The notes below the pieces were generated by a model. It was not told the DNA's origin. It searched no databases and worked only from the letters and a program-made list of their open reading frames with translations. Shown here in pieces: positions 1 through 64,000 of a stretch of 64,000 bases of DNA. Location of the stretch: positions 1 through 64,000 of the forward strand of contig WOUR01000027.1 in assembly GCA_009772935.1 (NCBI GenBank), read 5' to 3'. A program made the translations under genes and the position numbers. Every line of letters starts with the position of its first letter. Position 1 is the first letter of the stretch. This DNA is from Rhodospirillaceae bacterium (GTDB lineage: Bacteria > Pseudomonadota > Alphaproteobacteria > Reyranellales > Reyranellaceae).

Positions 1-74
1 CGCCGCGGTGCGCCGCTGCGCCACGGGCCCGGCCCCGCAGACCGTCGCGCTCGCGCTCCCGCGCCGCTGACCCT

Positions 75-800
75 TCAAGGGAGGTCGACCGAGCCGCGCG
101 GGTCACCCTCAGGCCAGCCCTGCGCGCCGATGAGGGGAACGAATCGGACCGGCTCGAGGCGCTCCGTCCGGTCGTGGCCATCGCCTGCGCGGACCAGCCG
201 TACGAGCATCTGCCCCGTGTCCTTGTCGGCCACGGGCATGACCAGCCGTCCGCCCGGGCGGAGCTGGGCGCGCAGCGAGGGAGGGATACCAGGCCCGTGG
301 GCGGTCGCGACGATCGCATCGTAGGGGGCGGCACGATCCCACCCCAGCGTGCCGTCGCCTTCGACCACGTCCACGCTCCCGTACCCCAATCGCCTGAGCG
401 TCTCGCGGGCTGCTTTCGCCAAGGCCGGGATCCGCTCGATCGTATGCACGGCACGAGCGATGTGGGCGAGGACCGCTGCGCCATAGCCTGACCCCGTCCC
501 GATCTCCAGCACGCGCTCGCCTCCCTGCAGTCCCAGCGCTTCGAGCATCGCGGCGACGATGTAGGGTTGCGAGATGGTCTGACCCTCGCCGATGGCGAGC
601 GGCTGGTCCGCGTAGGCTGCGGGGCGGCACGCCTCCGGGACGAAGGCCTCCCGGGGTACGTGCAACATGGCGTCGAGAACGCGCCGGTCGTGAACGCCGC
701 GCCCGGCGATCTGCTCGCGAACCATGCGCTCGCGTGGCTCGAGATACGGATTGATCCCTTTCATCGCGCCATCCTCCGGCCGCCGCGGCCTGAACGGCAT
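75..800 (-). CDS. pcm: protein-L-isoaspartate O-methyltransferase family protein
   Basis: SAM-MTase motif VLEIGTGSGYGAAVLA, MVREQIAGRGVHDRRVLDAM and GEGQTISQPYIVAAMLE, typical of PCMT; start may be internal (MKGINPYLEP). Confidence 0.9.
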   Translation of the reverse strand: MPFRPRRPEDGAMKGINPYLEPRERMVREQIAGRGVHDRRVLDAMLHVPREAFVPEACRPAAYADQPLAIGEGQTISQPYIVAAMLEALGLQGGERVLEIGTGSGYGAAVLAHIARAVHTIERIPALAKAARETLRRLGYGSVDVVEGDGTLGWDRAAPYDAIVATAHGPGIPPSLRAQLRPGGRLVMPVADKDTGQMLVRLVRAGDGHDRTERLEPVRFVPLIGAQGWPEGDPRGSVDLP

Positions 801-813
801 CAGCGGCGGCTCT

Positions 814-1251
814 TCAACGATAGACGAGGACCGGTATGGTACTGTGGGTCAACACCTTCGCGGTTTCGCTTCCGAGGATCAGGGCAGCGGCGCCACGGCG
901 GCCATGCGACGCCATGGCGATCAGATCGCACCCCTTCGCCGCGGCGGTGTCCGTGATCGCCTTGTACGGCATGGCATGCTCGACATGGATGGCCTCGCAC
1001 TCCACGCCGAGCGTCCCGGCCTGCCGCTTCGCTTCTTCAAGGTAGCGCCTGGCGGCGTCCCCGACATGCTTTTCGTAGGCGGGCCGCGTGTCCGCAAGCT
1101 GCGCGCTATCCAGGGAGAAGATGTGGAAGGGTTCCGTGACGGTGACCACGGTAACCTTCGCCTTGACGTCGCGAGCCAGCTGCAGGGCTTGCTGAATGGC
1201 CGTGGTGGAAAGCGCCGAGCCATCCGTTGGAACGAGGATGTGCTTGAACAT
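814..1251 (-). CDS. universal stress protein (UspA family)
   Basis: MFKHILVPTDGS N-terminus and ASHGRRGAAALILGSETAKVLTHSTIPVLVYR C-terminus; start trimmed to 1251. Confidence 0.92.
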   Translation of the reverse strand: MFKHILVPTDGSALSTTAIQQALQLARDVKAKVTVVTVTEPFHIFSLDSAQLADTRPAYEKHVGDAARRYLEEAKRQAGTLGVECEAIHVEHAMPYKAITDTAAAKGCDLIAMASHGRRGAAALILGSETAKVLTHSTIPVLVYR

Positions 1252-1308
1252 GTCCTGGTCCTTCCGATTGCAACCTTGGAACGATATCCCAACCGCGACA
1301 CACGCTTC

Positions 1309-1322
1309 TTGACATGGATCAA
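1309..1322. promoter_or_regulatory. FNR/FixK-type box TTGACATGGATCAA between usp and groEL
   Basis: TTGAC-N4-ATCAA dyad in the divergent usp/groEL intergenic region. Confidence 0.6.
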
Positions 1323-1350
1323 CACGGCTGACGGAGCGAATGTGCGCCGG

Positions 1351-1364
1351 TTGATATGGATCAG
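1351..1364. promoter_or_regulatory. second FNR/FixK-type box TTGATATGGATCAG
   Basis: TTGAT-N4-ATCAg, same core as the 1309 site, about 60 bp upstream of groEL. Confidence 0.55.
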
Positions 1365-1420
1365 GTCGGGTCGGGACGAGCGAGTCTAGTCTGCGTTTCC
1401 AGGCAACTTCGAATCGGAGG

Positions 1421-3052
1421 ATGGCCATGGCCTTCAAGCATGTGATGTTCCGTGCCGCGGCGCGGGAGAAAGTCCTACGCGGTGCCACTCAGCTGGCCGA
1501 TGCCGTACGCATCACCCTCGGGCCCAAGTCGAAATCGGTGCTCATCCAGAAGAGCTGGGGAGCGCCGCTGGTCTGCAATGACGGCGTGACCATCGCCAAG
1601 GAAATCCAGCTCAAGGATCCGGAGGAAAATCTCGGCGCGCAGATGCTGCGGCAGGCTGCGGAGCGGACCGCCGAAGTGGTCGGCGACGGCACGTCGGGCT
1701 CCACCATCCTGGCGCACGCCCTGCTGGCCGATGGGGTGCGCAATGTGACCGCAGGCGCCAGCGCCATCGACATCAAGCGCGGCCTCGATCGCGCTGCCCG
1801 GGCGGCCGTCGGCGCGCTGAAGTCGATGTCGCGGCCCGTGACGACGCGCAAGGAGAAGGCGCAGGTCGCGACCATCTCCGCGCACAACGATCTGGCGATC
1901 GGGGAGATGGTCGCGGACGCCATGGAGAAGGTCGGCAACGATGGTGTCATCACCGTCGAGGAATCGAAGACGACGGAGACGGTGCTCGAGGTCGTCGAGG
2001 GCATGCAGTTCGATCGAGGTTTCCTGTCGCCGTACTTCATCAACAATCCCGAAAGGATGGAGGCGGCGTTCGAGGATGTCCGCATCCTCTTGTGCGACCA
2101 CAAGATCGCCGCGCTGAAGGACATGCTTCCGCTGCTCGACCAGATGGTGAAGACCGGGCGTCCTCTCCTGGTGATTGCCGAGGACATCGAAGGCGACGCG
2201 CTCGCCACGCTGATCGTCAACGGGCTGCGCGGGGCGCTACGTTGCTGCGCAGTCAAGGCGCCGGGATTCGGCGAACGGCGCAAGGCGATCCTGCAGGACA
2301 TTGCCGTCCTGACCGGTGGCAAGGTCATCTCGGAGGAACTCGGCCTCAAGCTGGAGGGCGCATCGATCGACGATCTCGGCACGGCCAAGCGCGTCGTCAT
2401 CGACAAGGATCGCACGACGATCGTTGGCGGCGGTGGCGCCAAGGCAGCCATCGAGGCGAGGGTAGCGGCGATCCGGCGCGAGATCGAAGCGTCGACCAGC
2501 GACTATGACAAGGAGAAGCTGAGGGAGCGGCTGGCGAAGCTGTCGGGCGGCGTTGCCGTGATAAAGGTCGGCGCGCCCGCCGAGTCCGAGATGAAGGCCA
2601 AGAAGGAGGCCCTCGACGACGCCATCAGCGCTACCAAGGCGGCGGTCGCGGAAGGTATCGTTCCCGGCGGTGGCCTCGCCCTTCTGCGCTGCACCGAAGC
2701 CGTTGCGGCCGAGGAAGCCGGGGCCGAAGGCGACGAGCGGACGGGCATCCAGATCCTGAAGCGCGCCCTGGAGGCACCCGCCCGCCAGATCGCGGAGAAT
2801 TCGGCCGCGGACGGCGGCGTCGTGGTGGCGCGGATGCTGGAATCGAAGGGCAATCAGGGCTTCGATGCGGCCCGCAAACAGTATGTGGATCTGGTCGAGG
2901 CGGGCATCATCGATCCCACCAAGGTCGTGCGCATCGCGCTGGAGAATGCCGTCTCGGTCGCGAGCATCCTGCTGCTCAGCGAGGCGACCATGACGGAGAT
3001 CGCCGAGCCGAAGAAGGAGCATGAACGTGAGGCCGAGGCGGCGTTGCTGTGA
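1421..3052 (+). CDS. groEL: chaperonin GroEL (divergent paralogue)
   Basis: GDGTSG motif, [43 protein letters not shown]-tail lacks the GGM repeat; no groES adjacent. Confidence 0.93.
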
Positions 3053-3057
3053 GTGTC

Positions 3058-4167
3058 ATGGCAGAGACGCGGCCGACGGGCGACACCGTCGTGAGCGGTG
3101 GCGGGCTCAGCGTCCGCTTTCGACCGGCCGCTCCCCTCACTCTGCACGGCCGGACCTGCTGGCGTACCGATGGCAACAGTCCGGTCAGGATCGGCCGCGA
3201 TGCCGCCGTCGCCTTCTTCTCCCGCTACGATCCCATCGGACACACGCTGAGGCGGGTCGGGCGGCCCGATCTCCGGTTCGACGTGCCGCCGGTGCCGGTG
3301 ACGTTCCTCGAAGAGTCCGAGCCGGGGATCGGCAAATGGATCGAAGCGATCTGGCAGGAGCCCGGCGGGCCGTTGCATGGCTGGTTCCATGCGGAGACGC
3401 CTGTCGGCGGATGCGAGAAGCTCTTCGTGCCCCACATGGGGCGGGTGGTATCCGGGGACGATGGGTTGACGTGGCGCCACCGGGGGGACCTGCTGCGCCT
3501 GCCGCGTGAACGCGTCGACCGCACGTGGCGTAACGGGTTCTTCGCCGGAGGCTATGGCGATCTCAGTGCCCTTGCGGATCGTGAGGGCCGGTGGCTCTAC
3601 GTCTTCTTCTCCAGCTACCATCCCGACGAGCCGGCACAGGGGGTGGCCGTGCTGCGCCTGCCGATCACCGACCTGGCCGCGCCGCCGATGCTCTGGACCG
3701 GGCAGGGATGGTCGACGGACGGCAGCCGGTTGCCTCGTCCACTTTGGCCGATGCGGCGCGGCTGGCGGCATGCCGATCCCGATGGCGTCTGGGGGCCCGC
3801 CGTGCACTACAACCACGCCCTAGGGACCTTCGTCATGCTGCTGAACCGCACTGCCGGCGGCACCGGCGATCTGGTGCAGGAAGGCATCTACGCGAGCTTC
3901 AATCGCGACCTGGCGGATCCCGAAGCGTGGAGCGTGCCGTTCCGGATCGTCCGCGGTGGCGCCTGGTATCCGCAGGCCGTCGGACTGGAGGAAGGGCATG
4001 GCGATACCGAAGTGGGAAAAGTTGGCCGCTTCTTCATGGCGGGCTTTTCCGCCTGGACGATCGAGTTCTCGCGCGCCGCGGACGGGGCCGGAGCCGGCCA
4101 GCCGCTGACCTGTACGGCACAGCAGTTCGCCACGCTGTTCGGTGCCGACCGTCGGTGTCCATGGTGA
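3058..4167 (+). CDS. hypothetical protein, possible five-bladed beta-propeller / glycosidase-like fold (DUF4185-like)
   Basis: ORF immediately after groEL (a GTG start at 3049 would overlap its stop); motifs such as FFAGGYGDLSALADREGRWLYVFFSSY, GVWGPAVHYN, FVMLLNR. Confidence 0.6.
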   Translation: MAETRPTGDTVVSGGGLSVRFRPAAPLTLHGRTCWRTDGNSPVRIGRDAAVAFFSRYDPIGHTLRRVGRPDLRFDVPPVPVTFLEESEPGIGKWIEAIWQEPGGPLHGWFHAETPVGGCEKLFVPHMGRVVSGDDGLTWRHRGDLLRLPRERVDRTWRNGFFAGGYGDLSALADREGRWLYVFFSSYHPDEPAQGVAVLRLPITDLAAPPMLWTGQGWSTDGSRLPRPLWPMRRGWRHADPDGVWGPAVHYNHALGTFVMLLNRTAGGTGDLVQEGIYASFNRDLADPEAWSVPFRIVRGGAWYPQAVGLEEGHGDTEVGKVGRFFMAGFSAWTIEFSRAADGAGAGQPLTCTAQQFATLFGADRRCPW

Positions 4168-4184
4168 GCCGCTCGCGTGGATGG

Positions 4185-4198
4185 TTGACGCAGATCAA
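4185..4198. promoter_or_regulatory. FNR/FixK-type box TTGACGCAGATCAA
   Basis: TTGAC-N4-ATCAA dyad about 76 bp upstream of the ATG at 4274. Confidence 0.55.
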
Positions 4199-4273
4199 GT
4201 ACACCGGCCCGCGCTCGCATAGTCTATTACTGGGAGTTACTCTTTGCCGCTTCTCACTGATAGGCGAATGATC

Positions 4274-4786
4274 ATGGCCACGCGAAGCACCAAGACATGG
4301 GTCGTCGTCGCCGACGGCGCCCGCGCCCGTATCTTCAGTCCGGACAGGAAACTGGGAAAGCTCGTTCCGGCCGGCCCTTCCGATCTCGTGGCGCCGGCGA
4401 GCCGGCAGCGGACGCGCGACCTCAAGAGCGACCGGCCCGGCCGCAGTTTCAGCGCCGCGCGCAGCGGTGCGCGGCACGCGTTCGAGCCGCCGCACGATTA
4501 TCACAAGCTCGAGAAACACCGGTTCATGGCGACGCTTGCGGGGGTGCTGGAGGATGCCCGCGGCCGCGGCGTCTTCGATGATCTCATCCTGGTGGCGCCC
4601 CGCCGCAGCCTCGGTGAGCTGCGCGGCCTCCTGGCGAAGCAGGTTGCGGCTTGTGTGAGCCACGAGGTCGCCAAGGACTTCACCGGCGAGCCGCCCAGCA
4701 GCCTGCGCCGCCGGCTGCAGCCTCTGCTCACCGGCAAGCTCGGTTCCCCACCCAGGATGACCGCCGCCGACCTGAAGCGACGGTGA
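4274..4786 (+). CDS. host attachment protein family (baeRF-like)
   Basis: KTWVVVADGARARIFS N-terminus, KLEKHRFMATLAGVLEDARGRGVFDDLILVAPRRSLGELR. Confidence 0.85.
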   Translation: MATRSTKTWVVVADGARARIFSPDRKLGKLVPAGPSDLVAPASRQRTRDLKSDRPGRSFSAARSGARHAFEPPHDYHKLEKHRFMATLAGVLEDARGRGVFDDLILVAPRRSLGELRGLLAKQVAACVSHEVAKDFTGEPPSSLRRRLQPLLTGKLGSPPRMTAADLKRR

Positions 4787-4826
4787 CGCCCGTCGGCAAG
4801 TGCAGGTGGCGTCGGATCCTTCCGAC

Positions 4827-7800
4827 TCACCAGGTCATGCGCATGCCGGCCGTGAGGCCCTGGCTGCCGTCCGTTCCGGCCAGAGTGCCTTCGTAGCGCA
4901 GGTAGAGCGAGGTCGCCTCGGCGATGGCGGTGCTGGCGGAGAGGCCCAGAAGCACGCCGTCGCGAACCGGCGAGATACCGAAAGTCGTGAAGGGCGAAGC
5001 CGGCGCGCCGGCCAGCGCGGCGGTCACCGGCCGGGCGACATCGGCATACTCGTGGCTCCACCCCAGCCGGAACCGCATCGCCAGCCTGTCCCGCCAGCCC
5101 ATGTCCATCGACGCCCCCAACTGCGCGCCGATCACCGAGCGCAACGAGTTGGTCGTCTGCTGTGCGACCGAGAGGTTCAGCGACTGCGCCCCGGTCTCGC
5201 TGAAGCCGTTCTGGGTGCCGGTGTAGGCCTGCAGCCGCGCGAACGGCTTGATGAAGGCTTCGGCCTGGGCGGCGATGTCGAAGCTGTAGCCGGTCTCGAA
5301 CTGGCCGAACAGCTGGTTGGCGCCCGTCTGGCCGAAAGCGGTGCGCGCCGGCAAGCCTGGGATGAGGATCTGCCGCGTCATCCTGTTGTTGCTGTAGGCG
5401 TAGCCGATCAGGCCGTCGGCGTAGAACGGCCCGTTGGCATAGTTGCCGTAGAGCCCGGTCATCACGGTATCGCTGTTGCCCTGGCCGCTGAAACCCGAGA
5501 CCCATTGCGTACCGCCGCTGTAGCCCACGGTGATGCCGGCGCGGAAAGTCCCGGTGAAGGACCGGTCGAGGCCGGCGGCGAATCCGCCGGCATTGTAGGT
5601 GACGGCGCCCTGCGGGGTGCCGGCGCCGATCGTGCCGAGGCCGCCGATCGCGCCGCCCCAGGCGCCCCAGTGCGGCGGGTTCGACGCATCGCAGGCGACG
5701 TCGCAAGCCTCGGCAAGCGCCACGCGGGTGCTGCCCGACGGACCGCCGCCGCTGGCCTGGCTGGCAAAATTGTTCATGAAGAACTGCGCGCCCTGCACCA
5801 GTGCCGAAGAGAATCCCGCATAGTTGGTGCCCGAGAGCACTGTCAGGATCGGCTGGACCTGCGCTGCCGGCAGGGTGGCCAGTGTGCCCAGCACGGTGGC
5901 GTAGTCACCGGTCGCGGTGGCCGCCGTGCTGTCCAGCACGTTTGCAACGGCCTGCTGCTGCGGATTGAGCGCCGCGGTCGCGAAGCCCCCGATCTGCAGG
6001 GTGAGATAGACGTTGTTGGCGTCGTAGCTCAGACTCGGCAGCAGGAACGGCGAGCTGCTCGCGACGCCGGAGAAGCTGCCGCTCAGCCCGCCGGTGGCCT
6101 GCAGGATCGTATAGGTCGTACGCGGCGCATAGCCGCCGCCCGCCTGCACCTGCGCGAGGACCGCGCCGGCGAGCGAGGCGGTGCCCGTCGCACCGATGAC
6201 GTTCAGTCGGCTCGCCTGGCCGGAGGGAAACACGGCAACCTGGAACAGGCCTGCCGATGTCTGCGCGTACGAACCGTTTACCGTCATCGCGCCGTACGGC
6301 GTGCCCGGCGCCACGATGCCGGCATTGGCGAGCGAGCCCGTGAGTACGCCCGTGCCCGACAGAACGCCCAGGTTCGCGAACGTGCCGGCAAGGATTGCGT
6401 TGTTCAGGAACGAGCCGGTATTGAGCACGTCGCTGGCCAGGGTCCCCGTGTTGGTGGTGACTCCCTGGTTCCAGAAGCCTGGGCCGCCAGAGGACGAGAA
6501 GATGCCGGCATTGTTGAAGGTTGCGCCCTTCATCACCGTCATGCCACCGATGAGGGTGCCGGTGAGATTGAGCGTGCCGCCGCTCACCACCGTACCGCCG
6601 GTGTAAGCGTTCGTGCCGGCAAAGGTCTGCGTGCCGCCGGCAATGGTCACGCTGCCGCCGCCAATGTCGTATTCGCCGCCATCGGCGATGATGCCGGAGA
6701 ACGTACCGCGGCCGTCGGTGATCGTGAGATTCTGGCCGCCGAGGTTCACCTGGCCCGTGCCTCTCAGGGATTTGATGCTGACCGGAGCCCAGGCGCGCGA
6801 AATGTCGAACACGCCTTCGTTCACCACGCCGCTCGAGGTGGCGATGCTGCCCGGGCCGGAAATCAGCAGTGTTCCCGGAATGCCGCCGGCACTGTTGATC
6901 GTCGTCTCGCCGATATAGGTATTGGTGGCGCTGAGCTGTACGGCACCTCCGCTCCCGATGGTGAGGCCCCCCTGACCGGAAATGACGCCGGCCAGTCCCA
7001 AGGGGACGTTGCTGCTGTTGACGACGAGGGGGCCGTCGGCCGTCGTCTGGAGATTGGTGGCCGTGACGAAGAAGGGCGTGTAGCCGGTCGCTTGGTCGCT
7101 CAGGTCGAACATCACCGAGTTCTGCATGAAAAAGGGGATGCCCAGGGTGTTGGTCGACCCCTTTCCATCGACATAGTAGTTTGGCTTTCCGGTCAGGGTG
7201 GCCGTCGCCGTCGGCAGACCGAGGATTGGCTTTTCGTCCGGAGTGAGGCCGGTCATCGAGATCGTGCCGGTAAGCACTTCCGAATAGTCGCTGCTCAAGG
7301 AATAGTACTTCGTCCCGGTATCCAGCAGCGTGAATGCCTTTGCCGTCGTGGTCGAACTGCCCGACACGGTGACCTTGAAATACATGGCATCCGTTGGCGC
7401 CGAGTTGTTTGCGGTCGAACCGTTGCCGTACGGATTGGGGAAGGGAGGTGCCTGATCGGGTGACGCAGGAGCCACCCACTGGATCAAGCCGGGGGCCGAA
7501 GTCGGAGTCGGCATCGCTACCGGCGCAAACTGACCGATGATTTCCGGCGTGAGGCCCACCGTCACGCATGGATTGCACGTCGTCAGGCTCTGGGCACTGC
7601 CGCCGATCGACACCGTGGCGTTCGGGGTCGCAGACGGGCTTGCCGGATTGCCCTGGCCGTTGGCCGCCACGACGAAACCCTGGCGTGCCGCGCCTGGCAT
7701 GATCGCTTGCCCGAGCACGCCTCCGGCGATGTAGCAATCCGCTCCGCTGCACTCATGCTTGTTGAGCTTGTCGACGGAGATTCTGGAGCCGAACACGCCG

Positions 7801-8375
7801 TAGAACAGCCCTTCCTGTACAGGCAGGTCCTTCGTTGCGGGGTCAAGGAAGTACTGGGGAAAGAAGTCCAACGTCGGCGGGTCGGTCTTCGGATCCGAAT
7901 ATACGTAGGCGGCATTGACCTGAAATCCCAGCCCTGTCCCGCTGGGGGTGGTGAGCGTCGCTGCCGGTGCCGTTTCCGCCGTCGTCACCCCCGGCGCATA
8001 GAAGCTGAGCGACGGTATCAGCTGGATGTTGCCTATATAGCCACGGCAGTCGCTGCTGGTGCTTCCCGAGTAGCAGAGTTTGATGTTGTTGCCGTTGGCG
8101 AGGGGAGAAGCCGGGACATACGATGTATATTGGGAGAAGTTGCCCCACGTTTGCGGATCAAAAGCCGCATTGAACAGCGAGGACCCGGTATCGAACAGAT
8201 AAGGTCTCGGCGCGCCACCGTTGATGCCGATGTTGATCGAGAGACGCGCGGCGTTGGACTGGGCGTCGAAGACGTAGCTGAGGGGTATATTGGCGGAAGT
8301 CTGGCCGAGGGCCGAGGAGAATTCACAGCAGACCAGCATTGCCAGCCCACAGACCAACGCGATGTGCTTCCGCAT
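4827..8375 (-). CDS. autotransporter with pepsin-like aspartic-protease passenger, PATR-type repeats and C-terminal beta-barrel
   Basis: signal peptide; YLFDTGSSLF and FTLLDTGTKYYSL; GIPFFMQNSVMFDLSDQATGYTPFF; repeats GGLTIGSGGAVQLSATNTYIG / FAGTNAYTGGTVVSGGTLNLTG; C-terminal barrel ending GLTAGMRMTW. Confidence 0.85.
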   Translation of the reverse strand: MRKHIALVCGLAMLVCCEFSSALGQTSANIPLSYVFDAQSNAARLSINIGINGGAPRPYLFDTGSSLFNAAFDPQTWGNFSQYTSYVPASPLANGNNIKLCYSGSTSSDCRGYIGNIQLIPSLSFYAPGVTTAETAPAATLTTPSGTGLGFQVNAAYVYSDPKTDPPTLDFFPQYFLDPATKDLPVQEGLFYGVFGSRISVDKLNKHECSGADCYIAGGVLGQAIMPGAARQGFVVAANGQGNPASPSATPNATVSIGGSAQSLTTCNPCVTVGLTPEIIGQFAPVAMPTPTSAPGLIQWVAPASPDQAPPFPNPYGNGSTANNSAPTDAMYFKVTVSGSSTTTAKAFTLLDTGTKYYSLSSDYSEVLTGTISMTGLTPDEKPILGLPTATATLTGKPNYYVDGKGSTNTLGIPFFMQNSVMFDLSDQATGYTPFFVTATNLQTTADGPLVVNSSNVPLGLAGVISGQGGLTIGSGGAVQLSATNTYIGETTINSAGGIPGTLLISGPGSIATSSGVVNEGVFDISRAWAPVSIKSLRGTGQVNLGGQNLTITDGRGTFSGIIADGGEYDIGGGSVTIAGGTQTFAGTNAYTGGTVVSGGTLNLTGTLIGGMTVMKGATFNNAGIFSSSGGPGFWNQGVTTNTGTLASDVLNTGSFLNNAILAGTFANLGVLSGTGVLTGSLANAGIVAPGTPYGAMTVNGSYAQTSAGLFQVAVFPSGQASRLNVIGATGTASLAGAVLAQVQAGGGYAPRTTYTILQATGGLSGSFSGVASSSPFLLPSLSYDANNVYLTLQIGGFATAALNPQQQAVANVLDSTAATATGDYATVLGTLATLPAAQVQPILTVLSGTNYAGFSSALVQGAQFFMNNFASQASGGGPSGSTRVALAEACDVACDASNPPHWGAWGGAIGGLGTIGAGTPQGAVTYNAGGFAAGLDRSFTGTFRAGITVGYSGGTQWVSGFSGQGNSDTVMTGLYGNYANGPFYADGLIGYAYSNNRMTRQILIPGLPARTAFGQTGANQLFGQFETGYSFDIAAQAEAFIKPFARLQAYTGTQNGFSETGAQSLNLSVAQQTTNSLRSVIGAQLGASMDMGWRDRLAMRFRLGWSHEYADVARPVTAALAGAPASPFTTFGISPVRDGVLLGLSASTAIAEATSLYLRYEGTLAGTDGSQGLTAGMRMTW

Positions 8376-8440
8376 ACTTCCCCCGGACTCGATCCCCCAG
8401 GTGATCCTATCCCGATTTCTGCTTTTTTTTGTCCCGATCG

Positions 8441-9157
8441 ATGAAAGTTTTTGTCAATGCGCGACCAGTTGGCCTGCGTGTCGCGCCGGGAACCAGGGTC
8501 TCGGCCCTCTACAAGGTGTCTCCCCATGCGATCACTCTGCTCGTGCTGGCGCATGGTGCAGGGGCTGGCATGAAACATCCGTTCATGGCCGCCGTGGCGG
8601 ACCGACTGGCGGAGGCCGGTGTGAGCACCCTCAGGTTTCAGTTTCCCTACATGGAGGCGGGCTCGAAGCGGCCCGACCGGCCGGCCATGGCCCATGCCAC
8701 GATCCGGGCGGCGGTCCGGAAAGCCGCGACGCTGGCGCCGGGGCTGCCGCTGTTCGCGGGCGGTAAGTCGTTCGGTGGCCGGATGACATCCCAGGCCCAG
8801 GCGCTCGAACCGCTGCCGAACGTCCGGGGCCTGGTGTTCCTGGGGTTCCCGCTGCACCCGCCGGAAAAGCCCTCAGTGGACCGCGCGGCGCATCTCTCGA
8901 ACACTCTTGTTCCCCTGCTGTTCATCCAGGGCACACGGGATCGGCTCGCCCGGCCTGCGCTCCTGCAAAAGGTCATGAAAAGCCTGGGGAAACGGGCCAC
9001 CTTCCGGCCGGTCAAACACGCCGACCATTCGTTCGGCGTCCTCGTTCGGTCGGGCCGAAGCCCTGAGGAGGTTCTCTGCGAGATTGCCGAGGTCGCGGGA
9101 GGCTGGATGAGGCTCGGGGAATCGGTGAAGCCGCCTGCTAGAGGAACTTCTCCTTGA
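8441..9157 (+). CDS. alpha/beta hydrolase, KANL3/Tex30 family
   Basis: AHGAGAGMKHPFM, GGKSFGGRMTSQ, GLVFLGFPLHPPEKP, FIQGTRDRLA. Confidence 0.88.
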   Translation: MKVFVNARPVGLRVAPGTRVSALYKVSPHAITLLVLAHGAGAGMKHPFMAAVADRLAEAGVSTLRFQFPYMEAGSKRPDRPAMAHATIRAAVRKAATLAPGLPLFAGGKSFGGRMTSQAQALEPLPNVRGLVFLGFPLHPPEKPSVDRAAHLSNTLVPLLFIQGTRDRLARPALLQKVMKSLGKRATFRPVKHADHSFGVLVRSGRSPEEVLCEIAEVAGGWMRLGESVKPPARGTSP

Positions 9158-10151
9158 TGTCGATCGTCGAGCGGTGGCCGATATGGTCGAAGTGCCCGGC
9201 GAGCCAATCGTCTGCCGCTTTCCGGCCGATTGCCTTGAGGTGCAGCAGGAAATCCATTCTCGCGTTGAGCTTGCTGGAGACCCCCAGGCCGCGCATCTGC
9301 TTCTCCGCCTCGATCCAGTGCACGTTGATGCGCTTGTAGCTGTTGGAGTCGAGTTTCTGCTCGTCGATCAGGTCGGTGACGAAGGAGATGGCGCGCATCT
9401 CGCGCATCAGCGACGAATTGAACGAGATCTCGTTGACGCGGTTCATGATCTCGGCCGCCGTCGTCGGGACGCGGTCGCAGCCCAGCGGATTGATCTGGAC
9501 GATCACCACGTCCTGGCTTTGCGTGCCGTAGATCAACGGGAAGATCGCCGGATTGCCCATGTAGCCGCCATCCCAGTAGGGATCGCCGTCGACCGTGACC
9601 GCCTGGAAGAGGAAGGGCAGGCAGGCCGATGCCAGCAGCGCCTCGGCCGTGATCTCGCCCGACTGGAAGACACGCACCTTGCCCGTCTTCACGTTGGTCG
9701 CGCTGATGAAGAGCTTCACCGCCCGGCAACCTTCGAGCCGCCGGAAGTCGATCGAACGTTCCAGCACGCCGCGCAACGGGTTCAGGTTCATGGGATTGAG
9801 CTGGTAGGGCGACAGCATGCGCGTCAGCATGTCGAATGCCACGAAGGCTGCCGAATGGTCGAGGTTCCATCCGCTGGAATATCGGTCGAACGGTGTGGGC
9901 TGCAGGGGGCCTGCCTGGGCGGCCCGGCTGATGTTGGTCCAGAAGTTGTCGAGGGCGCGGCGTGCCTCTTCGCGTCCGCCGCGGCCCATGCCGTCGGCGA
10001 ACACCGCGGCATTCATCGCGCCCGCCGAGGTGCCGGAGATTGCCTCCACCTCCAGGTGATCCTCGTCGAGCAGACGATCGAGCACCCCCCAGGTATAAGC
10101 GCCGTGGGCGCCGCCACCCTGAAGGGCGAGGTTGATGCGCTTGATCCCCAT
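9138..10151 (-). CDS. patatin-like phospholipase family protein
   Basis: NLALQGGGAHGAYTWGVLDRLL, GTSAGAMNA, DGGYMGN. Confidence 0.92.
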   Translation of the reverse strand: MGIKRINLALQGGGAHGAYTWGVLDRLLDEDHLEVEAISGTSAGAMNAAVFADGMGRGGREEARRALDNFWTNISRAAQAGPLQPTPFDRYSSGWNLDHSAAFVAFDMLTRMLSPYQLNPMNLNPLRGVLERSIDFRRLEGCRAVKLFISATNVKTGKVRVFQSGEITAEALLASACLPFLFQAVTVDGDPYWDGGYMGNPAIFPLIYGTQSQDVVIVQINPLGCDRVPTTAAEIMNRVNEISFNSSLMREMRAISFVTDLIDEQKLDSNSYKRINVHWIEAEKQMRGLGVSSKLNARMDFLLHLKAIGRKAADDWLAGHFDHIGHRSTIDIKEKFL

Positions 10152-10161
10152 CTCGGCCTCC

Positions 10162-10944
10162 TCAGTGCGCGGTCCAGCCGCCGTCCATGGGCAGGGCGGC
10201 GCCCGTCACCGACCCGCCACTGTCGCTGCACAGGAACGCGGCCAGGGCGGCGAGCTCCGCCACTTCGACGAAGCGCTTGTTCGGCTGGTTCTTCAGCAGC
10301 ACGTCGGAGATCACCTTCTCGCGGTCGATGCCGTGCGCCTTCGCCTGGTCGTCGATCTGCCGCTCGACGAGAGGCGTCCGCACGTAGCCTGGGCAGATGG
10401 CGTTGCAGGTGATGCCGTCCTCGGCGGTCTCGAGGGCCGTTACCTTGGTGAGGCCGAGCACGCCGTGTTTGGCGGCCACGTAGGCCGCCTTGTACGGTGA
10501 GGCGACCAGCGCGTGCGCCGAGGCCACGTTGATCACGCGGCCCCAGCCCTTGCGGCGCATCGCCGGCAGTACGAGCTTGGTGGTATGGAAGGCCGAGGAG
10601 AGGTTGATCGCCATGATGGCGTCCCACTTCTCTTCGGGAAACTCTTCGATCGGCGCGACGTGCTGGACACCGGCGTTGTTCACCAAGATGTCGACGGCGC
10701 CGAAGGTGTCGACCGTCTGCCGTACCATCTGCTCGATCGCCCTGGGCTTGCCCATGTCGGCCGGTGAATAGACGACCATCGCATTGGTGCGGTGGGCGAG
10801 ATCGGCGCGGGTGCGCTCGATCTCCATCGTGTCGCCGAAGCCGTTCAGCACCACATTCGCGCCGGCATGCGCGAACGCTTCGGCGATGCCGAGGCCGATG
10901 CCGCTGGTGGAGCCGGTGACGATGGCAGTCTTGCCCTTGAGCAT
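10162..10944 (-). CDS. 3-hydroxybutyrate dehydrogenase (SDR)
   Basis: GKTAIVTGSTSGIGLGIA, NNAGVQHVAPIEEFPEEKWDAI, YVAAKHGVLGLTKVTALE, ICPGYVRTPLVERQI. Confidence 0.92.
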   Translation of the reverse strand: MLKGKTAIVTGSTSGIGLGIAEAFAHAGANVVLNGFGDTMEIERTRADLAHRTNAMVVYSPADMGKPRAIEQMVRQTVDTFGAVDILVNNAGVQHVAPIEEFPEEKWDAIMAINLSSAFHTTKLVLPAMRRKGWGRVINVASAHALVASPYKAAYVAAKHGVLGLTKVTALETAEDGITCNAICPGYVRTPLVERQIDDQAKAHGIDREKVISDVLLKNQPNKRFVEVAELAALAAFLCSDSGGSVTGAALPMDGGWTAH

Positions 10945-10997
10945 GGATCGTTCCTCCTGATGGACGATCGCACTCTGCCCGCGGCGAGGATGGCGCT

Positions 10998-11026
10998 GAA
11001 ATGCCGTGTCCCTACCGATTCGATAG
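10998..11026 (-). promoter_or_regulatory. shared motif site A: (minus) CTATCGAAT-N12-GGCATTTC, upstream of 3-HB dehydrogenase
   Basis: fixed-spacing match to sites at 11719, 12699 and 16568; reads toward ATG at 10944. Confidence 0.6.
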
Positions 11027-11683
11027 GGCGTGGGTATGGCGCAACGCCTGCAGGGCCGTCAGCAGCTCCTCGGGATCGGGCCAGCACGCGGGATCGACGT
11101 CGGTGAAGGCAAACGCCAGGCGTGCATCGGGCGCCACGACGAAGACTGCGGGCACCGGCAGGCGCCAGTGCGTGTCGCCGTGCAGCGCCGGGAAGTCGCG
11201 GCCGCGGGTGCGGTGGATGCGGACATGCGCCGGCGACAGATCGTAGGCCAGTCCGCAGGTCCGCGCGAAGCCGTTGGCGGGATCGCTGAGCATGAGATAG
11301 CCGATGCCGCGTCTCTCGACGGTCCTGGCAATGTGCTCCACGCGCTCGGGCATGATGCCGACCGCCCGGGCGCCCAGCACCTCGATCGCCGGGCGGGCTT
11401 CCTCGAGCGCCGCCATGGTGAGGTCGCAGTAGGGGCACCAGCCCCCACGGAACAGCGCCAGCACGAGGGGGCCACGATCGAGCAGTTCCTGCGACGTCCA
11501 TAGGCGGCCGGCGCCATCGGACAAGGTGAAGTCGGGCAGGTAGTCGCCGAAGCCGAGCCCTTCCTCGACCAGCCGGACCATGCGCAGCCGGTCGAGCTCG
11601 TCCTGGAAATCCGCCCGGTCGCGAGCCGGAAGCGCCGCCCGGTGGCGGTCGTTCAGGTCGCGCAGAGTCTGGACGAGGTTCAT
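11012..11683 (-). CDS. peroxiredoxin-like protein (AhpC/TSA redoxin fold)
   Basis: FTLSDGAGRLWTSQELLDRGPLVLALFRGGWCPYCDLTMAALEE (CxxC). Confidence 0.88.
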   Translation of the reverse strand: MNLVQTLRDLNDRHRAALPARDRADFQDELDRLRMVRLVEEGLGFGDYLPDFTLSDGAGRLWTSQELLDRGPLVLALFRGGWCPYCDLTMAALEEARPAIEVLGARAVGIMPERVEHIARTVERRGIGYLMLSDPANGFARTCGLAYDLSPAHVRIHRTRGRDFPALHGDTHWRLPVPAVFVVAPDARLAFAFTDVDPACWPDPEELLTALQALRHTHALSNR

Positions 11684-11718
11684 GCCGGCTGCAGTGTGGC
11701 GGTCCTTTCCAGGCCCCG

Positions 11719-11747
11719 GAAATACCTTCCGGTTTTACATTCGATAG
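11719..11747 (-). promoter_or_regulatory. shared motif site B: (minus) CTATCGAAT-N12-GGTATTTC, upstream of peroxiredoxin-like gene
   Basis: same spacing as site A; in divergent peroxiredoxin/LysR intergenic region. Confidence 0.6.
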
Positions 11748-11758
11748 CCACAGGCTAT
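11744..11758. promoter_or_regulatory. LysR-type operator candidate ATAG-N7-CTAT
   Basis: perfect ATAGccacaggCTAT dyad directly upstream of the LysR gene. Confidence 0.6.
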
Positions 11759-11802
11759 GGTCATGCGAGGCATAATGGCTGCGAGCCCGGGGGACCGCTG
11801 CC

Positions 11803-12690
11803 GTGGAAATGCATCAGATCCGCTACTTCCTCGCGGTATGCGAGACGCTGAACTTCACGCGCGCCGCGGAGTCCTGCAACGTCTCGCAGCCATCGCTCAC
11901 GCGCGCAATCAAGGGCCTGGAAGACGAGTTGGGCGGCCCGTTGTTCCGGCGCGAGCGCAACAATACCCATCTGACCGGCCTCGGCGAGATGATGCGTCCT
12001 CATCTCACCCAGGTCCTGATCGAGACCGACGCCGCCAAGGAACGTGCCAAGAGCTTCGCAAGGCTCGACGATGTCGAGTTGAAGCTCGGCATGATGTGCA
12101 CCATCGGCCCGCGCCGCTTCGTGCCCTTCCTGCAGGCGTTTAGAGAGCGGCATCCCAAGGTGAAGCTGGTCGTGCAGGACGGCTCCAATACGATGCTGCA
12201 GGAGCGGTTGGTCCAGGGTGAGCTGGATGTCGCCGTCTATGGGCAGCCCGAGGAGATCGACGAGCGATTCCATGCGCGGCGGCTATACGACGAGAGGTTC
12301 GTGATCGGTGTCGGACCGGGACATTCCTTCGACAAGCTCAATGCCGTGAGGGTCCGGGACCTGCACGACCAGGCCTACGTCAATCGCCTGCAGTGCGAGT
12401 TCTTCGGACATGCGGGACGGATCTTCCGCGAGCATGGCGGCAAGCCGCGCATCGTCTTCCGCTCCGACCGCGATGATTGGGTGCAGAGCATGGCGATGGC
12501 GGGGCTGGGCTTCACCTTCATCCCGGAGTTCGCCGTCACCATGCCCGGCCTGCGCGTGCGACCGCTGATCGAGCCCGAGATCGTGCGCAGCATCCAGGTC
12601 GTCACCGTGCGCGGGCGGCCGCATGTGCCGGCGGTCGGCGCTTTCGTCCGTGAGATCCTCGCTTTTGCGTGGGTGAACGCCAGCGCCTGA
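11803..12690 (+). CDS. LysR family transcriptional regulator
   Basis: MEMHQIRYFLAVCETLNFTRAAESCNVSQPSLTRAIKGLEDELGGPLFRRER HTH plus substrate-binding domain. Confidence 0.95.
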   Translation: MEMHQIRYFLAVCETLNFTRAAESCNVSQPSLTRAIKGLEDELGGPLFRRERNNTHLTGLGEMMRPHLTQVLIETDAAKERAKSFARLDDVELKLGMMCTIGPRRFVPFLQAFRERHPKVKLVVQDGSNTMLQERLVQGELDVAVYGQPEEIDERFHARRLYDERFVIGVGPGHSFDKLNAVRVRDLHDQAYVNRLQCEFFGHAGRIFREHGGKPRIVFRSDRDDWVQSMAMAGLGFTFIPEFAVTMPGLRVRPLIEPEIVRSIQVVTVRGRPHVPAVGAFVREILAFAWVNASA

Positions 12691-12698
12691 CGGCGCGG

Positions 12699-12727
12699 CT
12701 ATCGAATCGATCCTCATTCGGCATTTC
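12699..12727 (+). promoter_or_regulatory. shared motif site C: CTATCGAAT-N12-GGCATTTC, upstream of secreted cupin gene
   Basis: same spacing as sites A and B, reading toward ATG at 12805. Confidence 0.6.
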
Positions 12728-12804
12728 AAGACGAAGCCCGCCGCTCCGATGCTGTCGACATCGCCGCGACATTTCCGTCGCGGCTCAACTGCACGGAGAT
12801 ACCG

Positions 12805-13263
12805 ATGTTCGCTCGAACCCTGATTGCTTCCACCCTGATCGTGGCCGGCCTCTCGGCCCCCGCTTTCGCCGGTGAGTGCCCAGCCGACAAGATGAAGACC
12901 GACGCCGTCAAGCCGGTGAGCCATGGCCCGAAGGGCGTGACCGACAAGGTGCTGGCGGCCATCGACCTCTCGAAGGAGAAGGTCTCCCTGAACGGCCACA
13001 TGATGCGCGTTCGCAAGCTCGAGATTCAGCCGGGCGGGATCGTGCCGTGGCACAGCCACGCCGAGCGTCCGGCGCTGATCTACGTCGTGACCGGCGAGAT
13101 CGTCGAGAATGCCAGCAACTGCGCCGTGCCGATCGTTCACAAGGCGGGCGAGGTTGCCCGCGAGACGCATGCCACGTCGCACTGGTGGCAGAACAACGGC
13201 AAGGCGACCGTCGTCCTGCTGTCATTCGATATCCAGAGCGACCCCAACGACAAGCACATGTGA
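12805..13263 (+). CDS. secreted cupin-domain protein
   Basis: signal peptide MFARTLIASTLIVAGLSAPAFA; PGGIVPWHSHAERPALIYVVTGEI cupin motif. Confidence 0.85.
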   Translation: MFARTLIASTLIVAGLSAPAFAGECPADKMKTDAVKPVSHGPKGVTDKVLAAIDLSKEKVSLNGHMMRVRKLEIQPGGIVPWHSHAERPALIYVVTGEIVENASNCAVPIVHKAGEVARETHATSHWWQNNGKATVVLLSFDIQSDPNDKHM

Positions 13264-13293
13264 CCGGATCGCATTGAATCGAAGGATCACATC

Positions 13294-14472
13294 ATGTCGG
13301 GTGTCCTGCGCGCGTTCACGATCGGCCTCACCGCCTTCCTGACCGTCGTCGACCTGTTCGCGACGCAGGCCATATTGCCGGCCCTGACCGCCGCCTATGG
13401 CGTCACGCCCGCCGCCATGGGACTGGCCGTCAACGCCAGTACCGTCGGCATGGCCGCCGGCGGGCTGGGTGTCGCCCTGCTGGGCAGGCGGCTCGACCGT
13501 CGGCGCGGAATCCTTCTCAGCCTCACCTTGCTCGCCGTGCCGACCGCGCTGCTGGCGACCATGCCGTCGCTGCCGGTGTTCACCGCCCTGCGCATCGTGC
13601 AGGGCCTCTTCATGTCGACGGCGTTCGGCCTCACGCTGGCATATCTCGGTGAACATGCGGGGCCCGCCGATATGGCGAACGCCTTCGCCGCCTACGTGAC
13701 AGGGAACGTCGCCTCCAACCTGTTCGGCCGCCTGCTGGCGGCGGGGGTGGTCGATCACCTGGGGCTCGCCGCGAACTTCCAGGTCTTCGCGGCCCTCAAT
13801 CTCGCCGGTGCCGTGCTGGTCTGGTTCACCGTCGAACGCACGCCGCCGATGAGGGCGGGGAACATGAGCCACGGCTCTCCGCTCTCGAGCTGGCGCCGTC
13901 ATCTCAGCGATCCTGGCCTGCGGGCCGCTTTCGCGACGGGCTTCGCGATCCTGTTCGCCTTCATCGGCACCTTCACCTACGTGAACTTCGTGCTGGTCGG
14001 CCCCCCCTTCGCCGTCGGCATGATGATGCTCGGGGTGATCTACTTCGTGTTCCTGCCGTCGGTGATCACCACGCCGCTGGCCGGTCTGGTCGTACGACGC
14101 CTGGGGACCCGGTCCACCCTCTGGCTGTCCTTTGCCGTGGCCGCGGTCGGGCTGCCGTTCCTGCTGGGCGTGGGCCTCTCTTCGATGCTGCTCGGTCTCG
14201 GCCTCATCTCGGTGGGCACGTTCTTCGCGCAGGCGACCGCCACCGGTTTCGTGGGGCGCGCCGCCACGATCGATCGCGGCGCGGCCAGCGGGCTTTATCT
14301 CGCGAGCTATTTCCTGGGCGGCCTCGCGGGCAGCGCCGTTCTGGGAGAGGTTTTCGATCGATGGGGTTGGACGGCCTGCGTGATCGGCATCGGCGCGTCG
14401 CTCGCCTTGGGTGCGGGACTCGCGGCCTGGCTGGTGGAGGATCGCGAGATCAGTCCGGCTCAGAGCCGGTGA
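13294..14472 (+). CDS. MFS transporter
   Basis: about 12 hydrophobic segments; LGVALLGRRLDRRRGILLSL, LRIVQGLFMSTAF. Confidence 0.9.
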   Translation: MSGVLRAFTIGLTAFLTVVDLFATQAILPALTAAYGVTPAAMGLAVNASTVGMAAGGLGVALLGRRLDRRRGILLSLTLLAVPTALLATMPSLPVFTALRIVQGLFMSTAFGLTLAYLGEHAGPADMANAFAAYVTGNVASNLFGRLLAAGVVDHLGLAANFQVFAALNLAGAVLVWFTVERTPPMRAGNMSHGSPLSSWRRHLSDPGLRAAFATGFAILFAFIGTFTYVNFVLVGPPFAVGMMMLGVIYFVFLPSVITTPLAGLVVRRLGTRSTLWLSFAVAAVGLPFLLGVGLSSMLLGLGLISVGTFFAQATATGFVGRAATIDRGAASGLYLASYFLGGLAGSAVLGEVFDRWGWTACVIGIGASLALGAGLAAWLVEDREISPAQSR

Positions 14473-15700
14473 TCAGCCGAGCGCCGGACTGGAAGGTCAC
14501 GTAGGACCAGATCCAGTCGAGCATCACGACGGCGCGGTTGCGAAAGCCGATCAGGAAGGAGACGTGGATCAGCCCCCACATCATCCAGGCGAGGGTCCCG
14601 TCGAGCCGCAGCCAGCCGAAATCCGCGACCGCGGAGCGCCGGCCGATGGTCGCCATGGTGCCGTAGTCACGATAGCGGAACGGCGGCGGCGATTGCCGGC
14701 CGGCGATGCGGGCGCGGAGGACGCGCGCGACATACGCGCCCTGCTGCTTGGCGACGGGCGCCAGCCCCGGCAGTTGCGTGCCGTCGCCGCGGGCGACGCT
14801 TGCCGTATCGCCGATGACGAAGATTTCCGGATGACCGGGCAGGGTGAGGTCCGGGCCGACGGGCACGCGGCCGACGCGGTCGCTCTCGATGCCCAGCCAT
14901 CGAGCGGCCGGCGATGCTGCCACGCCGGCGGCCCACACGATGGTGGCGGCGGGAATGTGATCCGCGCCGACCGTGACGCCGCTCTCGTCACAATTCGACA
15001 CGGGTGTGCCGAGCCGTACCTCGACCTTCAGCCGTTCGAGCGCCGCCCGGGCGGAGGCACTGAGCACAGGAGGAAACGCGGTCAGCACGCGGGAACCCGC
15101 TTCGACCAGGACGATACGGGCATCGCGCGGATCGATGGTGCGGAAATCGTGACGCAGCGCGACGTGGGCGAGCTCGGCGATGGCGCCCGCCATCTCGACG
15201 CCGGTCGGGCCGGCGCCGATCACCACGAAGGTCAGCAGGCGCCGGCGCGATTCCGCCACATCAGTTGCCTCGGCGTGCTCGAAGGCCGTCAGGATGCGGC
15301 GGCGGATGCGGGTGGCGTCGTCGATCTTCTTGAGGCCCGGCGCCGCCTTCTCCCACTCGTCGTGGCCGAAATAGGAATGGCGCGACCCGGTTGCCAGCAC
15401 GAGCTGGTCATAGGCGATCTCCCGGTCCTCGAGCCGCACGATCTGGCGCTGCCGGTCGACGCCGGTCACCTTGCCCAGGAAGACGCGCACGTTGGAGGCG
15501 CGGCGCAGGATTGCGCGAATGGGCGAGGCGATCTGGGCCGGCGACAGGCCGGCGGTCGCGACCTGGTAGAGCAGCGGCTGGAAGAGGTGGTAGTTGCGCC
15601 GGTCGATGACGGTGACGTCGGCGTCGGCGCCGGCGAGGTTGTGCGCGGCGCTGAGGCCGCCGAAGCCCGCGCCGACGATGACGATACGCGGACGGGCCAT
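14450..15700 (-). CDS. ndh: type II NADH dehydrogenase / NAD(P)/FAD-dependent oxidoreductase
   Basis: RIVIVGAGFGGLSAAHNLAGADADVTVIDRRNYHLFQPLLYQVATAGLSPAQIASPIR; start trimmed to MARPRIV at 15700. Confidence 0.92.
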   Translation of the reverse strand: MARPRIVIVGAGFGGLSAAHNLAGADADVTVIDRRNYHLFQPLLYQVATAGLSPAQIASPIRAILRRASNVRVFLGKVTGVDRQRQIVRLEDREIAYDQLVLATGSRHSYFGHDEWEKAAPGLKKIDDATRIRRRILTAFEHAEATDVAESRRRLLTFVVIGAGPTGVEMAGAIAELAHVALRHDFRTIDPRDARIVLVEAGSRVLTAFPPVLSASARAALERLKVEVRLGTPVSNCDESGVTVGADHIPAATIVWAAGVAASPAARWLGIESDRVGRVPVGPDLTLPGHPEIFVIGDTASVARGDGTQLPGLAPVAKQQGAYVARVLRARIAGRQSPPPFRYRDYGTMATIGRRSAVADFGWLRLDGTLAWMMWGLIHVSFLIGFRNRAVVMLDWIWSYVTFQSGARLITGSEPD

Positions 15701-15717
15701 GGCGAGCCTCCCTGGAG

Positions 15718-16194
15718 TTAAGCGCGTCCGAACAGGTTGAACGCGATGATGCGGTCGATCGACAGGGCGCCCGGCCCGCGTGTCAGAACATAGGCCAGAA
15801 TGGAGGCCCACATCAGATGCTCGGGCCAGTTGCCGGGATAGACCAGGAACTGGATGACCAGGGTCATCGTCAGCAGGGCCGCGGCGCCGAGCCGGGCGAA
15901 GAGGCCGAGGACCAGCAGAACCGGCGCGCCCAGCTCGACGGCGGTTCCCATCGTGGCGGCGATCTCCGGCGGCAGAAGAGGCAGGCGATACTCTTCGCGG
16001 AACAGCTCGACCGCGGTGTCGAAGCTTTCGAACTTGTTCATGCCCGAGCGGAAGAACGTGGCGCCGACGGCCGTGCGCATGCCGAATTCCAGCAGCGACA
16101 GCGGAACGCGATTGCCGGCGGCGCGCAGCGCGGCAAGACGCGAAGAGATGCGGCGAAACCCGTCGGTATCACGAGTGAAGGTGTCCGTCGTCAT
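15718..16194 (-). CDS. DoxX family membrane protein (bufferin-locus partner candidate)
   Basis: LLEFGMRTAVGATFFRSGMNKFESFDTAVELFREEYRLPLLPPEIAATMGTAVELGAPVLLVLGLFARLGA. Confidence 0.88.
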   Translation of the reverse strand: MTTDTFTRDTDGFRRISSRLAALRAAGNRVPLSLLEFGMRTAVGATFFRSGMNKFESFDTAVELFREEYRLPLLPPEIAATMGTAVELGAPVLLVLGLFARLGAAALLTMTLVIQFLVYPGNWPEHLMWASILAYVLTRGPGALSIDRIIAFNLFGRA

Positions 16195-16218
16195 GGTTGC
16201 TCTCTCCTCTGAAAGGGT

Positions 16219-16247
16219 CCGGCCGCCGCTTCTTGGGCGGCGGCCGG
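16219..16247 (-). repeat. perfect 11-bp inverted repeat / hairpin between bufferin precursor and DoxX gene
   Basis: CCGGCCGCCGC-N7-GCGGCGGCCGG. Confidence 0.75.
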
Positions 16248-16253
16248 CGGGGA

Positions 16254-16502
16254 TCAGCCCCTTGCGGCCGTCAGCTTGCCGCCGACGATCTTCTCGCAGG
16301 TACCCTTCGGCACGCCGACCCAGGCACTGGCCTCGGCATCCTTCTTGGAGGTGCCGGCGCACGACGACGTGGCGGTCTGGCAGTCGTTCTTGCCGGCCTT
16401 GGCGACGCCGTAGCATTTCTCGACGTTGCCCTGGGCCTGCGCCGCCGCGCCGAGCAGCAGGGCAGTGCTGAGGGCGGCCGCGATGGTGAGTGTGGACTTC
16501 AT
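16254..16502 (-). CDS. DUF2282 / BufA1-type bufferin precursor peptide (metal-binding RiPP)
   Basis: signal peptide then [48 protein letters not shown]; four Cys in DUF2282 pattern. Confidence 0.88.
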
Positions 16503-16567
16503 GATCATCTCCTTGGGTTGGTCTCCCTCTCGGGATGGCCAACGATGCCGTCCGCCCGCTCCAGCCT

Positions 16568-16596
16568 GAAATATCGAGTCGACATCGGAACGATAG
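16568..16596 (-). promoter_or_regulatory. shared motif site D: (minus) CTATCGTTC-N12-GATATTTC, upstream of bufferin precursor
   Basis: GAAATATC...CGATAG aligned at the same spacing as sites A-C; reads toward ATG at 16502. Confidence 0.5.
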
Positions 16597-16662
16597 CCGG
16601 CGTGTGAGGGCGGAAGGGAAGGACTTCGGAGTAGGCTCCTCCTGCCTCGCAAGGGAGAACCC

Positions 16663-17508
16663 ATGAACGGCAATCTAGCCATGACCGGCATCGGGCTGCG
16701 CGCGCCGCACCTTGCCGCGATTTCGAACGACAGGCCTTCGATCGGCTTCCTCGAGATCCATGCCGAGAACTATCTCGCGCCGACGGCCGCGCTCCGCACG
16801 GTGGAGCGCTTGCGCTGCGACTATCCGCTCTCCATCCATGCGGTGGGTCTGTCGCTCGGCTCCGTCGACGGTCTCGACGAAGCCCATCTGGATCGCGTGG
16901 TGGCGCTGGTGGAGCGGGTCGAACCGATGCTCGTGTCCGATCACCTGTCGTGGAGCAGCCTGGGGGGCCGCTGCTACAATGATCTGCTGCCCTTGCCGTA
17001 CACCGAGGAGGCGCTGGCGGTTGTGGTGCGTAACGTCCAGCGGCTGCAGGAGCGGTTGGGCCGCCGGGTCTCGATCGAGAATCCGTCCTGCTATCTCGGC
17101 TTCCGGCATTCGACCCTGTCGGAGCCGGAGTTCCTCGCGGAAGTGGTGCGGCGCAGCGGTTGCGGCCTCCTGCTCGATGCCAACAACGTCGTCGTGACGG
17201 CACACAATCTGCGGCTCGATCCGGCGGGCTGGCTCGAGGACCTGCCGGTCCATGCGGTGACCGAGTATCACCTGGCCGGCCACGCCGTGAACGACGCCGA
17301 CGGTGAGCCGGTCCTGATCGACGACCATGGCAGCCGCATCGGCGATCGTGTTTTCGAGCTTTTCGGGGAGATGGTGCATCGATATGGGCGCCGGCCGACG
17401 CTCGTCGAATGGGACACCGACATTCCGGCGCTCGACGTCCTTCTGGGCGAGGCGCGTCGAGCTGCGCGCGTGCTGGAGGCGGAGCGGGCCCATGCTCACG
17501 CTGCCTGA
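16663..17508 (+). CDS. DUF692 family multinuclear non-heme iron oxidase (MNIO, BufB-like)
   Basis: [79 protein letters not shown]. Confidence 0.93.
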
Positions 17509-18319
17509 ACTGCAGGCGGCCTTTGCCGATGGTCTCGGCGGCAGGGGCTGCGACCGCCTGCTCGACCTGATCGTCGGCGATTCGATCTCCGCCGCCGCGC
17601 GGCTTCGCATACATCGCAATCACGTCCGGCAAAGCCTCGCCGCGGCACTCGCGGCGACTTTCCCGACGGTGGCCAGTCTGGTCGGCGGCGCGTTCTTCGA
17701 CGCCATGGCGAGGGCGTTCGTCGCGGACAGCCCGCCGGAAGGCCCTGTGCTCGCCGAGTATGGCGAGGGCTTTGCGGTCTTCATCGAAAACTTCGCGCCA
17801 GTGCGCGCGCTACCCTATCTCTCCGACGTGGCGCGCCTCGACTGGGCGCTCAACCATGCTTTCCATGCCGCGCGCGGCACGCGCTTGGAAGCGGCCGATC
17901 TCGGGAGCGTGACGCCCGAACAGCTGGTCGCCTTGTCCCTGGACCTTGCGCCCGACGTCACACTGCTGACGTCGGCATATCCGCTCGGGCGCATCTGGCA
18001 GGCATGCCAACCGGGCGCACCCGACGCCGAGGTCGATCTCGCGTCGGGAGGCGCTTCGCTGCTGGTGATGCGTCAGGAGGACGACGCCGTGTTTGCATAT
18101 CTCGATCCGGGGGACGCGGCATTCGTCGGTGCGATCAGTCGCGGCGTGCCGGTCGGGGAGGCCGCGCAGCTGGCGCAGGCCAACTGGTCGGCCTTCGATC
18201 CGGCGCAGTCATTTCGGCGCCTGCTCGAGTGGCAGATCTTCGCTGCCGGGGCGGTGGTAGTGGGACCAGTCGGATACGAACCAATCTCCGGGCGAATTCC
18301 CTGCCAGGAGGGGAAGTAG
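17495..18319 (+). CDS. DUF2063 family putative DNA-binding/partner protein (BufC-like)
   Basis: [12 protein letters not shown]...RLRIHRNHVRQSLAAALAATFPTVASLVGGAFFDAMARAFVADSPPEGPVLAEYGEGFAVFIENF. Confidence 0.92.
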   Translation, partial: LTLPELQAAFADGLGGRGCDRLLDLIVGDSISAAARLRIHRNHVRQSLAAALAATFPTVASLVGGAFFDAMARAFVADSPPEGPVLAEYGEGFAVFIENFAPVRALPYLSDVARLDWALNHAFHAARGTRLEAADLGSVTPEQLVALSLDLAPDVTLLTSAYPLGRIWQACQPGAPDAEVDLASGGASLLVMRQEDDAVFAYLDPGDAAFVGAISRGVPVGEAAQLAQANWSAFDPAQSFRRLLEWQIFAAGAVVVGPVGYEPISGRIPCQEGK

Positions 18320-18377
18320 CAGGGAGATTCCAGTCGATCCGGCGGGCGCGGGCAGTTGCATCATACGATCGCGCGGA

Positions 18378-18845
18378 TCAGCTCGTTGGCGCCTTTCGCT
18401 GGCGTGTCAGCCACCATGTGAGGCCACCCAGGACGATCGCGCCGATCCAGGGCGCCGTGGACACTGCGAGCGCGACGATGAACGCATCGTAGGAACGACC
18501 CGCCAACATCCATTGCAGTAGAGCGCCGGCCAGCCAGCCGATGACTGCGGACGCGACGATGGCGGCAACACGCGCGCCGTTGCCTCGGTGCGCCACCGCG
18601 GCGGTGGGGTGGCTGGTCGCCGCGCGCCTACCGGAGGCGACCCAGTACCAGAGTGTTGCGCCGACGGCGCTCAGGACGGCTACGGACGGACAGATGACGA
18701 ACGCCAGTGCCATCGCATTGGCGCCTTCGCGCTGCGAGACCTCGAAGACATCGAACGCGACCAGGCCGACCCCGAGCGCTGCGGCGTAGCCGACCACCAG
18801 TGCGAGGAGAGCGACCAGCGCTGCCTTCAGAATTCTCAGGCCCAT
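18378..18845 (-). CDS. hypothetical membrane protein
   Basis: 155-aa ORF with about 4 hydrophobic segments. Confidence 0.6.
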   Translation of the reverse strand: MGLRILKAALVALLALVVGYAAALGVGLVAFDVFEVSQREGANAMALAFVICPSVAVLSAVGATLWYWVASGRRAATSHPTAAVAHRGNGARVAAIVASAVIGWLAGALLQWMLAGRSYDAFIVALAVSTAPWIGAIVLGGLTWWLTRQRKAPTS

Positions 18846-18979
18846 ATCGTCCCCCGCAAGACAAGCTCTTCAACATTTTGGGCCTTCATCGGCGTTGCTT
18901 CTGCAGCCGACAGTGCCACGGCATGTCGAATATCTCTGGACCAACTACTCGCCGCCGGTGTTGGCAGCGGGCGTGCGGT

Positions 18980-19055
18980 TGGTAGGCCCGGCAGGATTCG
19001 AACCTGCGACATAACCGTTATGAGCGGCTCGTTCTAACCGCTGAACTACGGGCCC
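18980..19055 (-). tRNA. tRNA with CAU anticodon (Met, or Ile2 if lysidine-modified)
   Basis: minus strand GGGCCCGTAGTTCAGCGGTTAGAAC...agccgCTCATAAcggtt...GCAGGTTCGAATCCTGCCGGGCCTACCA cloverleaf with encoded CCA. Confidence 0.88.
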
Positions 19056-19120
19056 CCAGTACCGACACCGGCCGGCACGGCCGCGCCCCGGGTGCGCCGG
19101 GGCCGGACCTTATAGCCCGG

Positions 19121-19828
19121 CTACTCGGCGGGGGGCACGAACATATAGCCGACACCCCGCACCGTGCGGATCACCGTGGGCTTGTCCGGCGCCGGCTCGA
19201 TCTTGCGACGTATGCGCGTGATCCGGAGGTCGATTGCGCGGTCGAACGGGTCGCGGGCGCGGTGGCTGGTCGTCTCCAGCAGCCAGTCGCGCGAGAGCGG
19301 CCGGTTGGGGTTCTCGGCGAAGGTCTTCAAGATGTCGAATTCGCCGGAGGTGAGCGGCACGTCGCCGTTCTCGGCGTCCAGGAGCTGGCGCTTGGACAGG
19401 TCGAGCATGTGCCCGCCCATGCGGATGCGCTCAAGCCGAGACGGCGTGGCCTTGTTTACCGACCGGCGCAGGACGCTCTTGCAGCGGGCCAGCAGTTCGC
19501 GCGGCTCGTAGGGCTTGGCGACATAATCGTCGGCGCCGCTCTCGAGGCCCAGCACCTTGTCGACGGGATCGCTTGCCGCCGTCAGCATGATGATGCCGAC
19601 GCGGGTACTGCTCTCGCGCAGCCAGCGCGCCAACGCGAAGCCGTCGTCCGGACCCGGGAGCTGGACGTCGAGCAGGACCAGGTCAGGCATCGAACGGGAG
19701 ACCTGGCGTCGCATCTGCGCGCCGTTCTCGACCGTGGTCACCTTGAGCTCATGATTGGACAGATAGGTCGCGGCGGCCTTGCGCTGAAATGCGTCGTCCT
19801 CGACCAGCAATACGGACGGAAGCTGCAT
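19121..19828 (-). CDS. OmpR/PhoB-family response regulator
   Basis: REC domain (PDLVLLDVQLPGPDDGFALARWLRE) and winged-helix C-terminus (RTVRGVGYMFVP). Confidence 0.94.
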   Translation of the reverse strand: MQLPSVLLVEDDAFQRKAAATYLSNHELKVTTVENGAQMRRQVSRSMPDLVLLDVQLPGPDDGFALARWLRESSTRVGIIMLTAASDPVDKVLGLESGADDYVAKPYEPRELLARCKSVLRRSVNKATPSRLERIRMGGHMLDLSKRQLLDAENGDVPLTSGEFDILKTFAENPNRPLSRDWLLETTSHRARDPFDRAIDLRITRIRRKIEPAPDKPTVIRTVRGVGYMFVPPAE

Positions 19829-19879
19829 GACTTAACCTAATAAATGACATTCAATGCCATCAAAATAACACTATTTCTC

Positions 19880-19921
19880 AACGAATTATATCGTTTTGTT
19901 GATAATTTTGATACGATCAAC
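19880..19921. promoter_or_regulatory. two inverted repeats in AT-rich divergent promoter region (AACGA-N6-TCGTT; GTTGAT-N12-ATCAAC)
   Basis: 19880-19895 and 19898-19921, between response regulator and histidine kinase. Confidence 0.5.
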
Positions 19922-19990
19922 TTCGCGGAAATCCGCAGGCTCTAGCTGCCCCATCGGGCGGCGGCTCAAACCCTAGTTACGGGATCGTTG

Positions 19991-22117
19991 ATGTCGCTTG
20001 CCGCCGCTGACCTGACCGCCCCTCGGCTCGACGAGGCGGAGGCAGCAGCGCGCCAGGACCGGTTCGTCCGCGCCGAGCTCGTGCGGCGCCTGTTCCAGGG
20101 ATCGGCGCCTTCGCGCTACTTTTCCTTCGTCCTGTGGCCGGTGATTGCCGCCATCTACTGGCGGCAGATCGACCTAGTCGAACTGGCCGGACCGTTCGTG
20201 GCTTACCTCGGCGTGACGCTGGGTTTCGACCGTCTCCGCCACAATTTCACGCGCGCCCGGCCTGATGATGCGCAGACCCTGCGCTGGGGCTGGTGGTTCG
20301 CGGGCTTCACCTTCCTCGGGGGCGCCTGCTGGGGCTGGGCGGGGTATCTGCTGGCGTCCCGGGATTTCGAGCTGCAGCGCATGCTGCTCGGGCTCGTGCT
20401 CCTCGCCACTATCACGACGGGGGTGCCAATCCGGTCGGCCCATCCGCCCACCTTCTACGCCTTCGCCGTGGCCACGGCGGCGCCGCTGCTCCTGGTCCTG
20501 GTCGCGTCGGGCGGCCCGTTCTATCAGCTCGTGGGCATCGCCGGGGCTGCCTATGTCGGCCACCTGATGGCTTATGTGCGAGACGTGCACCGCTGGCAGT
20601 ACGACAACATCGCCCTGGCCTACGAGAAGGAGGATCTGGCACGTCGGCTGCAGGTCGCCTACGACGAGGCGCGCAACGCCCGCGACGCGGCACTGGTGGC
20701 CCAGCGCGACGCGGAGAAGGCCAACCAGGCCAAGTCCACCTTCCTTGCCACCATGAGCCATGAGATCCGCACGCCGATGAACGGCGTTCTGGGCATGATC
20801 GACGTCCTGGAGCGCACCGAGCTGTCATCCGACCAACGCGACCAGCTGGGAACGGTGCGTTATTCGGCGGCGTCGCTGCTGCGGATCATCGACGATATCC
20901 TCGACTTCTCCAAGATCGAGGCCGGGCGCCTCGATCTCGAGCGGGTGGAATTCTCCACCGTCGAGCTGATCGAAGGCGCGGCCGAGGCGCTGGCGGCCCG
21001 CGCCGCGGAGAAGGGGCTGATCCTTTCGGCCTATGTGGCGTCCGAAGTGCCCGCTCGGGCCGTCGGTGATCCGCTGCGCCTGCAGCAGATCCTGTTCAAC
21101 CTCCTGGGCAACGCCATCAAGTTCACGGAGAAGGGCAGCGTCCGCCTCTTTCTCGAGGGGGAAGCCGGGGAGAAGGTCGGTTCGCTCGCGCTTCGCATCA
21201 GGGTGGTCGACACGGGGATCGGTCTCACGGCCGCCCAACGCGATCGGCTGTTCAATCCCTTCGTCCAGGCCGACAGTTCGACGACCCGCCGCTTCGGCGG
21301 CACAGGGCTCGGCCTGTCCATCGTGCGGCGACTTGCGGAGGCAATGGACGGCACCGTCGAAGTGCACAGCGCGCCGGGCGTCGGATCGACCTTCGTCGTC
21401 ACCGTGAAGCTCGGGGCGGCGCCGCCGGCGCCGGCCTCCGCCGGGCTTCCGCTCGAGAACCTCTCCCTGGTCCTCTCCCTGCCGGACCCGCAGGAGAGCG
21501 CGGCCATCGCGCGCTATCTGCGCGACGCGGGAGCCGAGGTCGATGTCGTGGTGTCGTCCGGGACGGCGGTGACCATCGACGGTTCCGACAACCAGGTGTG
21601 TCTCGCCGACCTCAAGCGCCCATGGCGGCGCGACGCGCTGGTGCGGGTGATCGCGCAGGCCGCCGGGCGGACGGGCCGTGTGCCGCCGACGGCGCAGGCG
21701 CCGGCTCCGGTCGGCCGGCTGGGCGGTCGCGTCCTGGTGGTCGACGACAATTCGGTCAACCGCAAGATCCTGGCGCGGCAGCTCGAACTGGCAGGCACGT
21801 CGGCCGATATGGCGGCCAGCGGCGAGGAGGCGCTGGCGATGTGGCGCTCCAGTCCTTACGACCTCATGCTTGCCGACCTGCAGATGCCCGACATGGACGG
21901 CTTCGAGTTGGCCCGGCGCATTCGCTTGGGCGAGGCCTCGACCGGCAGCGCGCGCCTGCCGATCCTCGCCGTCACCGCCAGCACGCTCGAGTCGGAGGAG
22001 GAACGCAGCCGGGCGGCCGGGATGGATGGTTTCATCAGCAAGCCGGTCGGCATCGAGCAGTTGAAGGCGACCCTGGAGGTCTGGCTGAAGGATGAATCAC
22101 GCGAGCGCGTGACATGA
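19991..22117 (+). CDS. hybrid sensor histidine kinase with multi-TM N-terminus and C-terminal receiver
   Basis: H-box [22 protein letters not shown]-boxes [29 protein letters not shown] domain [15 protein letters not shown]. Confidence 0.95.
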
Positions 22118-22470
22118 CTCCGGCCTACGATCGCGCCAGGCTCGTCGAGCTTTTCGGTGACGACGAGGCCACGCTCGCGGAGATCGAGCGCGAGTTCCTC
22201 GAAACCGCGCGGAGCGTCCTGACGGAGATTCGAGCGGCTGAAGATCTAGAGACCATCGCGCGGGCGGCGCACCGGCTGAAGGGTGCTTCCGGCATGATCG
22301 GCGCGGCGGCGCTTGGCCGGATCGCCGACGCCGTGGAACGCGCGGCCCTGGCCGGGGACCTGCCGGCCGTGCTTGGCCTCGACGGAGCCCTCGCGCAGGA
22401 AGTGACGAAGGTGGCCGGTCAGGCCGGTGCGGATCAGGCCCGCGGCCTCAGCATCACCGTGGCGGAGTAG
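22114..22470 (+). CDS. Hpt domain phosphotransfer protein
   Basis: [32 protein letters not shown] overlap with kinase stop. Confidence 0.88.
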
Positions 22471-23324
22471 GAGAGCAGGGGCCTGCCGTTCTGTTCCAGC
22501 AGGCCGCGCAGGAAGGCGATCGACTTGCCCTGCTTCGGCACTTCCACGCGCGTGAACAGCGGCGCGGAAATGTCCCCGGCGGCCAGGAACTCTGCAGCGA
22601 AGGAGACGGTGGCCGGTGCGAGGTCGGTTGCCATCGCGGCGGCCCGCGTGATGGCGGTATCGGCGAAGCTCATCATGTAGCCGCCGTGAAGCGCACCGCC
22701 GGAGTTGCACATGCGCGCCAGCGTCGGCTGCACCAGCGAAGCGCCATCGGCTTCCTTGCGGACGAAGGCCGGGCCGATATGGGTGGAGTAGGCGCTGGCC
22801 TTGAACGGCTCGAAGCCTTCGGGCACGAGCTGCGGCGGCAGGTCGATCCTCGACGGCGCCTGCTCGTCCTTGCGCGCCATGGCCTTGGCGCGGGCGACGT
22901 GCCGGCAGACGCCCGACCACAACGCGATCGTGCGGCCTTCCTGGGTGATCGAGCCGCGCGCAAAGGCGAGGCGGCCCGTGACCTGCAGCGGCTCGCCGCG
23001 CGCTTCCAGTGGCGGTCCTATGACCGCGCCGTTCAGAAACTCGACAGCGATGCTCACCGTCATGGCGAACGAGGTGTTGGTGCCGCCGTCGGCGGCGCGG
23101 CCGGCCACGAGGCAGAGCGCATAGTCGGCGAAGGTCAGGATGCCGCCGCCATGCACGCCGCCCCTGTAGTTTCCGTGGCGCGGCAGGGTCGGCAGCACGC
23201 AGTGCACGGTGCCGGCCTTCCCGGCGTCGCCCTGGAGGTCGAAATAGAACGGCCCGACATGATCCTCGAACGGATCCGGCGGCACGAACACGGTGTAGCG
23301 GGAGAGGTCGATCGTATCGGGCAT
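22434..23324 (-). CDS. tandem hotdog-fold thioesterase (PaaI-like)
   Basis: two copies of the GG(V/A)LHGG motif (YRGGVHGGGILTFADYAL / NSGGALHGGYMMSFADTAI). Confidence 0.85.
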   Translation of the reverse strand: MPDTIDLSRYTVFVPPDPFEDHVGPFYFDLQGDAGKAGTVHCVLPTLPRHGNYRGGVHGGGILTFADYALCLVAGRAADGGTNTSFAMTVSIAVEFLNGAVIGPPLEARGEPLQVTGRLAFARGSITQEGRTIALWSGVCRHVARAKAMARKDEQAPSRIDLPPQLVPEGFEPFKASAYSTHIGPAFVRKEADGASLVQPTLARMCNSGGALHGGYMMSFADTAITRAAAMATDLAPATVSFAAEFLAAGDISAPLFTRVEVPKQGKSIAFLRGLLEQNGRPLLSYSATVMLRPRA

Positions 23325-23402
23325 TGGCTCTTGTGAAGCGTCGTGGGCGGGTTCTAATAGGGGAGAATCAGCCAATCACAAAGACCCACGGAGCGAAACG
23401 TC

Positions 23403-24188
23403 ATGGCGGAATCCGCGCACAAGATCGAGGTCCGGCGCGAGACGCGCGATGGCGGCGTGGTTGCCCACCTCGTGTTCGACAATGCGCGGCGTCTGAATGT
23501 CCTGAATCCGCCCGCCCTTCACGATCTCACCGCGACCTTCCATGCGCTCTCGGCCGAGGAGGATGTGCGGGTGGTCGTGTTCTCCGGCGCGGGCGGCCGG
23601 GCCTTCATCGGCGGTGCCGACATCAACCACATGGCAGGGATGCGGACCTCCGAGGACGGACGCGCCTTCATCACCATGGTCCACAAGCTCTGCCAGTCGA
23701 TTCGCGACTGTCCGGTGCCGGTGATCTGCCGCCTGGAGGGCTACACGCTGGGCGCCGGGCTTGAAGTGGCGGCCGCCTGCGACCTGCGCATCGCCACCGA
23801 CACGGCGCATTTCGGCATGCCCGAGGTCAAGGTCGGCATTCCCTCCGTCGTCGAGGCGGCGCTGCTGCCCCGCCTGATCGGCTGGGGCCGCACGTCGTGG
23901 ATGCTCCTCACTGGCGAGAACATCGATTCCCGCAAGGCCGAGGCCTGGGGCATGGTCGAGGAGGTCGTCGAGGCAGCGAAGATCGACGCGGCCGTAGAGC
24001 GTTGCGTGCATTCGATCGTAGATGCGACGCCGCTTGCCGTGCGGGCGCAGAAGCGCCTGATGCGGCGCTGGGAGCGGTTGCCGCTCGACGAGGCGGTCCA
24101 GGCCGGCATCGATTCATTTGCCCAGTCGGTCGCCGAGGGCGAACACGTCGAGCGTATGGCGGCGTTCGTCAATCGTAAGAAGAAGTAG
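23403..24188 (+). CDS. enoyl-CoA hydratase/isomerase family protein
   Basis: FSGAGGRAFIGGADINHMAGM, GYTLGAGLEVAAACDLRIATDTAHFGMPEVKVGI. Confidence 0.93.
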   Translation: MAESAHKIEVRRETRDGGVVAHLVFDNARRLNVLNPPALHDLTATFHALSAEEDVRVVVFSGAGGRAFIGGADINHMAGMRTSEDGRAFITMVHKLCQSIRDCPVPVICRLEGYTLGAGLEVAAACDLRIATDTAHFGMPEVKVGIPSVVEAALLPRLIGWGRTSWMLLTGENIDSRKAEAWGMVEEVVEAAKIDAAVERCVHSIVDATPLAVRAQKRLMRRWERLPLDEAVQAGIDSFAQSVAEGEHVERMAAFVNRKKK

Positions 24189-24209
24189 GGCGACGAGAGG
24201 GGCTGCGCG

Positions 24210-26009
24210 ATGAGCAAGGAAACGGTCCGCATCGGCTGCCACTCGGGCTTCTGGGGCGACACAGAGAGCGCCGCCGTGCAGCTCGTGCGCCACGGCGACG
24301 TCGACTATCTGGTGAGCGACTATCTCGCCGAAGTCACCATGTCGATCATGGCGGCGCAGAAGCTGCGTAACCCTCAGGCGGGCTATGCCGTCGACTTCGT
24401 GTCGGTGGTCATGGCGCCACTGGCGCGCGAGATCGCCGAGAAGAAGATCAAGGTCGTGACCAATGCCGGCGGCGTCAATCCGCTGGCCTGCCGCGACGCC
24501 GTGCTCAAGGCGTGCGAGGCGGCGGGCGTGACGCTCAAGGTCGCGGTCGTGCTGGGCGACGACATCCTGCCACGCGTCGACGAGTTTCGCGCCGCCGGCA
24601 TACGCGAGATGGATACGGGCGCGGAGCTGCCCGCGAAGATCGCAAGCATGAACGCCTATCTCGGCGGCTTCCCGATCGCACGGGCGCTGGCCGAGGGCGC
24701 CGACGTGGTCATCACCGGCCGTTGCGTCGATTCGGCCGTGACCCTGGGCGCACTGATCCACGCGTTTTCGTGGACACCCGAGGAGTTCGACCGCCTCGCC
24801 GCCGGCACGCTGTGCGGCCACATCATCGAATGCGGCGCGCAGTGCAACGGCGGCAACTTCACCGATTGGCGGCTGGTGCCGGACTATGACAACATGGGTT
24901 TCCCGATCGCCGAAGTGTCGAGCGACGGCAGCTTCGTGCTCTCCAAGCCCGACAATACCGGCGGCCTGATCACGACCGCGACGGTCGCCGAGCAGATGCT
25001 CTACGAGATCGGCGACCCGCGCGCCTACATGGTGCCGGACGTGGTCTGCGACTTCACGCAGGCGACCTACGAGCAGGTGGCCAAGGACCGCGTGCGGGTG
25101 AGCGGCGCCAGAGGGCGCCCGCCCACCGACACCTACAAGGTTTCGACGACCTGGCCCGACGGCTACAAATTCACGTCGATCTTCATGCTGGGTGGACGCG
25201 AGGCGGTGGCCAAGGGCCGCCACAGCGCGGAGTCGATCATCAAGAAGACGCGCCGCATGTTCGGCGAGAAGGGCATGGCGGATTATCGCGACGTCAGCAT
25301 CGAGGTGATCGGCAGCGAGGCGACTTATGGGCCGCACGGCCGCGTGCCCGACGCGCGCGAGGTCGTCGTGAAGATCGCCGCCCGGCACGACCAGAAGGAA
25401 GCGCTGGCGCTGCTCGGCCGGGAGATCTCGCCCATGTCGACCGGCGGCGTGGTCGGCATGACCGGCAGCTTCGGTGCCGGACGTGTCTCGCCGTCGCCCG
25501 TCATCCGCATGTTCTCCTGCCTGGTGCCGAAGTCGATGGTGCCGGTCACGGTCGATGTCGACGGCCACAGGATCGCGATGCAGGAAGGTGCGCTAAGCGG
25601 CGGCTTCACCTCGGCGCAGCTTCCTGTCGAATCGCCGCCGGCGGCGCCCTTGCCGGCCGGCGATACGGTGACCGTACCGCTGATTGCGCTGGCCTATGGG
25701 CGCTCCGGCGACAAGGGGGACAATGCCAATATCGGCATCTTTGCGCGTCGCCCTGAGTACGAACCTCTCCTCGATGCCGAGGTGACGGAAGAGGCGGTGG
25801 CGAAATACTTCGCCCACCGCATCGAGGGACCGGTCACGCGCTGGCGGCTGCCGGGCATCAAGGGTTTCAACTTCCTGCTGCGCAAGGCGCTGGGCGGCGG
25901 CGGCATGGCCTCGCTCAAGGCCGATCCGCTGGCCAAGGCCTTCGCCCAGATGCTTCTGGACATGCCGGTACGCGTACCGAAGTCGTTGGCGGCGCAACTG
26001 GCGTCCTGA
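24210..26009 (+). CDS. acyclic terpene utilization AtuA family protein (DUF1446)
   Basis: IGCHSGFWGDTESAAVQLVRHGDVDYLVSDYLAEVTMSIMAAQ, VTNAGGVNPLACRDAV, VITGRCVDSAVTLGALIHAF, ECGAQCNGGNFTDW. Confidence 0.92.
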   Translation: MSKETVRIGCHSGFWGDTESAAVQLVRHGDVDYLVSDYLAEVTMSIMAAQKLRNPQAGYAVDFVSVVMAPLAREIAEKKIKVVTNAGGVNPLACRDAVLKACEAAGVTLKVAVVLGDDILPRVDEFRAAGIREMDTGAELPAKIASMNAYLGGFPIARALAEGADVVITGRCVDSAVTLGALIHAFSWTPEEFDRLAAGTLCGHIIECGAQCNGGNFTDWRLVPDYDNMGFPIAEVSSDGSFVLSKPDNTGGLITTATVAEQMLYEIGDPRAYMVPDVVCDFTQATYEQVAKDRVRVSGARGRPPTDTYKVSTTWPDGYKFTSIFMLGGREAVAKGRHSAESIIKKTRRMFGEKGMADYRDVSIEVIGSEATYGPHGRVPDAREVVVKIAARHDQKEALALLGREISPMSTGGVVGMTGSFGAGRVSPSPVIRMFSCLVPKSMVPVTVDVDGHRIAMQEGALSGGFTSAQLPVESPPAAPLPAGDTVTVPLIALAYGRSGDKGDNANIGIFARRPEYEPLLDAEVTEEAVAKYFAHRIEGPVTRWRLPGIKGFNFLLRKALGGGGMASLKADPLAKAFAQMLLDMPVRVPKSLAAQLAS

Positions 26010-26195
26010 CAGTCGGTACGGGGCCGCATCGCCTTGATCCGGACGACGACGCCCTCGCCCGGAAATCGGGCTTTCCGGTGATTTCTGCTGAATTGCATGT
26101 GGCGCGGCGGCCGCCACTGGCGTGGCCAGGCGCCGCTGGCCACCGATCAATGCTGCCTGTCATCCGCCGTGAATCCGCGTAGCCCACGAATATAT

Positions 26196-26226
26196 CTATC
26201 GTTTGACATAGTTTATCGATTGATAG
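26196..26226 (+). promoter_or_regulatory. candidate TetR operator overlapping a TTGACA promoter
   Basis: CTATC...GATAG imperfect dyad around TTGACA (26203-26208), upstream of the TetR gene. Confidence 0.4.
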
Positions 26227-26260
26227 TAATTGGCTCAGGTCAGCACTGCTCAGGGTAGCG

Positions 26261-26953
26261 ATGATCAACACTCAGACTACGGGACGTGGCCGTCCTGGCA
26301 CCCAGGCGAGGGGAGAGGATACGCGGCGGCGCATCCTCGAAACCGCGCTCGACCTGTTTGCCGCCCATGGATACGAGGGCGCCAGCACCCGGCAGATCGC
26401 CGAGGGGGCGGGCGTGAATCTGCCGGCCATTCAGTATTATTTTGGCAACAAGGAAGGCCTCTACCGCGCGATCATCGAGGACATCATCGCCGACACCGAG
26501 CGGCACATGTCCGGGGTGCTGCCCCGTGTCCGCGCGGCGCTCGACGATCCGGGCTCCACGCCGGCCGAGCTGACCGAACTGCTGTGCCAGACGCTCGAGG
26601 CTTTCGTCACCGTCGTGACAAGCGGCCCGCAGGTCGACAGTCGCCGGCTCATCTTCGCGCGGGCCGAGGTGGAAGAGACGCCCGGGCTCGACCGGATGCA
26701 CGAGAACGGCATGCGGCAGATCTTCAATCCCTGCCTCGCCCTGTTCGCCCGCATCCACGGCAAGTCCGAAGCCGACCCCGAGATGACGATGCGAACGATG
26801 GCGCTGATCGGGCAGGTCGTCATCTTCTGCAACAACCACAAGCGACCCATCCTCAAGGCGGTCGGTCTCGAGGGAGAGAACGTTCTGTTGATGAAGCAGA
26901 TCGTGCGCGAACAGACGCTTGCCATCTGCCGCGCCGTCGCGCCCGAAAAATAG
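26261..26953 (+). CDS. TetR/AcrR family regulator (CerR-like C-terminus)
   Basis: RRRILETALDLFAAHGYEGASTRQIAEGAGVNLPAIQYYFGNKEGLYRAII. Confidence 0.94.
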   Translation: MINTQTTGRGRPGTQARGEDTRRRILETALDLFAAHGYEGASTRQIAEGAGVNLPAIQYYFGNKEGLYRAIIEDIIADTERHMSGVLPRVRAALDDPGSTPAELTELLCQTLEAFVTVVTSGPQVDSRRLIFARAEVEETPGLDRMHENGMRQIFNPCLALFARIHGKSEADPEMTMRTMALIGQVVIFCNNHKRPILKAVGLEGENVLLMKQIVREQTLAICRAVAPEK

Positions 26954-26969
26954 CGTCGCGAGTACCAGC

Positions 26970-28505
26970 ATGCACAGGCGGTCACCCTTTCTCCTGGCCT
27001 TTACGGCCTTCCTCCTCGCCGGCTGCACCGCCGGCCCGGATTTCGTGAAGCCCGCCAAGCCGACATCGACCGGCTACACGCCCGAGGCGCTGGCGCTTCA
27101 GACCAGCTCCGCAGCCAGTCCCGGCGGCGCCGCGCAGACGTTCGTGCCGGAGCAGGACATCCCCGGCGATTGGTGGGCGCTGTTCCAGTCGACGCAGCTC
27201 GACGCGCTGGTTCGTGAATCGCTGCGCGCCAATCCCGACGTCGACGCCGCGCAAGCGGCGCTGCGGCAGGCACGGGAACTCTACTTCGCGCAGCAGGGCG
27301 GCCTGTTTCCGACCTTGAGCGCCAACGGTTCGGGCCAGCAGCAACTTTCCTCTCCGGCGTCCCAGGGGCAGGCGGGCTCTGGCGTCATGTTCGGCGTCAC
27401 CTCCGCATCGCTCAACATCTCCTATTCGCCGGACGTTTTCGGTGGCGTGCGTCGCCAGGTCGAATCCCGGGAAGCGGCGGCTGAGAACCAGCGCTTCCAG
27501 CTCGAGGCGACCTACCTGACGCTCTCCTCCAACGTCGTCGTGGCCGCGATCAACGTCGCCTCGCTGCAGGCCCAGATCAAAGCGACCCAGGACATCATCA
27601 ACATCCTCAACAATTCACTGACGGTGGTGCGCCGCCAGTTCGACCTGGGCGGCGCCTCGCGCGCCGACGTCCTGGCCCAGGAGGCGGCCCTCACGCAGAC
27701 CCAGGCGACCTTGCCGCCGCTGCAGAAGCAGCTCGCCCAGCAACGCAACCAGCTGATGCGGCTGGTCGGCCGCTCGCCCGACCAGGATCGCGGCGAGAGC
27801 TTCGACCTCGCCAAGCTCAAGTTGCCGCAGGAGCTCCCGCTCAGCCTGCCCTCGTCCCTGGTCGAGCAGCGGCCGGACGTGCGCGCTGCCGAGGAGCAGC
27901 TCCGCGGTGCCAGCGCCGACATCGGGGTCGCGGTCGCCAACCAGATGCCGCAATTCACCATTACGGGCCTGCTGGGGTTCAGCTCGGGCGGGATCAGCTC
28001 CCTGATCGTCCCGGGGTCGGGCGTGTGGAGCATCGGCCTCGGGATCGCGCAGACCGTGTTCGACGGCGGCAAGCTCGATCATCAGCGCCAGGCCGCGATC
28101 GCTGCCTATGAGCGCGCGGCCGCCCAGTATCGCGGCGTCGTCCTGTCGGCTTTCCAGGACGTTGCGAACGCCCTGCGTGCCGTGCAGTACGATGCCGATA
28201 CGCTGCGTGCCCAGGTTGCCGCCGAGCAGACCGCGGCCGCGAGCCTCAGGCTCTCGGAGCAGCAGTACCAGCTCGGCGCCGTGAACTACCTGATCCTGCT
28301 CAACGCCCAGCAGACCTACCAGACCGCCGTCATCAACCGGCTGCGGGCGCAGGCCGCGCGCTATTCCGACACCGCGGCGCTGTTTCAGGCTCTGGGCGGC
28401 GGCTGGTGGAACCGCAACGACGTCGATCCGAAATCGATGGGCAAGCCGACGCGCTTCGCGCTGCCGCCCGTCCAGGACATCAAGCTCCCGCGCGCCGGTC
28501 ACTGA
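26970..28505 (+). CDS. RND efflux outer-membrane factor lipoprotein (NodT/OprM family)
   Basis: lipobox LLAGC; DWWALFQSTQLDALVRESLRANPDVDAAQAALRQARE; SLVEQRPDVRAAEEQLRGASADIGVA. Confidence 0.94.
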   Translation: MHRRSPFLLAFTAFLLAGCTAGPDFVKPAKPTSTGYTPEALALQTSSAASPGGAAQTFVPEQDIPGDWWALFQSTQLDALVRESLRANPDVDAAQAALRQARELYFAQQGGLFPTLSANGSGQQQLSSPASQGQAGSGVMFGVTSASLNISYSPDVFGGVRRQVESREAAAENQRFQLEATYLTLSSNVVVAAINVASLQAQIKATQDIINILNNSLTVVRRQFDLGGASRADVLAQEAALTQTQATLPPLQKQLAQQRNQLMRLVGRSPDQDRGESFDLAKLKLPQELPLSLPSSLVEQRPDVRAAEEQLRGASADIGVAVANQMPQFTITGLLGFSSGGISSLIVPGSGVWSIGLGIAQTVFDGGKLDHQRQAAIAAYERAAAQYRGVVLSAFQDVANALRAVQYDADTLRAQVAAEQTAAASLRLSEQQYQLGAVNYLILLNAQQTYQTAVINRLRAQAARYSDTAALFQALGGGWWNRNDVDPKSMGKPTRFALPPVQDIKLPRAGH

Positions 28506-28565
28506 CCGGCCGCTCCCTCCATCCAGATCAAGTCATCCTGATCAGCTCAACTCAAGAGGCATAAG

Positions 28566-29690
28566 ATGATCAAGCGAATGCTCATCATGCTCATTCTCGT
28601 CGGCGCAGTGCTTGGCGGGTTGTTCGGCTTCAAGACCTTCGTCAACGGCAAGATCAAGGAAGCCATGGCCGGCATGGCCAACATGCCCCAGACGGTCTCC
28701 GCGATGAAGGCAGAGACCAGCGACTGGCAACCGAAGATCGATGCGGTCGGCACGTTGCGCGCCGTGCGTGGCGCGGAGCTCTCGCTCGAAGTGGCGGGCG
28801 TCGTCGAGACGATTTCCTTCCAGTCGGGCGACGAGGTCAAGGAAGGGCAGGTGTTGCTCACCCTGCGCAAGGAGGATGAGGAGGCCCGGCTTCAGTCGCT
28901 CGAGGCGACGGCGTCCCTCGCCCAGATCACCTACGACCGCGACATGAAGCAGCTGAAGGCGCAGGCGATCAGCCAGGCGATCGTCGACAACGACGAAGCC
29001 AACCTCCGTAACGCGCGCGCGCAGGTCGCCGTCCAGAAGGCGATCCTCGACAAGAAGACGCTCCGGGCACCGTTCGACGGCAAGCTCGGCCTGCGTCAGG
29101 TCGACCTCGGCCAGTTCCTCCCGGCGGGTACGATGATCGCCACGCTGCAGTCCCTGGATCCAATTTTCGTCGACTTCCTCCTGCCCCAGCAGGCCGTGGC
29201 GCAGATCGCGGTCGGCGACAGGGTGAGGGCCAGGATCGATGCCTTCCCCGGCCGGACCTTCGAAGGAAAGATCACCGCCATCAATCCGAAGATTGAGACG
29301 GGCAGCCGCAACGTGCAGGTGCGCGCCACCCTGCCGAACACCGACCAGAAGCTGATGCCCGGCATGTTTGCTGCGGTCGAGCTGGACACCGGGACGGCGC
29401 AGCGCCTGGTGACGCTGCCGCAGACGGCGGTGAGCTACAATCCCTACGGCTCGCTGGTCTACATCGTCGATGACAAGGGCGCGGGCGCCAAGCCCGAGCT
29501 GACCGCCCGGCAGGTCTTCGTCACGACGGGCGCCACCCGCGGTGACCAGGTGGCCGTTCTGAAGGGCGTCGCCGAAGGCGACACGGTCGTCACCTCCGGC
29601 CAGATCAAGTTGCGCAATGGCGTGCCGGTTGTGGTCAACAACAGCGCTCTGCCGACCAACGACGCCGCGCCCAAGATCGTCGACAAGTAA
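28566..29690 (+). CDS. RND efflux periplasmic adaptor subunit
   Basis: GTLRAVRGAELSLEVAGVVETISFQSGDEVKEGQVLLTL; LRAPFDGKLGLRQVDLGQFL. Confidence 0.94.
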   Translation: MIKRMLIMLILVGAVLGGLFGFKTFVNGKIKEAMAGMANMPQTVSAMKAETSDWQPKIDAVGTLRAVRGAELSLEVAGVVETISFQSGDEVKEGQVLLTLRKEDEEARLQSLEATASLAQITYDRDMKQLKAQAISQAIVDNDEANLRNARAQVAVQKAILDKKTLRAPFDGKLGLRQVDLGQFLPAGTMIATLQSLDPIFVDFLLPQQAVAQIAVGDRVRARIDAFPGRTFEGKITAINPKIETGSRNVQVRATLPNTDQKLMPGMFAAVELDTGTAQRLVTLPQTAVSYNPYGSLVYIVDDKGAGAKPELTARQVFVTTGATRGDQVAVLKGVAEGDTVVTSGQIKLRNGVPVVVNNSALPTNDAAPKIVDK

Positions 29691-29711
29691 CAGCCCGCAG
29701 GACATCGTCCC

Positions 29712-32700
29712 ATGAAATTCACCGACATCTTCGTCCGCCGCCCGGTGCTGGCGAGCGTGGTCAGTCTGCTGATTCTGGTCGTCGGCCTGCGCGCCATCAG
29801 CGGCCTGCCGGTGCTGCAGTATCCCCGCACCGAGAATGCGGTGGTCACGATCACGACGACCTATTACGGCGCCGATCCCGACGTCATCGCCGGCTTCATC
29901 ACCACGCCGCTCGAGCAGGCGGTCGCCCAGGCCAACGGCATCGACTACATGACGTCGACCAGCCAGAGCGGCGTCAGCACCATCACGGTCTACCTGCGGC
30001 TGAATTACGATTCGAGCAAGGCGCTGACGGAGATCAATACCAAGGTGAACTCGGTGCTGAACCGGCTGCCCACCGGGACGCAGCAGCCGGTGCTGACGGT
30101 GAAGGTCGGCCAGACGATCGACGCGATGTATATCGGCTTCAATAGCAAGGAGCTGGCGCCCAACCAGATCACTGATTACCTGGTGCGCGTCGTGCAGCCC
30201 AGGCTGCAGGCGGTCGAAGGCGTCCAGACAGCCGAATTGCTGGGCGCCAAGAACTTCGCGCTGCGCGCCTGGCTCGATCCGCAGAAGCTCGCCGCCTATG
30301 GTCTGACCGCGGCGGATGTCGGCCAGGCGCTGACGGCGAACGACTACATCGCCGGCCTCGGCACGACCAAGGGCCAGATGGTGCAGGTCACGCTCAAGGC
30401 CTCGACTGCGCTGAGCTCGCTGGAGGAATTCCGCAATCTGGTGCTGAAGCAGGACAAGGGCGCGATCGTCCGGCTCAGCGACGTGGCCAACGTGACGCTG
30501 GGGTCCGACGACTACGAATCGGAAGTGAGCTTCGACGGCCAGAAGGCGGTCTATATCGGTATCCAGGTTGCGCCCGCGGCCAACCTGCTCGACGTGATCA
30601 AGGGCGTGAAGGATGTGTTTCCGGAGATCCAGGCGCAGCTTCCGCAGGGCCTGAACGGCCAGATCATCTACGACTCGACGGAGTTCGTGAACAGCTCGAT
30701 CGAGGAGGTAATCCGCACCCTGGTCGAGGCGCTGGTGATCGTGACGCTGGTGGTCTTCGTCTTCCTCGGCTCGGTGCGGTCGGTCATCATCCCGGTGATC
30801 GCCATTCCGCTGTCGCTGATCGGCACCTTCGCCATGATGGCGGCCTTCGGCTTCTCCATTAACCTGCTGACCCTGCTCGCGCTGGTCCTGGCGATCGGCC
30901 TTGTGGTCGACGACGCCATCATCGTCGTCGAGAACGTGAACCGCCATCTCGAGGAGGGGCAGAAGCCCTTTCCCGCCGCGATCCAGGCGGCACGCGAACT
31001 GGGCGGGCCCATCATCGCCATGACCGTGGTGCTGATCGCGGTCTACGTGCCGATCGGCTTCCAGAGCGGCCTGACGGGCGCGCTGTTCACCGAGTTCGCC
31101 TTCACCCTGGTGGGCGCCGTCACCATTTCGGCGGTCGTGGCGCTGACGCTGTCACCCATGATGTGCTCGCGGATGCTGAAGCCGCACAGCCCTGACGATC
31201 GCGGCCTGGAAGCGCGCGTGATCCGCGGCATCGACAACGTGTTCGACCGTCTGCGGCGCGGCTATTCCCGCTGGCTGAGCGGCAGCCTGAACTACCTGCC
31301 GGTGACGGCGACCTTCGCCGTGCTGGTGCTCGGCAGCATCTACTTCCTCTACTCGGCCACCAGCAGCGAGCTGGCGCCGCAGGAAGACCAGGGCATCATC
31401 ATCGGCTTCGCGACCTCGGCGCCCAATTCGACGATCGACCAGCGCCAGATCTATTCGCGCGAAGTCTACAAGATCGGCGCCAGCCATCCGGAAACCGACC
31501 ACGTCTTCCAGCTCGACGTACCCGGCCAGTCGATCGCGGGCTACGTGCTGAAGCCATGGGACCAGCGCGCCATGACGTCCAACCAGTTGCAGCCGATCAT
31601 TCAGCAGGAGCTTTCAGGCATCGCCGGCGCGCAGATCGTGGCCTTCCAGCCGTCGCCGCTGCCGGGCTCGGACGGTCTGCCGATCCAGTTCGTGATCAAC
31701 ACGACGGGCGGATTCGAGGCGCTGAACGACGTGGCGCAGAAGTTCCTGCAGGAGGCGCTCGCCACCGGCCGCTTCATCTTCCTCAACACCGACCTCAAGA
31801 TCGACGCGCCGCAGGCCACGGTCGTGATCGATCGCGACAAGGCCGCGGCGCTGGGTCTCAGGATGAGCGACATCGGCGGCGCCCTGGGATCGATGCTGGG
31901 CGGCGGCTATGTCAACTACTTCGCGCTCGATGGCCGCTCCTACAAGGTGATCCCGCAGGTCCAGCAGTCTTCGCGGCAGAACATCGACCAGATCCTCGAC
32001 TATCACATCAAGGCCGGGGACGGCACGACGGTGCCTCTGTCCACGGTTGCGTCGATCGCCACCAAGGCGATTCCGCAGTCGCTCAACCACTTCCAGCAGC
32101 TCAACAGCGCCACCATCCAGGGCGTTGCCTTCCCGGGCGTGTCGCAGGCCGAAGCCCTGGAGACGCTGAAGGAACTGGCGCAGCGCACCCTGCCGCAGGG
32201 CTACTCGATCGACCATGGCGGCGCATCGCGTCAGTTCATCCAGGAGAGCGGCGGCTTCATCGTCACCTTCGGCTTCGCGCTGATCATCATCTACCTGTCG
32301 CTCGCGGCCCTGTTCGAGAGCTTCCGCGATCCGCTGATCATCCTGTTCTCGGTGCCGATGTCGATCGCAGGCGCGCTGATCTTCCTGATGGCGCTCAGCA
32401 CGGTGGGCATGCCGGGGGCGACCCTGAACATCTACACCCAGGTCGGCCTGGTCACCCTGATGGGCCTGATCAGCAAGCACGGCATCCTGATCGTCGAGGT
32501 TGCGAACGAGCTGCAAGAGGCCGGCAAGTCGCGGCGCGAGGCCATCCTGGAGGCTGCCGCCATCCGTCTGCGGCCGATCCTGATGACCACCGCGGCGATG
32601 GTGCTGGGCGTCGTACCGCTGATCGTGGCGACCGGCGCCGGCGCCCTGTCGCGCTTCTCGATGGGCCTGGTGATCGCCAGCGGCCTGGCGGTCGGCACGC

Positions 32701-32807
32701 TCTTCACCCTGTTCGTGGTGCCGGCCGTCTACGTGATGCTGGCGGCGGACCATTCGAAGAAGCGTGGCGCCGGCGAGCCCATCGAGGCCCCGGCAGCGGG
32801 CGACTGA
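29712..32807 (+). CDS. RND multidrug efflux permease (HAE1-like)
   Basis: FVRRPVLASVVSLLILVVGLRAI...GLVVDDAIIVVENVNRHLEEG; full 1031 aa. Confidence 0.95.
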   Translation: MKFTDIFVRRPVLASVVSLLILVVGLRAISGLPVLQYPRTENAVVTITTTYYGADPDVIAGFITTPLEQAVAQANGIDYMTSTSQSGVSTITVYLRLNYDSSKALTEINTKVNSVLNRLPTGTQQPVLTVKVGQTIDAMYIGFNSKELAPNQITDYLVRVVQPRLQAVEGVQTAELLGAKNFALRAWLDPQKLAAYGLTAADVGQALTANDYIAGLGTTKGQMVQVTLKASTALSSLEEFRNLVLKQDKGAIVRLSDVANVTLGSDDYESEVSFDGQKAVYIGIQVAPAANLLDVIKGVKDVFPEIQAQLPQGLNGQIIYDSTEFVNSSIEEVIRTLVEALVIVTLVVFVFLGSVRSVIIPVIAIPLSLIGTFAMMAAFGFSINLLTLLALVLAIGLVVDDAIIVVENVNRHLEEGQKPFPAAIQAARELGGPIIAMTVVLIAVYVPIGFQSGLTGALFTEFAFTLVGAVTISAVVALTLSPMMCSRMLKPHSPDDRGLEARVIRGIDNVFDRLRRGYSRWLSGSLNYLPVTATFAVLVLGSIYFLYSATSSELAPQEDQGIIIGFATSAPNSTIDQRQIYSREVYKIGASHPETDHVFQLDVPGQSIAGYVLKPWDQRAMTSNQLQPIIQQELSGIAGAQIVAFQPSPLPGSDGLPIQFVINTTGGFEALNDVAQKFLQEALATGRFIFLNTDLKIDAPQATVVIDRDKAAALGLRMSDIGGALGSMLGGGYVNYFALDGRSYKVIPQVQQSSRQNIDQILDYHIKAGDGTTVPLSTVASIATKAIPQSLNHFQQLNSATIQGVAFPGVSQAEALETLKELAQRTLPQGYSIDHGGASRQFIQESGGFIVTFGFALIIIYLSLAALFESFRDPLIILFSVPMSIAGALIFLMALSTVGMPGATLNIYTQVGLVTLMGLISKHGILIVEVANELQEAGKSRREAILEAAAIRLRPILMTTAAMVLGVVPLIVATGAGALSRFSMGLVIASGLAVGTLFTLFVVPAVYVMLAADHSKKRGAGEPIEAPAAGD

Positions 32808-32882
32808 GGCGGGATCGGAGGGGCGGGCGGGGTGGCAGACGGGACTGCCCCGGCCGCCCCGCAATGGTGTATCCTGTCCGCG

Positions 32883-33059
32883 ATGACCACCCCCTCGAAA
32901 CCGGTCCCGGAGAAGGACGAACGCGCAGACCGGCTCGCCGCCGCCCTGCGCGAAAACCTGAAGCGGCGCAAGGCACAGGCGCGCGCCAAGGGGGAGGTCC
33001 CGAAACCCTCGGGGCCGGGACAGGGCACCGATCCGACCGCGGCCAAGACCGGCGGTTGA
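32883..33059 (+). CDS. small conserved-looking hypothetical protein
   Basis: MTTPSKPVPEKDERADRLAAALRENLKRRKAQARAKG; coding context between RND and dcd. Confidence 0.55.
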   Translation: MTTPSKPVPEKDERADRLAAALRENLKRRKAQARAKGEVPKPSGPGQGTDPTAAKTGG

Positions 33060-33093
33060 GCCGCCCCCTTCCCTCGTTTAGAAGCGCCCCCCA

Positions 33094-33648
33094 ATGAGCA
33101 TTCTCTCGGACCGCTGGATTCGCCGCATGGCACAGGAGAAGGGCATGATCGAGCCCTTCGTCGACGCCCAGAAGCGCGAAGGCGTCATTTCCTACGGCCT
33201 GTCGTCCTATGGCTATGACGCCCGTGTCGGCACCGACTTCAAGATCTTCACCAACGTCAATTCGTCGGTGGTCGACCCCAAGAAGTTCGACCAGCAGAGC
33301 TTCGTCGATCGCAACACCGAAGTCTGCATCATCCCACCCAATTCCTTCGCGCTGGCGCGGACCGTCGAATATTTCCGCATCCCGCGTGACGTGCTGGTGA
33401 TCTGCGTCGGCAAGTCGACCTATGCGCGCTGCGGCATCATCGTGAACGTGACGCCGCTCGAGCCGGAGTGGGAGGGGCACGTGACCCTGGAATTCTCCAA
33501 CACCACGCCGCTGCCCGCGAAGATCTACGCCAACGAGGGCGCCTGCCAGTTCCTCTTCCTTCAGGGCAACGAGCCCTGCGAGGTTTCCTACCGCGACAAG
33601 GCCGGCAAGTATCAGGGCCAGCGCGGCGTCACCCTGCCGAAAATCTGA
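33094..33648 (+). CDS. dcd: dCTP deaminase
   Basis: [76 protein letters not shown]. Confidence 0.97.
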
Positions 33649-33660
33649 GCGGAGGCGACC

Positions 33661-34944
33661 ATGGATAGAATTCGCATCAGGGGCGGCCGCCAGCTCAAGG
33701 GCGAGATCCGCATCTCCGGCGCCAAGAACGCGGCCCTGCCGCTGATGGTGGCCTCGATGCTGAGCGACCAGCCTCTCACCCTGCATAACGTGCCCCGTCT
33801 GGCCGACATCACCACCATGATGCAGCTGCTGCGCCAGCACGGGGTGGAGATCGAGGCGACCGCCGGCGAGAACGGCCACAGCCACGGCACCACGATGGTG
33901 TTGAAGGCCGCGAAGATCAGCTCGACCACTGCGCCCTACGACATCGTGCGCAAGATGCGCGCGTCGATGCTGGTGCTGGGCGTGCTGCTGGCCCGCGAGG
34001 GCCAGGCCAAGGTGTCGCTGCCGGGCGGCTGCGCCATCGGCGCGCGTCCCGTCGACCTGCACATTGCCGGCCTGCGGGCGATGGGTGCCGAGATCGACAT
34101 CGACGGCGGCTACATGGTCGCGCGGGCGCCGAAGGGCCTCAAGGGCGCGCGCTACACCTTCCCGAAGGTTTCGGTCGGCGCGACCGAGAACCTGATGATC
34201 GCGGCGGCTTTGGCCAAGGGTACGACCGTGCTCGACAACGCCGCGCGCGAGCCCGAGATCGCGAACCTCGGCGAATGCCTGTCGGCGATGGGCGTGCCGG
34301 TGGGCGGCATCGGTACCGAGACGCTCACCATCGAGGGCGTGACGTCGTTCAAGCCCATCGAGCACGCGGTCATTCCCGACCGGATCGAAACCGGCACCTA
34401 CGCCATGGCTGTTGCCATGACGGCGGGCGACGTCGAGCTGATCGGCGGCCGGGTCGAGCTGATCGACACGGTGGCCGCCAGCCTGCGCGCGGCCGGCGTC
34501 ACGTTGGAGGACACCGAGCGCGGCATGCGGGTGCACCGGACCAACGGCGCGCTGCACGGCGTCGACGTGATGACGGAGCCGTTCCCGGGTTTCCCGACGG
34601 ACCTGCAGGCGCAGATGATGGCGCTCATGACGCGGGCCGAAGGCGCCTCGATGATCACCGAGACGATCTTCGAGAGCCGCTTCATGCACGTGCCGGAGCT
34701 GGCGCGCATGGGCGCCAACGTCACCATCCATCACCAGTCGGCGCTGGTGCGCGGCGTGCCGAAGCTCCGCGGCGCCGAAGTGATGGCGACCGACCTGCGC
34801 GCCTCGGTGTCGCTCGCCATTGCGGCCCTGTCGGCCGAGGGCGACACGATGCTGCATCGCGTCTACCATCTCGACCGCGGCTTCGAGCGTCTGGAGGAGA
34901 AGCTCAGCGCCTGCGGTGCGGACATCGAGCGGCTGAAGGGCTAG
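33661..34944 (+). CDS. murA: UDP-N-acetylglucosamine 1-carboxyvinyltransferase
   Basis: [57 protein letters not shown]. Confidence 0.97.
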
Positions 34945-34949
34945 GACGC

Positions 34950-35375
34950 ATGACGGCCAAGCTGAAACTGTCCGCCCTCGACGCCGACGACCTGGCCATC
35001 ATTTCCGCCGCCGTCCAGGACGCGCTGGTGGCGGTCCGCGACTGCGCCTTCCTGAAGGACGAGAGCCGCTTCGTTCTGCTGCTCAACCGGTTTCGGTGGG
35101 AAGCCGATCCCGAGCAGGGAACCGGCCATACTCGGACCCATTCCGCCCTCGTTTTCAACGAGGTGACGGCCGTGCGGCACCATGACATCCCCACGGCCGA
35201 GCCCGACCGGATGCTGGAATTGCTTGCCGTGGTGCTGGAGGACGACCATTCAGTCCTGCTGCGCTTTTCGGCCGGACGGGCCATACGGCTGGAAATCGGC
35301 CGGCTCGCATGCCATTTGGGGGATGTCGGGGAGCCTTGGCCCACCCCGTGGAAGCCCGCCCACCCGGTCGAATAG
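34950..35375 (+). CDS. DUF2948 family protein
   Basis: LDADDLAIISAAVQDALV...RFVLLLNRFRWE; conserved position between murA and hisG/hisD. Confidence 0.85.
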   Translation: MTAKLKLSALDADDLAIISAAVQDALVAVRDCAFLKDESRFVLLLNRFRWEADPEQGTGHTRTHSALVFNEVTAVRHHDIPTAEPDRMLELLAVVLEDDHSVLLRFSAGRAIRLEIGRLACHLGDVGEPWPTPWKPAHPVE

Positions 35376-35423
35376 CCTTTCGGCTCCGGCGAGGGGCGGG
35401 CGTTCGTTACTGGAGAACCTGTC

Positions 35424-36104
35424 GTGTCGAGCGAGGCCAACGAGAAGCTGATCCTGGCGCTGCCCAAGGGCCGCATCCTCAAGGAAGCGGCGCCCGTCTT
35501 TGCGCGCGCCGGCATCGTGCCGGAAGCGGCCTTCGCCAATCCCGACGCCCGCCAGCTCCGCTTCACGACCAACCATCCCGACCTCGACATCATCCGCGTC
35601 CGTTCCTTCGACGTGGCGACCTTCGTGGCCTTCGGCGCGGCGCATCTCGGCATCGCCGGCGCCGACGTGCTGATGGAGTTCGACTACCCTGAGATCTACG
35701 CCCCGATCGATCTCGGCATCGGCAAGTGCCGGCTGGCCGTTGCCGAGCCGGTCGAGATGGCGGGCAAGGACGATCCGCGCCGCTGGAGCCACGTCCGCAT
35801 CGCCACGAAGTATCCCGAGGTGACGCGCCGCCACTTTGCCGCGCGCGGCGTGCAGGCGGAGTGCGTCAAGCTGTCGGGCGCGATGGAGCTGGCGCCGTCG
35901 CTCGGCCTCAGCCACCGCATCGTCGATCTCGTCGATTCCGGCCGCACCCTGAAGGAGAATGGCCTGGTCGAGATCGAGCATATCGCCGACATCACCTCGC
36001 GCTTCATCGTCAACCGCGCCGCCCTCAAGACGCGGCCCGAGCGGGTCGGCCACTGGATCGACCGTTTCCGCGAGGTCGCCGCAGGGGCTGCCCGTGCCGC
36101 TTAG
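35424..36104 (+). CDS. hisG: ATP phosphoribosyltransferase (short form)
   Basis: [65 protein letters not shown]. Confidence 0.96.
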
Positions 36105-37392
36105 GCTCGACGCCTCGGCGCCGGGTTTCGAAAAGGAATTTTCGGCCTTCCTGGGGCGCAATCGGGATACCGACGAGAATGTCGACCGAGTGGTCGCCGG
36201 CATCGTGGCCGACGTGCGCGCGCGTGGCGACGCGGCCGTCGTTGACTACACGGCCAAGTTCGATTGGGCAGGTGTTACCGTCGCCAACATGCGCATCGCC
36301 GATGCCGAGCGCGACGCGGCGGCGTCACAGGTACCGGCGGCGCAGCGCGAGGCGCTGACCTTCGCGGCCAGGCGCATTGAGGCATTCCACCGTGCGCTGA
36401 TGCCGAAGGATGTCGACTTCACCGACGCCACCGGCACGCGCCTCGGGGCGCGTTACCGGCCGGTGGATGCGGCCGGTGTCTACGTGCCGGGCGGCACGGC
36501 GGCCTATCCGTCCTCGGTGCTGATGAACATCATGCCAGCCAAGGTCGCAGGCGTGGGCCGCATCGTCATGGTGGTCCCGACGCCCGGCGGTACCCTCAAT
36601 CCATTGGTCATGCTGGCGGCCCAGATCGCCGGCGCCGACGAGATCTGGCGCATTGGCGGCGCGCAGGCGGTGGCGGCACTGGCCTACGGCACGCAATCGA
36701 TCCGGCCGGTCGACAAGATCACCGGGCCGGGCAATGCCTATGTCGCCGCCGCCAAGCGTCGAGTGTTCGGCCAGGTCGGCATCGACCTGATCGCCGGCCC
36801 CTCCGAGATCCTCGTTGTGGCCGACCGCCATAACGATCCGGCCTGGATTGCCGCCGACCTGCTGTCGCAGGCGGAACACGACCCGTCCTCGCAATCGGTG
36901 CTGATCGCCGACGATGCGGCCTTCGCCGACGCCGTGCTGCGCGCTGTCGAGGCCGAGCTGAAGACGCTTGCCCGTGCCGAGATCGCCGCGGCGAGCTGGC
37001 GCGACAACGGTGCCGTGATCCTGGTGCCGGACTTCTCGGCTGTCCCGCCCATCGTCGACGCCATCGCCGCCGAGCATGTCGAGCTGGCGATGGAGATGGC
37101 GCCGGCCGAGGCGCTATCGCAGAAGATCCGTCATGCCGGCGCGATCTTCCTCGGCCGTCACACGCCCGAGGCGATCGGCGACTATGTCGCCGGCACCAAC
37201 CATGTGCTGCCGACCTCGCGCGCCGCTCGTTTCTCCGGCGGGTTGGGTGTTTACGACTTCCTGAAGCGGACGTCGCTGGTCGCCTGTACGCCGCAGTCGC
37301 TGGCCGCCCTCGGCCCATCCGCCGTGGCGCTCGCCGAAGCTGAAGGGCTCGGCGCCCATGGCCGTTCGGTTTCGCTCCGGCTGGGACGCTAG
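36094..37392 (+). CDS. hisD: histidinol dehydrogenase
   Basis: GTG start overlapping his[72 protein letters not shown]. Confidence 0.97.
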
Positions 37393-37394
37393 CG

Positions 37395-37883
37395 ATGCCG
37401 GCCGGGACGACCGACAAGACGCGGCGCATCGTCGATGTCGTGCTGGACGAGGACTCGGTCGCCCGCCGGGCGCCCGAGGTCGAGCACGAGCGTGCCGTCG
37501 CGCTGTTTGACCTCATCGAGGAGAACGATTTCTGCCTGGTCGGCGGCCAGCCCGGACCCTATCGCCTGCGCATCGGCATCTTCGAGCAGCGGCTGGTGTT
37601 CGACGTGCGCAATGAGGCCGACGAGAAGCTACGCGACATCGTCCTGTCGCTGACCCCGTTCCGCAAGGTCGTGAAGGACTACTTCCTGATCTGCGAGAGC
37701 TACTACGCCGCCATCAAGAAGCTCGGCCCGTCGCAGATCGAAGCACTCGACATGGGCCGGCGCGGCCTGCACGATGAGGGCTCGGACCTGCTGCGCGAGC
37801 GGCTCGAGGGCAAGATCGAAGTCGACCACGACACGGCCCGGCGGCTGTTCACGCTGATCTGCGCCCTGCACATCAAATCGTGA
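37395..37883 (+). CDS. UPF0262 family protein
   Basis: [42 protein letters not shown]...[23 protein letters not shown]. Confidence 0.92.
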
Positions 37884-37896
37884 GCGGGCTGGGGCG

Positions 37897-38340
37897 ATGA
37901 TCGGACTGCCGTCCAGCCTGCTCTTCGCCTGCAGCGAGAACTCCGTCCGGTCGCCGATGGCCGAGGCGCTGGCCAAACGACTCTACGGTCACAGGGTCTA
38001 TATCGATTCGGTGGGCGTGCGCGCGAGCGAGGTCGACGGGTTCGCGGTCGCCGCGCTGGACGAGATCGACATCGACGTCCACCGCCACCATGCCAAGACG
38101 TTCGACGACGTCGACGCCGCATCGTTCGAGCTGATCGTCACCCTGTCGCCGGAAGCGCATCACAGCGCACTGGAGTTCACGCGCGGGACGGCGACCGAGG
38201 TCGAGTACTGGCCGATGCCCGACCCCAGCGCCGTGGAAGGATCGCGGGAGACGCGGCTCGATGCCTACCGTCATACCCGCGACCAGGTCCTGGTCCGACT
38301 GAAGGCGCGCTTCGGAGCACCGATCACACCTTCGGTCTGA
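37897..38340 (+). CDS. low-molecular-weight protein tyrosine phosphatase-like protein
   Basis: LLFACSENSVRSPMAEALAKRLYG (C-x5-R-S P-loop variant). Confidence 0.85.
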   Translation: MIGLPSSLLFACSENSVRSPMAEALAKRLYGHRVYIDSVGVRASEVDGFAVAALDEIDIDVHRHHAKTFDDVDAASFELIVTLSPEAHHSALEFTRGTATEVEYWPMPDPSAVEGSRETRLDAYRHTRDQVLVRLKARFGAPITPSV

Positions 38341-38350
38341 CGGTCTCTGC

Positions 38351-38665
38351 CTACCGCTGTGCGACGTGCCCCGCGGGGTCGACCTTGATCATATAGTAGG
38401 TCTCGCCCTTGAGAGCCTGCCCCTGCCAGCTTCCGTCGCTGTTGCGCGACAGCATGGTGACGCCGGTGTAGCCCGCATCGTGGATCTGCTGTCGCGCGAT
38501 GGCGCCCTCGGCCGTCGGGGTCCAGTTGGGCGCCGTCGTCGGCGTATGGACGTTGTTGGGTTCCGTACCGGGTTCGCGGCCGGTGGGCATGCCCTGCGCC
38601 TGGACTGCGTTCGTCGCGAGTACCGCGGCGCTGACCAGTGAGAATGCGAGTAATGTCCGGTTCAT
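38351..38665 (-). CDS. small secreted protein, PepSY-like C-terminus
   Basis: signal peptide ...NAVQAQG; ARQQIHDAGYTGVTMLSRNSDGSWQGQALKGETYYMIKVDPAGHVA. Confidence 0.65.
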   Translation of the reverse strand: MNRTLLAFSLVSAAVLATNAVQAQGMPTGREPGTEPNNVHTPTTAPNWTPTAEGAIARQQIHDAGYTGVTMLSRNSDGSWQGQALKGETYYMIKVDPAGHVAQR

Positions 38666-38815
38666 GATATTTCTCCTCAGGTGCGAAGCGCCGCCACACT
38701 GGAGCGTCTTCGCCCGGGAGCATTTCCGGACCGGATCGTGCGTGGATTGAGGCGGGCGCACGCGCATGCCTGCACGCGAGCCTCCCGCTTCACACCTGCT
38801 CTTGTAAGGACGGTG

Positions 38816-39400
38816 TCAGCGCGCGCTGTCGGCACCCGCGTACCAGGCCGCGCGATGCGGGCTGTGATGGCGTGCCGGCAGGTTGACGAGGTCCATGAAC
38901 ACCGAGGCGCCGCCGTCGCCGCCCGCGAGGTCGCCCTCGAGAACGTCGACGTCGAAGGTGAGCTTGTCGCCCTCGAGCTTCGGCGACTTCAGCGTGACGA
39001 CCGCATCGACGACGCTGGCCTTCGACTTGTTCAGCACCGACACCGTGGCATTGGGCGGATCCTTGGCGAACGAATTGGGCGCCTTCAGCGTCCACTCCTC
39101 GAGCACGTGCGGCAGCATCGCGTGGCCGGCCGAACGGACCGGGCGGTCGGCGAACACGATGACGCTCGGCGCGATGCCGTCGAGGATCAGCTTGTTGTCC
39201 TGCAGCTTGGCGCTGCGGGCGTTCAGCACGAACATCGAGGGGATGAGGCGCGGGTGGCGCGCCGCGCCGACGACCTTGGGCAGGCCCTGTACCGAGGAGG
39301 AGGAGGGCGCGGCCGGTTGGGTCTGCGCACTGGCGCCGAAGGCGAGGCCGAGCGTTGCGGCGGCGGTCGCGACGGCGAGGGAGAATCTGAAGGTCTTCAT
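38816..39400 (-). CDS. secreted hypothetical protein, tandem paralogue 1
   Basis: signal peptide; shares SFAKDPPNATVSV and KLEGxKLTFDVDVLEG with the neighbour at 39418. Confidence 0.75.
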   Translation of the reverse strand: MKTFRFSLAVATAAATLGLAFGASAQTQPAAPSSSSVQGLPKVVGAARHPRLIPSMFVLNARSAKLQDNKLILDGIAPSVIVFADRPVRSAGHAMLPHVLEEWTLKAPNSFAKDPPNATVSVLNKSKASVVDAVVTLKSPKLEGDKLTFDVDVLEGDLAGGDGGASVFMDLVNLPARHHSPHRAAWYAGADSAR

Positions 39401-39417
39401 GAGGGTCACCGTGCGGC

Positions 39418-40203
39418 TCAGTAGCAGGGCAGGAGGGGCGGCTTGCCGCAGCTGGGCGCGTTGTAGCGCTGCTGATAGCGCGGATCGATGTCAGGCGGAG
39501 GCGGTGCGCCGGCACCGCTGTTATAGCCGCCGCCGCCGGCATAACCGCCGCCATATGGATTGACGGGGTGCGTCGGCGAGGGATTGGACCAGCCGCTGAA
39601 CGTGCTCGTGCCGTCCGGATCGCCGATCGCCGGCGTCTCGCCGCCGGTCGTCTGGCTCTGGCCGTAGTACTGGGCGCCGTGCGAGCCGATGCCGAACCAG
39701 ATCGTGTCGATGAACACCGAGGCCGGACCGTCGGCGGCGCCGAGGCTGCCTTCCAGCACGTCGACGTCGAAGGTGAGCTTCTCGCCCTCGAGCTTGGCGG
39801 TCTTCAGGGTCACGACCAGGTCCGACACGTTGCCGCCGTCCTTGTGGAAGACCGAGACCGTGGCGTTCGGCGGATCCTTGGCGAAGCTGCCGGTGCGCCA
39901 GATGTCGACCATGTCCGGCGTCACCATGTGGCCGACAGAGCGCTTCGGCCGGCTGGTGAACAGGGTGGCCGTCGGCAGCACGCCGTCCAGGACCAGCTTC
40001 TGGCCGTCGAGCTTCGCGGCGCGGGAGTTGATGACGATCAGGGCCGTCGAATACTGCCGCTTGGCCGGCTTGCCGATCGTCTTCTGGGCCGGATGGGTGA
40101 TGGCGTTGGGGGCTGCCGCAGGGGCCGGTGATGGCTGGGCGATGGCAAGTGCCGGTGTAAGGAGCAGGGCGGCCACGAGGCCGGACATGCACGTTGATTT
40201 CAT
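39418..40203 (-). CDS. secreted hypothetical protein, tandem paralogue 2 with Gly/Pro-rich C-terminal tail
   Basis: signal peptide MKSTCMSGLVAALLLTPALAIAQ; paralogous core; C-tail PYGGGYAGGGGYNSGAGAPPPPDIDPRYQQRYNAPSCGKPPLLPCY. Confidence 0.75.
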   Translation of the reverse strand: MKSTCMSGLVAALLLTPALAIAQPSPAPAAAPNAITHPAQKTIGKPAKRQYSTALIVINSRAAKLDGQKLVLDGVLPTATLFTSRPKRSVGHMVTPDMVDIWRTGSFAKDPPNATVSVFHKDGGNVSDLVVTLKTAKLEGEKLTFDVDVLEGSLGAADGPASVFIDTIWFGIGSHGAQYYGQSQTTGGETPAIGDPDGTSTFSGWSNPSPTHPVNPYGGGYAGGGGYNSGAGAPPPPDIDPRYQQRYNAPSCGKPPLLPCY

Positions 40204-40376
40204 CTTCTGCTGGTCCTTCTTTCCCGGGCGTCCATAGCCGTGCCCTGTATAGGGGAGGCAGGCTCCCGTGAGAAGGCCGGCCGTCCCCGCCGCTGCTTGC
40301 GCCGCCATTGACTTACCCCCTCCTGCGGCTCATTTTCCGCCCGCTTTCCCAGAAATTCACCCCAGCCGGAGGCCGG

Positions 40377-40595
40377 ATGGCCAAAGAAGACTTGATCGAG
40401 TTTACAGGCGTCGTGGCCGAGTTGCTGCCCAATGCAATGTTCCGGGTGAAGCTCGACAACGACCACGTCATTCTCGCCCACACCTCGGGCAAGATGCGCA
40501 AGAACCGCATCCGCGTTCTGGCAGGCGACCGCGTCACCGTCGAGATGACGCCATACGACCTGACCAAGGGCCGCATCACCTTCCGCTTCAAGTAG
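40377..40595 (+). CDS. infA: translation initiation factor IF-1
   Basis: [72 protein letters not shown]. Confidence 0.98.
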
Positions 40596-40598
40596 GCG

Positions 40599-41177
40599 TT
40601 GCGCGCCTCGCCGATCCCCCCGCTCGTACTGGCCTCCGCGTCTCCGCGACGGCTCGACCTGTTGCGACAGGTCGGACTCGAGCCCGCGACGATCGATCCT
40701 GCCGACATCGACGAAACGCCCCGGGCGGGCGAACTGCCGCGTGCCTATGCGCTGCGGATGGCGCAGGCGAAGCTCGCCGTCGTGAAGGAGCGCCACGCCG
40801 GCGCCCTCGTGCTGGCGGCCGACAGCGTCGTGGTCTGCGGTCGCCGCATCCTGCCGAAGACGGAAGAAGAGGCCGAGGCGCGCGATTGCCTCGCGAAATT
40901 ATCGGGCCGCCGTCATCGCGTGCTGGGCGGCGTCGCCGTGGCCGGTCCCGACGGCCGTGTGCGTACACGCCTCGTCGAGACGATCGTGCGCTTCAAGCGC
41001 CTCGAGTCGGCCGAGATAAATGCCTATCTCGCGAGCGGCGAGTGGCAGGGCAAGGCCGGCGGCTATGCCATCCAGGGCCGGGCCGCGTCCTTCGTCGCGT
41101 TCCTGTCCGGCTCCTACAGCAACGTCGTGGGATTGCCGCTGTTCGAAACCGTGGCGCTCCTGAAGGCTGCATCATGA
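40599..41177 (+). CDS. maf: Maf family nucleotide pyrophosphatase
   Basis: PLVLASASPRRLDLLRQVGLEP; GYAIQGRAASFVAFLSGSYSNVVGLPLFET; non-ATG start. Confidence 0.95.
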   Translation: MRASPIPPLVLASASPRRLDLLRQVGLEPATIDPADIDETPRAGELPRAYALRMAQAKLAVVKERHAGALVLAADSVVVCGRRILPKTEEEAEARDCLAKLSGRRHRVLGGVAVAGPDGRVRTRLVETIVRFKRLESAEINAYLASGEWQGKAGGYAIQGRAASFVAFLSGSYSNVVGLPLFETVALLKAAS

Positions 41178-42358
41178 GCCGCGTCGATCGGCTCGTCTGC
41201 CATGTGCTGCCCACGGCGTTCCTGATGGCGCTGGTTGCCGAAGGCCGGCTGATGGAGCTTCAGGTCGTTCGCCGCGACCGGCCTTCCAGGGTCGAGAGCA
41301 TCTTCCTCGGCCGCCTGGAGCGGGTGATGCCCGATCTCGATGCGGCCTTTGTCGACATCGGCATCGAGCGCGCCGGTTTCCTGCGGGCCGAGGACCTCTC
41401 GGGCAGTGACGGCTGGCCGCCGCTCGGTGCCCCGGTCCTCGTGCAGGTACGTAACGATGGCGAGGGCGACAAAGGTCCGCGCCTGTCGATGAACATCGCC
41501 ATCAGCGGCCGCTATCTCGTCTACCATCCCAACGGGGCAGGCGTGACGTTCTCTCGTCGCATCGAGGGAGAACTGGAGCGCGACCGCCTGCGCGGCCACG
41601 TCGAGGGTCTGCTGGACGGCGGAATCGTGCTGCGCACCGCCGCGGCGGGCGCCACCGCCGAGGTGCTGCAGGTCGACGCCACGCGCGTGCTCGAACGGTG
41701 GGAGAAGATCCGGCGCCTGGCGCTCGACGTCGAGCCGCCGGCCGACCTGTCGTCGCGCATCCCGGGCGAGCGCGATCCGATCGCGCGGGCCTTGCGCGAT
41801 CATGGCGCCGGCCTCGAAGAGGTGATCCTCGACGACCGCGCCCTGGCGCGCACGCTGCAGGACAGGATGGACCGGCTGGGCGAGAAGATCCGCGTCCGCT
41901 GGCACAACGGAACGATGCCCGCCTTCGACATCGACGACGTTGCGGGGCAGATCGACACCGCGCTGGCCCCGCGAATCGTCCTGCAGAGCGGCGTCGAGGT
42001 GCTGTTCGAGCCCGGCGAGACGCTGTGCGCCGTGGACGTCGACAGTGCCGGTGCCGGCGGCCGCCAGGGCCGCGCGCCGCGCCGGCCGGTCGACGTCAAC
42101 CTGGAGGCGGCGCCGGCGATCGCCCAGCAGCTGAGGCTGCGTAACATCGCCGGCGCGGTGGTGATCGACTTCGTGACGATGCGCAGCGCCTACGACCGCG
42201 ACAAGGTCCAGGCGGTGCTGGCCGAGCATCTGGCGAACGACCCGGTGCCCACCCAGATCTACGGTTTCACCCGGCTCGGCCTGTTCGAGTTGACCCGCGC
42301 CCGGCGCGGCCCGACCCTGGCGGCCCAGCTCGAAGCGCTGGAAAAGAGCGATGACTGA
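41174..42358 (+). CDS. rng: ribonuclease E/G family protein
   Basis: IFLGRLERVMPDLDAAFVDIGIERAGFLRAEDL; NLEAAPAIAQQLRLRNIAGAVVIDFVTMRS; FTRLGLFELTRARRGPTLA. Confidence 0.93.
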   Translation: MSRVDRLVCHVLPTAFLMALVAEGRLMELQVVRRDRPSRVESIFLGRLERVMPDLDAAFVDIGIERAGFLRAEDLSGSDGWPPLGAPVLVQVRNDGEGDKGPRLSMNIAISGRYLVYHPNGAGVTFSRRIEGELERDRLRGHVEGLLDGGIVLRTAAAGATAEVLQVDATRVLERWEKIRRLALDVEPPADLSSRIPGERDPIARALRDHGAGLEEVILDDRALARTLQDRMDRLGEKIRVRWHNGTMPAFDIDDVAGQIDTALAPRIVLQSGVEVLFEPGETLCAVDVDSAGAGGRQGRAPRRPVDVNLEAAPAIAQQLRLRNIAGAVVIDFVTMRSAYDRDKVQAVLAEHLANDPVPTQIYGFTRLGLFELTRARRGPTLAAQLEALEKSDD

Positions 42359-42575
42359 CCGATCCCCGCCGCTGCGCGCCGTGCGCATCGAAGCGAAATG
42401 CCCGATCTGCGGGAAGCCCGCGGACCCCAAGTACAAGCCGTTCTGCCGCAAGCGCTGCGCCGACATCGACCTCGGCCGCTGGCTGAAGGAAGGCTATCGC
42501 GTGCCGACCGACGAGGCGCCTGGCGACGAAGACCTCGACGAGAGGGGCGGCGGCGCGTCTGGACAGCGGGGCTAG
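42351..42575 (+). CDS. yacG: DNA gyrase inhibitor YacG
   Basis: CPICGKPADPKYKPFCRKRCADIDLGRWLKEGYRVP zinc-binding motif. Confidence 0.95.
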   Translation: MTDRSPPLRAVRIEAKCPICGKPADPKYKPFCRKRCADIDLGRWLKEGYRVPTDEAPGDEDLDERGGGASGQRG

Positions 42576-42610
42576 CCCGTCCTATAAGCCCGGCCGCCAA
42601 CGAACGATGT

Positions 42611-42686
42611 GCCCAGGTAGCTCAGTTGGTAGAGCATGCGACTGAAAATCGCAGTGTCGGTGGTTCGACTCCGCCCCTGGGCACCA
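42611..42686 (+). tRNA. tRNA-Phe(GAA)
   Basis: GCCCAGGTAGCTCAGTTGGTAGAGCATGCGACTGAAAATCGCAGTGTCGGTGGTTCGACTCCGCCCCTGGGCACCA; anticodon loop ctGAAaa, encoded CCA. Confidence 0.97.
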
Positions 42687-42837
42687 TTCGTTTCAAATTC
42701 AAGCAGGCCAACGTTTTAGGCCCCTGCCGTTGGCTTCAAAATCGAGTGCTCAGAAGGACGTTTTTCCGAGTCTTTTCGCACCGTTTTTCCAAGATCTCGT
42801 TCTGTTCACGTTCTCTCGGCGGCCTCTGTCGCCCCAT

Positions 42838-43767
42838 TTACCGCTCAGCACCGCAAGGATCGTCGACGACTTCGTAAGGCGGCGCAGGCTCGTCTGTGAA
42901 CGGCTCCCGGTCGAGGTAAGCATCCCAGCCGTCGCCGCAGACAGATCGACCGTGCGCATCCATTCGCTGCTTACTGTCGCCGTCGGTTCCAGGATGTGCC
43001 GTGCAATATTCGAGACGGGCTCGATCGTAGCAGCTGCGCCATTTCATGAAGGCGCGCTGGTGCCGGAGGCCGTCCCGCGTGTTCTGGCGGATCGTGACGT
43101 TGACGGCGCAGGGAGCGCCCATCTGGAAGGTGAACACTAGTGATGCCCCGTCGTCGACCCTTGGAGGCGGCAAGTAGCTCGATCCGGCAATGCCGTGGTG
43201 CTGCAAGTGGTAGGTCGTTCCGATCAGCCGTCGCAGACGCTCTGGTGTGAAGCACGAATAGGCCGAGACGTCTCCGAATGTCAGCGAGGCATCGACCTCC
43301 TCATAGGCGGAATTGCACAGGCTTGTTCGGTACAGGTCGTAGGATAGCCTAGGCGTACTTGCGACGTAGACTTTGTCCGACATGAACTGATGCACCTTCA
43401 TGTCTCGCACACCCTCGGGGGTGGTCCGATACCAGGAAGCACCAAAGGTCGCGGTCGTCACCGTGGTTTGTCGTTGGCGGCCTCCTTCGTTGCATGGCGT
43501 GTGGCGGATGTCGGCTACCTTGGTCTTGAATTCCACTTCCATGTCTAGTGCGCTGGCAAGTTTGACCGGATCGGTCAGCAGGCCCTCCTTGGCGATTTTT
43601 TTGACCAGAAGCGCAAGGCTGTCGCCATTAGGCATCGGCTCCAGCGGCTTCTCGTCCGGGACGACACTTCGAGAGACGGCGCTGCCGTGCCAGGTGACGA
43701 TCGCGATGCAGGCGAAACAGAGGGCCGCCATACTGGATAATTTCCAGCGTTGTCCGCCTCTGCTCAT
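42838..43767 (-). CDS. hypothetical secreted/membrane-anchored protein of integrase island
   Basis: N-terminal hydrophobic segment, Cys-rich 309-aa ORF; ATGA overlap with upstream integrase. Confidence 0.7.
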   Translation of the reverse strand: MSRGGQRWKLSSMAALCFACIAIVTWHGSAVSRSVVPDEKPLEPMPNGDSLALLVKKIAKEGLLTDPVKLASALDMEVEFKTKVADIRHTPCNEGGRQRQTTVTTATFGASWYRTTPEGVRDMKVHQFMSDKVYVASTPRLSYDLYRTSLCNSAYEEVDASLTFGDVSAYSCFTPERLRRLIGTTYHLQHHGIAGSSYLPPPRVDDGASLVFTFQMGAPCAVNVTIRQNTRDGLRHQRAFMKWRSCYDRARLEYCTAHPGTDGDSKQRMDAHGRSVCGDGWDAYLDREPFTDEPAPPYEVVDDPCGAER

Positions 43768-44864
43768 TTGCGCTTGCTCAAGGCCTTGAGGACACGCAAC
43801 GCACCCTGATTTCGAGCCGCGTCCTGCGTGTAGACGCGGGCGCTGGCCGGACCGGCCTGGCCGAGCGCGCCGGCGATATCGTTCTCGCTGAAGCCTGCGT
43901 CCGCAGCCGCCTTACCGAGGCTCTTTCGTAGGCCGTGAAGAGTAAGGCCCGGCCGGATCTCGCCCTCCTTCACGAGCCGACGCTTGATCCGGTTGAATGG
44001 GGAATCGAGCCCATCCGTCGAGTAGGGCTGGCCCAGCCGATTGAGGACCAACCTGTGGCCGACCTTGTGGCCATTGCGCTGGGCGGCGCGGCCCATCTGG
44101 ATCTGGTCGGGCTCATTCAGGATCGCGGTCAGGCGCTTGGCTTCGAAGATGCTCAGCTCCTTCTCGTTCTTGTCCATCATGTCGAGATCGATCGAGCCAC
44201 CTGAACGGGCGGTCTTGGGGACGCGGACGACGTCCTCCTTCCGAAGCCCGCCGTAGTAGGCGAGGGCGACGGTCTTCCTCAGGCCGCTGCCGCCTCCTTG
44301 CAGATCATGGGTAGCCTTGAAGAAGGCATCGACCTCTTCTGGTCGCCACGCCTTATTGGCAACGCCCAGCTTCTTAGGGCGCCCAATCTTCGGCACGCCC
44401 TTGGCGGCATTCGTGGCGACGATGCCGTGAGGCACGCCCCAGCCCAGCACGATCGAGAGGACGGCGACGACCTGGTTGGCGAGCCAGCGCCCACGGGCGG
44501 CGTAGACCTCGTCCCGGACCTTCAAAATCCACAGCTGGTCGATGTTGATCAGAACCTTGGCGTCGAAGGTCTTGAGGGCGTCCATGGCGCGCTGATAGCC
44601 GCCCTGGGTGACCTTCTCGAGCTGGGTGAACTCGGGCGAGGCGCGATAGAGCGCGAACAGGCCGCCCAAGTGAGCGGGCAGGGGATCGAGCTTGGCGCTG
44701 ACCCCGGCCATCGCCTCGGCCTCCAGCAGCTTCACCTCGGCGAAGAAGACCTCGGGATGCGTGTCGGGATTGGCGGCGATCCGCTTCCCGGTCGCCCGGT
44801 GATAGCGGTAGATGGACACGTTAGCCCGGACGAGCTTGATGCCGCTGATTTCTACGAAGGTCAT
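43764..44864 (-). CDS. tyrosine recombinase/integrase
   Basis: HGLRKSLGKAAADAG (HxxR), YYGGLRKEDVVRV (Arg I region), ARVYTQDA (Tyr nucleophile). Confidence 0.88.
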   Translation of the reverse strand: MTFVEISGIKLVRANVSIYRYHRATGKRIAANPDTHPEVFFAEVKLLEAEAMAGVSAKLDPLPAHLGGLFALYRASPEFTQLEKVTQGGYQRAMDALKTFDAKVLINIDQLWILKVRDEVYAARGRWLANQVVAVLSIVLGWGVPHGIVATNAAKGVPKIGRPKKLGVANKAWRPEEVDAFFKATHDLQGGGSGLRKTVALAYYGGLRKEDVVRVPKTARSGGSIDLDMMDKNEKELSIFEAKRLTAILNEPDQIQMGRAAQRNGHKVGHRLVLNRLGQPYSTDGLDSPFNRIKRRLVKEGEIRPGLTLHGLRKSLGKAAADAGFSENDIAGALGQAGPASARVYTQDAARNQGALRVLKALSKRK

Positions 44865-45190
44865 TGCGGAGATTTTCCCAATCGTCCCCAGGTTGCAGCC
44901 TGCGGCGTGCCGCCCAGCCGGTCAACGGGCAGGCTGCGAGTCCCGGTGTCCAGATCCTCGCGCAGGTAGAATCGCTTCTGGCCGATGAGGCGGGGCCGGC
45001 AGCAAGGCGCCACTTCGCGGTCGAAGCGCTCGTCACCGAGTTGCCCGCAGTAGCGCATGGCGTTCTTGCAGGTAAGCAGGCCACACTCGCCCAGCGGGAT
45101 GACTTCGCGAGCTGTCACCGGGGTCTCATGGCAGGCGTCGGCGGCGGCCCCTTCAGAGCCGGCCAGTCTCGGACGGCTTTCATGTATCAT
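44861..45190 (-). CDS. small hypothetical protein, possible excisionase/AlpA-like
   Basis: CRPRLIGQKRFYLREDLD C-terminal pattern resembling Xis/AlpA-type wing; overlaps integrase start. Confidence 0.5.
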   Translation of the reverse strand: MIHESRPRLAGSEGAAADACHETPVTAREVIPLGECGLLTCKNAMRYCGQLGDERFDREVAPCCRPRLIGQKRFYLREDLDTGTRSLPVDRLGGTPQAATWGRLGKSPQ

Positions 45191-45233
45191 AGCGGCGAAT
45201 AGAGGAGGGTGCGCCCTGCGCCTGGGAGAGACG

Positions 45234-45650
45234 ATGCGCTATGCGAGTGTCCTTCTTGTCTTTGGAGCGCTCACGGCTTGCACCAAGACGGACCCCGGTC
45301 CCGTACCGCACATGCTCAGGCTTGCCGCCACAGGCGCCGGGGCGATTCCACTGAATTGCTTCAACGATGCCTGCTGGACCGAATATCGCGATGAGGTCGT
45401 CGGCCCCTTCGAGAAATGGCGCATCTCCCTGAGGTATCAGGTGCCATACGGGTGGAAATTGATCGGGTCGGCCGATGCCAAGTTCACCGGCACCAACATT
45501 TACGGCGTCGAGACAACCGCTTGGGATACGTACTTGTTGACCTGCAGCTGGCATGCTGAAGGGGGCGTCCAAGGCAGCGCTGTAGGTGGCTACTGCATCG
45601 TCAAGGCAGAGCAACGGGAGGTGGACCCCGATACGGGTAAGCCACGCTGA
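45234..45650 (+). CDS. putative lipoprotein
   Basis: MRYASVLLVFGALTAC lipobox. Confidence 0.6.
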   Translation: MRYASVLLVFGALTACTKTDPGPVPHMLRLAATGAGAIPLNCFNDACWTEYRDEVVGPFEKWRISLRYQVPYGWKLIGSADAKFTGTNIYGVETTAWDTYLLTCSWHAEGGVQGSAVGGYCIVKAEQREVDPDTGKPR

Positions 45651-45727
45651 GCCCGAGCAAGCTTCGAAGAGGCCAGGAACAGGCCTCTTCGCGAAGTGCA
45701 GGGACGGCAGGGGCACGATGCGCCCTG

Positions 45728-46075
45728 CTACTCGGCCGCGACCGGCAGGTATTCGCCGGCCTCCTCGCGCCAGCCAGTGCGCTTCGCATAGGCTTCGAAG
45801 GTGCCGCCGAGCACCCTCGCATCGAAGGTGCCTTTGCGCATCGACCGTAGGTCGAAGCGCGCCTGTCGTGTCGCCGCCGCCATGTTGTCGGACCCGAGAT
45901 CCCAACCATCGTCCGTGTTCTGGGACCTCGAGTTGAGGTGGGCGCGTGCTGCAGCCGAGTCGGCGTCGGCTGCGTCGGCGCCGCAAGCGAAGTCCTCCAG
46001 GAGCGTCAGCGTTGCGAACGTCGGATCGTCGCCGCTCGCCGCCGAGGCTCGTATAGGCAATGTGGAGCATGGCAA
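45728..46075 (-). CDS. hypothetical protein (island)
   Basis: 115-aa ORF; weak support. Confidence 0.35.
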   Translation of the reverse strand: MPCSTLPIRASAASGDDPTFATLTLLEDFACGADAADADSAAARAHLNSRSQNTDDGWDLGSDNMAAATRQARFDLRSMRKGTFDARVLGGTFEAYAKRTGWREEAGEYLPVAAE

Positions 46076-46111
46076 TCGCGCAGACTGCGTCGGCGATGGT
46101 GTAGTGGCCGA

Positions 46112-46708
46112 TCAGGGGATCAGGGCATCCGCCAAGCCGGCCTTCGACTTGATCTCACCGCATTCCTCGGTGTGCGGTGGAGCGGCCACGGAAATGGCCC
46201 GGCAGAACTCGACCGGGGACGGGGCCGGGTGAGGCTGGCTCAGGTCCTCGATGATTCTGTCCAGCAGGCCGGGGCTGCGATCGGCGTGTTCCGCGATGAC
46301 CTTCAGCTTGATGGCGTTGCCTTCCGGGTCGAGCGTGTGCGCCATCAGGATGCGCTGCTGTGCGGCGCCGACTGCCGCAAGCGTGCGCTCTTCGTCGGCC
46401 TCGCTGTAGGCGTCGCGAGCTACGTCGTAGGCGCTCCACAGGTAGCGGCGGCGGGCGAGCCATGACTTGCGGTCGGCCGGGGCCCACTTGCGCCACGGCT
46501 TCCTGTTGAAGGGGCAGTTCTTCAGGCTCTCGTGGGTCTGGAGGTGTGAAAGCCAGATCAGCGCCGTGGCTGCCCGGCCCTCATGGAGGTACTGGCCGCG
46601 CTCTTCGCAGCGGGCGTCTTCGTTGCGGTCGAAGGAAAGGCCCTGCTCGCGCTCGATGCGGGCGAAGTCAGCGCCGCGGTGCTTCACCTCGGCACGGCAG
46701 GTCGCCAC
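46112..46708 (-). CDS. hypothetical protein (island)
   Basis: 198-aa ORF with balanced composition. Confidence 0.45.
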   Translation of the reverse strand: MATCRAEVKHRGADFARIEREQGLSFDRNEDARCEERGQYLHEGRAATALIWLSHLQTHESLKNCPFNRKPWRKWAPADRKSWLARRRYLWSAYDVARDAYSEADEERTLAAVGAAQQRILMAHTLDPEGNAIKLKVIAEHADRSPGLLDRIIEDLSQPHPAPSPVEFCRAISVAAPPHTEECGEIKSKAGLADALIP

Positions 46709-46749
46709 GGCCCAGCGGCGAAAGTTATCCCCCTCCCGGGACTACACGC

Positions 46750-47889
46750 CTAGTCTTCGAGCGTGCCCGCCAGACGCTCCGCGGCTTCGGCGTAGTCCTT
46801 CATGAAATCGTAGACGACCGATCGCGCCGACTGTTCGGTGTTCATGAGGCCGACCGCTTGGCCAACGTAGTAGGTGGCGAGACGCTGGGCGCCCTCGTGT
46901 CCGCTGGCGGCAAGCTTGTCGATTTTTGCCAGCGCCGGCCGGCTGATGAGCCCCTGGAGCGGCATCGGCAGCGGATCGGGCGCTTGGTCGCCGTGCCAGC
47001 CGTCGGTCCAGGCCGACTTGAGCTGCCGCGTCGGCTTGCCCGTCCGGCTGCGCGACCGCACGGTATCGCGCGAGGTCGCGGCCAGCATTTTCTTCTTCAC
47101 CGTCGGGGTGGTCTCGGCCTCCGCCGTCGTCAACCAGACCGAGGCCGTCCAGGCGCCGGCGGCGCCCATGGCCATGCATGCTGCCATCTGCCGCCCGGTC
47201 GCGATGCCACCGGCCGCCAGCACGTCGATGTCCTTGTAGGCCGCAACGGCCTGCAGCACCTCGGGCACGAGCACCATCGTCGAGACCTCGCCACAGTGCC
47301 CGCCCGCCTCGGTGCCGGCGACCACGAGAATGTCGACCCCTGCCTTGGCATGTTTGATCGCATGTTCCTTGGCGCCGGTGAGAGCGCCCACCAGGATGCC
47401 CTTGTCGCGCGCCCGGGCCATGATCGACGGCGGCGGCACGCCGAGCGCATTCACGAACAGCTTGATGGGATGGCTGAAGGCGACATCGAGGAGCCGCGCC
47501 GCGCCGCCTTCGCGCATGTTGTCCGTATAGTCGTGGACGCCTTGCCCGGCGGACCACAGATCGGCGGTATCGATGCCGTGCCGGGCGAGCAGGCCGGCGA
47601 CGTGCCGGCGATGCTCGGGCGGCACGCGCGCCTCGAGGTCGGCCGCCGTCAGCCCGCCCTCCTTGTCCTCCATCTTGTTGGGAATCAGCAGGTCGATCCC
47701 GTAGGGCTTGCCGTTGACATGCTCGTCGATCCACCTGAGATCGATTTCCAGGCTCTCCGCGGTGTGGGCGACGGCGCCCAGCACGCCGAAGCCACCGGCA
47801 TTCGAAACCGCGGCCACGACGTCGCGGCAATGGCTGAAAGCGAACAGGGGAAATTCGATCCCGAGTTTCCGGCACAAAGCGGACTTCAT
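46750..47889 (-). CDS. nitronate monooxygenase family FMN protein
   Basis: LCRKLGIEFPLFAFSHCRDVVAAVSNAGGFGVLGA; VVAGTEAGGHCGEVSTMVLVPEV; VLAAGGIATGRQMAACMAMGAAGAWTAS. Confidence 0.92.
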   Translation of the reverse strand: MKSALCRKLGIEFPLFAFSHCRDVVAAVSNAGGFGVLGAVAHTAESLEIDLRWIDEHVNGKPYGIDLLIPNKMEDKEGGLTAADLEARVPPEHRRHVAGLLARHGIDTADLWSAGQGVHDYTDNMREGGAARLLDVAFSHPIKLFVNALGVPPPSIMARARDKGILVGALTGAKEHAIKHAKAGVDILVVAGTEAGGHCGEVSTMVLVPEVLQAVAAYKDIDVLAAGGIATGRQMAACMAMGAAGAWTASVWLTTAEAETTPTVKKKMLAATSRDTVRSRSRTGKPTRQLKSAWTDGWHGDQAPDPLPMPLQGLISRPALAKIDKLAASGHEGAQRLATYYVGQAVGLMNTEQSARSVVYDFMKDYAEAAERLAGTLED

Positions 47890-48112
47890 CCGACGTTCCC
47901 CTTGGGTCAAAAAGCAGATGCGGCCGAGAAGCAAGCCAGGTGGGATTGGATAGCAGTGCCTGGGGTGTCCCGGTACAATTTTCCGGACGGCCATGATGCG
48001 CCATGCAAACGTTCCGGTGACGAATTTTTCGTCCGGACGAAGACCCGGCGTGCCGGATAGGTGCTAGGTATCGAGACCCTGCGTCATCGCAATTGAATGA
48101 AAGAGAGCGGAC

Positions 48113-48880
48113 ATGGGAAGGCTCGACGGCAAGTTCGCAGCAGTGACAGGCGGAGCCTCCGGGATCGGGGAGGCGACGGTCAGGCGTTTCGTGGCCGAAG
48201 GGGCAAGCGTGGCCTTCTGCGATCGGGACGGCGCACGCGGCCAGCGTGTGGCGGCCGAACTCGAGGCCGCCGGCGGCAGGGTCGCGTTCACGGAGGCGGA
48301 CGTCGGGACCGAGGCCGCCTGCCTTGCCTTCGTCAACGGGGCCGCGGACAGGTTCGGGCGACTCGATATCCTCGTGAACAACGCCGGTATCCGCAAATAC
48401 GAGAAGATCGACGAGGCGAGCGCGGCCAGCTGGAACGAGATTCTCAACGTCAACCTGATGAGTTACGCCTTCTGTGCCAAGGCCGCGATCCCGCTGATGC
48501 GCCGCGACAACGGCGGGGCCATCGTCAACGTCGCCTCGGTCCGTTCCGTCGTGGCCGGTGGCGGCAATCTTCAGTACGACACGACCAAGGCCGCGATCGC
48601 GGGCCTGACGCGGGCGCTCGCCGCCGACCACTCGCCGGAGGGCATTCGCGTAAATGCCGTCGGTCCCGGCCCGATCTTCACGCCATTCCATCAGCGCCGC
48701 ATCGAAGCGGCGGGCGAGACGGTGGCGCAGTACAACGCCAGCGCTGCCAAGGGCACCATGCTGAAGCGCCCCGGCAGGGCCGAGGAGGTTGCCGCCGCGA
48801 TCCTGTTCCTGGCCTCCGACGATGCCTCCTACGTCACCGGCGCGCTGCTGTTTGTGGACGGCGGCATGACGGCGATGTGA
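48113..48880 (+). CDS. SDR family oxidoreductase
   Basis: [49 protein letters not shown]. Confidence 0.93.
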
Positions 48881-48912
48881 GGGATGTCGCTGCTTCCATA
48901 AGGAAAAATGAC

Positions 48913-49350
48913 ATGCCAATAACCCGCCGTGTCCTGCTCGCCACCGCAACCGCAACTGTCGCCGCCGCCTATCCGGCGGCGGCGCAACCTCAGGGAAAAA
49001 CCATGACCACCCAGACCGGCCTGAAATTCATCGACACGACCGTCGGCACGGGCGCCAGCCCCAAGGAGGGGCAGACCTGCGTCATGCACTACACCGGCTG
49101 GCTCTCCAACGGCGGGGAGAAGGGCAAGAAGTTCGATTCATCGGTCGACCGCGGGTCGCCCTTCGAGTTTCCCATCGGCAAGAAGCGCGTCATCGCCGGG
49201 TGGGACGAGGGCGTCGCGAGCATGAAGGTCGGCGGCAAGCGGACGCTGATCATTCCGCCGGAATTGGGCTACGGAGCGCGCGGCGCCGGCGGAGTCATTC
49301 CGCCCAACGCGACGCTGATCTTCGATGTCGAGCTGCTGGCGGTGAAGTAG
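48913..49350 (+). CDS. FKBP-type peptidyl-prolyl cis-trans isomerase (exported)
   Basis: signal sequence; [86 protein letters not shown]. Confidence 0.95.
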
Positions 49351-49381
49351 AGCCCGGCACGTGGCAGGCTGATGCTCGTCG

Positions 49382-49693
49382 TCAAGCCTGGACCAGCGTC
49401 GTTACGGACGTCTGCCACAACCACTCCTGATAGCGGTCGGGCGTCCATCCGCCCTCGCTGACGAGCATGCGATCGATCTTGCGGCTCGTGTATATCCGCG
49501 GGGTGTGGCTGGCTTCGTCGAAGGCGCTGCCCTTCCCGGCCCTGCCGGCGTCGAAGAGGTGGCGCAGGCGCTCCTTCTGCATTCGGTAGCGGGCGCGCTC
49601 GAATTCTTCCTCGATCTTTCCGAGCGCGGGCGAGAAGCCGGAGACGGTGCGCAGTAGACGAGACCGCTGCCTTGATAACCGCGCGGACGACAT
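49382..49693 (-). CDS. hypothetical protein
   Basis: 103-aa ORF, no recognised family. Confidence 0.35.
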   Translation of the reverse strand: MSSARLSRQRSRLLRTVSGFSPALGKIEEEFERARYRMQKERLRHLFDAGRAGKGSAFDEASHTPRIYTSRKIDRMLVSEGGWTPDRYQEWLWQTSVTTLVQA

Positions 49694-49903
49694 GGGGTGT
49701 GAGCGCGATCGTCTCGACGGGAGAGCCGGTTGCTTTCGGATGAAAGAAGTCGCCGTGTTGGTCTGTGACTACTATTTCTTCGCCTTCGCGGGGCCTAGTC
49801 AAAAACATCGCTTCCTAAACTTGAAGCCGGGGCCATCGCGCCGGCGGAGCACTTCTTTTGAGTTGCGCTGGAACCTTTCCTGCAGGCTGGCGTCTAGATT
49901 TCT

Positions 49904-50098
49904 ATGCCGCCTCGCAAACCGCTCCCGCCGTCCCGCTCGAATTCAAACATTCAAGCCGGCCCGGTGGCCAGCCGGCGAGCCTATCTGCCGCCCGTGCTCC
50001 AGCGTCTAGGTACGCTGCAGGAATTGACGCGTTCCGTGGGGCATCGCGGCCGCAGAGACGGTCAGAGGAAGGGACCGCAAAAGCGAACTAGCTGGTAG
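49904..50098 (+). CDS. putative lasso-RiPP-like leader-containing precursor peptide (orphan)
   Basis: leader motif YLPPVLQRLGTLQELT (Y-x2-P-x-L-x3-G-x4-LT) followed by short basic tail RSVGHRGRRDGQRKGPQKRTSW. Confidence 0.55.
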   Translation: MPPRKPLPPSRSNSNIQAGPVASRRAYLPPVLQRLGTLQELTRSVGHRGRRDGQRKGPQKRTSW

Positions 50099-50229
50099 AT
50101 CAGCTTCAGGGCCACTGGTCAGGAACGATACGTGCTGCCTGCTCCGAGCGGCTCGGCGATATCGCCGCCAAAGCCGAGCGCGCGACTGCCGTCCAGAATG
50201 CCCGCCCTCGGCCCACTTCCTTCCCGTTC

Positions 50230-52461
50230 CTAGGCCATCCGAGTGCGGCGGACGAGCAGGAGCGCGACGAGGACGGTGGGAACGAGAATGGCGGCGGCCA
50301 TGAGCTCCATCGTCGTATTGCTGAGGGGCATGATGCCGCCGCCGGGCGTCGCCAGGACCAGACCGCCCAGCACGAGCGCCACGCGCAGGGGCCACTCGAG
50401 CATGCCGGTGCGCCGGAGATCGCCGACGCCGACCTGATAGCCCTGGATGCCGCCGCAGATGAAGGAGATCCCGACGAGGGCGGTGACGGCGAGGTAGATC
50501 GCCTCGAAGTAGGGAATGCCGCCGCCGGCCGCCGGCTGCAGCACCAGAGCCGGATTGGCGACGAAGAAGAACGGGATGAAGTAGATGATGCTTCCCACCC
50601 ACATCGATTCCCATCCCGTCTTCATCGCCGGCGCGCCGGCAATGCCGGCCGCCGCAAACGAGGCGATGGCAACCGGCGGCGTGATCGACGACAGCATGCC
50701 CCAGTAGAAGATGAACATGTGGACGGCCATCTTGTTGAGGCCGAGCTTCTCGAGGGCCGGTCCGATCAGGATGGCGAGGAAGATGTAGCAGGCGGTCGTG
50801 GTCAGCCCGAGGCCGAGGATCAGGCTGGTGAAGGCGCACATGACCAGGAGCAGGAGGACGTTGCTGCCGGCGAGGTTGAGCAGGTCGTTGGCCAGCGAGG
50901 CGATGACGCCGGTCAGCGAGAAGGCGCCGATCAGCAGGCCGCAGCCGGCGAGGATTCCGACCAGTTCGACGAAGGTCCGGCCGTTGGCCTCGAGGAAGGA
51001 GATGTACTTGCGCAGGCCCCAGCGCTTGTCCCCCCAGATCTCGTTCAGCACCAGCAACACCACCATCCCGCCCAGCGCCGGCAGCAGGGTCGCATTCATC
51101 CAGGCGTCGAAGGTACCGGGTCCGGAGGCCGCCAGCGCCTTGGGATAGCTTTCGCCGCGGACCGTCATCACCGCGGCCGCGAGCACGGCGATCGCGATGT
51201 TGATCGTGTTGGCGATCTTCCATCGGCCGGGTTGCGACCACTGGTTCAGGACCAGCAGCAGCGCCGTCGCATAGAAGGGCGCATGGCTCTCGCGCTTGAA
51301 GTACAGCAGCATGACGATCAGCAGGGCGATGACGAAGGCGTAGTACCAGCCTTCCTTGAAGGCCTGCCAGGCGCTGGGAAGCTCACGCCGCTCCAGGCCT
51401 TTCAGGCCACGGCGGGCGGCATATGAATCGACCTGCATGAACAGGCCGGCATAGAAGAGGAAGGCCGGGATGATGGCGGCGAGGGCGACCTCGGAGTAGG
51501 TCGTGCCGAGGAACTGGGCCATCACGAAGGCCGTGGCGCCCATCACCGGCGGGGCCAGCACAGCGCCCGTCGAGGCGCAGGCCTCGATGGCCCCGGAGTA
51601 GGAGGGGCTGAAGCCGGTCCGCTTCATGGTGGGTATCGTCATGGTGCCGGCGGTGAGGACATTGCTGACGATGCTGCCGGACATCATGCCGAGCAGGCCC
51701 GAGGCGAAGATGCAGACCTTGGCGGCGCCGCCGCGGAACGTGCCGCACAGCGCGAACGAAAGGTTGATGAAGAACTTGCCGGCGCCGGTCATCATGAGGG
51801 CCGTGCCGAACACCAGGAACCCGATGACGACATCGGCGAAGGCCTGGATCGGTATGCCGAGCAGGCTTTCGGTGGAGAGCATATGGTAGGCGGTGGTCTG
51901 CTCGAGCGTCGACTGGTTGCCCTTGAGCGGCCCGAGCCACGAGGCGCCGGCGAACAGCGGATAGACCGTGAACGGAAAGATGCTCAGGAGCAGGCTCCAG
52001 CCGCCCGTCCGTCGCAGCGCCTCCATCAGCACGATCCACATCAGGTAGCCCGCCCAGATTACGGGTTCGGGCGGATCACCGAACTCCCATCCGAGTTCGG
52101 CGGCCTTGCGGATGTTGATCATCAGGTAGAACGAGGCGATGGCCGTGGCCGCGAACAGCACGACGTCGTACCAGGCAACCCGGTCGACCGAGGCCCTGGC
52201 GCTGCCCGGAAAGATCACGAAGGTGAAGGGCAGCATGCAGAGGATCAGGAGGTAGAAATACTCCGTGTTGAGCGGCGTGAACCCGACGAAGAAGCGCAGG
52301 GTGAACTGCTGGTTGATGCAGAGAAAGATGGTGACCGCGGTCAATGCCACGAGCAGCCACCGCCACACGCCGGAGAGCGTGCGGGTGCGCAGGGTCTCGG
52401 CTTCGGCCGGACCGGTCTTGTGCGGGTCGTCCAGGACGACCCGCACGGCCTGATCGGTCAT
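50230..52461 (-). CDS. TRAP transporter permease, fused 4TM/12TM subunits
   Basis: GSIVSNVLTAGTMTIPTMKRTGFSPSYSGAIEACASTGAVLAPPVMGATAFVMAQFLGTTYSEVALAAIIPAFLFY. Confidence 0.94.
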   Translation of the reverse strand: MTDQAVRVVLDDPHKTGPAEAETLRTRTLSGVWRWLLVALTAVTIFLCINQQFTLRFFVGFTPLNTEYFYLLILCMLPFTFVIFPGSARASVDRVAWYDVVLFAATAIASFYLMINIRKAAELGWEFGDPPEPVIWAGYLMWIVLMEALRRTGGWSLLLSIFPFTVYPLFAGASWLGPLKGNQSTLEQTTAYHMLSTESLLGIPIQAFADVVIGFLVFGTALMMTGAGKFFINLSFALCGTFRGGAAKVCIFASGLLGMMSGSIVSNVLTAGTMTIPTMKRTGFSPSYSGAIEACASTGAVLAPPVMGATAFVMAQFLGTTYSEVALAAIIPAFLFYAGLFMQVDSYAARRGLKGLERRELPSAWQAFKEGWYYAFVIALLIVMLLYFKRESHAPFYATALLLVLNQWSQPGRWKIANTINIAIAVLAAAVMTVRGESYPKALAASGPGTFDAWMNATLLPALGGMVVLLVLNEIWGDKRWGLRKYISFLEANGRTFVELVGILAGCGLLIGAFSLTGVIASLANDLLNLAGSNVLLLLVMCAFTSLILGLGLTTTACYIFLAILIGPALEKLGLNKMAVHMFIFYWGMLSSITPPVAIASFAAAGIAGAPAMKTGWESMWVGSIIYFIPFFFVANPALVLQPAAGGGIPYFEAIYLAVTALVGISFICGGIQGYQVGVGDLRRTGMLEWPLRVALVLGGLVLATPGGGIMPLSNTTMELMAAAILVPTVLVALLLVRRTRMA

Positions 52462-52475
52462 GACGAACGCGCCCC

Positions 52476-53621
52476 TTATTCGAAGACGACGTCCATCCCG
52501 GCCTTCTGGAGAGCGGCGCCGCGTGCCTTCAGCCAGCCCTCCGCGAAGGCCTTGTCATCCGACGGTGCGCCGGTCGCATAGGCCTTCCAGGCATCGATCA
52601 TGACCTGCTGGCGCTTCACCAGGTTGTCGTTGTGCTTCTGCGCCGCGTCCGTCCACACGCCCTTCTCCTTGAAGGCGCGGATGGTGCCGTCGTGATAGGG
52701 CACGACCCAGGTCAGGTTCTGCAACGACAGTGCCATGCCCTCGGCGCCCGGCGCGCCACCCTTGTAGGCGTCGAAGGTGTCGATCATCGCCTTGGTGATC
52801 GCATAGATCGTGTCGGCGGAGCGGTCGGCGTAGGTCATGAAGATCGGATAGGCGTAGCCCGCCATCTCGACCGGCGTTTGCGGCGAGAGGCCGCCGGCGC
52901 CGCAGGTCGCCTTCACGGGCACGAAGTAGGGCGCCTTCTTGTGGACGCGGGCCCAGCCTTCCTTGTCGCTGGCCGGCATCGGCGGAAACATGATGCCGCG
53001 CGGAGAATTGTCCGCCTCCTTGGACTGACCCGAGATCGTCGAGGTCAGGACGGCATCGACCTCGTTGTTGATGAGGCCCTTCCACATGGCGTTGTTCGAT
53101 GAGAACTGTACCGGCGTCATGTCCTTCTCGGTCAGGCCGCCGAAAGCGATCAGGGCGATGACACCCTGGCTCAGGGCCGGCGAGCCGACCACGATGCCGA
53201 GGCGCTTGCCCTTGAGGTCCTTGACCTCCTTGACACCTGTGTCCTTGGCCACGGCCAGGCCGAGCCCGTTGCACGCCGTCGCCGCCATGATCAGGCGGGT
53301 TGCCTGCGGCCCCCAGCTCTTGGTGCCGAACTCGAAAACGCCCTCCTGCGCGAAGTAGGTGCCGATGCCCATCTGCGAGATGACGGCACGGTTCGCCTTC
53401 ACCGGCGCCAGGCGCCCGGTGTCGTTGCCCGACGGCAGGACGCGGACGTCGGTGCCGAGCACGTTCTTGAACTGCTGGCCGATCGCGACGGCGATGTTGA
53501 AACCGGAAGAGCCGGTGTCGTAGGCGGTCCAGGACATCTCTTTCGGAATGGCCTGGCCAAAGGCCGGGACAGCGACGAGCAACGCCAATGCGGCGCCCAT
53601 CGACATGGTGCGTCGGTACAT
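52476..53621 (-). CDS. TAXI family TRAP transporter solute-binding protein
   Basis: signal peptide; SWTAYDTGSSGFNIAVAIGQQFKNVLGTDVRVLPSGNDTGRLAPVK; next to TRAP permease. Confidence 0.9.
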   Translation of the reverse strand: MYRRTMSMGAALALLVAVPAFGQAIPKEMSWTAYDTGSSGFNIAVAIGQQFKNVLGTDVRVLPSGNDTGRLAPVKANRAVISQMGIGTYFAQEGVFEFGTKSWGPQATRLIMAATACNGLGLAVAKDTGVKEVKDLKGKRLGIVVGSPALSQGVIALIAFGGLTEKDMTPVQFSSNNAMWKGLINNEVDAVLTSTISGQSKEADNSPRGIMFPPMPASDKEGWARVHKKAPYFVPVKATCGAGGLSPQTPVEMAGYAYPIFMTYADRSADTIYAITKAMIDTFDAYKGGAPGAEGMALSLQNLTWVVPYHDGTIRAFKEKGVWTDAAQKHNDNLVKRQQVMIDAWKAYATGAPSDDKAFAEGWLKARGAALQKAGMDVVFE

Positions 53622-53933
53622 GAAATCCTCCCTGGATGCGGCGCCACTTTCTGTGACGTCCGAATTGCAGGCATGTTGCCGGGTCGGTGGCCGCTATTCA
53701 ACCAACATTCCCTGGATGAACCCTCGGCGGCCCTCGGAGACAACCGTGAATGCCGTCCGTCGGCGGCCGGAAGACACGGCTGGCAGGCAGAGCCTGTGCC
53801 GCTTCTGCTCGGGTGGGGGTGATGCGACGAGGCGGATCCTGGGAGGGCTGCCCAGCTTGCCAGTGCGCCCGATGGCGTGCATTAGAGGGGGTCGCCCTAC
53901 CGCGGCAAACAACTCGTATTCAGGATATGCTCG

Positions 53934-54134
53934 ATGGCTTCAGGCACGGTTAAGTGGTTCAACGCCACCAAGGGTTTCGGTTTCATCCAGCCCGACAACG
54001 GCGGCAAGGACGTGTTCGTCCATATCAGCGCGGTTGAGCGCGCGGGCCTGAACGGCCTCAACGAGGGCCAGAAGATCACGTACGATGTCGTGAACGAGCG
54101 CGGCAAGGACGCCGCCGCAAACCTCAAGGCGTAG
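53934..54134 (+). CDS. cold-shock protein
   Basis: MASGTVKWFNATKGFGFIQPDNGGKDVFVHISAVERAGL. Confidence 0.97.
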   Translation: MASGTVKWFNATKGFGFIQPDNGGKDVFVHISAVERAGLNGLNEGQKITYDVVNERGKDAAANLKA

Positions 54135-54152
54135 CGCGGGCGAACACCGCGG

Positions 54153-54194
54153 AACCCCGCCCGGCGGCCCGGTGCGGGGTTTCCTGCTTTTCCG
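54153..54194 (+). terminator. rho-independent terminator downstream of cold-shock gene
   Basis: AACCCCGC...GCGGGGTT stem followed by TCCTGCTTTT. Confidence 0.7.
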
Positions 54195-54334
54195 GTGCTG
54201 GCGGGAGCGAGCCGGGAAGCGCGCAAGCCTTTGCCTGCAGTTGCCGCGCGCGTTGCCCGCATGACGAACCGGCCGCCACGAGTGCAGTGGCGACACCTGT
54301 CGCGGACTTCATGACGTCGAGCAGGGGAGTGCAG

Positions 54335-56698
54335 ATGCCGGGACCCCGGAAGATCGCAGCCTTTTGCACGCAATGCCGGTCGCGCTGCGGTTGTGTCGCC
54401 GTCGTGGAAGACGGGCGGTTGCTGGGCATCGAGCCATTGCCGGATCATCCCACGGGCCAGGCTCTTTGCCCCAAGGGACGGGCGGCGCCGGAACTCGTTT
54501 ATCATCCCGAACGGGTGACGCGCCCGCTGCGCCGCACACAACCGAAGGGCGCCCCCGATCCCGGCTGGGAGCCGATCGGCTGGGACGAGGCTCTGGCCGA
54601 AATCTCCGCTCGCCTGACCGAGATCCGGGCAAAGCACGGTGCCGAACAGGTTGCCTTCTCCGTCACCACGCCCAGCGGTTCGCACATTTCGGATTCGATC
54701 TCATGGATCGAGCGATTCATCCGCGCCTACGGCAGTCCGAACACCGTCTATGGAACCGAAATCTGTAACTGGCACAAGGATTACGCCTCGCGCTTCACCT
54801 ACGGCCACGATATCGGGACGCCGGATTTCGCCAACAGCGACTGCATCGTGCTGTGGGGCAACAATCCCGCGGCCACCTGGCTGGCGCGCCAGGTCGAGAT
54901 ACAGAAGGGCCTGAAGCGCGGTGCGCGCATGATCGTGATCGATCCGCGGCCGACGGTGATGGCAAAGCGCGCGACCCAGTGGCTGCGGGTGCGCCCCGGC
55001 ACGGACCAGGCGGTTGCCCTCGGGCTGGCGAACCTGATGGTCTCGAGCGGACGCTTCGATCGCGCCTTTGCGGCGAGCTGGACGAACGCGAGCCTGCTCG
55101 TACGCGCCGACACCGGCCGTTTCCTGCGCGAGAGCGACCTTCGGGTCCATGGCCGGACCGACATCCTGTTTTCACAGGCCGACAACGGCGGCGGCCTGTT
55201 GGCTTACGATCCGACGGACGGAAGCTGGACGCCTGCCGCGACGCCCGAGCTGCGCTGGCAGGGCACTGTCCAGACGCTGTCCGGCCCCGTCCTGTGTCAC
55301 ACCGCGCTGGAGTTGTTCGCGCGGGCCGCCGCGGACTTTCCCCCGGAGCGTGTTGCCGAGGTGAGCGGCATCGAGCCCGGCGACCTCGCAAAGGCCGCCG
55401 ACGTCATTGCCGGAGCCCGGTCGGTTGCCTACTACGCCTGGAACGGCGTCGGGCAGAGCGTCACGGCCACGCAGACCGATCGCGCGATCTCGATCCTCTA
55501 CGCGCTCACCGGCAGCTATGGCCGCAAGGGTGGCAACGTGCCCGGCGGCGCGGCGCCCTTCGTGGATATTTCCGGCCAGGATCTGCTGCCCGCGACGCAG
55601 CGCGACAAGGCGCTCGGTCTTGCCGAGCGGCCGCTTGGTCCTGGTCTTCATGGTTGGGTGACGGCCCGCGACGTCTACAAGGCGGTGCTGACGAAGTCGC
55701 CCTATCCGGTGCGCATGCTGATGTCGTTCGGCACCAACCTGCTGGTGTCGCAGCCGGATACGGAGACGGCTTGCAAGGCGTTGTCCGCACTGGAGTTCCA
55801 CGTCCACGCGGACTTCTTCGTCAATGCGACGGCCCGCTATGCAGACATCATCCTGCCGGTCGCGACCTCGTGGGAGCGGGAAGGATTGCGGACCGGTTTC
55901 GACGGCAGCCTCGAGGGCCTGCGCCACGTCCAACTGCGGCCCCCCGTCGTCGCGCCCGTCGGCGAGGCCCGCTCCGACACCGACGTCGTGATGGGGCTCG
56001 CTGCAGGGCTTGGCCTCGGCGATCGAATGTTCGATCTCGAAGCCGACCGCGGCCACGATGCGGTCCTGGCCAAGACCGGATTGAGCGTCGAGATGTTGCG
56101 CCGTTCTCCGGCGGGCATCACGGTCGAGGGGGCGGCGCAGGTCGATGCCCAGGCGATCGCGCACGACGGCCAGCCCCGCGGCTACCCGACCCCGACCGGG
56201 AAGATCGAGATCTATTCGGAGCGACTGCTGCTCTTCGGCTATCCTCCGATACCCGCGCTCGACGTCGGCGATCTCATGCCCGCCGAAGCGGGTTACCCGT
56301 TGCGCCTCGGCAGTGCCAAGAGCGTCGCCTACTGCCATAGCCAGCATCGCAACATCGCCTCGCTGCGTCGGCTGGTGCCCGACCCGATCGTGGAGATTTC
56401 GCCGGTTGATGCCGCCGCCCGTTCGATCGTTCAGGGCGACTGGGTCACCATCAGGACGCGGGGCGGTGATGTCGTCGCCCGTGCCGCCATCGTGCCGGGT
56501 CTCGCACCCGGCGCCGTGTTCGGCCAACATGGCTGGTGGGTCGAAGGCGGTGAAGGCACGCCCTATGATCGGACTCACCCGTTGGCAGCGAACCTGAACG
56601 GCGTCATCCGCACCGATCGCGCCGATCCCGTCAGCGGCTCGATTCCGCTGCGGTGCTCGTGGTGCCAGATCGAGAAGATAGCGAGGACGTCACCGTAA
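54335..56698 (+). CDS. molybdopterin-dependent oxidoreductase (DMSO reductase superfamily)
   Basis: FCTQCRSRCGCVAV...LCPKGRAAPELVYHPERVTRPLRR; YGTEICNWHKDYA; WGNNPAATW; molybdopterin-binding C-terminal domain; upstream start 54287 possible. Confidence 0.92.
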   Translation: MPGPRKIAAFCTQCRSRCGCVAVVEDGRLLGIEPLPDHPTGQALCPKGRAAPELVYHPERVTRPLRRTQPKGAPDPGWEPIGWDEALAEISARLTEIRAKHGAEQVAFSVTTPSGSHISDSISWIERFIRAYGSPNTVYGTEICNWHKDYASRFTYGHDIGTPDFANSDCIVLWGNNPAATWLARQVEIQKGLKRGARMIVIDPRPTVMAKRATQWLRVRPGTDQAVALGLANLMVSSGRFDRAFAASWTNASLLVRADTGRFLRESDLRVHGRTDILFSQADNGGGLLAYDPTDGSWTPAATPELRWQGTVQTLSGPVLCHTALELFARAAADFPPERVAEVSGIEPGDLAKAADVIAGARSVAYYAWNGVGQSVTATQTDRAISILYALTGSYGRKGGNVPGGAAPFVDISGQDLLPATQRDKALGLAERPLGPGLHGWVTARDVYKAVLTKSPYPVRMLMSFGTNLLVSQPDTETACKALSALEFHVHADFFVNATARYADIILPVATSWEREGLRTGFDGSLEGLRHVQLRPPVVAPVGEARSDTDVVMGLAAGLGLGDRMFDLEADRGHDAVLAKTGLSVEMLRRSPAGITVEGAAQVDAQAIAHDGQPRGYPTPTGKIEIYSERLLLFGYPPIPALDVGDLMPAEAGYPLRLGSAKSVAYCHSQHRNIASLRRLVPDPIVEISPVDAAARSIVQGDWVTIRTRGGDVVARAAIVPGLAPGAVFGQHGWWVEGGEGTPYDRTHPLAANLNGVIRTDRADPVSGSIPLRCSWCQIEKIARTSP

Positions 56699-56769
56699 GG
56701 TGTGACGAAACCGTGCTCTCCGTGAGAGTGCACTAATCCGCTCTGGTTCGTCGGGGTACCCGATGAGGT

Positions 56770-56794
56770 GGAACCAATTTCCCGGCGCGGAGTT
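56770..56794 (+). promoter_or_regulatory. EcfG-type promoter candidate GGAAC-N17-GTT
   Basis: GGAACcaatttcccggcgcggaGTT immediately upstream of the glgE ORF. Confidence 0.4.
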
Positions 56795-56802
56795 GGCTAC
56801 CC

Positions 56803-59800
56803 ATGAGGGAGAGTTCGATCTCGGGGGCGATCGTGCCTGCCACCGTGAAGGGGCGCGCGATAAAGGTGCTGCATGTAGACTTGCGGCGGCACTACAATTT
56901 TGCTGCCTGTGAAGCCGCTGTACGCAACGCCGCGCTGTCGGGTTTCAATCACATCTGCGTTGGTCCGGTTTTTGATCTCGGCCCAGGGGACGATCCGCTC
57001 CTTGTCTTCGATCACTACCGGTCGATTGCCAACTTCGACTCCGTTCGCGCGCCGGCAGATCTGATCAAGCACTTGCGTCAGACCTGCGAGAAGGTCGGGC
57101 TTGCGCTGTTCGTGGACGTCGCCGTCGACCGCGTCGCCCGGGGTGGCGCGTCGGCGAACGCGCTGGCCGGCATTTACGAAAGCATGCCCGGCCTCAATCC
57201 GCTCGATCCCCGGATCGATCGGCGCGAGGCCACATCCGTCCTGCTGCGCGCTGGCGCGGAGGAAGCTGCGGCCCACTGGTGGGCGGAGCTTATGTCCGAA
57301 CTGGTGACGGCGGGCGCCCAGGGGTTTCGCCTTCTGGGCCTCGACGGTCTGCCGCCGCTTGCGTTGGGGGGTATCCTGGATCGCGTCCGGACCAAAACGG
57401 CCTGCGCCCTCTGGGGGTGGACGCCGGGTTTACCCTGGCCCCGGCACGGTGAGCTCGTCGGTGCGGGCCTTTCGGCGGTGTTCGCCTCGGTCTCCTGGTG
57501 GGATGGGCGGGCCGCCTGGTTCGTCGAGGAATATGAATCTCTGCGACGGATTGCCCCCGTGCTGGGCGTGGCCGGAGCACCCTTCGACGAGCAAGCCGCG
57601 TCGCGAGCCGCGGTCGCGCGGTCGATGATGCTCGCGGCCGCGACGACCGACGGCGTGTTCGTGCCGGAAGGCGCGAGCGACAGCGAGGCGCTGCAGCGTG
57701 CTGCCAATTTGGCCGAAGCGATTGCCTCCAGGGGTATTTCCGGCAGCGTGAGAGCGCTCGTCAGTCCAGCCGAGGCGGTCTCCGTCCTGCTGCGGACGGA
57801 TGGTGCGGATGTGCGCGGCGCGCGCCGAAGCGCAGCCATCGCCATCAACAACGATCTGCTCCACGCACGCGAGCTGCCCTTCGATCTCGCGATCCTGCCC
57901 CCGGCGGCGGGAGGGGCGCTGTGTGCGAAGGACGCCCAGTCAACCGTCAGCCTGCAACCGGGAGAAATCCGCGTGCTCGATGTGACGCCAACCCGGCCCG
58001 TGCGCAGTGCCAAGAGGCCGGGCAAACGCGAGGTCAATGCCGCGGCAGCGCAATCGCCCATCGTCATCGAGCGCGTGACGCCCGCAGTGAACGGCGGCGC
58101 GTTTGCTGCCAAGCATGTCGTCGGAAAGCCGCTGGTGATCGAGGCCGACATCTTCGCCGACGGGCATGACCTGCTGGGGGCCGAAGTGCTCTGGTGGTCG
58201 GCCGACGAGGACGAGCGCAAGGCCTTCAGGCTCACGCACATTTCCAACGATCGCTGGCGCGCGACGGTGACTCCGGACCGGATCGGGCGGCACTATTTTT
58301 CGGTCGAGGCATGGCGCGACGAGTATGGCAGCCTGTCGCACGGCCTCGAGGTCAAGCATCGCGCCGGCATTGATGTTGCCGTCGAGCTGGCCGAGGCTGC
58401 TTTCTTTCTCGAGCGACTGATCAGGAAGCCTGGCATCAAGCCGCTGCTCGCCGAGGCCAGGGCGGCGGAGCCGGCCTCCGCGGTCGCGCTTCTCACGTCG
58501 GCAGCCTCCCGCAAGATCGTTGGGGCCGCCGCCGACCGTCGTTTCCGGATCGACGAGGGTCCATTCGCGGTTGAAGTCGAGCGGCCGCAGGCCGGGTTCG
58601 CGTCCTGGTACGAGCTGTTTCCGCGATCTCTGACGGACGATCCGAAGCGGCACGGCACGTTCGACGATGTGATCGAGGCCCTGCCGCGCGTACGCGCGAT
58701 GGGGTTCGACGTGCTCTACTTCCCGCCCATCCACCCGATCGGCAAGGCCAACCGCAAGGGGCGCAACAATACCCTCACCCCGGGGCCTGATGACGTCGGC
58801 AGCCCCTACGCGATCGGTGGCGAGGACGGCGGGCACGATGCCATCCATCGCCAGCTCGGCACGCCCGAGGATTTCCGCCGGCTTGTGGCGGCGGCACGGG
58901 AGCAAGGACTCGAGATTGCGCTCGATTTCGCCATCCAATGTTCGCTCGACCATCCGTGGCTGCGAGAGCATCCGGAATGGTTCCGCCGCCGGCCCGACGG
59001 CACGATCAAGTACGCCGAGAATCCGCCGAAGAAGTACGAAGACATCGTCAATGTCGACTTCTACGCCGAGGGCGCGGTGCCGTCGCTCTGGCTGGCGCTG
59101 CGCGACGTGGTGCTGCACTGGGTGGAGGAGGGCGTCCGCATCTTCCGCGTCGACAACCCGCACACCAAGCCGTTGCCGTTCTGGCATTGGATGATCGGCG
59201 ACATCCGCGGCCGCCACCCCGACGTGATGTTCCTGTCGGAGGCCTTCACCAGGCCGAAGATGATGTATCGCCTGGCCAAGGTCGGCTTCTCCCAGTCGTA
59301 CACCTACTTCACGTGGCGCAACGGCAAGCAGGAGATCACCGACTATCTGCGTGAGCTGGCGACGACTGAGGTCGCCGACTATTTCCGGCCGCACTTCTTC
59401 GTCAACACGCCGGACATCAACCCGATCTTCCTGCAGAACTCGGGCCGCCCCGGTTTCCTGATCCGTGCCGTCCTCGCGGCCACCCTGTCGGGCCTTTGGG
59501 GCGTCTATTCGGGCTTCGAACTCTGTGAGGCGGCCGCCCTGCCGGGTCGCGAGGAGTATCTCGATTCGGAGAAGTACGAGATTCGGCCGCGCGACTTCGC
59601 GGCATCTGGCAACATCGTGGCCGAGATCACGATGCTGAACCGGCTGCGCCGGTCGCATCCCGCGCTGCAGAGCCATCTCGGCATCACATTCTACAATGCG
59701 GGGAACGACCAGATCCTGGTCTACGGCAAGCGCATGCCGGGCGCCGCGGACATGGTCCTCGTCGCGGTGAGCCTCGATCCCCATCATGCCCAGGAGACGG

Positions 59801-59973
59801 GATTCGAAATCCCGCTCTGGGAATGGAAGCTGCCGGACGACGGCGCCATCGAGGTCGAGGACCTCGTGGCCGGCCATCGCTTCAGCTGGCACGGCAAGAA
59901 CCAGCATCTCCGACTCGAGCCGTCCGTCCTTCCCTTTGCCATCTGGCGCCTGTCGCCCAGGAGCGCCGCATGA
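56803..59973 (+). CDS. glgE: alpha-1,4-glucan:maltose-1-phosphate maltosyltransferase with N-terminal degenerate amylase-like domain
   Basis: RIDEGPFAVEVERPQAGFASWYELFPRS, GFDVLYFPPIHPIGKANRKGRNN, IFRVDNPHTKPLPFW, MFLSEAFTRPKMMYRLAKVGFSQSYTYFTWRN. Confidence 0.95.
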   Translation: MRESSISGAIVPATVKGRAIKVLHVDLRRHYNFAACEAAVRNAALSGFNHICVGPVFDLGPGDDPLLVFDHYRSIANFDSVRAPADLIKHLRQTCEKVGLALFVDVAVDRVARGGASANALAGIYESMPGLNPLDPRIDRREATSVLLRAGAEEAAAHWWAELMSELVTAGAQGFRLLGLDGLPPLALGGILDRVRTKTACALWGWTPGLPWPRHGELVGAGLSAVFASVSWWDGRAAWFVEEYESLRRIAPVLGVAGAPFDEQAASRAAVARSMMLAAATTDGVFVPEGASDSEALQRAANLAEAIASRGISGSVRALVSPAEAVSVLLRTDGADVRGARRSAAIAINNDLLHARELPFDLAILPPAAGGALCAKDAQSTVSLQPGEIRVLDVTPTRPVRSAKRPGKREVNAAAAQSPIVIERVTPAVNGGAFAAKHVVGKPLVIEADIFADGHDLLGAEVLWWSADEDERKAFRLTHISNDRWRATVTPDRIGRHYFSVEAWRDEYGSLSHGLEVKHRAGIDVAVELAEAAFFLERLIRKPGIKPLLAEARAAEPASAVALLTSAASRKIVGAAADRRFRIDEGPFAVEVERPQAGFASWYELFPRSLTDDPKRHGTFDDVIEALPRVRAMGFDVLYFPPIHPIGKANRKGRNNTLTPGPDDVGSPYAIGGEDGGHDAIHRQLGTPEDFRRLVAAAREQGLEIALDFAIQCSLDHPWLREHPEWFRRRPDGTIKYAENPPKKYEDIVNVDFYAEGAVPSLWLALRDVVLHWVEEGVRIFRVDNPHTKPLPFWHWMIGDIRGRHPDVMFLSEAFTRPKMMYRLAKVGFSQSYTYFTWRNGKQEITDYLRELATTEVADYFRPHFFVNTPDINPIFLQNSGRPGFLIRAVLAATLSGLWGVYSGFELCEAAALPGREEYLDSEKYEIRPRDFAASGNIVAEITMLNRLRRSHPALQSHLGITFYNAGNDQILVYGKRMPGAADMVLVAVSLDPHHAQETGFEIPLWEWKLPDDGAIEVEDLVAGHRFSWHGKNQHLRLEPSVLPFAIWRLSPRSAA

Positions 59974-62900
59974 ACGCGCCGGTCGCCGACACTCCCGCCA
60001 CCCTGCCGGTCGCGACCGATCCGCAGTGGTACAAGGACGCGATCATCTACCAGCTGCACGTGAAGTCGTTCTTCGACTCGGACAACGACGGCATCGGTGA
60101 CTTTCCGGGGCTCATATCGCGGCTCCCCTACATCGCCGAGCTGGGCATCAATACGATCTGGCTGCTGCCGTTCTACCCGTCGCCGCGGCGCGACGACGGC
60201 TACGACATCGCCGAGTACACGGCGGTGCATCCCGAGTACGGCACGCTCGACGACGTGAAGCGCTTGATCGACGAAGCGCACAAACTCGGGATCCGCATCA
60301 TCACCGAGCTGGTGATCAATCACACCTCCGACCAGCATTCCTGGTTCCAGCGGGCCCGTCTGGCGCCGCCGGGCTCTCCCGAGCGCGACTTCTACGTCTG
60401 GTCGGACAGCGATCAGAAGTACGCGGGCACGCGCGTCATCTTCATCGACTCGCTGCGCTCCAACTGGACATGGGATCCCGAGGCCAAGGCTTACTACTGG
60501 CATCGCTTCTACGCGCATCAGCCCGATCTCAACTTCGACAATCCAGCCGTGCTCGAAGCGGTGCTGGGGGTGATGCACTTCTGGCTCGACATGGGCATCG
60601 ACGGCCTGCGGCTCGATGCGGTCCCCTATCTGGTGGAGCGCGAGGGTACGAACAACGAGAATCTGCCCGAGACGCACCAGGTGCTGAAGCGCATCCGTGC
60701 CGAGATCGACCGGGCCTATCCCGGCCGCATGCTGCTCGCCGAAGCCAACCAATGGCCCGAGGACACCAAGGAATATTTCGGCCAGGGCGACGAATGCCAC
60801 ATGGCGTTCCACTTCCCGCTGATGCCGCGCATGTACATGGCGCTGGCACGCGAGGATCGATTTCCGATCACCGACATCATGCGCCAGACCCCGCAGATTC
60901 CCGACAACTGCCAGTGGGCGATCTTCCTGCGCAATCACGACGAGCTGACGCTCGAGATGGTGACGGACTCCGAGCGCGACTATCTATGGGAGACCTATGC
61001 CACGGATCGGCGGGCGCGCCTGAACCTGGGCATCCGCCGTCGCCTTGCGCCGCTCCTGGAGCGCGATCGGCGACGCATCGAGCTGATGAACTGCCTGCTG
61101 CTGTCCATGCCCGGCGCCCCGGTCATCTACTACGGCGACGAGATCGGCATGGGTGACAATATCCGTCTCGGCGATCGTGACGGCGTGCGAACGCCGATGC
61201 AATGGTCGCCCGACCGCAATGGCGGATTCTCCCGCGCCGACCCCGCCGCGCTGGCGCTGCCGGCCATCATGGACGCGCTCTACGGCTACGAGACGGTCAA
61301 CGTCGAGGCACAGACGCGCGACGTGCATTCCATCCTGCACTGGACGCGGAAGATGATCGCCGTGCGCCGCACTCATGCCGCCTTCGGCCGGGGCACGCTC
61401 CGTTTCCTCTACCCCAAGAACCGCAAGGTGCTGGCCTACCTGCGCGAACTCGATGGTGAGGTGATCCTCTGCGTCGCCAATGTGTCGCGCACGCCCCAGG
61501 CCGTCGAGCTCGACCTCTCCGAGTTCGCCGGCCGCGTGCCGGTCGAACTCAATGGCGGCTCGCTGTTCCCGCCGGTCGGGCAGCTGACCTACCTGCTGAC
61601 TTTGCCGCCCTACGGATTTTACTGGTTCATCCTCGCAAGCGAGACGGAGGCTCCCTCGTGGCATACGCCTGCGCCTGAACCCTTGCCTGATTACGTGACC
61701 GTGGTCCTGCGCGGACCGCTCGGCGACGGGGTGCAGGCCTCGGCGGCGCTTCTCGAGCGCGAATCGCTGCCGCCGTACCTCGCCAAGCGTCGCTGGTTCG
61801 GCGCGAAGGACAAGGTGCTCAAATCGTCCCGCTTCACCTACCTGGCCCGGCTGCCCGGATCGGGGCGGGAGCTGCTTCTGGGCGAGATCGAGGTCGAGGC
61901 GGGCGACGAGAAGAGTCGCTGGCTGTTGCCCTTGTCGATCAGCTGGGAAGACGAGCAGGCGGCGGCACTTCCGTCGCAGCTGGCGCTGTCCCGCGTGCGG
62001 CGTGGACGCCGCATCGGGCTGCTCACCGACGCCTTCGCGCTGCCGGAGTTCGCGCGCGAGATGCTGGCTGCCCTGGCATCGGGCGCGAGGATCGACAGCC
62101 CCGAAGGCCAGATCGTGTTCGAGCCCATGCCTGACGGGATCGAACTCCTGCAGAGGCCAGCCGAGGCGCAGGTGATCTGGCTGACGGCGGAGCAGTCGAA
62201 CAGCTCGCTGGTCGTGGACGACGCCGTAATGCTCAAGATCTTTCGCCGCATCCAGGCGGGAGAACATCCCGAAGCGGAGATGAGCCGCTACCTGACCAGC
62301 CACGGCTTCACCAATTCTCCGGCGTTGCTGGGCGAGGTTGCCCGCATCTCACCCGATGGCGAGCGGTACGCGCTCGCCATCGCGCAGGCTTTCGTCCGCA
62401 ATCAGGGTGACGCCTGGACCTGGACGCTCAATCAGTTCAATCGCGCGCTCGACAATCTCGCGAGCCGCGAGGCGACCGCCGACTCCCGCGACGACGACAT
62501 CGAGGACTACCACGCCTTCGCCGGCACGATCGGGCGGCAGCTCGGCGCCATGCACCGGGTGCTGGCACGGCCGACGGAAGACGAAGCCTTTCAGCCGCGC
62601 ACCGCGGGCGCCGAGGATATCTCGGCATGGGCCGAGCGGGGGCTCGACCTGTTCAACAGGGCACTGGATGCGATCGCCGGCATCGACACGTGGGAAAGCG
62701 ACGCCGCCACAGCCGATGCCAAGCGCCTGCTCGATAGGCGCGAGGCACTGACGGCGCTGCTCCAGCAGCTCGTGCAGAGCGGGCTGGAGTCGATCGTCAC
62801 ACGCATCCATGGCGATTTCCATCTCGGTCAGGTGCTGATTGCCAGTGCCGACGCCTACATCATCGACTTCGAGGGCGAGCCGGCGCAGCCGCTCGAGGAA

Positions 62901-63272
62901 CGCCGTCGCAAGGCCAGCCCGATGCGGGACGTCGCGGGTCTGATGCGGTCGTTCGACTATGCTGCGGCGGCGACACTGGATCCAAAGAACCTGATCGCGA
63001 ATCGAATCCCGCTGGCGCGGCGCCTGAAACTCGTCACACGGCTGCGGAGAGGCGCACAGCGTGCCTTTCTCACGGCCTACCGTGAGGCGACGGCCGATTT
63101 GCCAGGCATGGATCGCGGCGAATTGCTCGACTTCTTCCTCGCTGAAAAGGCCGCCTACGAGATCTGTTACGAGGCGGCGAACCGCCCGGCCTGGGTGCCG
63201 ATCCCTTTGTCGGGCCTGTCTCGCCTGGCCGCGCGCCTGCTGCGAGAGACGCCACCGCAGGAGAGCGCATGA
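59970..63272 (+). CDS. treS: maltose alpha-D-glucosyltransferase (trehalose synthase) fused to maltokinase
   Basis: WYKDAIIYQLHVKSFFDSDNDGIGDFPGL; GLRLDAVPYLVEREGTNNENLPETHQVLK; C-terminal kinase-like RIHGDFHLGQVLIASADAYIIDFEGEP. Confidence 0.96.
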   Translation: MNAPVADTPATLPVATDPQWYKDAIIYQLHVKSFFDSDNDGIGDFPGLISRLPYIAELGINTIWLLPFYPSPRRDDGYDIAEYTAVHPEYGTLDDVKRLIDEAHKLGIRIITELVINHTSDQHSWFQRARLAPPGSPERDFYVWSDSDQKYAGTRVIFIDSLRSNWTWDPEAKAYYWHRFYAHQPDLNFDNPAVLEAVLGVMHFWLDMGIDGLRLDAVPYLVEREGTNNENLPETHQVLKRIRAEIDRAYPGRMLLAEANQWPEDTKEYFGQGDECHMAFHFPLMPRMYMALAREDRFPITDIMRQTPQIPDNCQWAIFLRNHDELTLEMVTDSERDYLWETYATDRRARLNLGIRRRLAPLLERDRRRIELMNCLLLSMPGAPVIYYGDEIGMGDNIRLGDRDGVRTPMQWSPDRNGGFSRADPAALALPAIMDALYGYETVNVEAQTRDVHSILHWTRKMIAVRRTHAAFGRGTLRFLYPKNRKVLAYLRELDGEVILCVANVSRTPQAVELDLSEFAGRVPVELNGGSLFPPVGQLTYLLTLPPYGFYWFILASETEAPSWHTPAPEPLPDYVTVVLRGPLGDGVQASAALLERESLPPYLAKRRWFGAKDKVLKSSRFTYLARLPGSGRELLLGEIEVEAGDEKSRWLLPLSISWEDEQAAALPSQLALSRVRRGRRIGLLTDAFALPEFAREMLAALASGARIDSPEGQIVFEPMPDGIELLQRPAEAQVIWLTAEQSNSSLVVDDAVMLKIFRRIQAGEHPEAEMSRYLTSHGFTNSPALLGEVARISPDGERYALAIAQAFVRNQGDAWTWTLNQFNRALDNLASREATADSRDDDIEDYHAFAGTIGRQLGAMHRVLARPTEDEAFQPRTAGAEDISAWAERGLDLFNRALDAIAGIDTWESDAATADAKRLLDRREALTALLQQLVQSGLESIVTRIHGDFHLGQVLIASADAYIIDFEGEPAQPLEERRRKASPMRDVAGLMRSFDYAAAATLDPKNLIANRIPLARRLKLVTRLRRGAQRAFLTAYREATADLPGMDRGELLDFFLAEKAAYEICYEAANRPAWVPIPLSGLSRLAARLLRETPPQESA

Positions 63273-64000
63273 ATGCAGTGACCCGAGAGGGCAGGCTCGA
63301 TCGCGAGACGGCGGAAGCGCTGGAAGCAGGCCGCCCGCTCGACGCATTCGCCATCCTGGGGCCGCATGAGGGCACGGCGGGGCGAATCGTTCGTGTGTTC
63401 GTACCGGGTGCCCAGTCCGTCGAAGTGATCGGTCGCACCGATGGCCGATCATGGGGCGACCTGACGCCTGGTGCCGGCTCCGGGCTGTTCGAGGGGCCCG
63501 TCGAGCGAACCGGCGCCTACATCTTGCGGATCCAGTGGCCGGGCGCCGTGCAGGAGACGGAGGACGCCTACGCTTTCGGCCCGGTCCTCGGCGATCTCGA
63601 CCTCCATCTCTTCAACGAGGGCCGCCACTTCGAGCTGGCCGAGGCGCTGGGCGCCAACGTCGCCGCGATCGACGGGGTGGACGGTGTGCGATTCGCGGTA
63701 TGGGCGCCCAATGCCCAGCGCGTTGCGGTGATCGGGGACTTCAATTCCTGGGATCGGCGCCGGCATCCGATGCGCCTGCGGCCCTCGGCGGGGGTGTGGG
63801 AGATCTTCATCCCGCGCCTGGGTGCCGGCGCCCGCTACAAGTTCGACATCGTGGGGCCGGGCGGCGTGCACCTGCCCGACAAGGCCGATCCGGTCGCGCA
63901 ACAGGCTGAGCTGGCCCCCGCCACGGGCTCGGTGGTTGCCGCACCGGCCGCCGGACTGCGCTGGAGCGATGCGGCCTGGATGGCCGGCCGCGCCGAGCGC
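63269..64000 (+). CDS. glgB: 1,4-alpha-glucan branching enzyme (N-terminal part, truncated by window end)
   Basis: ATG at 63269 overlaps treS stop; LDAFAILGPHE...VRVFVPGAQSVEVI; GVRFAVWAPNAQRVAVIGDFNSWDRRRHPMR; open to position 64000. Confidence 0.93.
   Translation, partial: MNAVTREGRLDRETAEALEAGRPLDAFAILGPHEGTAGRIVRVFVPGAQSVEVIGRTDGRSWGDLTPGAGSGLFEGPVERTGAYILRIQWPGAVQETEDAYAFGPVLGDLDLHLFNEGRHFELAEALGANVAAIDGVDGVRFAVWAPNAQRVAVIGDFNSWDRRRHPMRLRPSAGVWEIFIPRLGAGARYKFDIVGPGGVHLPDKADPVAQQAELAPATGSVVAAPAAGLRWSDAAWMAGRAER

Follow-up and report, generated by a model that had tools for sequence, protein, structure and literature searches.

The window, that is, the whole 64,000-nt stretch of DNA analysed here, contains a contiguous block of genes at 9138–18319 that is served, as judged from the sequence, by four predicted promoters. 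The left part of the block is encoded on the minus strand and comprises a gene for a patatin-like phospholipase (9138–10151; PF01734), which is the second gene after bdh and stays beside it in relatives, the 3-hydroxybutyrate dehydrogenase gene bdh (10162–10944; TIGR01963, 384 bits, above the cut-off) and the AhpC/TSA-family peroxiredoxin gene prx (11012–11683; PF00578). Divergent from prx lies a plus-strand gene with a GTG start for a LysR-type transcriptional regulator (LTTR) of 295 aa (11803–12690; Pfam HTH_1 and LysR_substrate), the proposed binder of the four operators described below. It is followed on the same strand by the gene of an exported cupin protein (12805–13263; PF07883), whose orthologs occurred only in LysR-bearing genomes (10/10), and, second after the cupin gene here and after it in most relatives, by an MFS transporter gene (13294–14472; PF07690). 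The minus strand then carries genes for an NDH-2-like pyridine nucleotide-disulphide oxidoreductase (14450–15703; PF07992 and PF22366), a DoxX-family membrane protein (15718–16194; PF07681) and the bufferin precursor BufA (16254–16502; DUF2282, PF10048). Divergent from bufA and having no site of its own is the plus-strand gene of the MNIO-family bufferin maturase BufB (16663–17508; NF050167, 342.8 bits, above the cut-off), followed by that of the DUF2063 partner protein BufC (17492–18319, plus strand; PF09836). The DUF2282 precursor, the MNIO, DUF2063 and DoxX proteins together constitute a bufferin gene cluster. Upstream of the cluster, an exported protein of 1182 aa is encoded at 4827–8375, whose C-terminal part resembles, on inspection by eye, an autotransporter-type beta domain.

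The original prediction placed four copies of a fixed-spacing promoter motif at 10998–11026 (−; site A), 11719–11747 (−; site B), 12699–12727 (+; site C) and 16568–16596 (−; site D), and all four were found at these positions and strands. The promoter-sense string given with them lacks one invariant G and finds no match in its literal form; the corrected consensus is CTATCG-N15-G[GA][CT]ATTTC (CTATCG-N15-GRYATTTC). The distances to the start codons, 35–77 nt, were as predicted. As to their location, described as non-coding or at gene ends for three of the sites, B, C and D are intergenic and A is superimposed on the end of prx, where CTA TCG AAT CGG TAG reads L S N R stop (11012–11026); thus, part of the conservation of site A is coding. 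The genome-wide scan proposed with the original prediction covered 6.01 Mb in 124 contigs and returned exact matches at the four sites only, against 0.04 expected per genome by base composition, and the reversed pattern gave 0 matches. Since the pattern was derived from these four sites, the independent evidence comes from relatives. Applied unchanged to same-genus genomes, it occurred in 18 of the 19 that carry a LysR ortholog (79% identity or more) and in 4/42 of those without one (Fisher p ~1e−10), mostly as 2–4 copies adjoining lysR, and in the 20-odd annotated relatives the orthologous sites precede prx, bdh, cupin and bufA. Many relatives have, in addition, a fifth site located behind the MFS gene and before a DUF302 gene (L087 6823–6851, L093 7740–7768, L163 4329–4396); this copy is absent from the window's genome. 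The sites are genuine and highly significant, well beyond what chance would produce.

Conservation was examined in an alignment of 70 Reyranella-type sites, numbered from the C of CTATCG as 1. The conserved positions were ATA at −11 to −9, [CG][TC]AT at 1–4, AT at 12–13, GYATTTCA at 23–30 and, after 20 nt of variable DNA, [CG]ANNNT at 50–55, in which A51 and T55 were invariant (70/70) although they lie outside the selecting pattern. Among 132 operator-only matches from distant genomes, 103 carried the A…T pair exactly at +51/+55, with no other offset above 9. The original prediction had missed both the upstream ATAG half-site, which lies 11 bp ahead of CTATCG, and this hexamer, which follows ATTTC at a constant distance of 20 nt. 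Consequently, the reading of the motif as an operator plus −10 box held for the operator but not for the −10: GRYATTTC was rejected in that role because a separate invariant A…T hexamer lies 20 nt further on. With the putative transcription start set 7 nt after the hexamer, the full site A, the predicted operator-promoter of bdh-patatin, extends over 10972–11037 (−), with the operator at 11037–10997, the −35 region at 11002–10997, the −10 CAGAGT at 10977–10972 and a start at ~10965. Site B (11693–11758, −), in the lysR/prx divergent gap, would serve prx from a −35 region at 11723–11718, a −10 CACACT at 11698–11693 and a start at ~11686. For the cupin-MFS pair, site C (12688–12753, +) offers a −35 region at 12723–12728, a −10 GATGCT at 12748–12753 and a start at ~12760, and for bufA-doxX-NDH the corresponding elements of site D (16542–16607, −) lie at 16572–16567, 16547–16542 (CATCGT) and ~16535. 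The prx hexamer ends 9 nt before the ATG (11683–11698) and relatives keep 8–9 nt, hence the prx mRNA is predicted to be almost leaderless and is probably leaderless.

The averaged dyad symmetry of 123 independent distant sites peaked at −4, 8 and 19 (0.66, 0.49 and 0.42, against a background near 0.25), that is, at three centres 11 bp apart and about −65, −54 and −43 from the putative start. The first corresponds to a 15-bp T-N11-A box, ATAG-N7-CTAT (motif positions −11 to 4), and the last to a second one, ATNN-N7-GYAT (12 to 26), the box centres being 22 bp apart with the third dyad midway; at site B the first box is seen as ATAGCC-N3-GGCTAT (11758–11744). On the promoter side, the second box extends into a weak −35 (ATTTCA/TTTCAG). 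Measured from the putative start, this is the layout of an LTTR promoter, with T-N11-A dyad boxes placed distally near −65 and proximally near −40, the latter touching the −35. The same layout is known from oxyR-oxyS, where 15-bp ATAG-N7-CTAT repeats, IR1 and IR2, are centred at −66/−44, the proximal dimer sits next to the −35 and the distal dimer overlaps the regulator's own divergent promoter (PMC5002191). As the dyads are arranged as in an OxyR-type LTTR promoter, GRYATTTC represents the proximal half-site together with the −35 region. The resemblance includes the boxes 22 bp apart at about −65/−43, the proximal one at the −35, and a regulator divergent from its target; in contrast, the CGA..C and CGGYATTTC core of the window sites falls outside the OxyR consensus. 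IR1 was poorly matched at window sites C and D.

A sequence-only model of the site, R1, was built from 67 Reyranella sites including those of the window. On the window's genome it scored the four sites at E=7e−13 (A), 6e−12 (B), 7e−11 (C) and 1.6e−8 (D) and the next best place at 0.19; since the window sites belong to the training set, only this gap is informative. The distant test set consisted of 63 named loci that belong to further families and orders, none used in training, including Microvirga, Methylobacterium, Azospirillum, Dongia, Rhodoblastus and Sphingomonas, with LysR proteins of 45–71% identity. Here R1 detected about 98 sites at E<=0.01, and a matrix scan of 62 of the loci gave 120–145 matches versus 0 in the same sequences reversed. 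Matches of 12–13 bits at the LysR start codon were discarded as coding look-alikes (IRYF, ending in TATTTC). The genes downstream of the distant sites were of the cupin, bdh, bufA, NDH, doxX, prx and DUF302 types, and further members encode DM13, a DUF417 (RclC-family) protein and a flavoprotein disulphide oxidoreductase. In 36/61 distant loci a site lay directly upstream of lysR, and the gene opposite varied (prx, cupin, bdh, bufA and others). One record named Mycobacterium sp. KBS0706 (L205, NZ_VCCH02000120.1) contained the alphaproteobacterial LysR, at 50% identity, together with an operator ahead of bufA, which suggests a misnamed or contaminated assembly.

Co-occurrence was also followed in a class sample of 385 alphaproteobacterial genomes, 38 of which contained the LysR clade (E<=1e−60). 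An R1 match at E<=1e−4 was found in 13/385 genomes, and all 13 were LysR-bearing (Fisher 1e−14); at E<=1e−3, 24 of the 38 LysR-bearing genomes had no R1 match under stricter filters and with diverged LysRs. In several genomes (e.g., G217, G351, G147 and G223) the site and lysR were on different contigs, so mere linkage does not explain their co-occurrence. The target genes themselves travel together with lysR, therefore the co-occurrence of genes alone is weak evidence. Across relatives, an R1 match at E<1e−3 was present at 10 of the 11 LysR-type bufA copies versus 0/19 others; the apparent exceptions G018 and G053 were incomplete assemblies with contigs ending near the cluster. Two further bufferin operons are found in the window's own genome (L268, G000:C104, 3864–5304; L269, G000:C117, 5154–7433), one of them beside an NrsF gene, and neither the paralogous bufABC on C104 nor the NrsF-linked buf operon on C117 has a site. 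Thus, three bufferin operons seem to be differently controlled within a single genome.

The regulator has the LTTR fold, with PF00126 and PF03466 both above cut-off. A LysR of 98% identity occurs in Reyranella MAGs, which assigns the window to a species of this soil genus, while its closest LTTR paralog in the same genome shares only 29% identity with it. The AlphaFold model (pLDDT 89.8) matched best, among solved structures, OxyR C199D (4x6g, TM 0.83). OxyR identity was nevertheless rejected by the NF008361 score of 102.4 bits against a cut-off of 329. Like OxyR, the protein has a Cys in the C199 loop, namely C198 near the C199 position, but it has no Cys at 208 and thus no C208-type resolving Cys or C199/C208-type redox pair. 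In 79 relatives C198 and E199 were conserved in all 79, C25 in 78, T100 in 76 and C99 in 73, and the Cys99/Cys198 pair occurred in none of the 25 other LTTRs of the genome. One of these, on contig C78, carries the OxyR signature HCLRDQ..C. The regulator is therefore an LTTR that resembles OxyR in fold and operator but is not itself an OxyR. Frames of the clade with a single in-frame stop were seen in G086:C29 (TGA), G184:C232 (TGA), G284:C5 (TAA) and G359:C1 (TAG), for which decay or assembly error is possible.

Read from the DNA itself, the sites, their spacing, the dyads, the −10, the conservation and the co-occurrence with lysR make it very probable that each of the four sites joins an operator to a core promoter at a constant distance, and that through these operators the LysR at 11803–12690 would activate the adjacent operons. 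The original prediction left open a local regulon of this LysR or of an alternative sigma factor. The former is strongly supported by the inverted repeats, the cross-genus co-occurrence, the sites in trans and the site-less paralogous operons, and the latter found no support. An ECF sigma factor would account for the fixed two-block spacing, and it has a precedent: bufferins protect against excess copper, and in Caulobacter their operons are under the ECF factor SigF (PMC3511200, PMC8224329), controlled with NrsF via GTAACC-N16-CGAA (PMC3511200); moreover, the window's genome has two NrsF genes. The Caulobacter regulon, like the one predicted here, joins bufA/bufB/doxX-type genes to oxidant-repair genes (PMC3511200, PMC8224329), but an ECF sigma stands there and an LTTR with a dyad operator here. 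The sites are unlike the Caulobacter sequence, which has no match with <=2 mismatches at the target promoters; the conserved block of ~66 bp includes dyads that reach about −72, upstream of the sigma contacts; a separate [CG]ANNNT −10 is invariant; NrsF is encoded only on contigs C109 and C117, away from the window, and its linked buf operon is site-less; and the sites track LysR. Sigma promoters are thus a very improbable explanation. Coincidence, by chance or by coding constraint, might be argued from the choice of the pattern after the fact and from the overlap of site A with coding sequence, but the uniqueness of the pattern in the genome, its conservation in relatives and its lack of matches in reversed sequence leave it a negligible probability.

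It would also be conceivable that an unlinked transcription factor binds the sites and LysR is a bystander, as binding by LysR is itself inferred, half-sites are alike among LTTRs and the genuine OxyR-like paralog on C78 offers a candidate. An example of such likeness is OxyR-Like of Magnetospirillum gryphiswaldense, whose GATA-N9-TATC box resembles box 1 of the window sites (PMC5308003). OxyR-Like and LsrB of Rhizobiales (PMC11975290) are alphaproteobacterial redox-type LTTRs as well, but they regulate pdh/magnetosome genes and the peroxide response, and the 80 loci retained after the LysR scan included none from Magnetospirillum or Rhizobium/Agrobacterium. However, the co-occurrence with LysR is exclusive class-wide and holds in trans, a site adjoins lysR while the partners change, and genus relatives lacking LysR rarely have sites, which makes a bystander role for LysR quite improbable. 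If LysR does bind these operators, it could act mainly as a repressor: such a mode might be exerted through the central dyad (+8) and through the box that overlaps the −35, and for group-two LTTRs repression from a third repeat is known (PMC5002191). The box centres at about −65/−43, on the other hand, are placed as in activating LTTR promoters, and so weak a −35 would seem to require an activator, so that repression appears unlikely, if less so than a foreign regulator. Activation is thus preferred on geometry alone.

We infer that LysR binds, activates, regulates its own gene and senses redox state as follows. An LTTR tetramer seated on the two boxes would cover about −72 to −35, and by analogy with OxyR-type promoters the activated regulator would recruit RNA polymerase to prx, bdh-patatin, cupin-MFS and bufA-doxX-NDH. 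From the divergent site B it would probably repress lysR, which is thus probably a target in addition to the four predicted operons. As to the signal, the E. coli RclR/rclABC system (PMC7527725, PMC12096828) shares with the distant regulon members DUF417 (RclC-family) and flavoprotein disulphide oxidoreductase genes and copper handling, but it has another regulator and overlaps little with the window (NDH-2-like and DoxX only). RclC is required for hypothiocyanite resistance in E. coli (PMC12096828), and RclA links HOCl and copper (PMC7527725). Together with this literature, the distant DUF302, DM13, DUF417 and flavoprotein members point weakly to an oxidant and/or copper signal. Tentatively, the signal might be a thiol-reactive oxidant, such as a peroxide or a reactive chlorine species, and/or copper stress, possibly read by Cys198/Cys99. 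Somewhat more speculative is the proposal of a distinct class-wide LTTR clade that lacks the OxyR-type C199/C208 pair and senses oxidants (and/or copper) via Cys198 and Cys99. Such a clade would drive a regulon for the defence of the envelope against oxidants and copper, bufferins included, and would offer another route of control besides SigF/NrsF.

The promoter arrangement is of the textbook LTTR activation type, a kind already known. A literature search on LysR with bufferins, with DUF302/cupin or with Reyranella found nothing relevant, and a survey of MNIO gene clusters mentions sigma/anti-sigma genes but not LysR (PMC12452194). Compared with the literature searched, the regulator clade, its regulon and its predicted control of bufferins appear to be new. 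The LysR regulator and its predicted DNA signal recur across Alphaproteobacteria before oxidant-defence and copper-binding bufferin genes, and the four promoters are almost certainly switches of the LysR encoded among them. They give an uncharacterised LTTR family, present in about a tenth of the sampled alphaproteobacterial genomes (38/385), an unusually well-defined regulon that can be put to the test, and they could be used as reporters for finding the inducing signal. The regulator is a candidate for the control of bufferin operons outside SigF/NrsF, and its predicted regulon brings genes for peroxiredoxin, cupin, DUF302 and 3-hydroxybutyrate metabolism together with that of a copper-binding RiPP.
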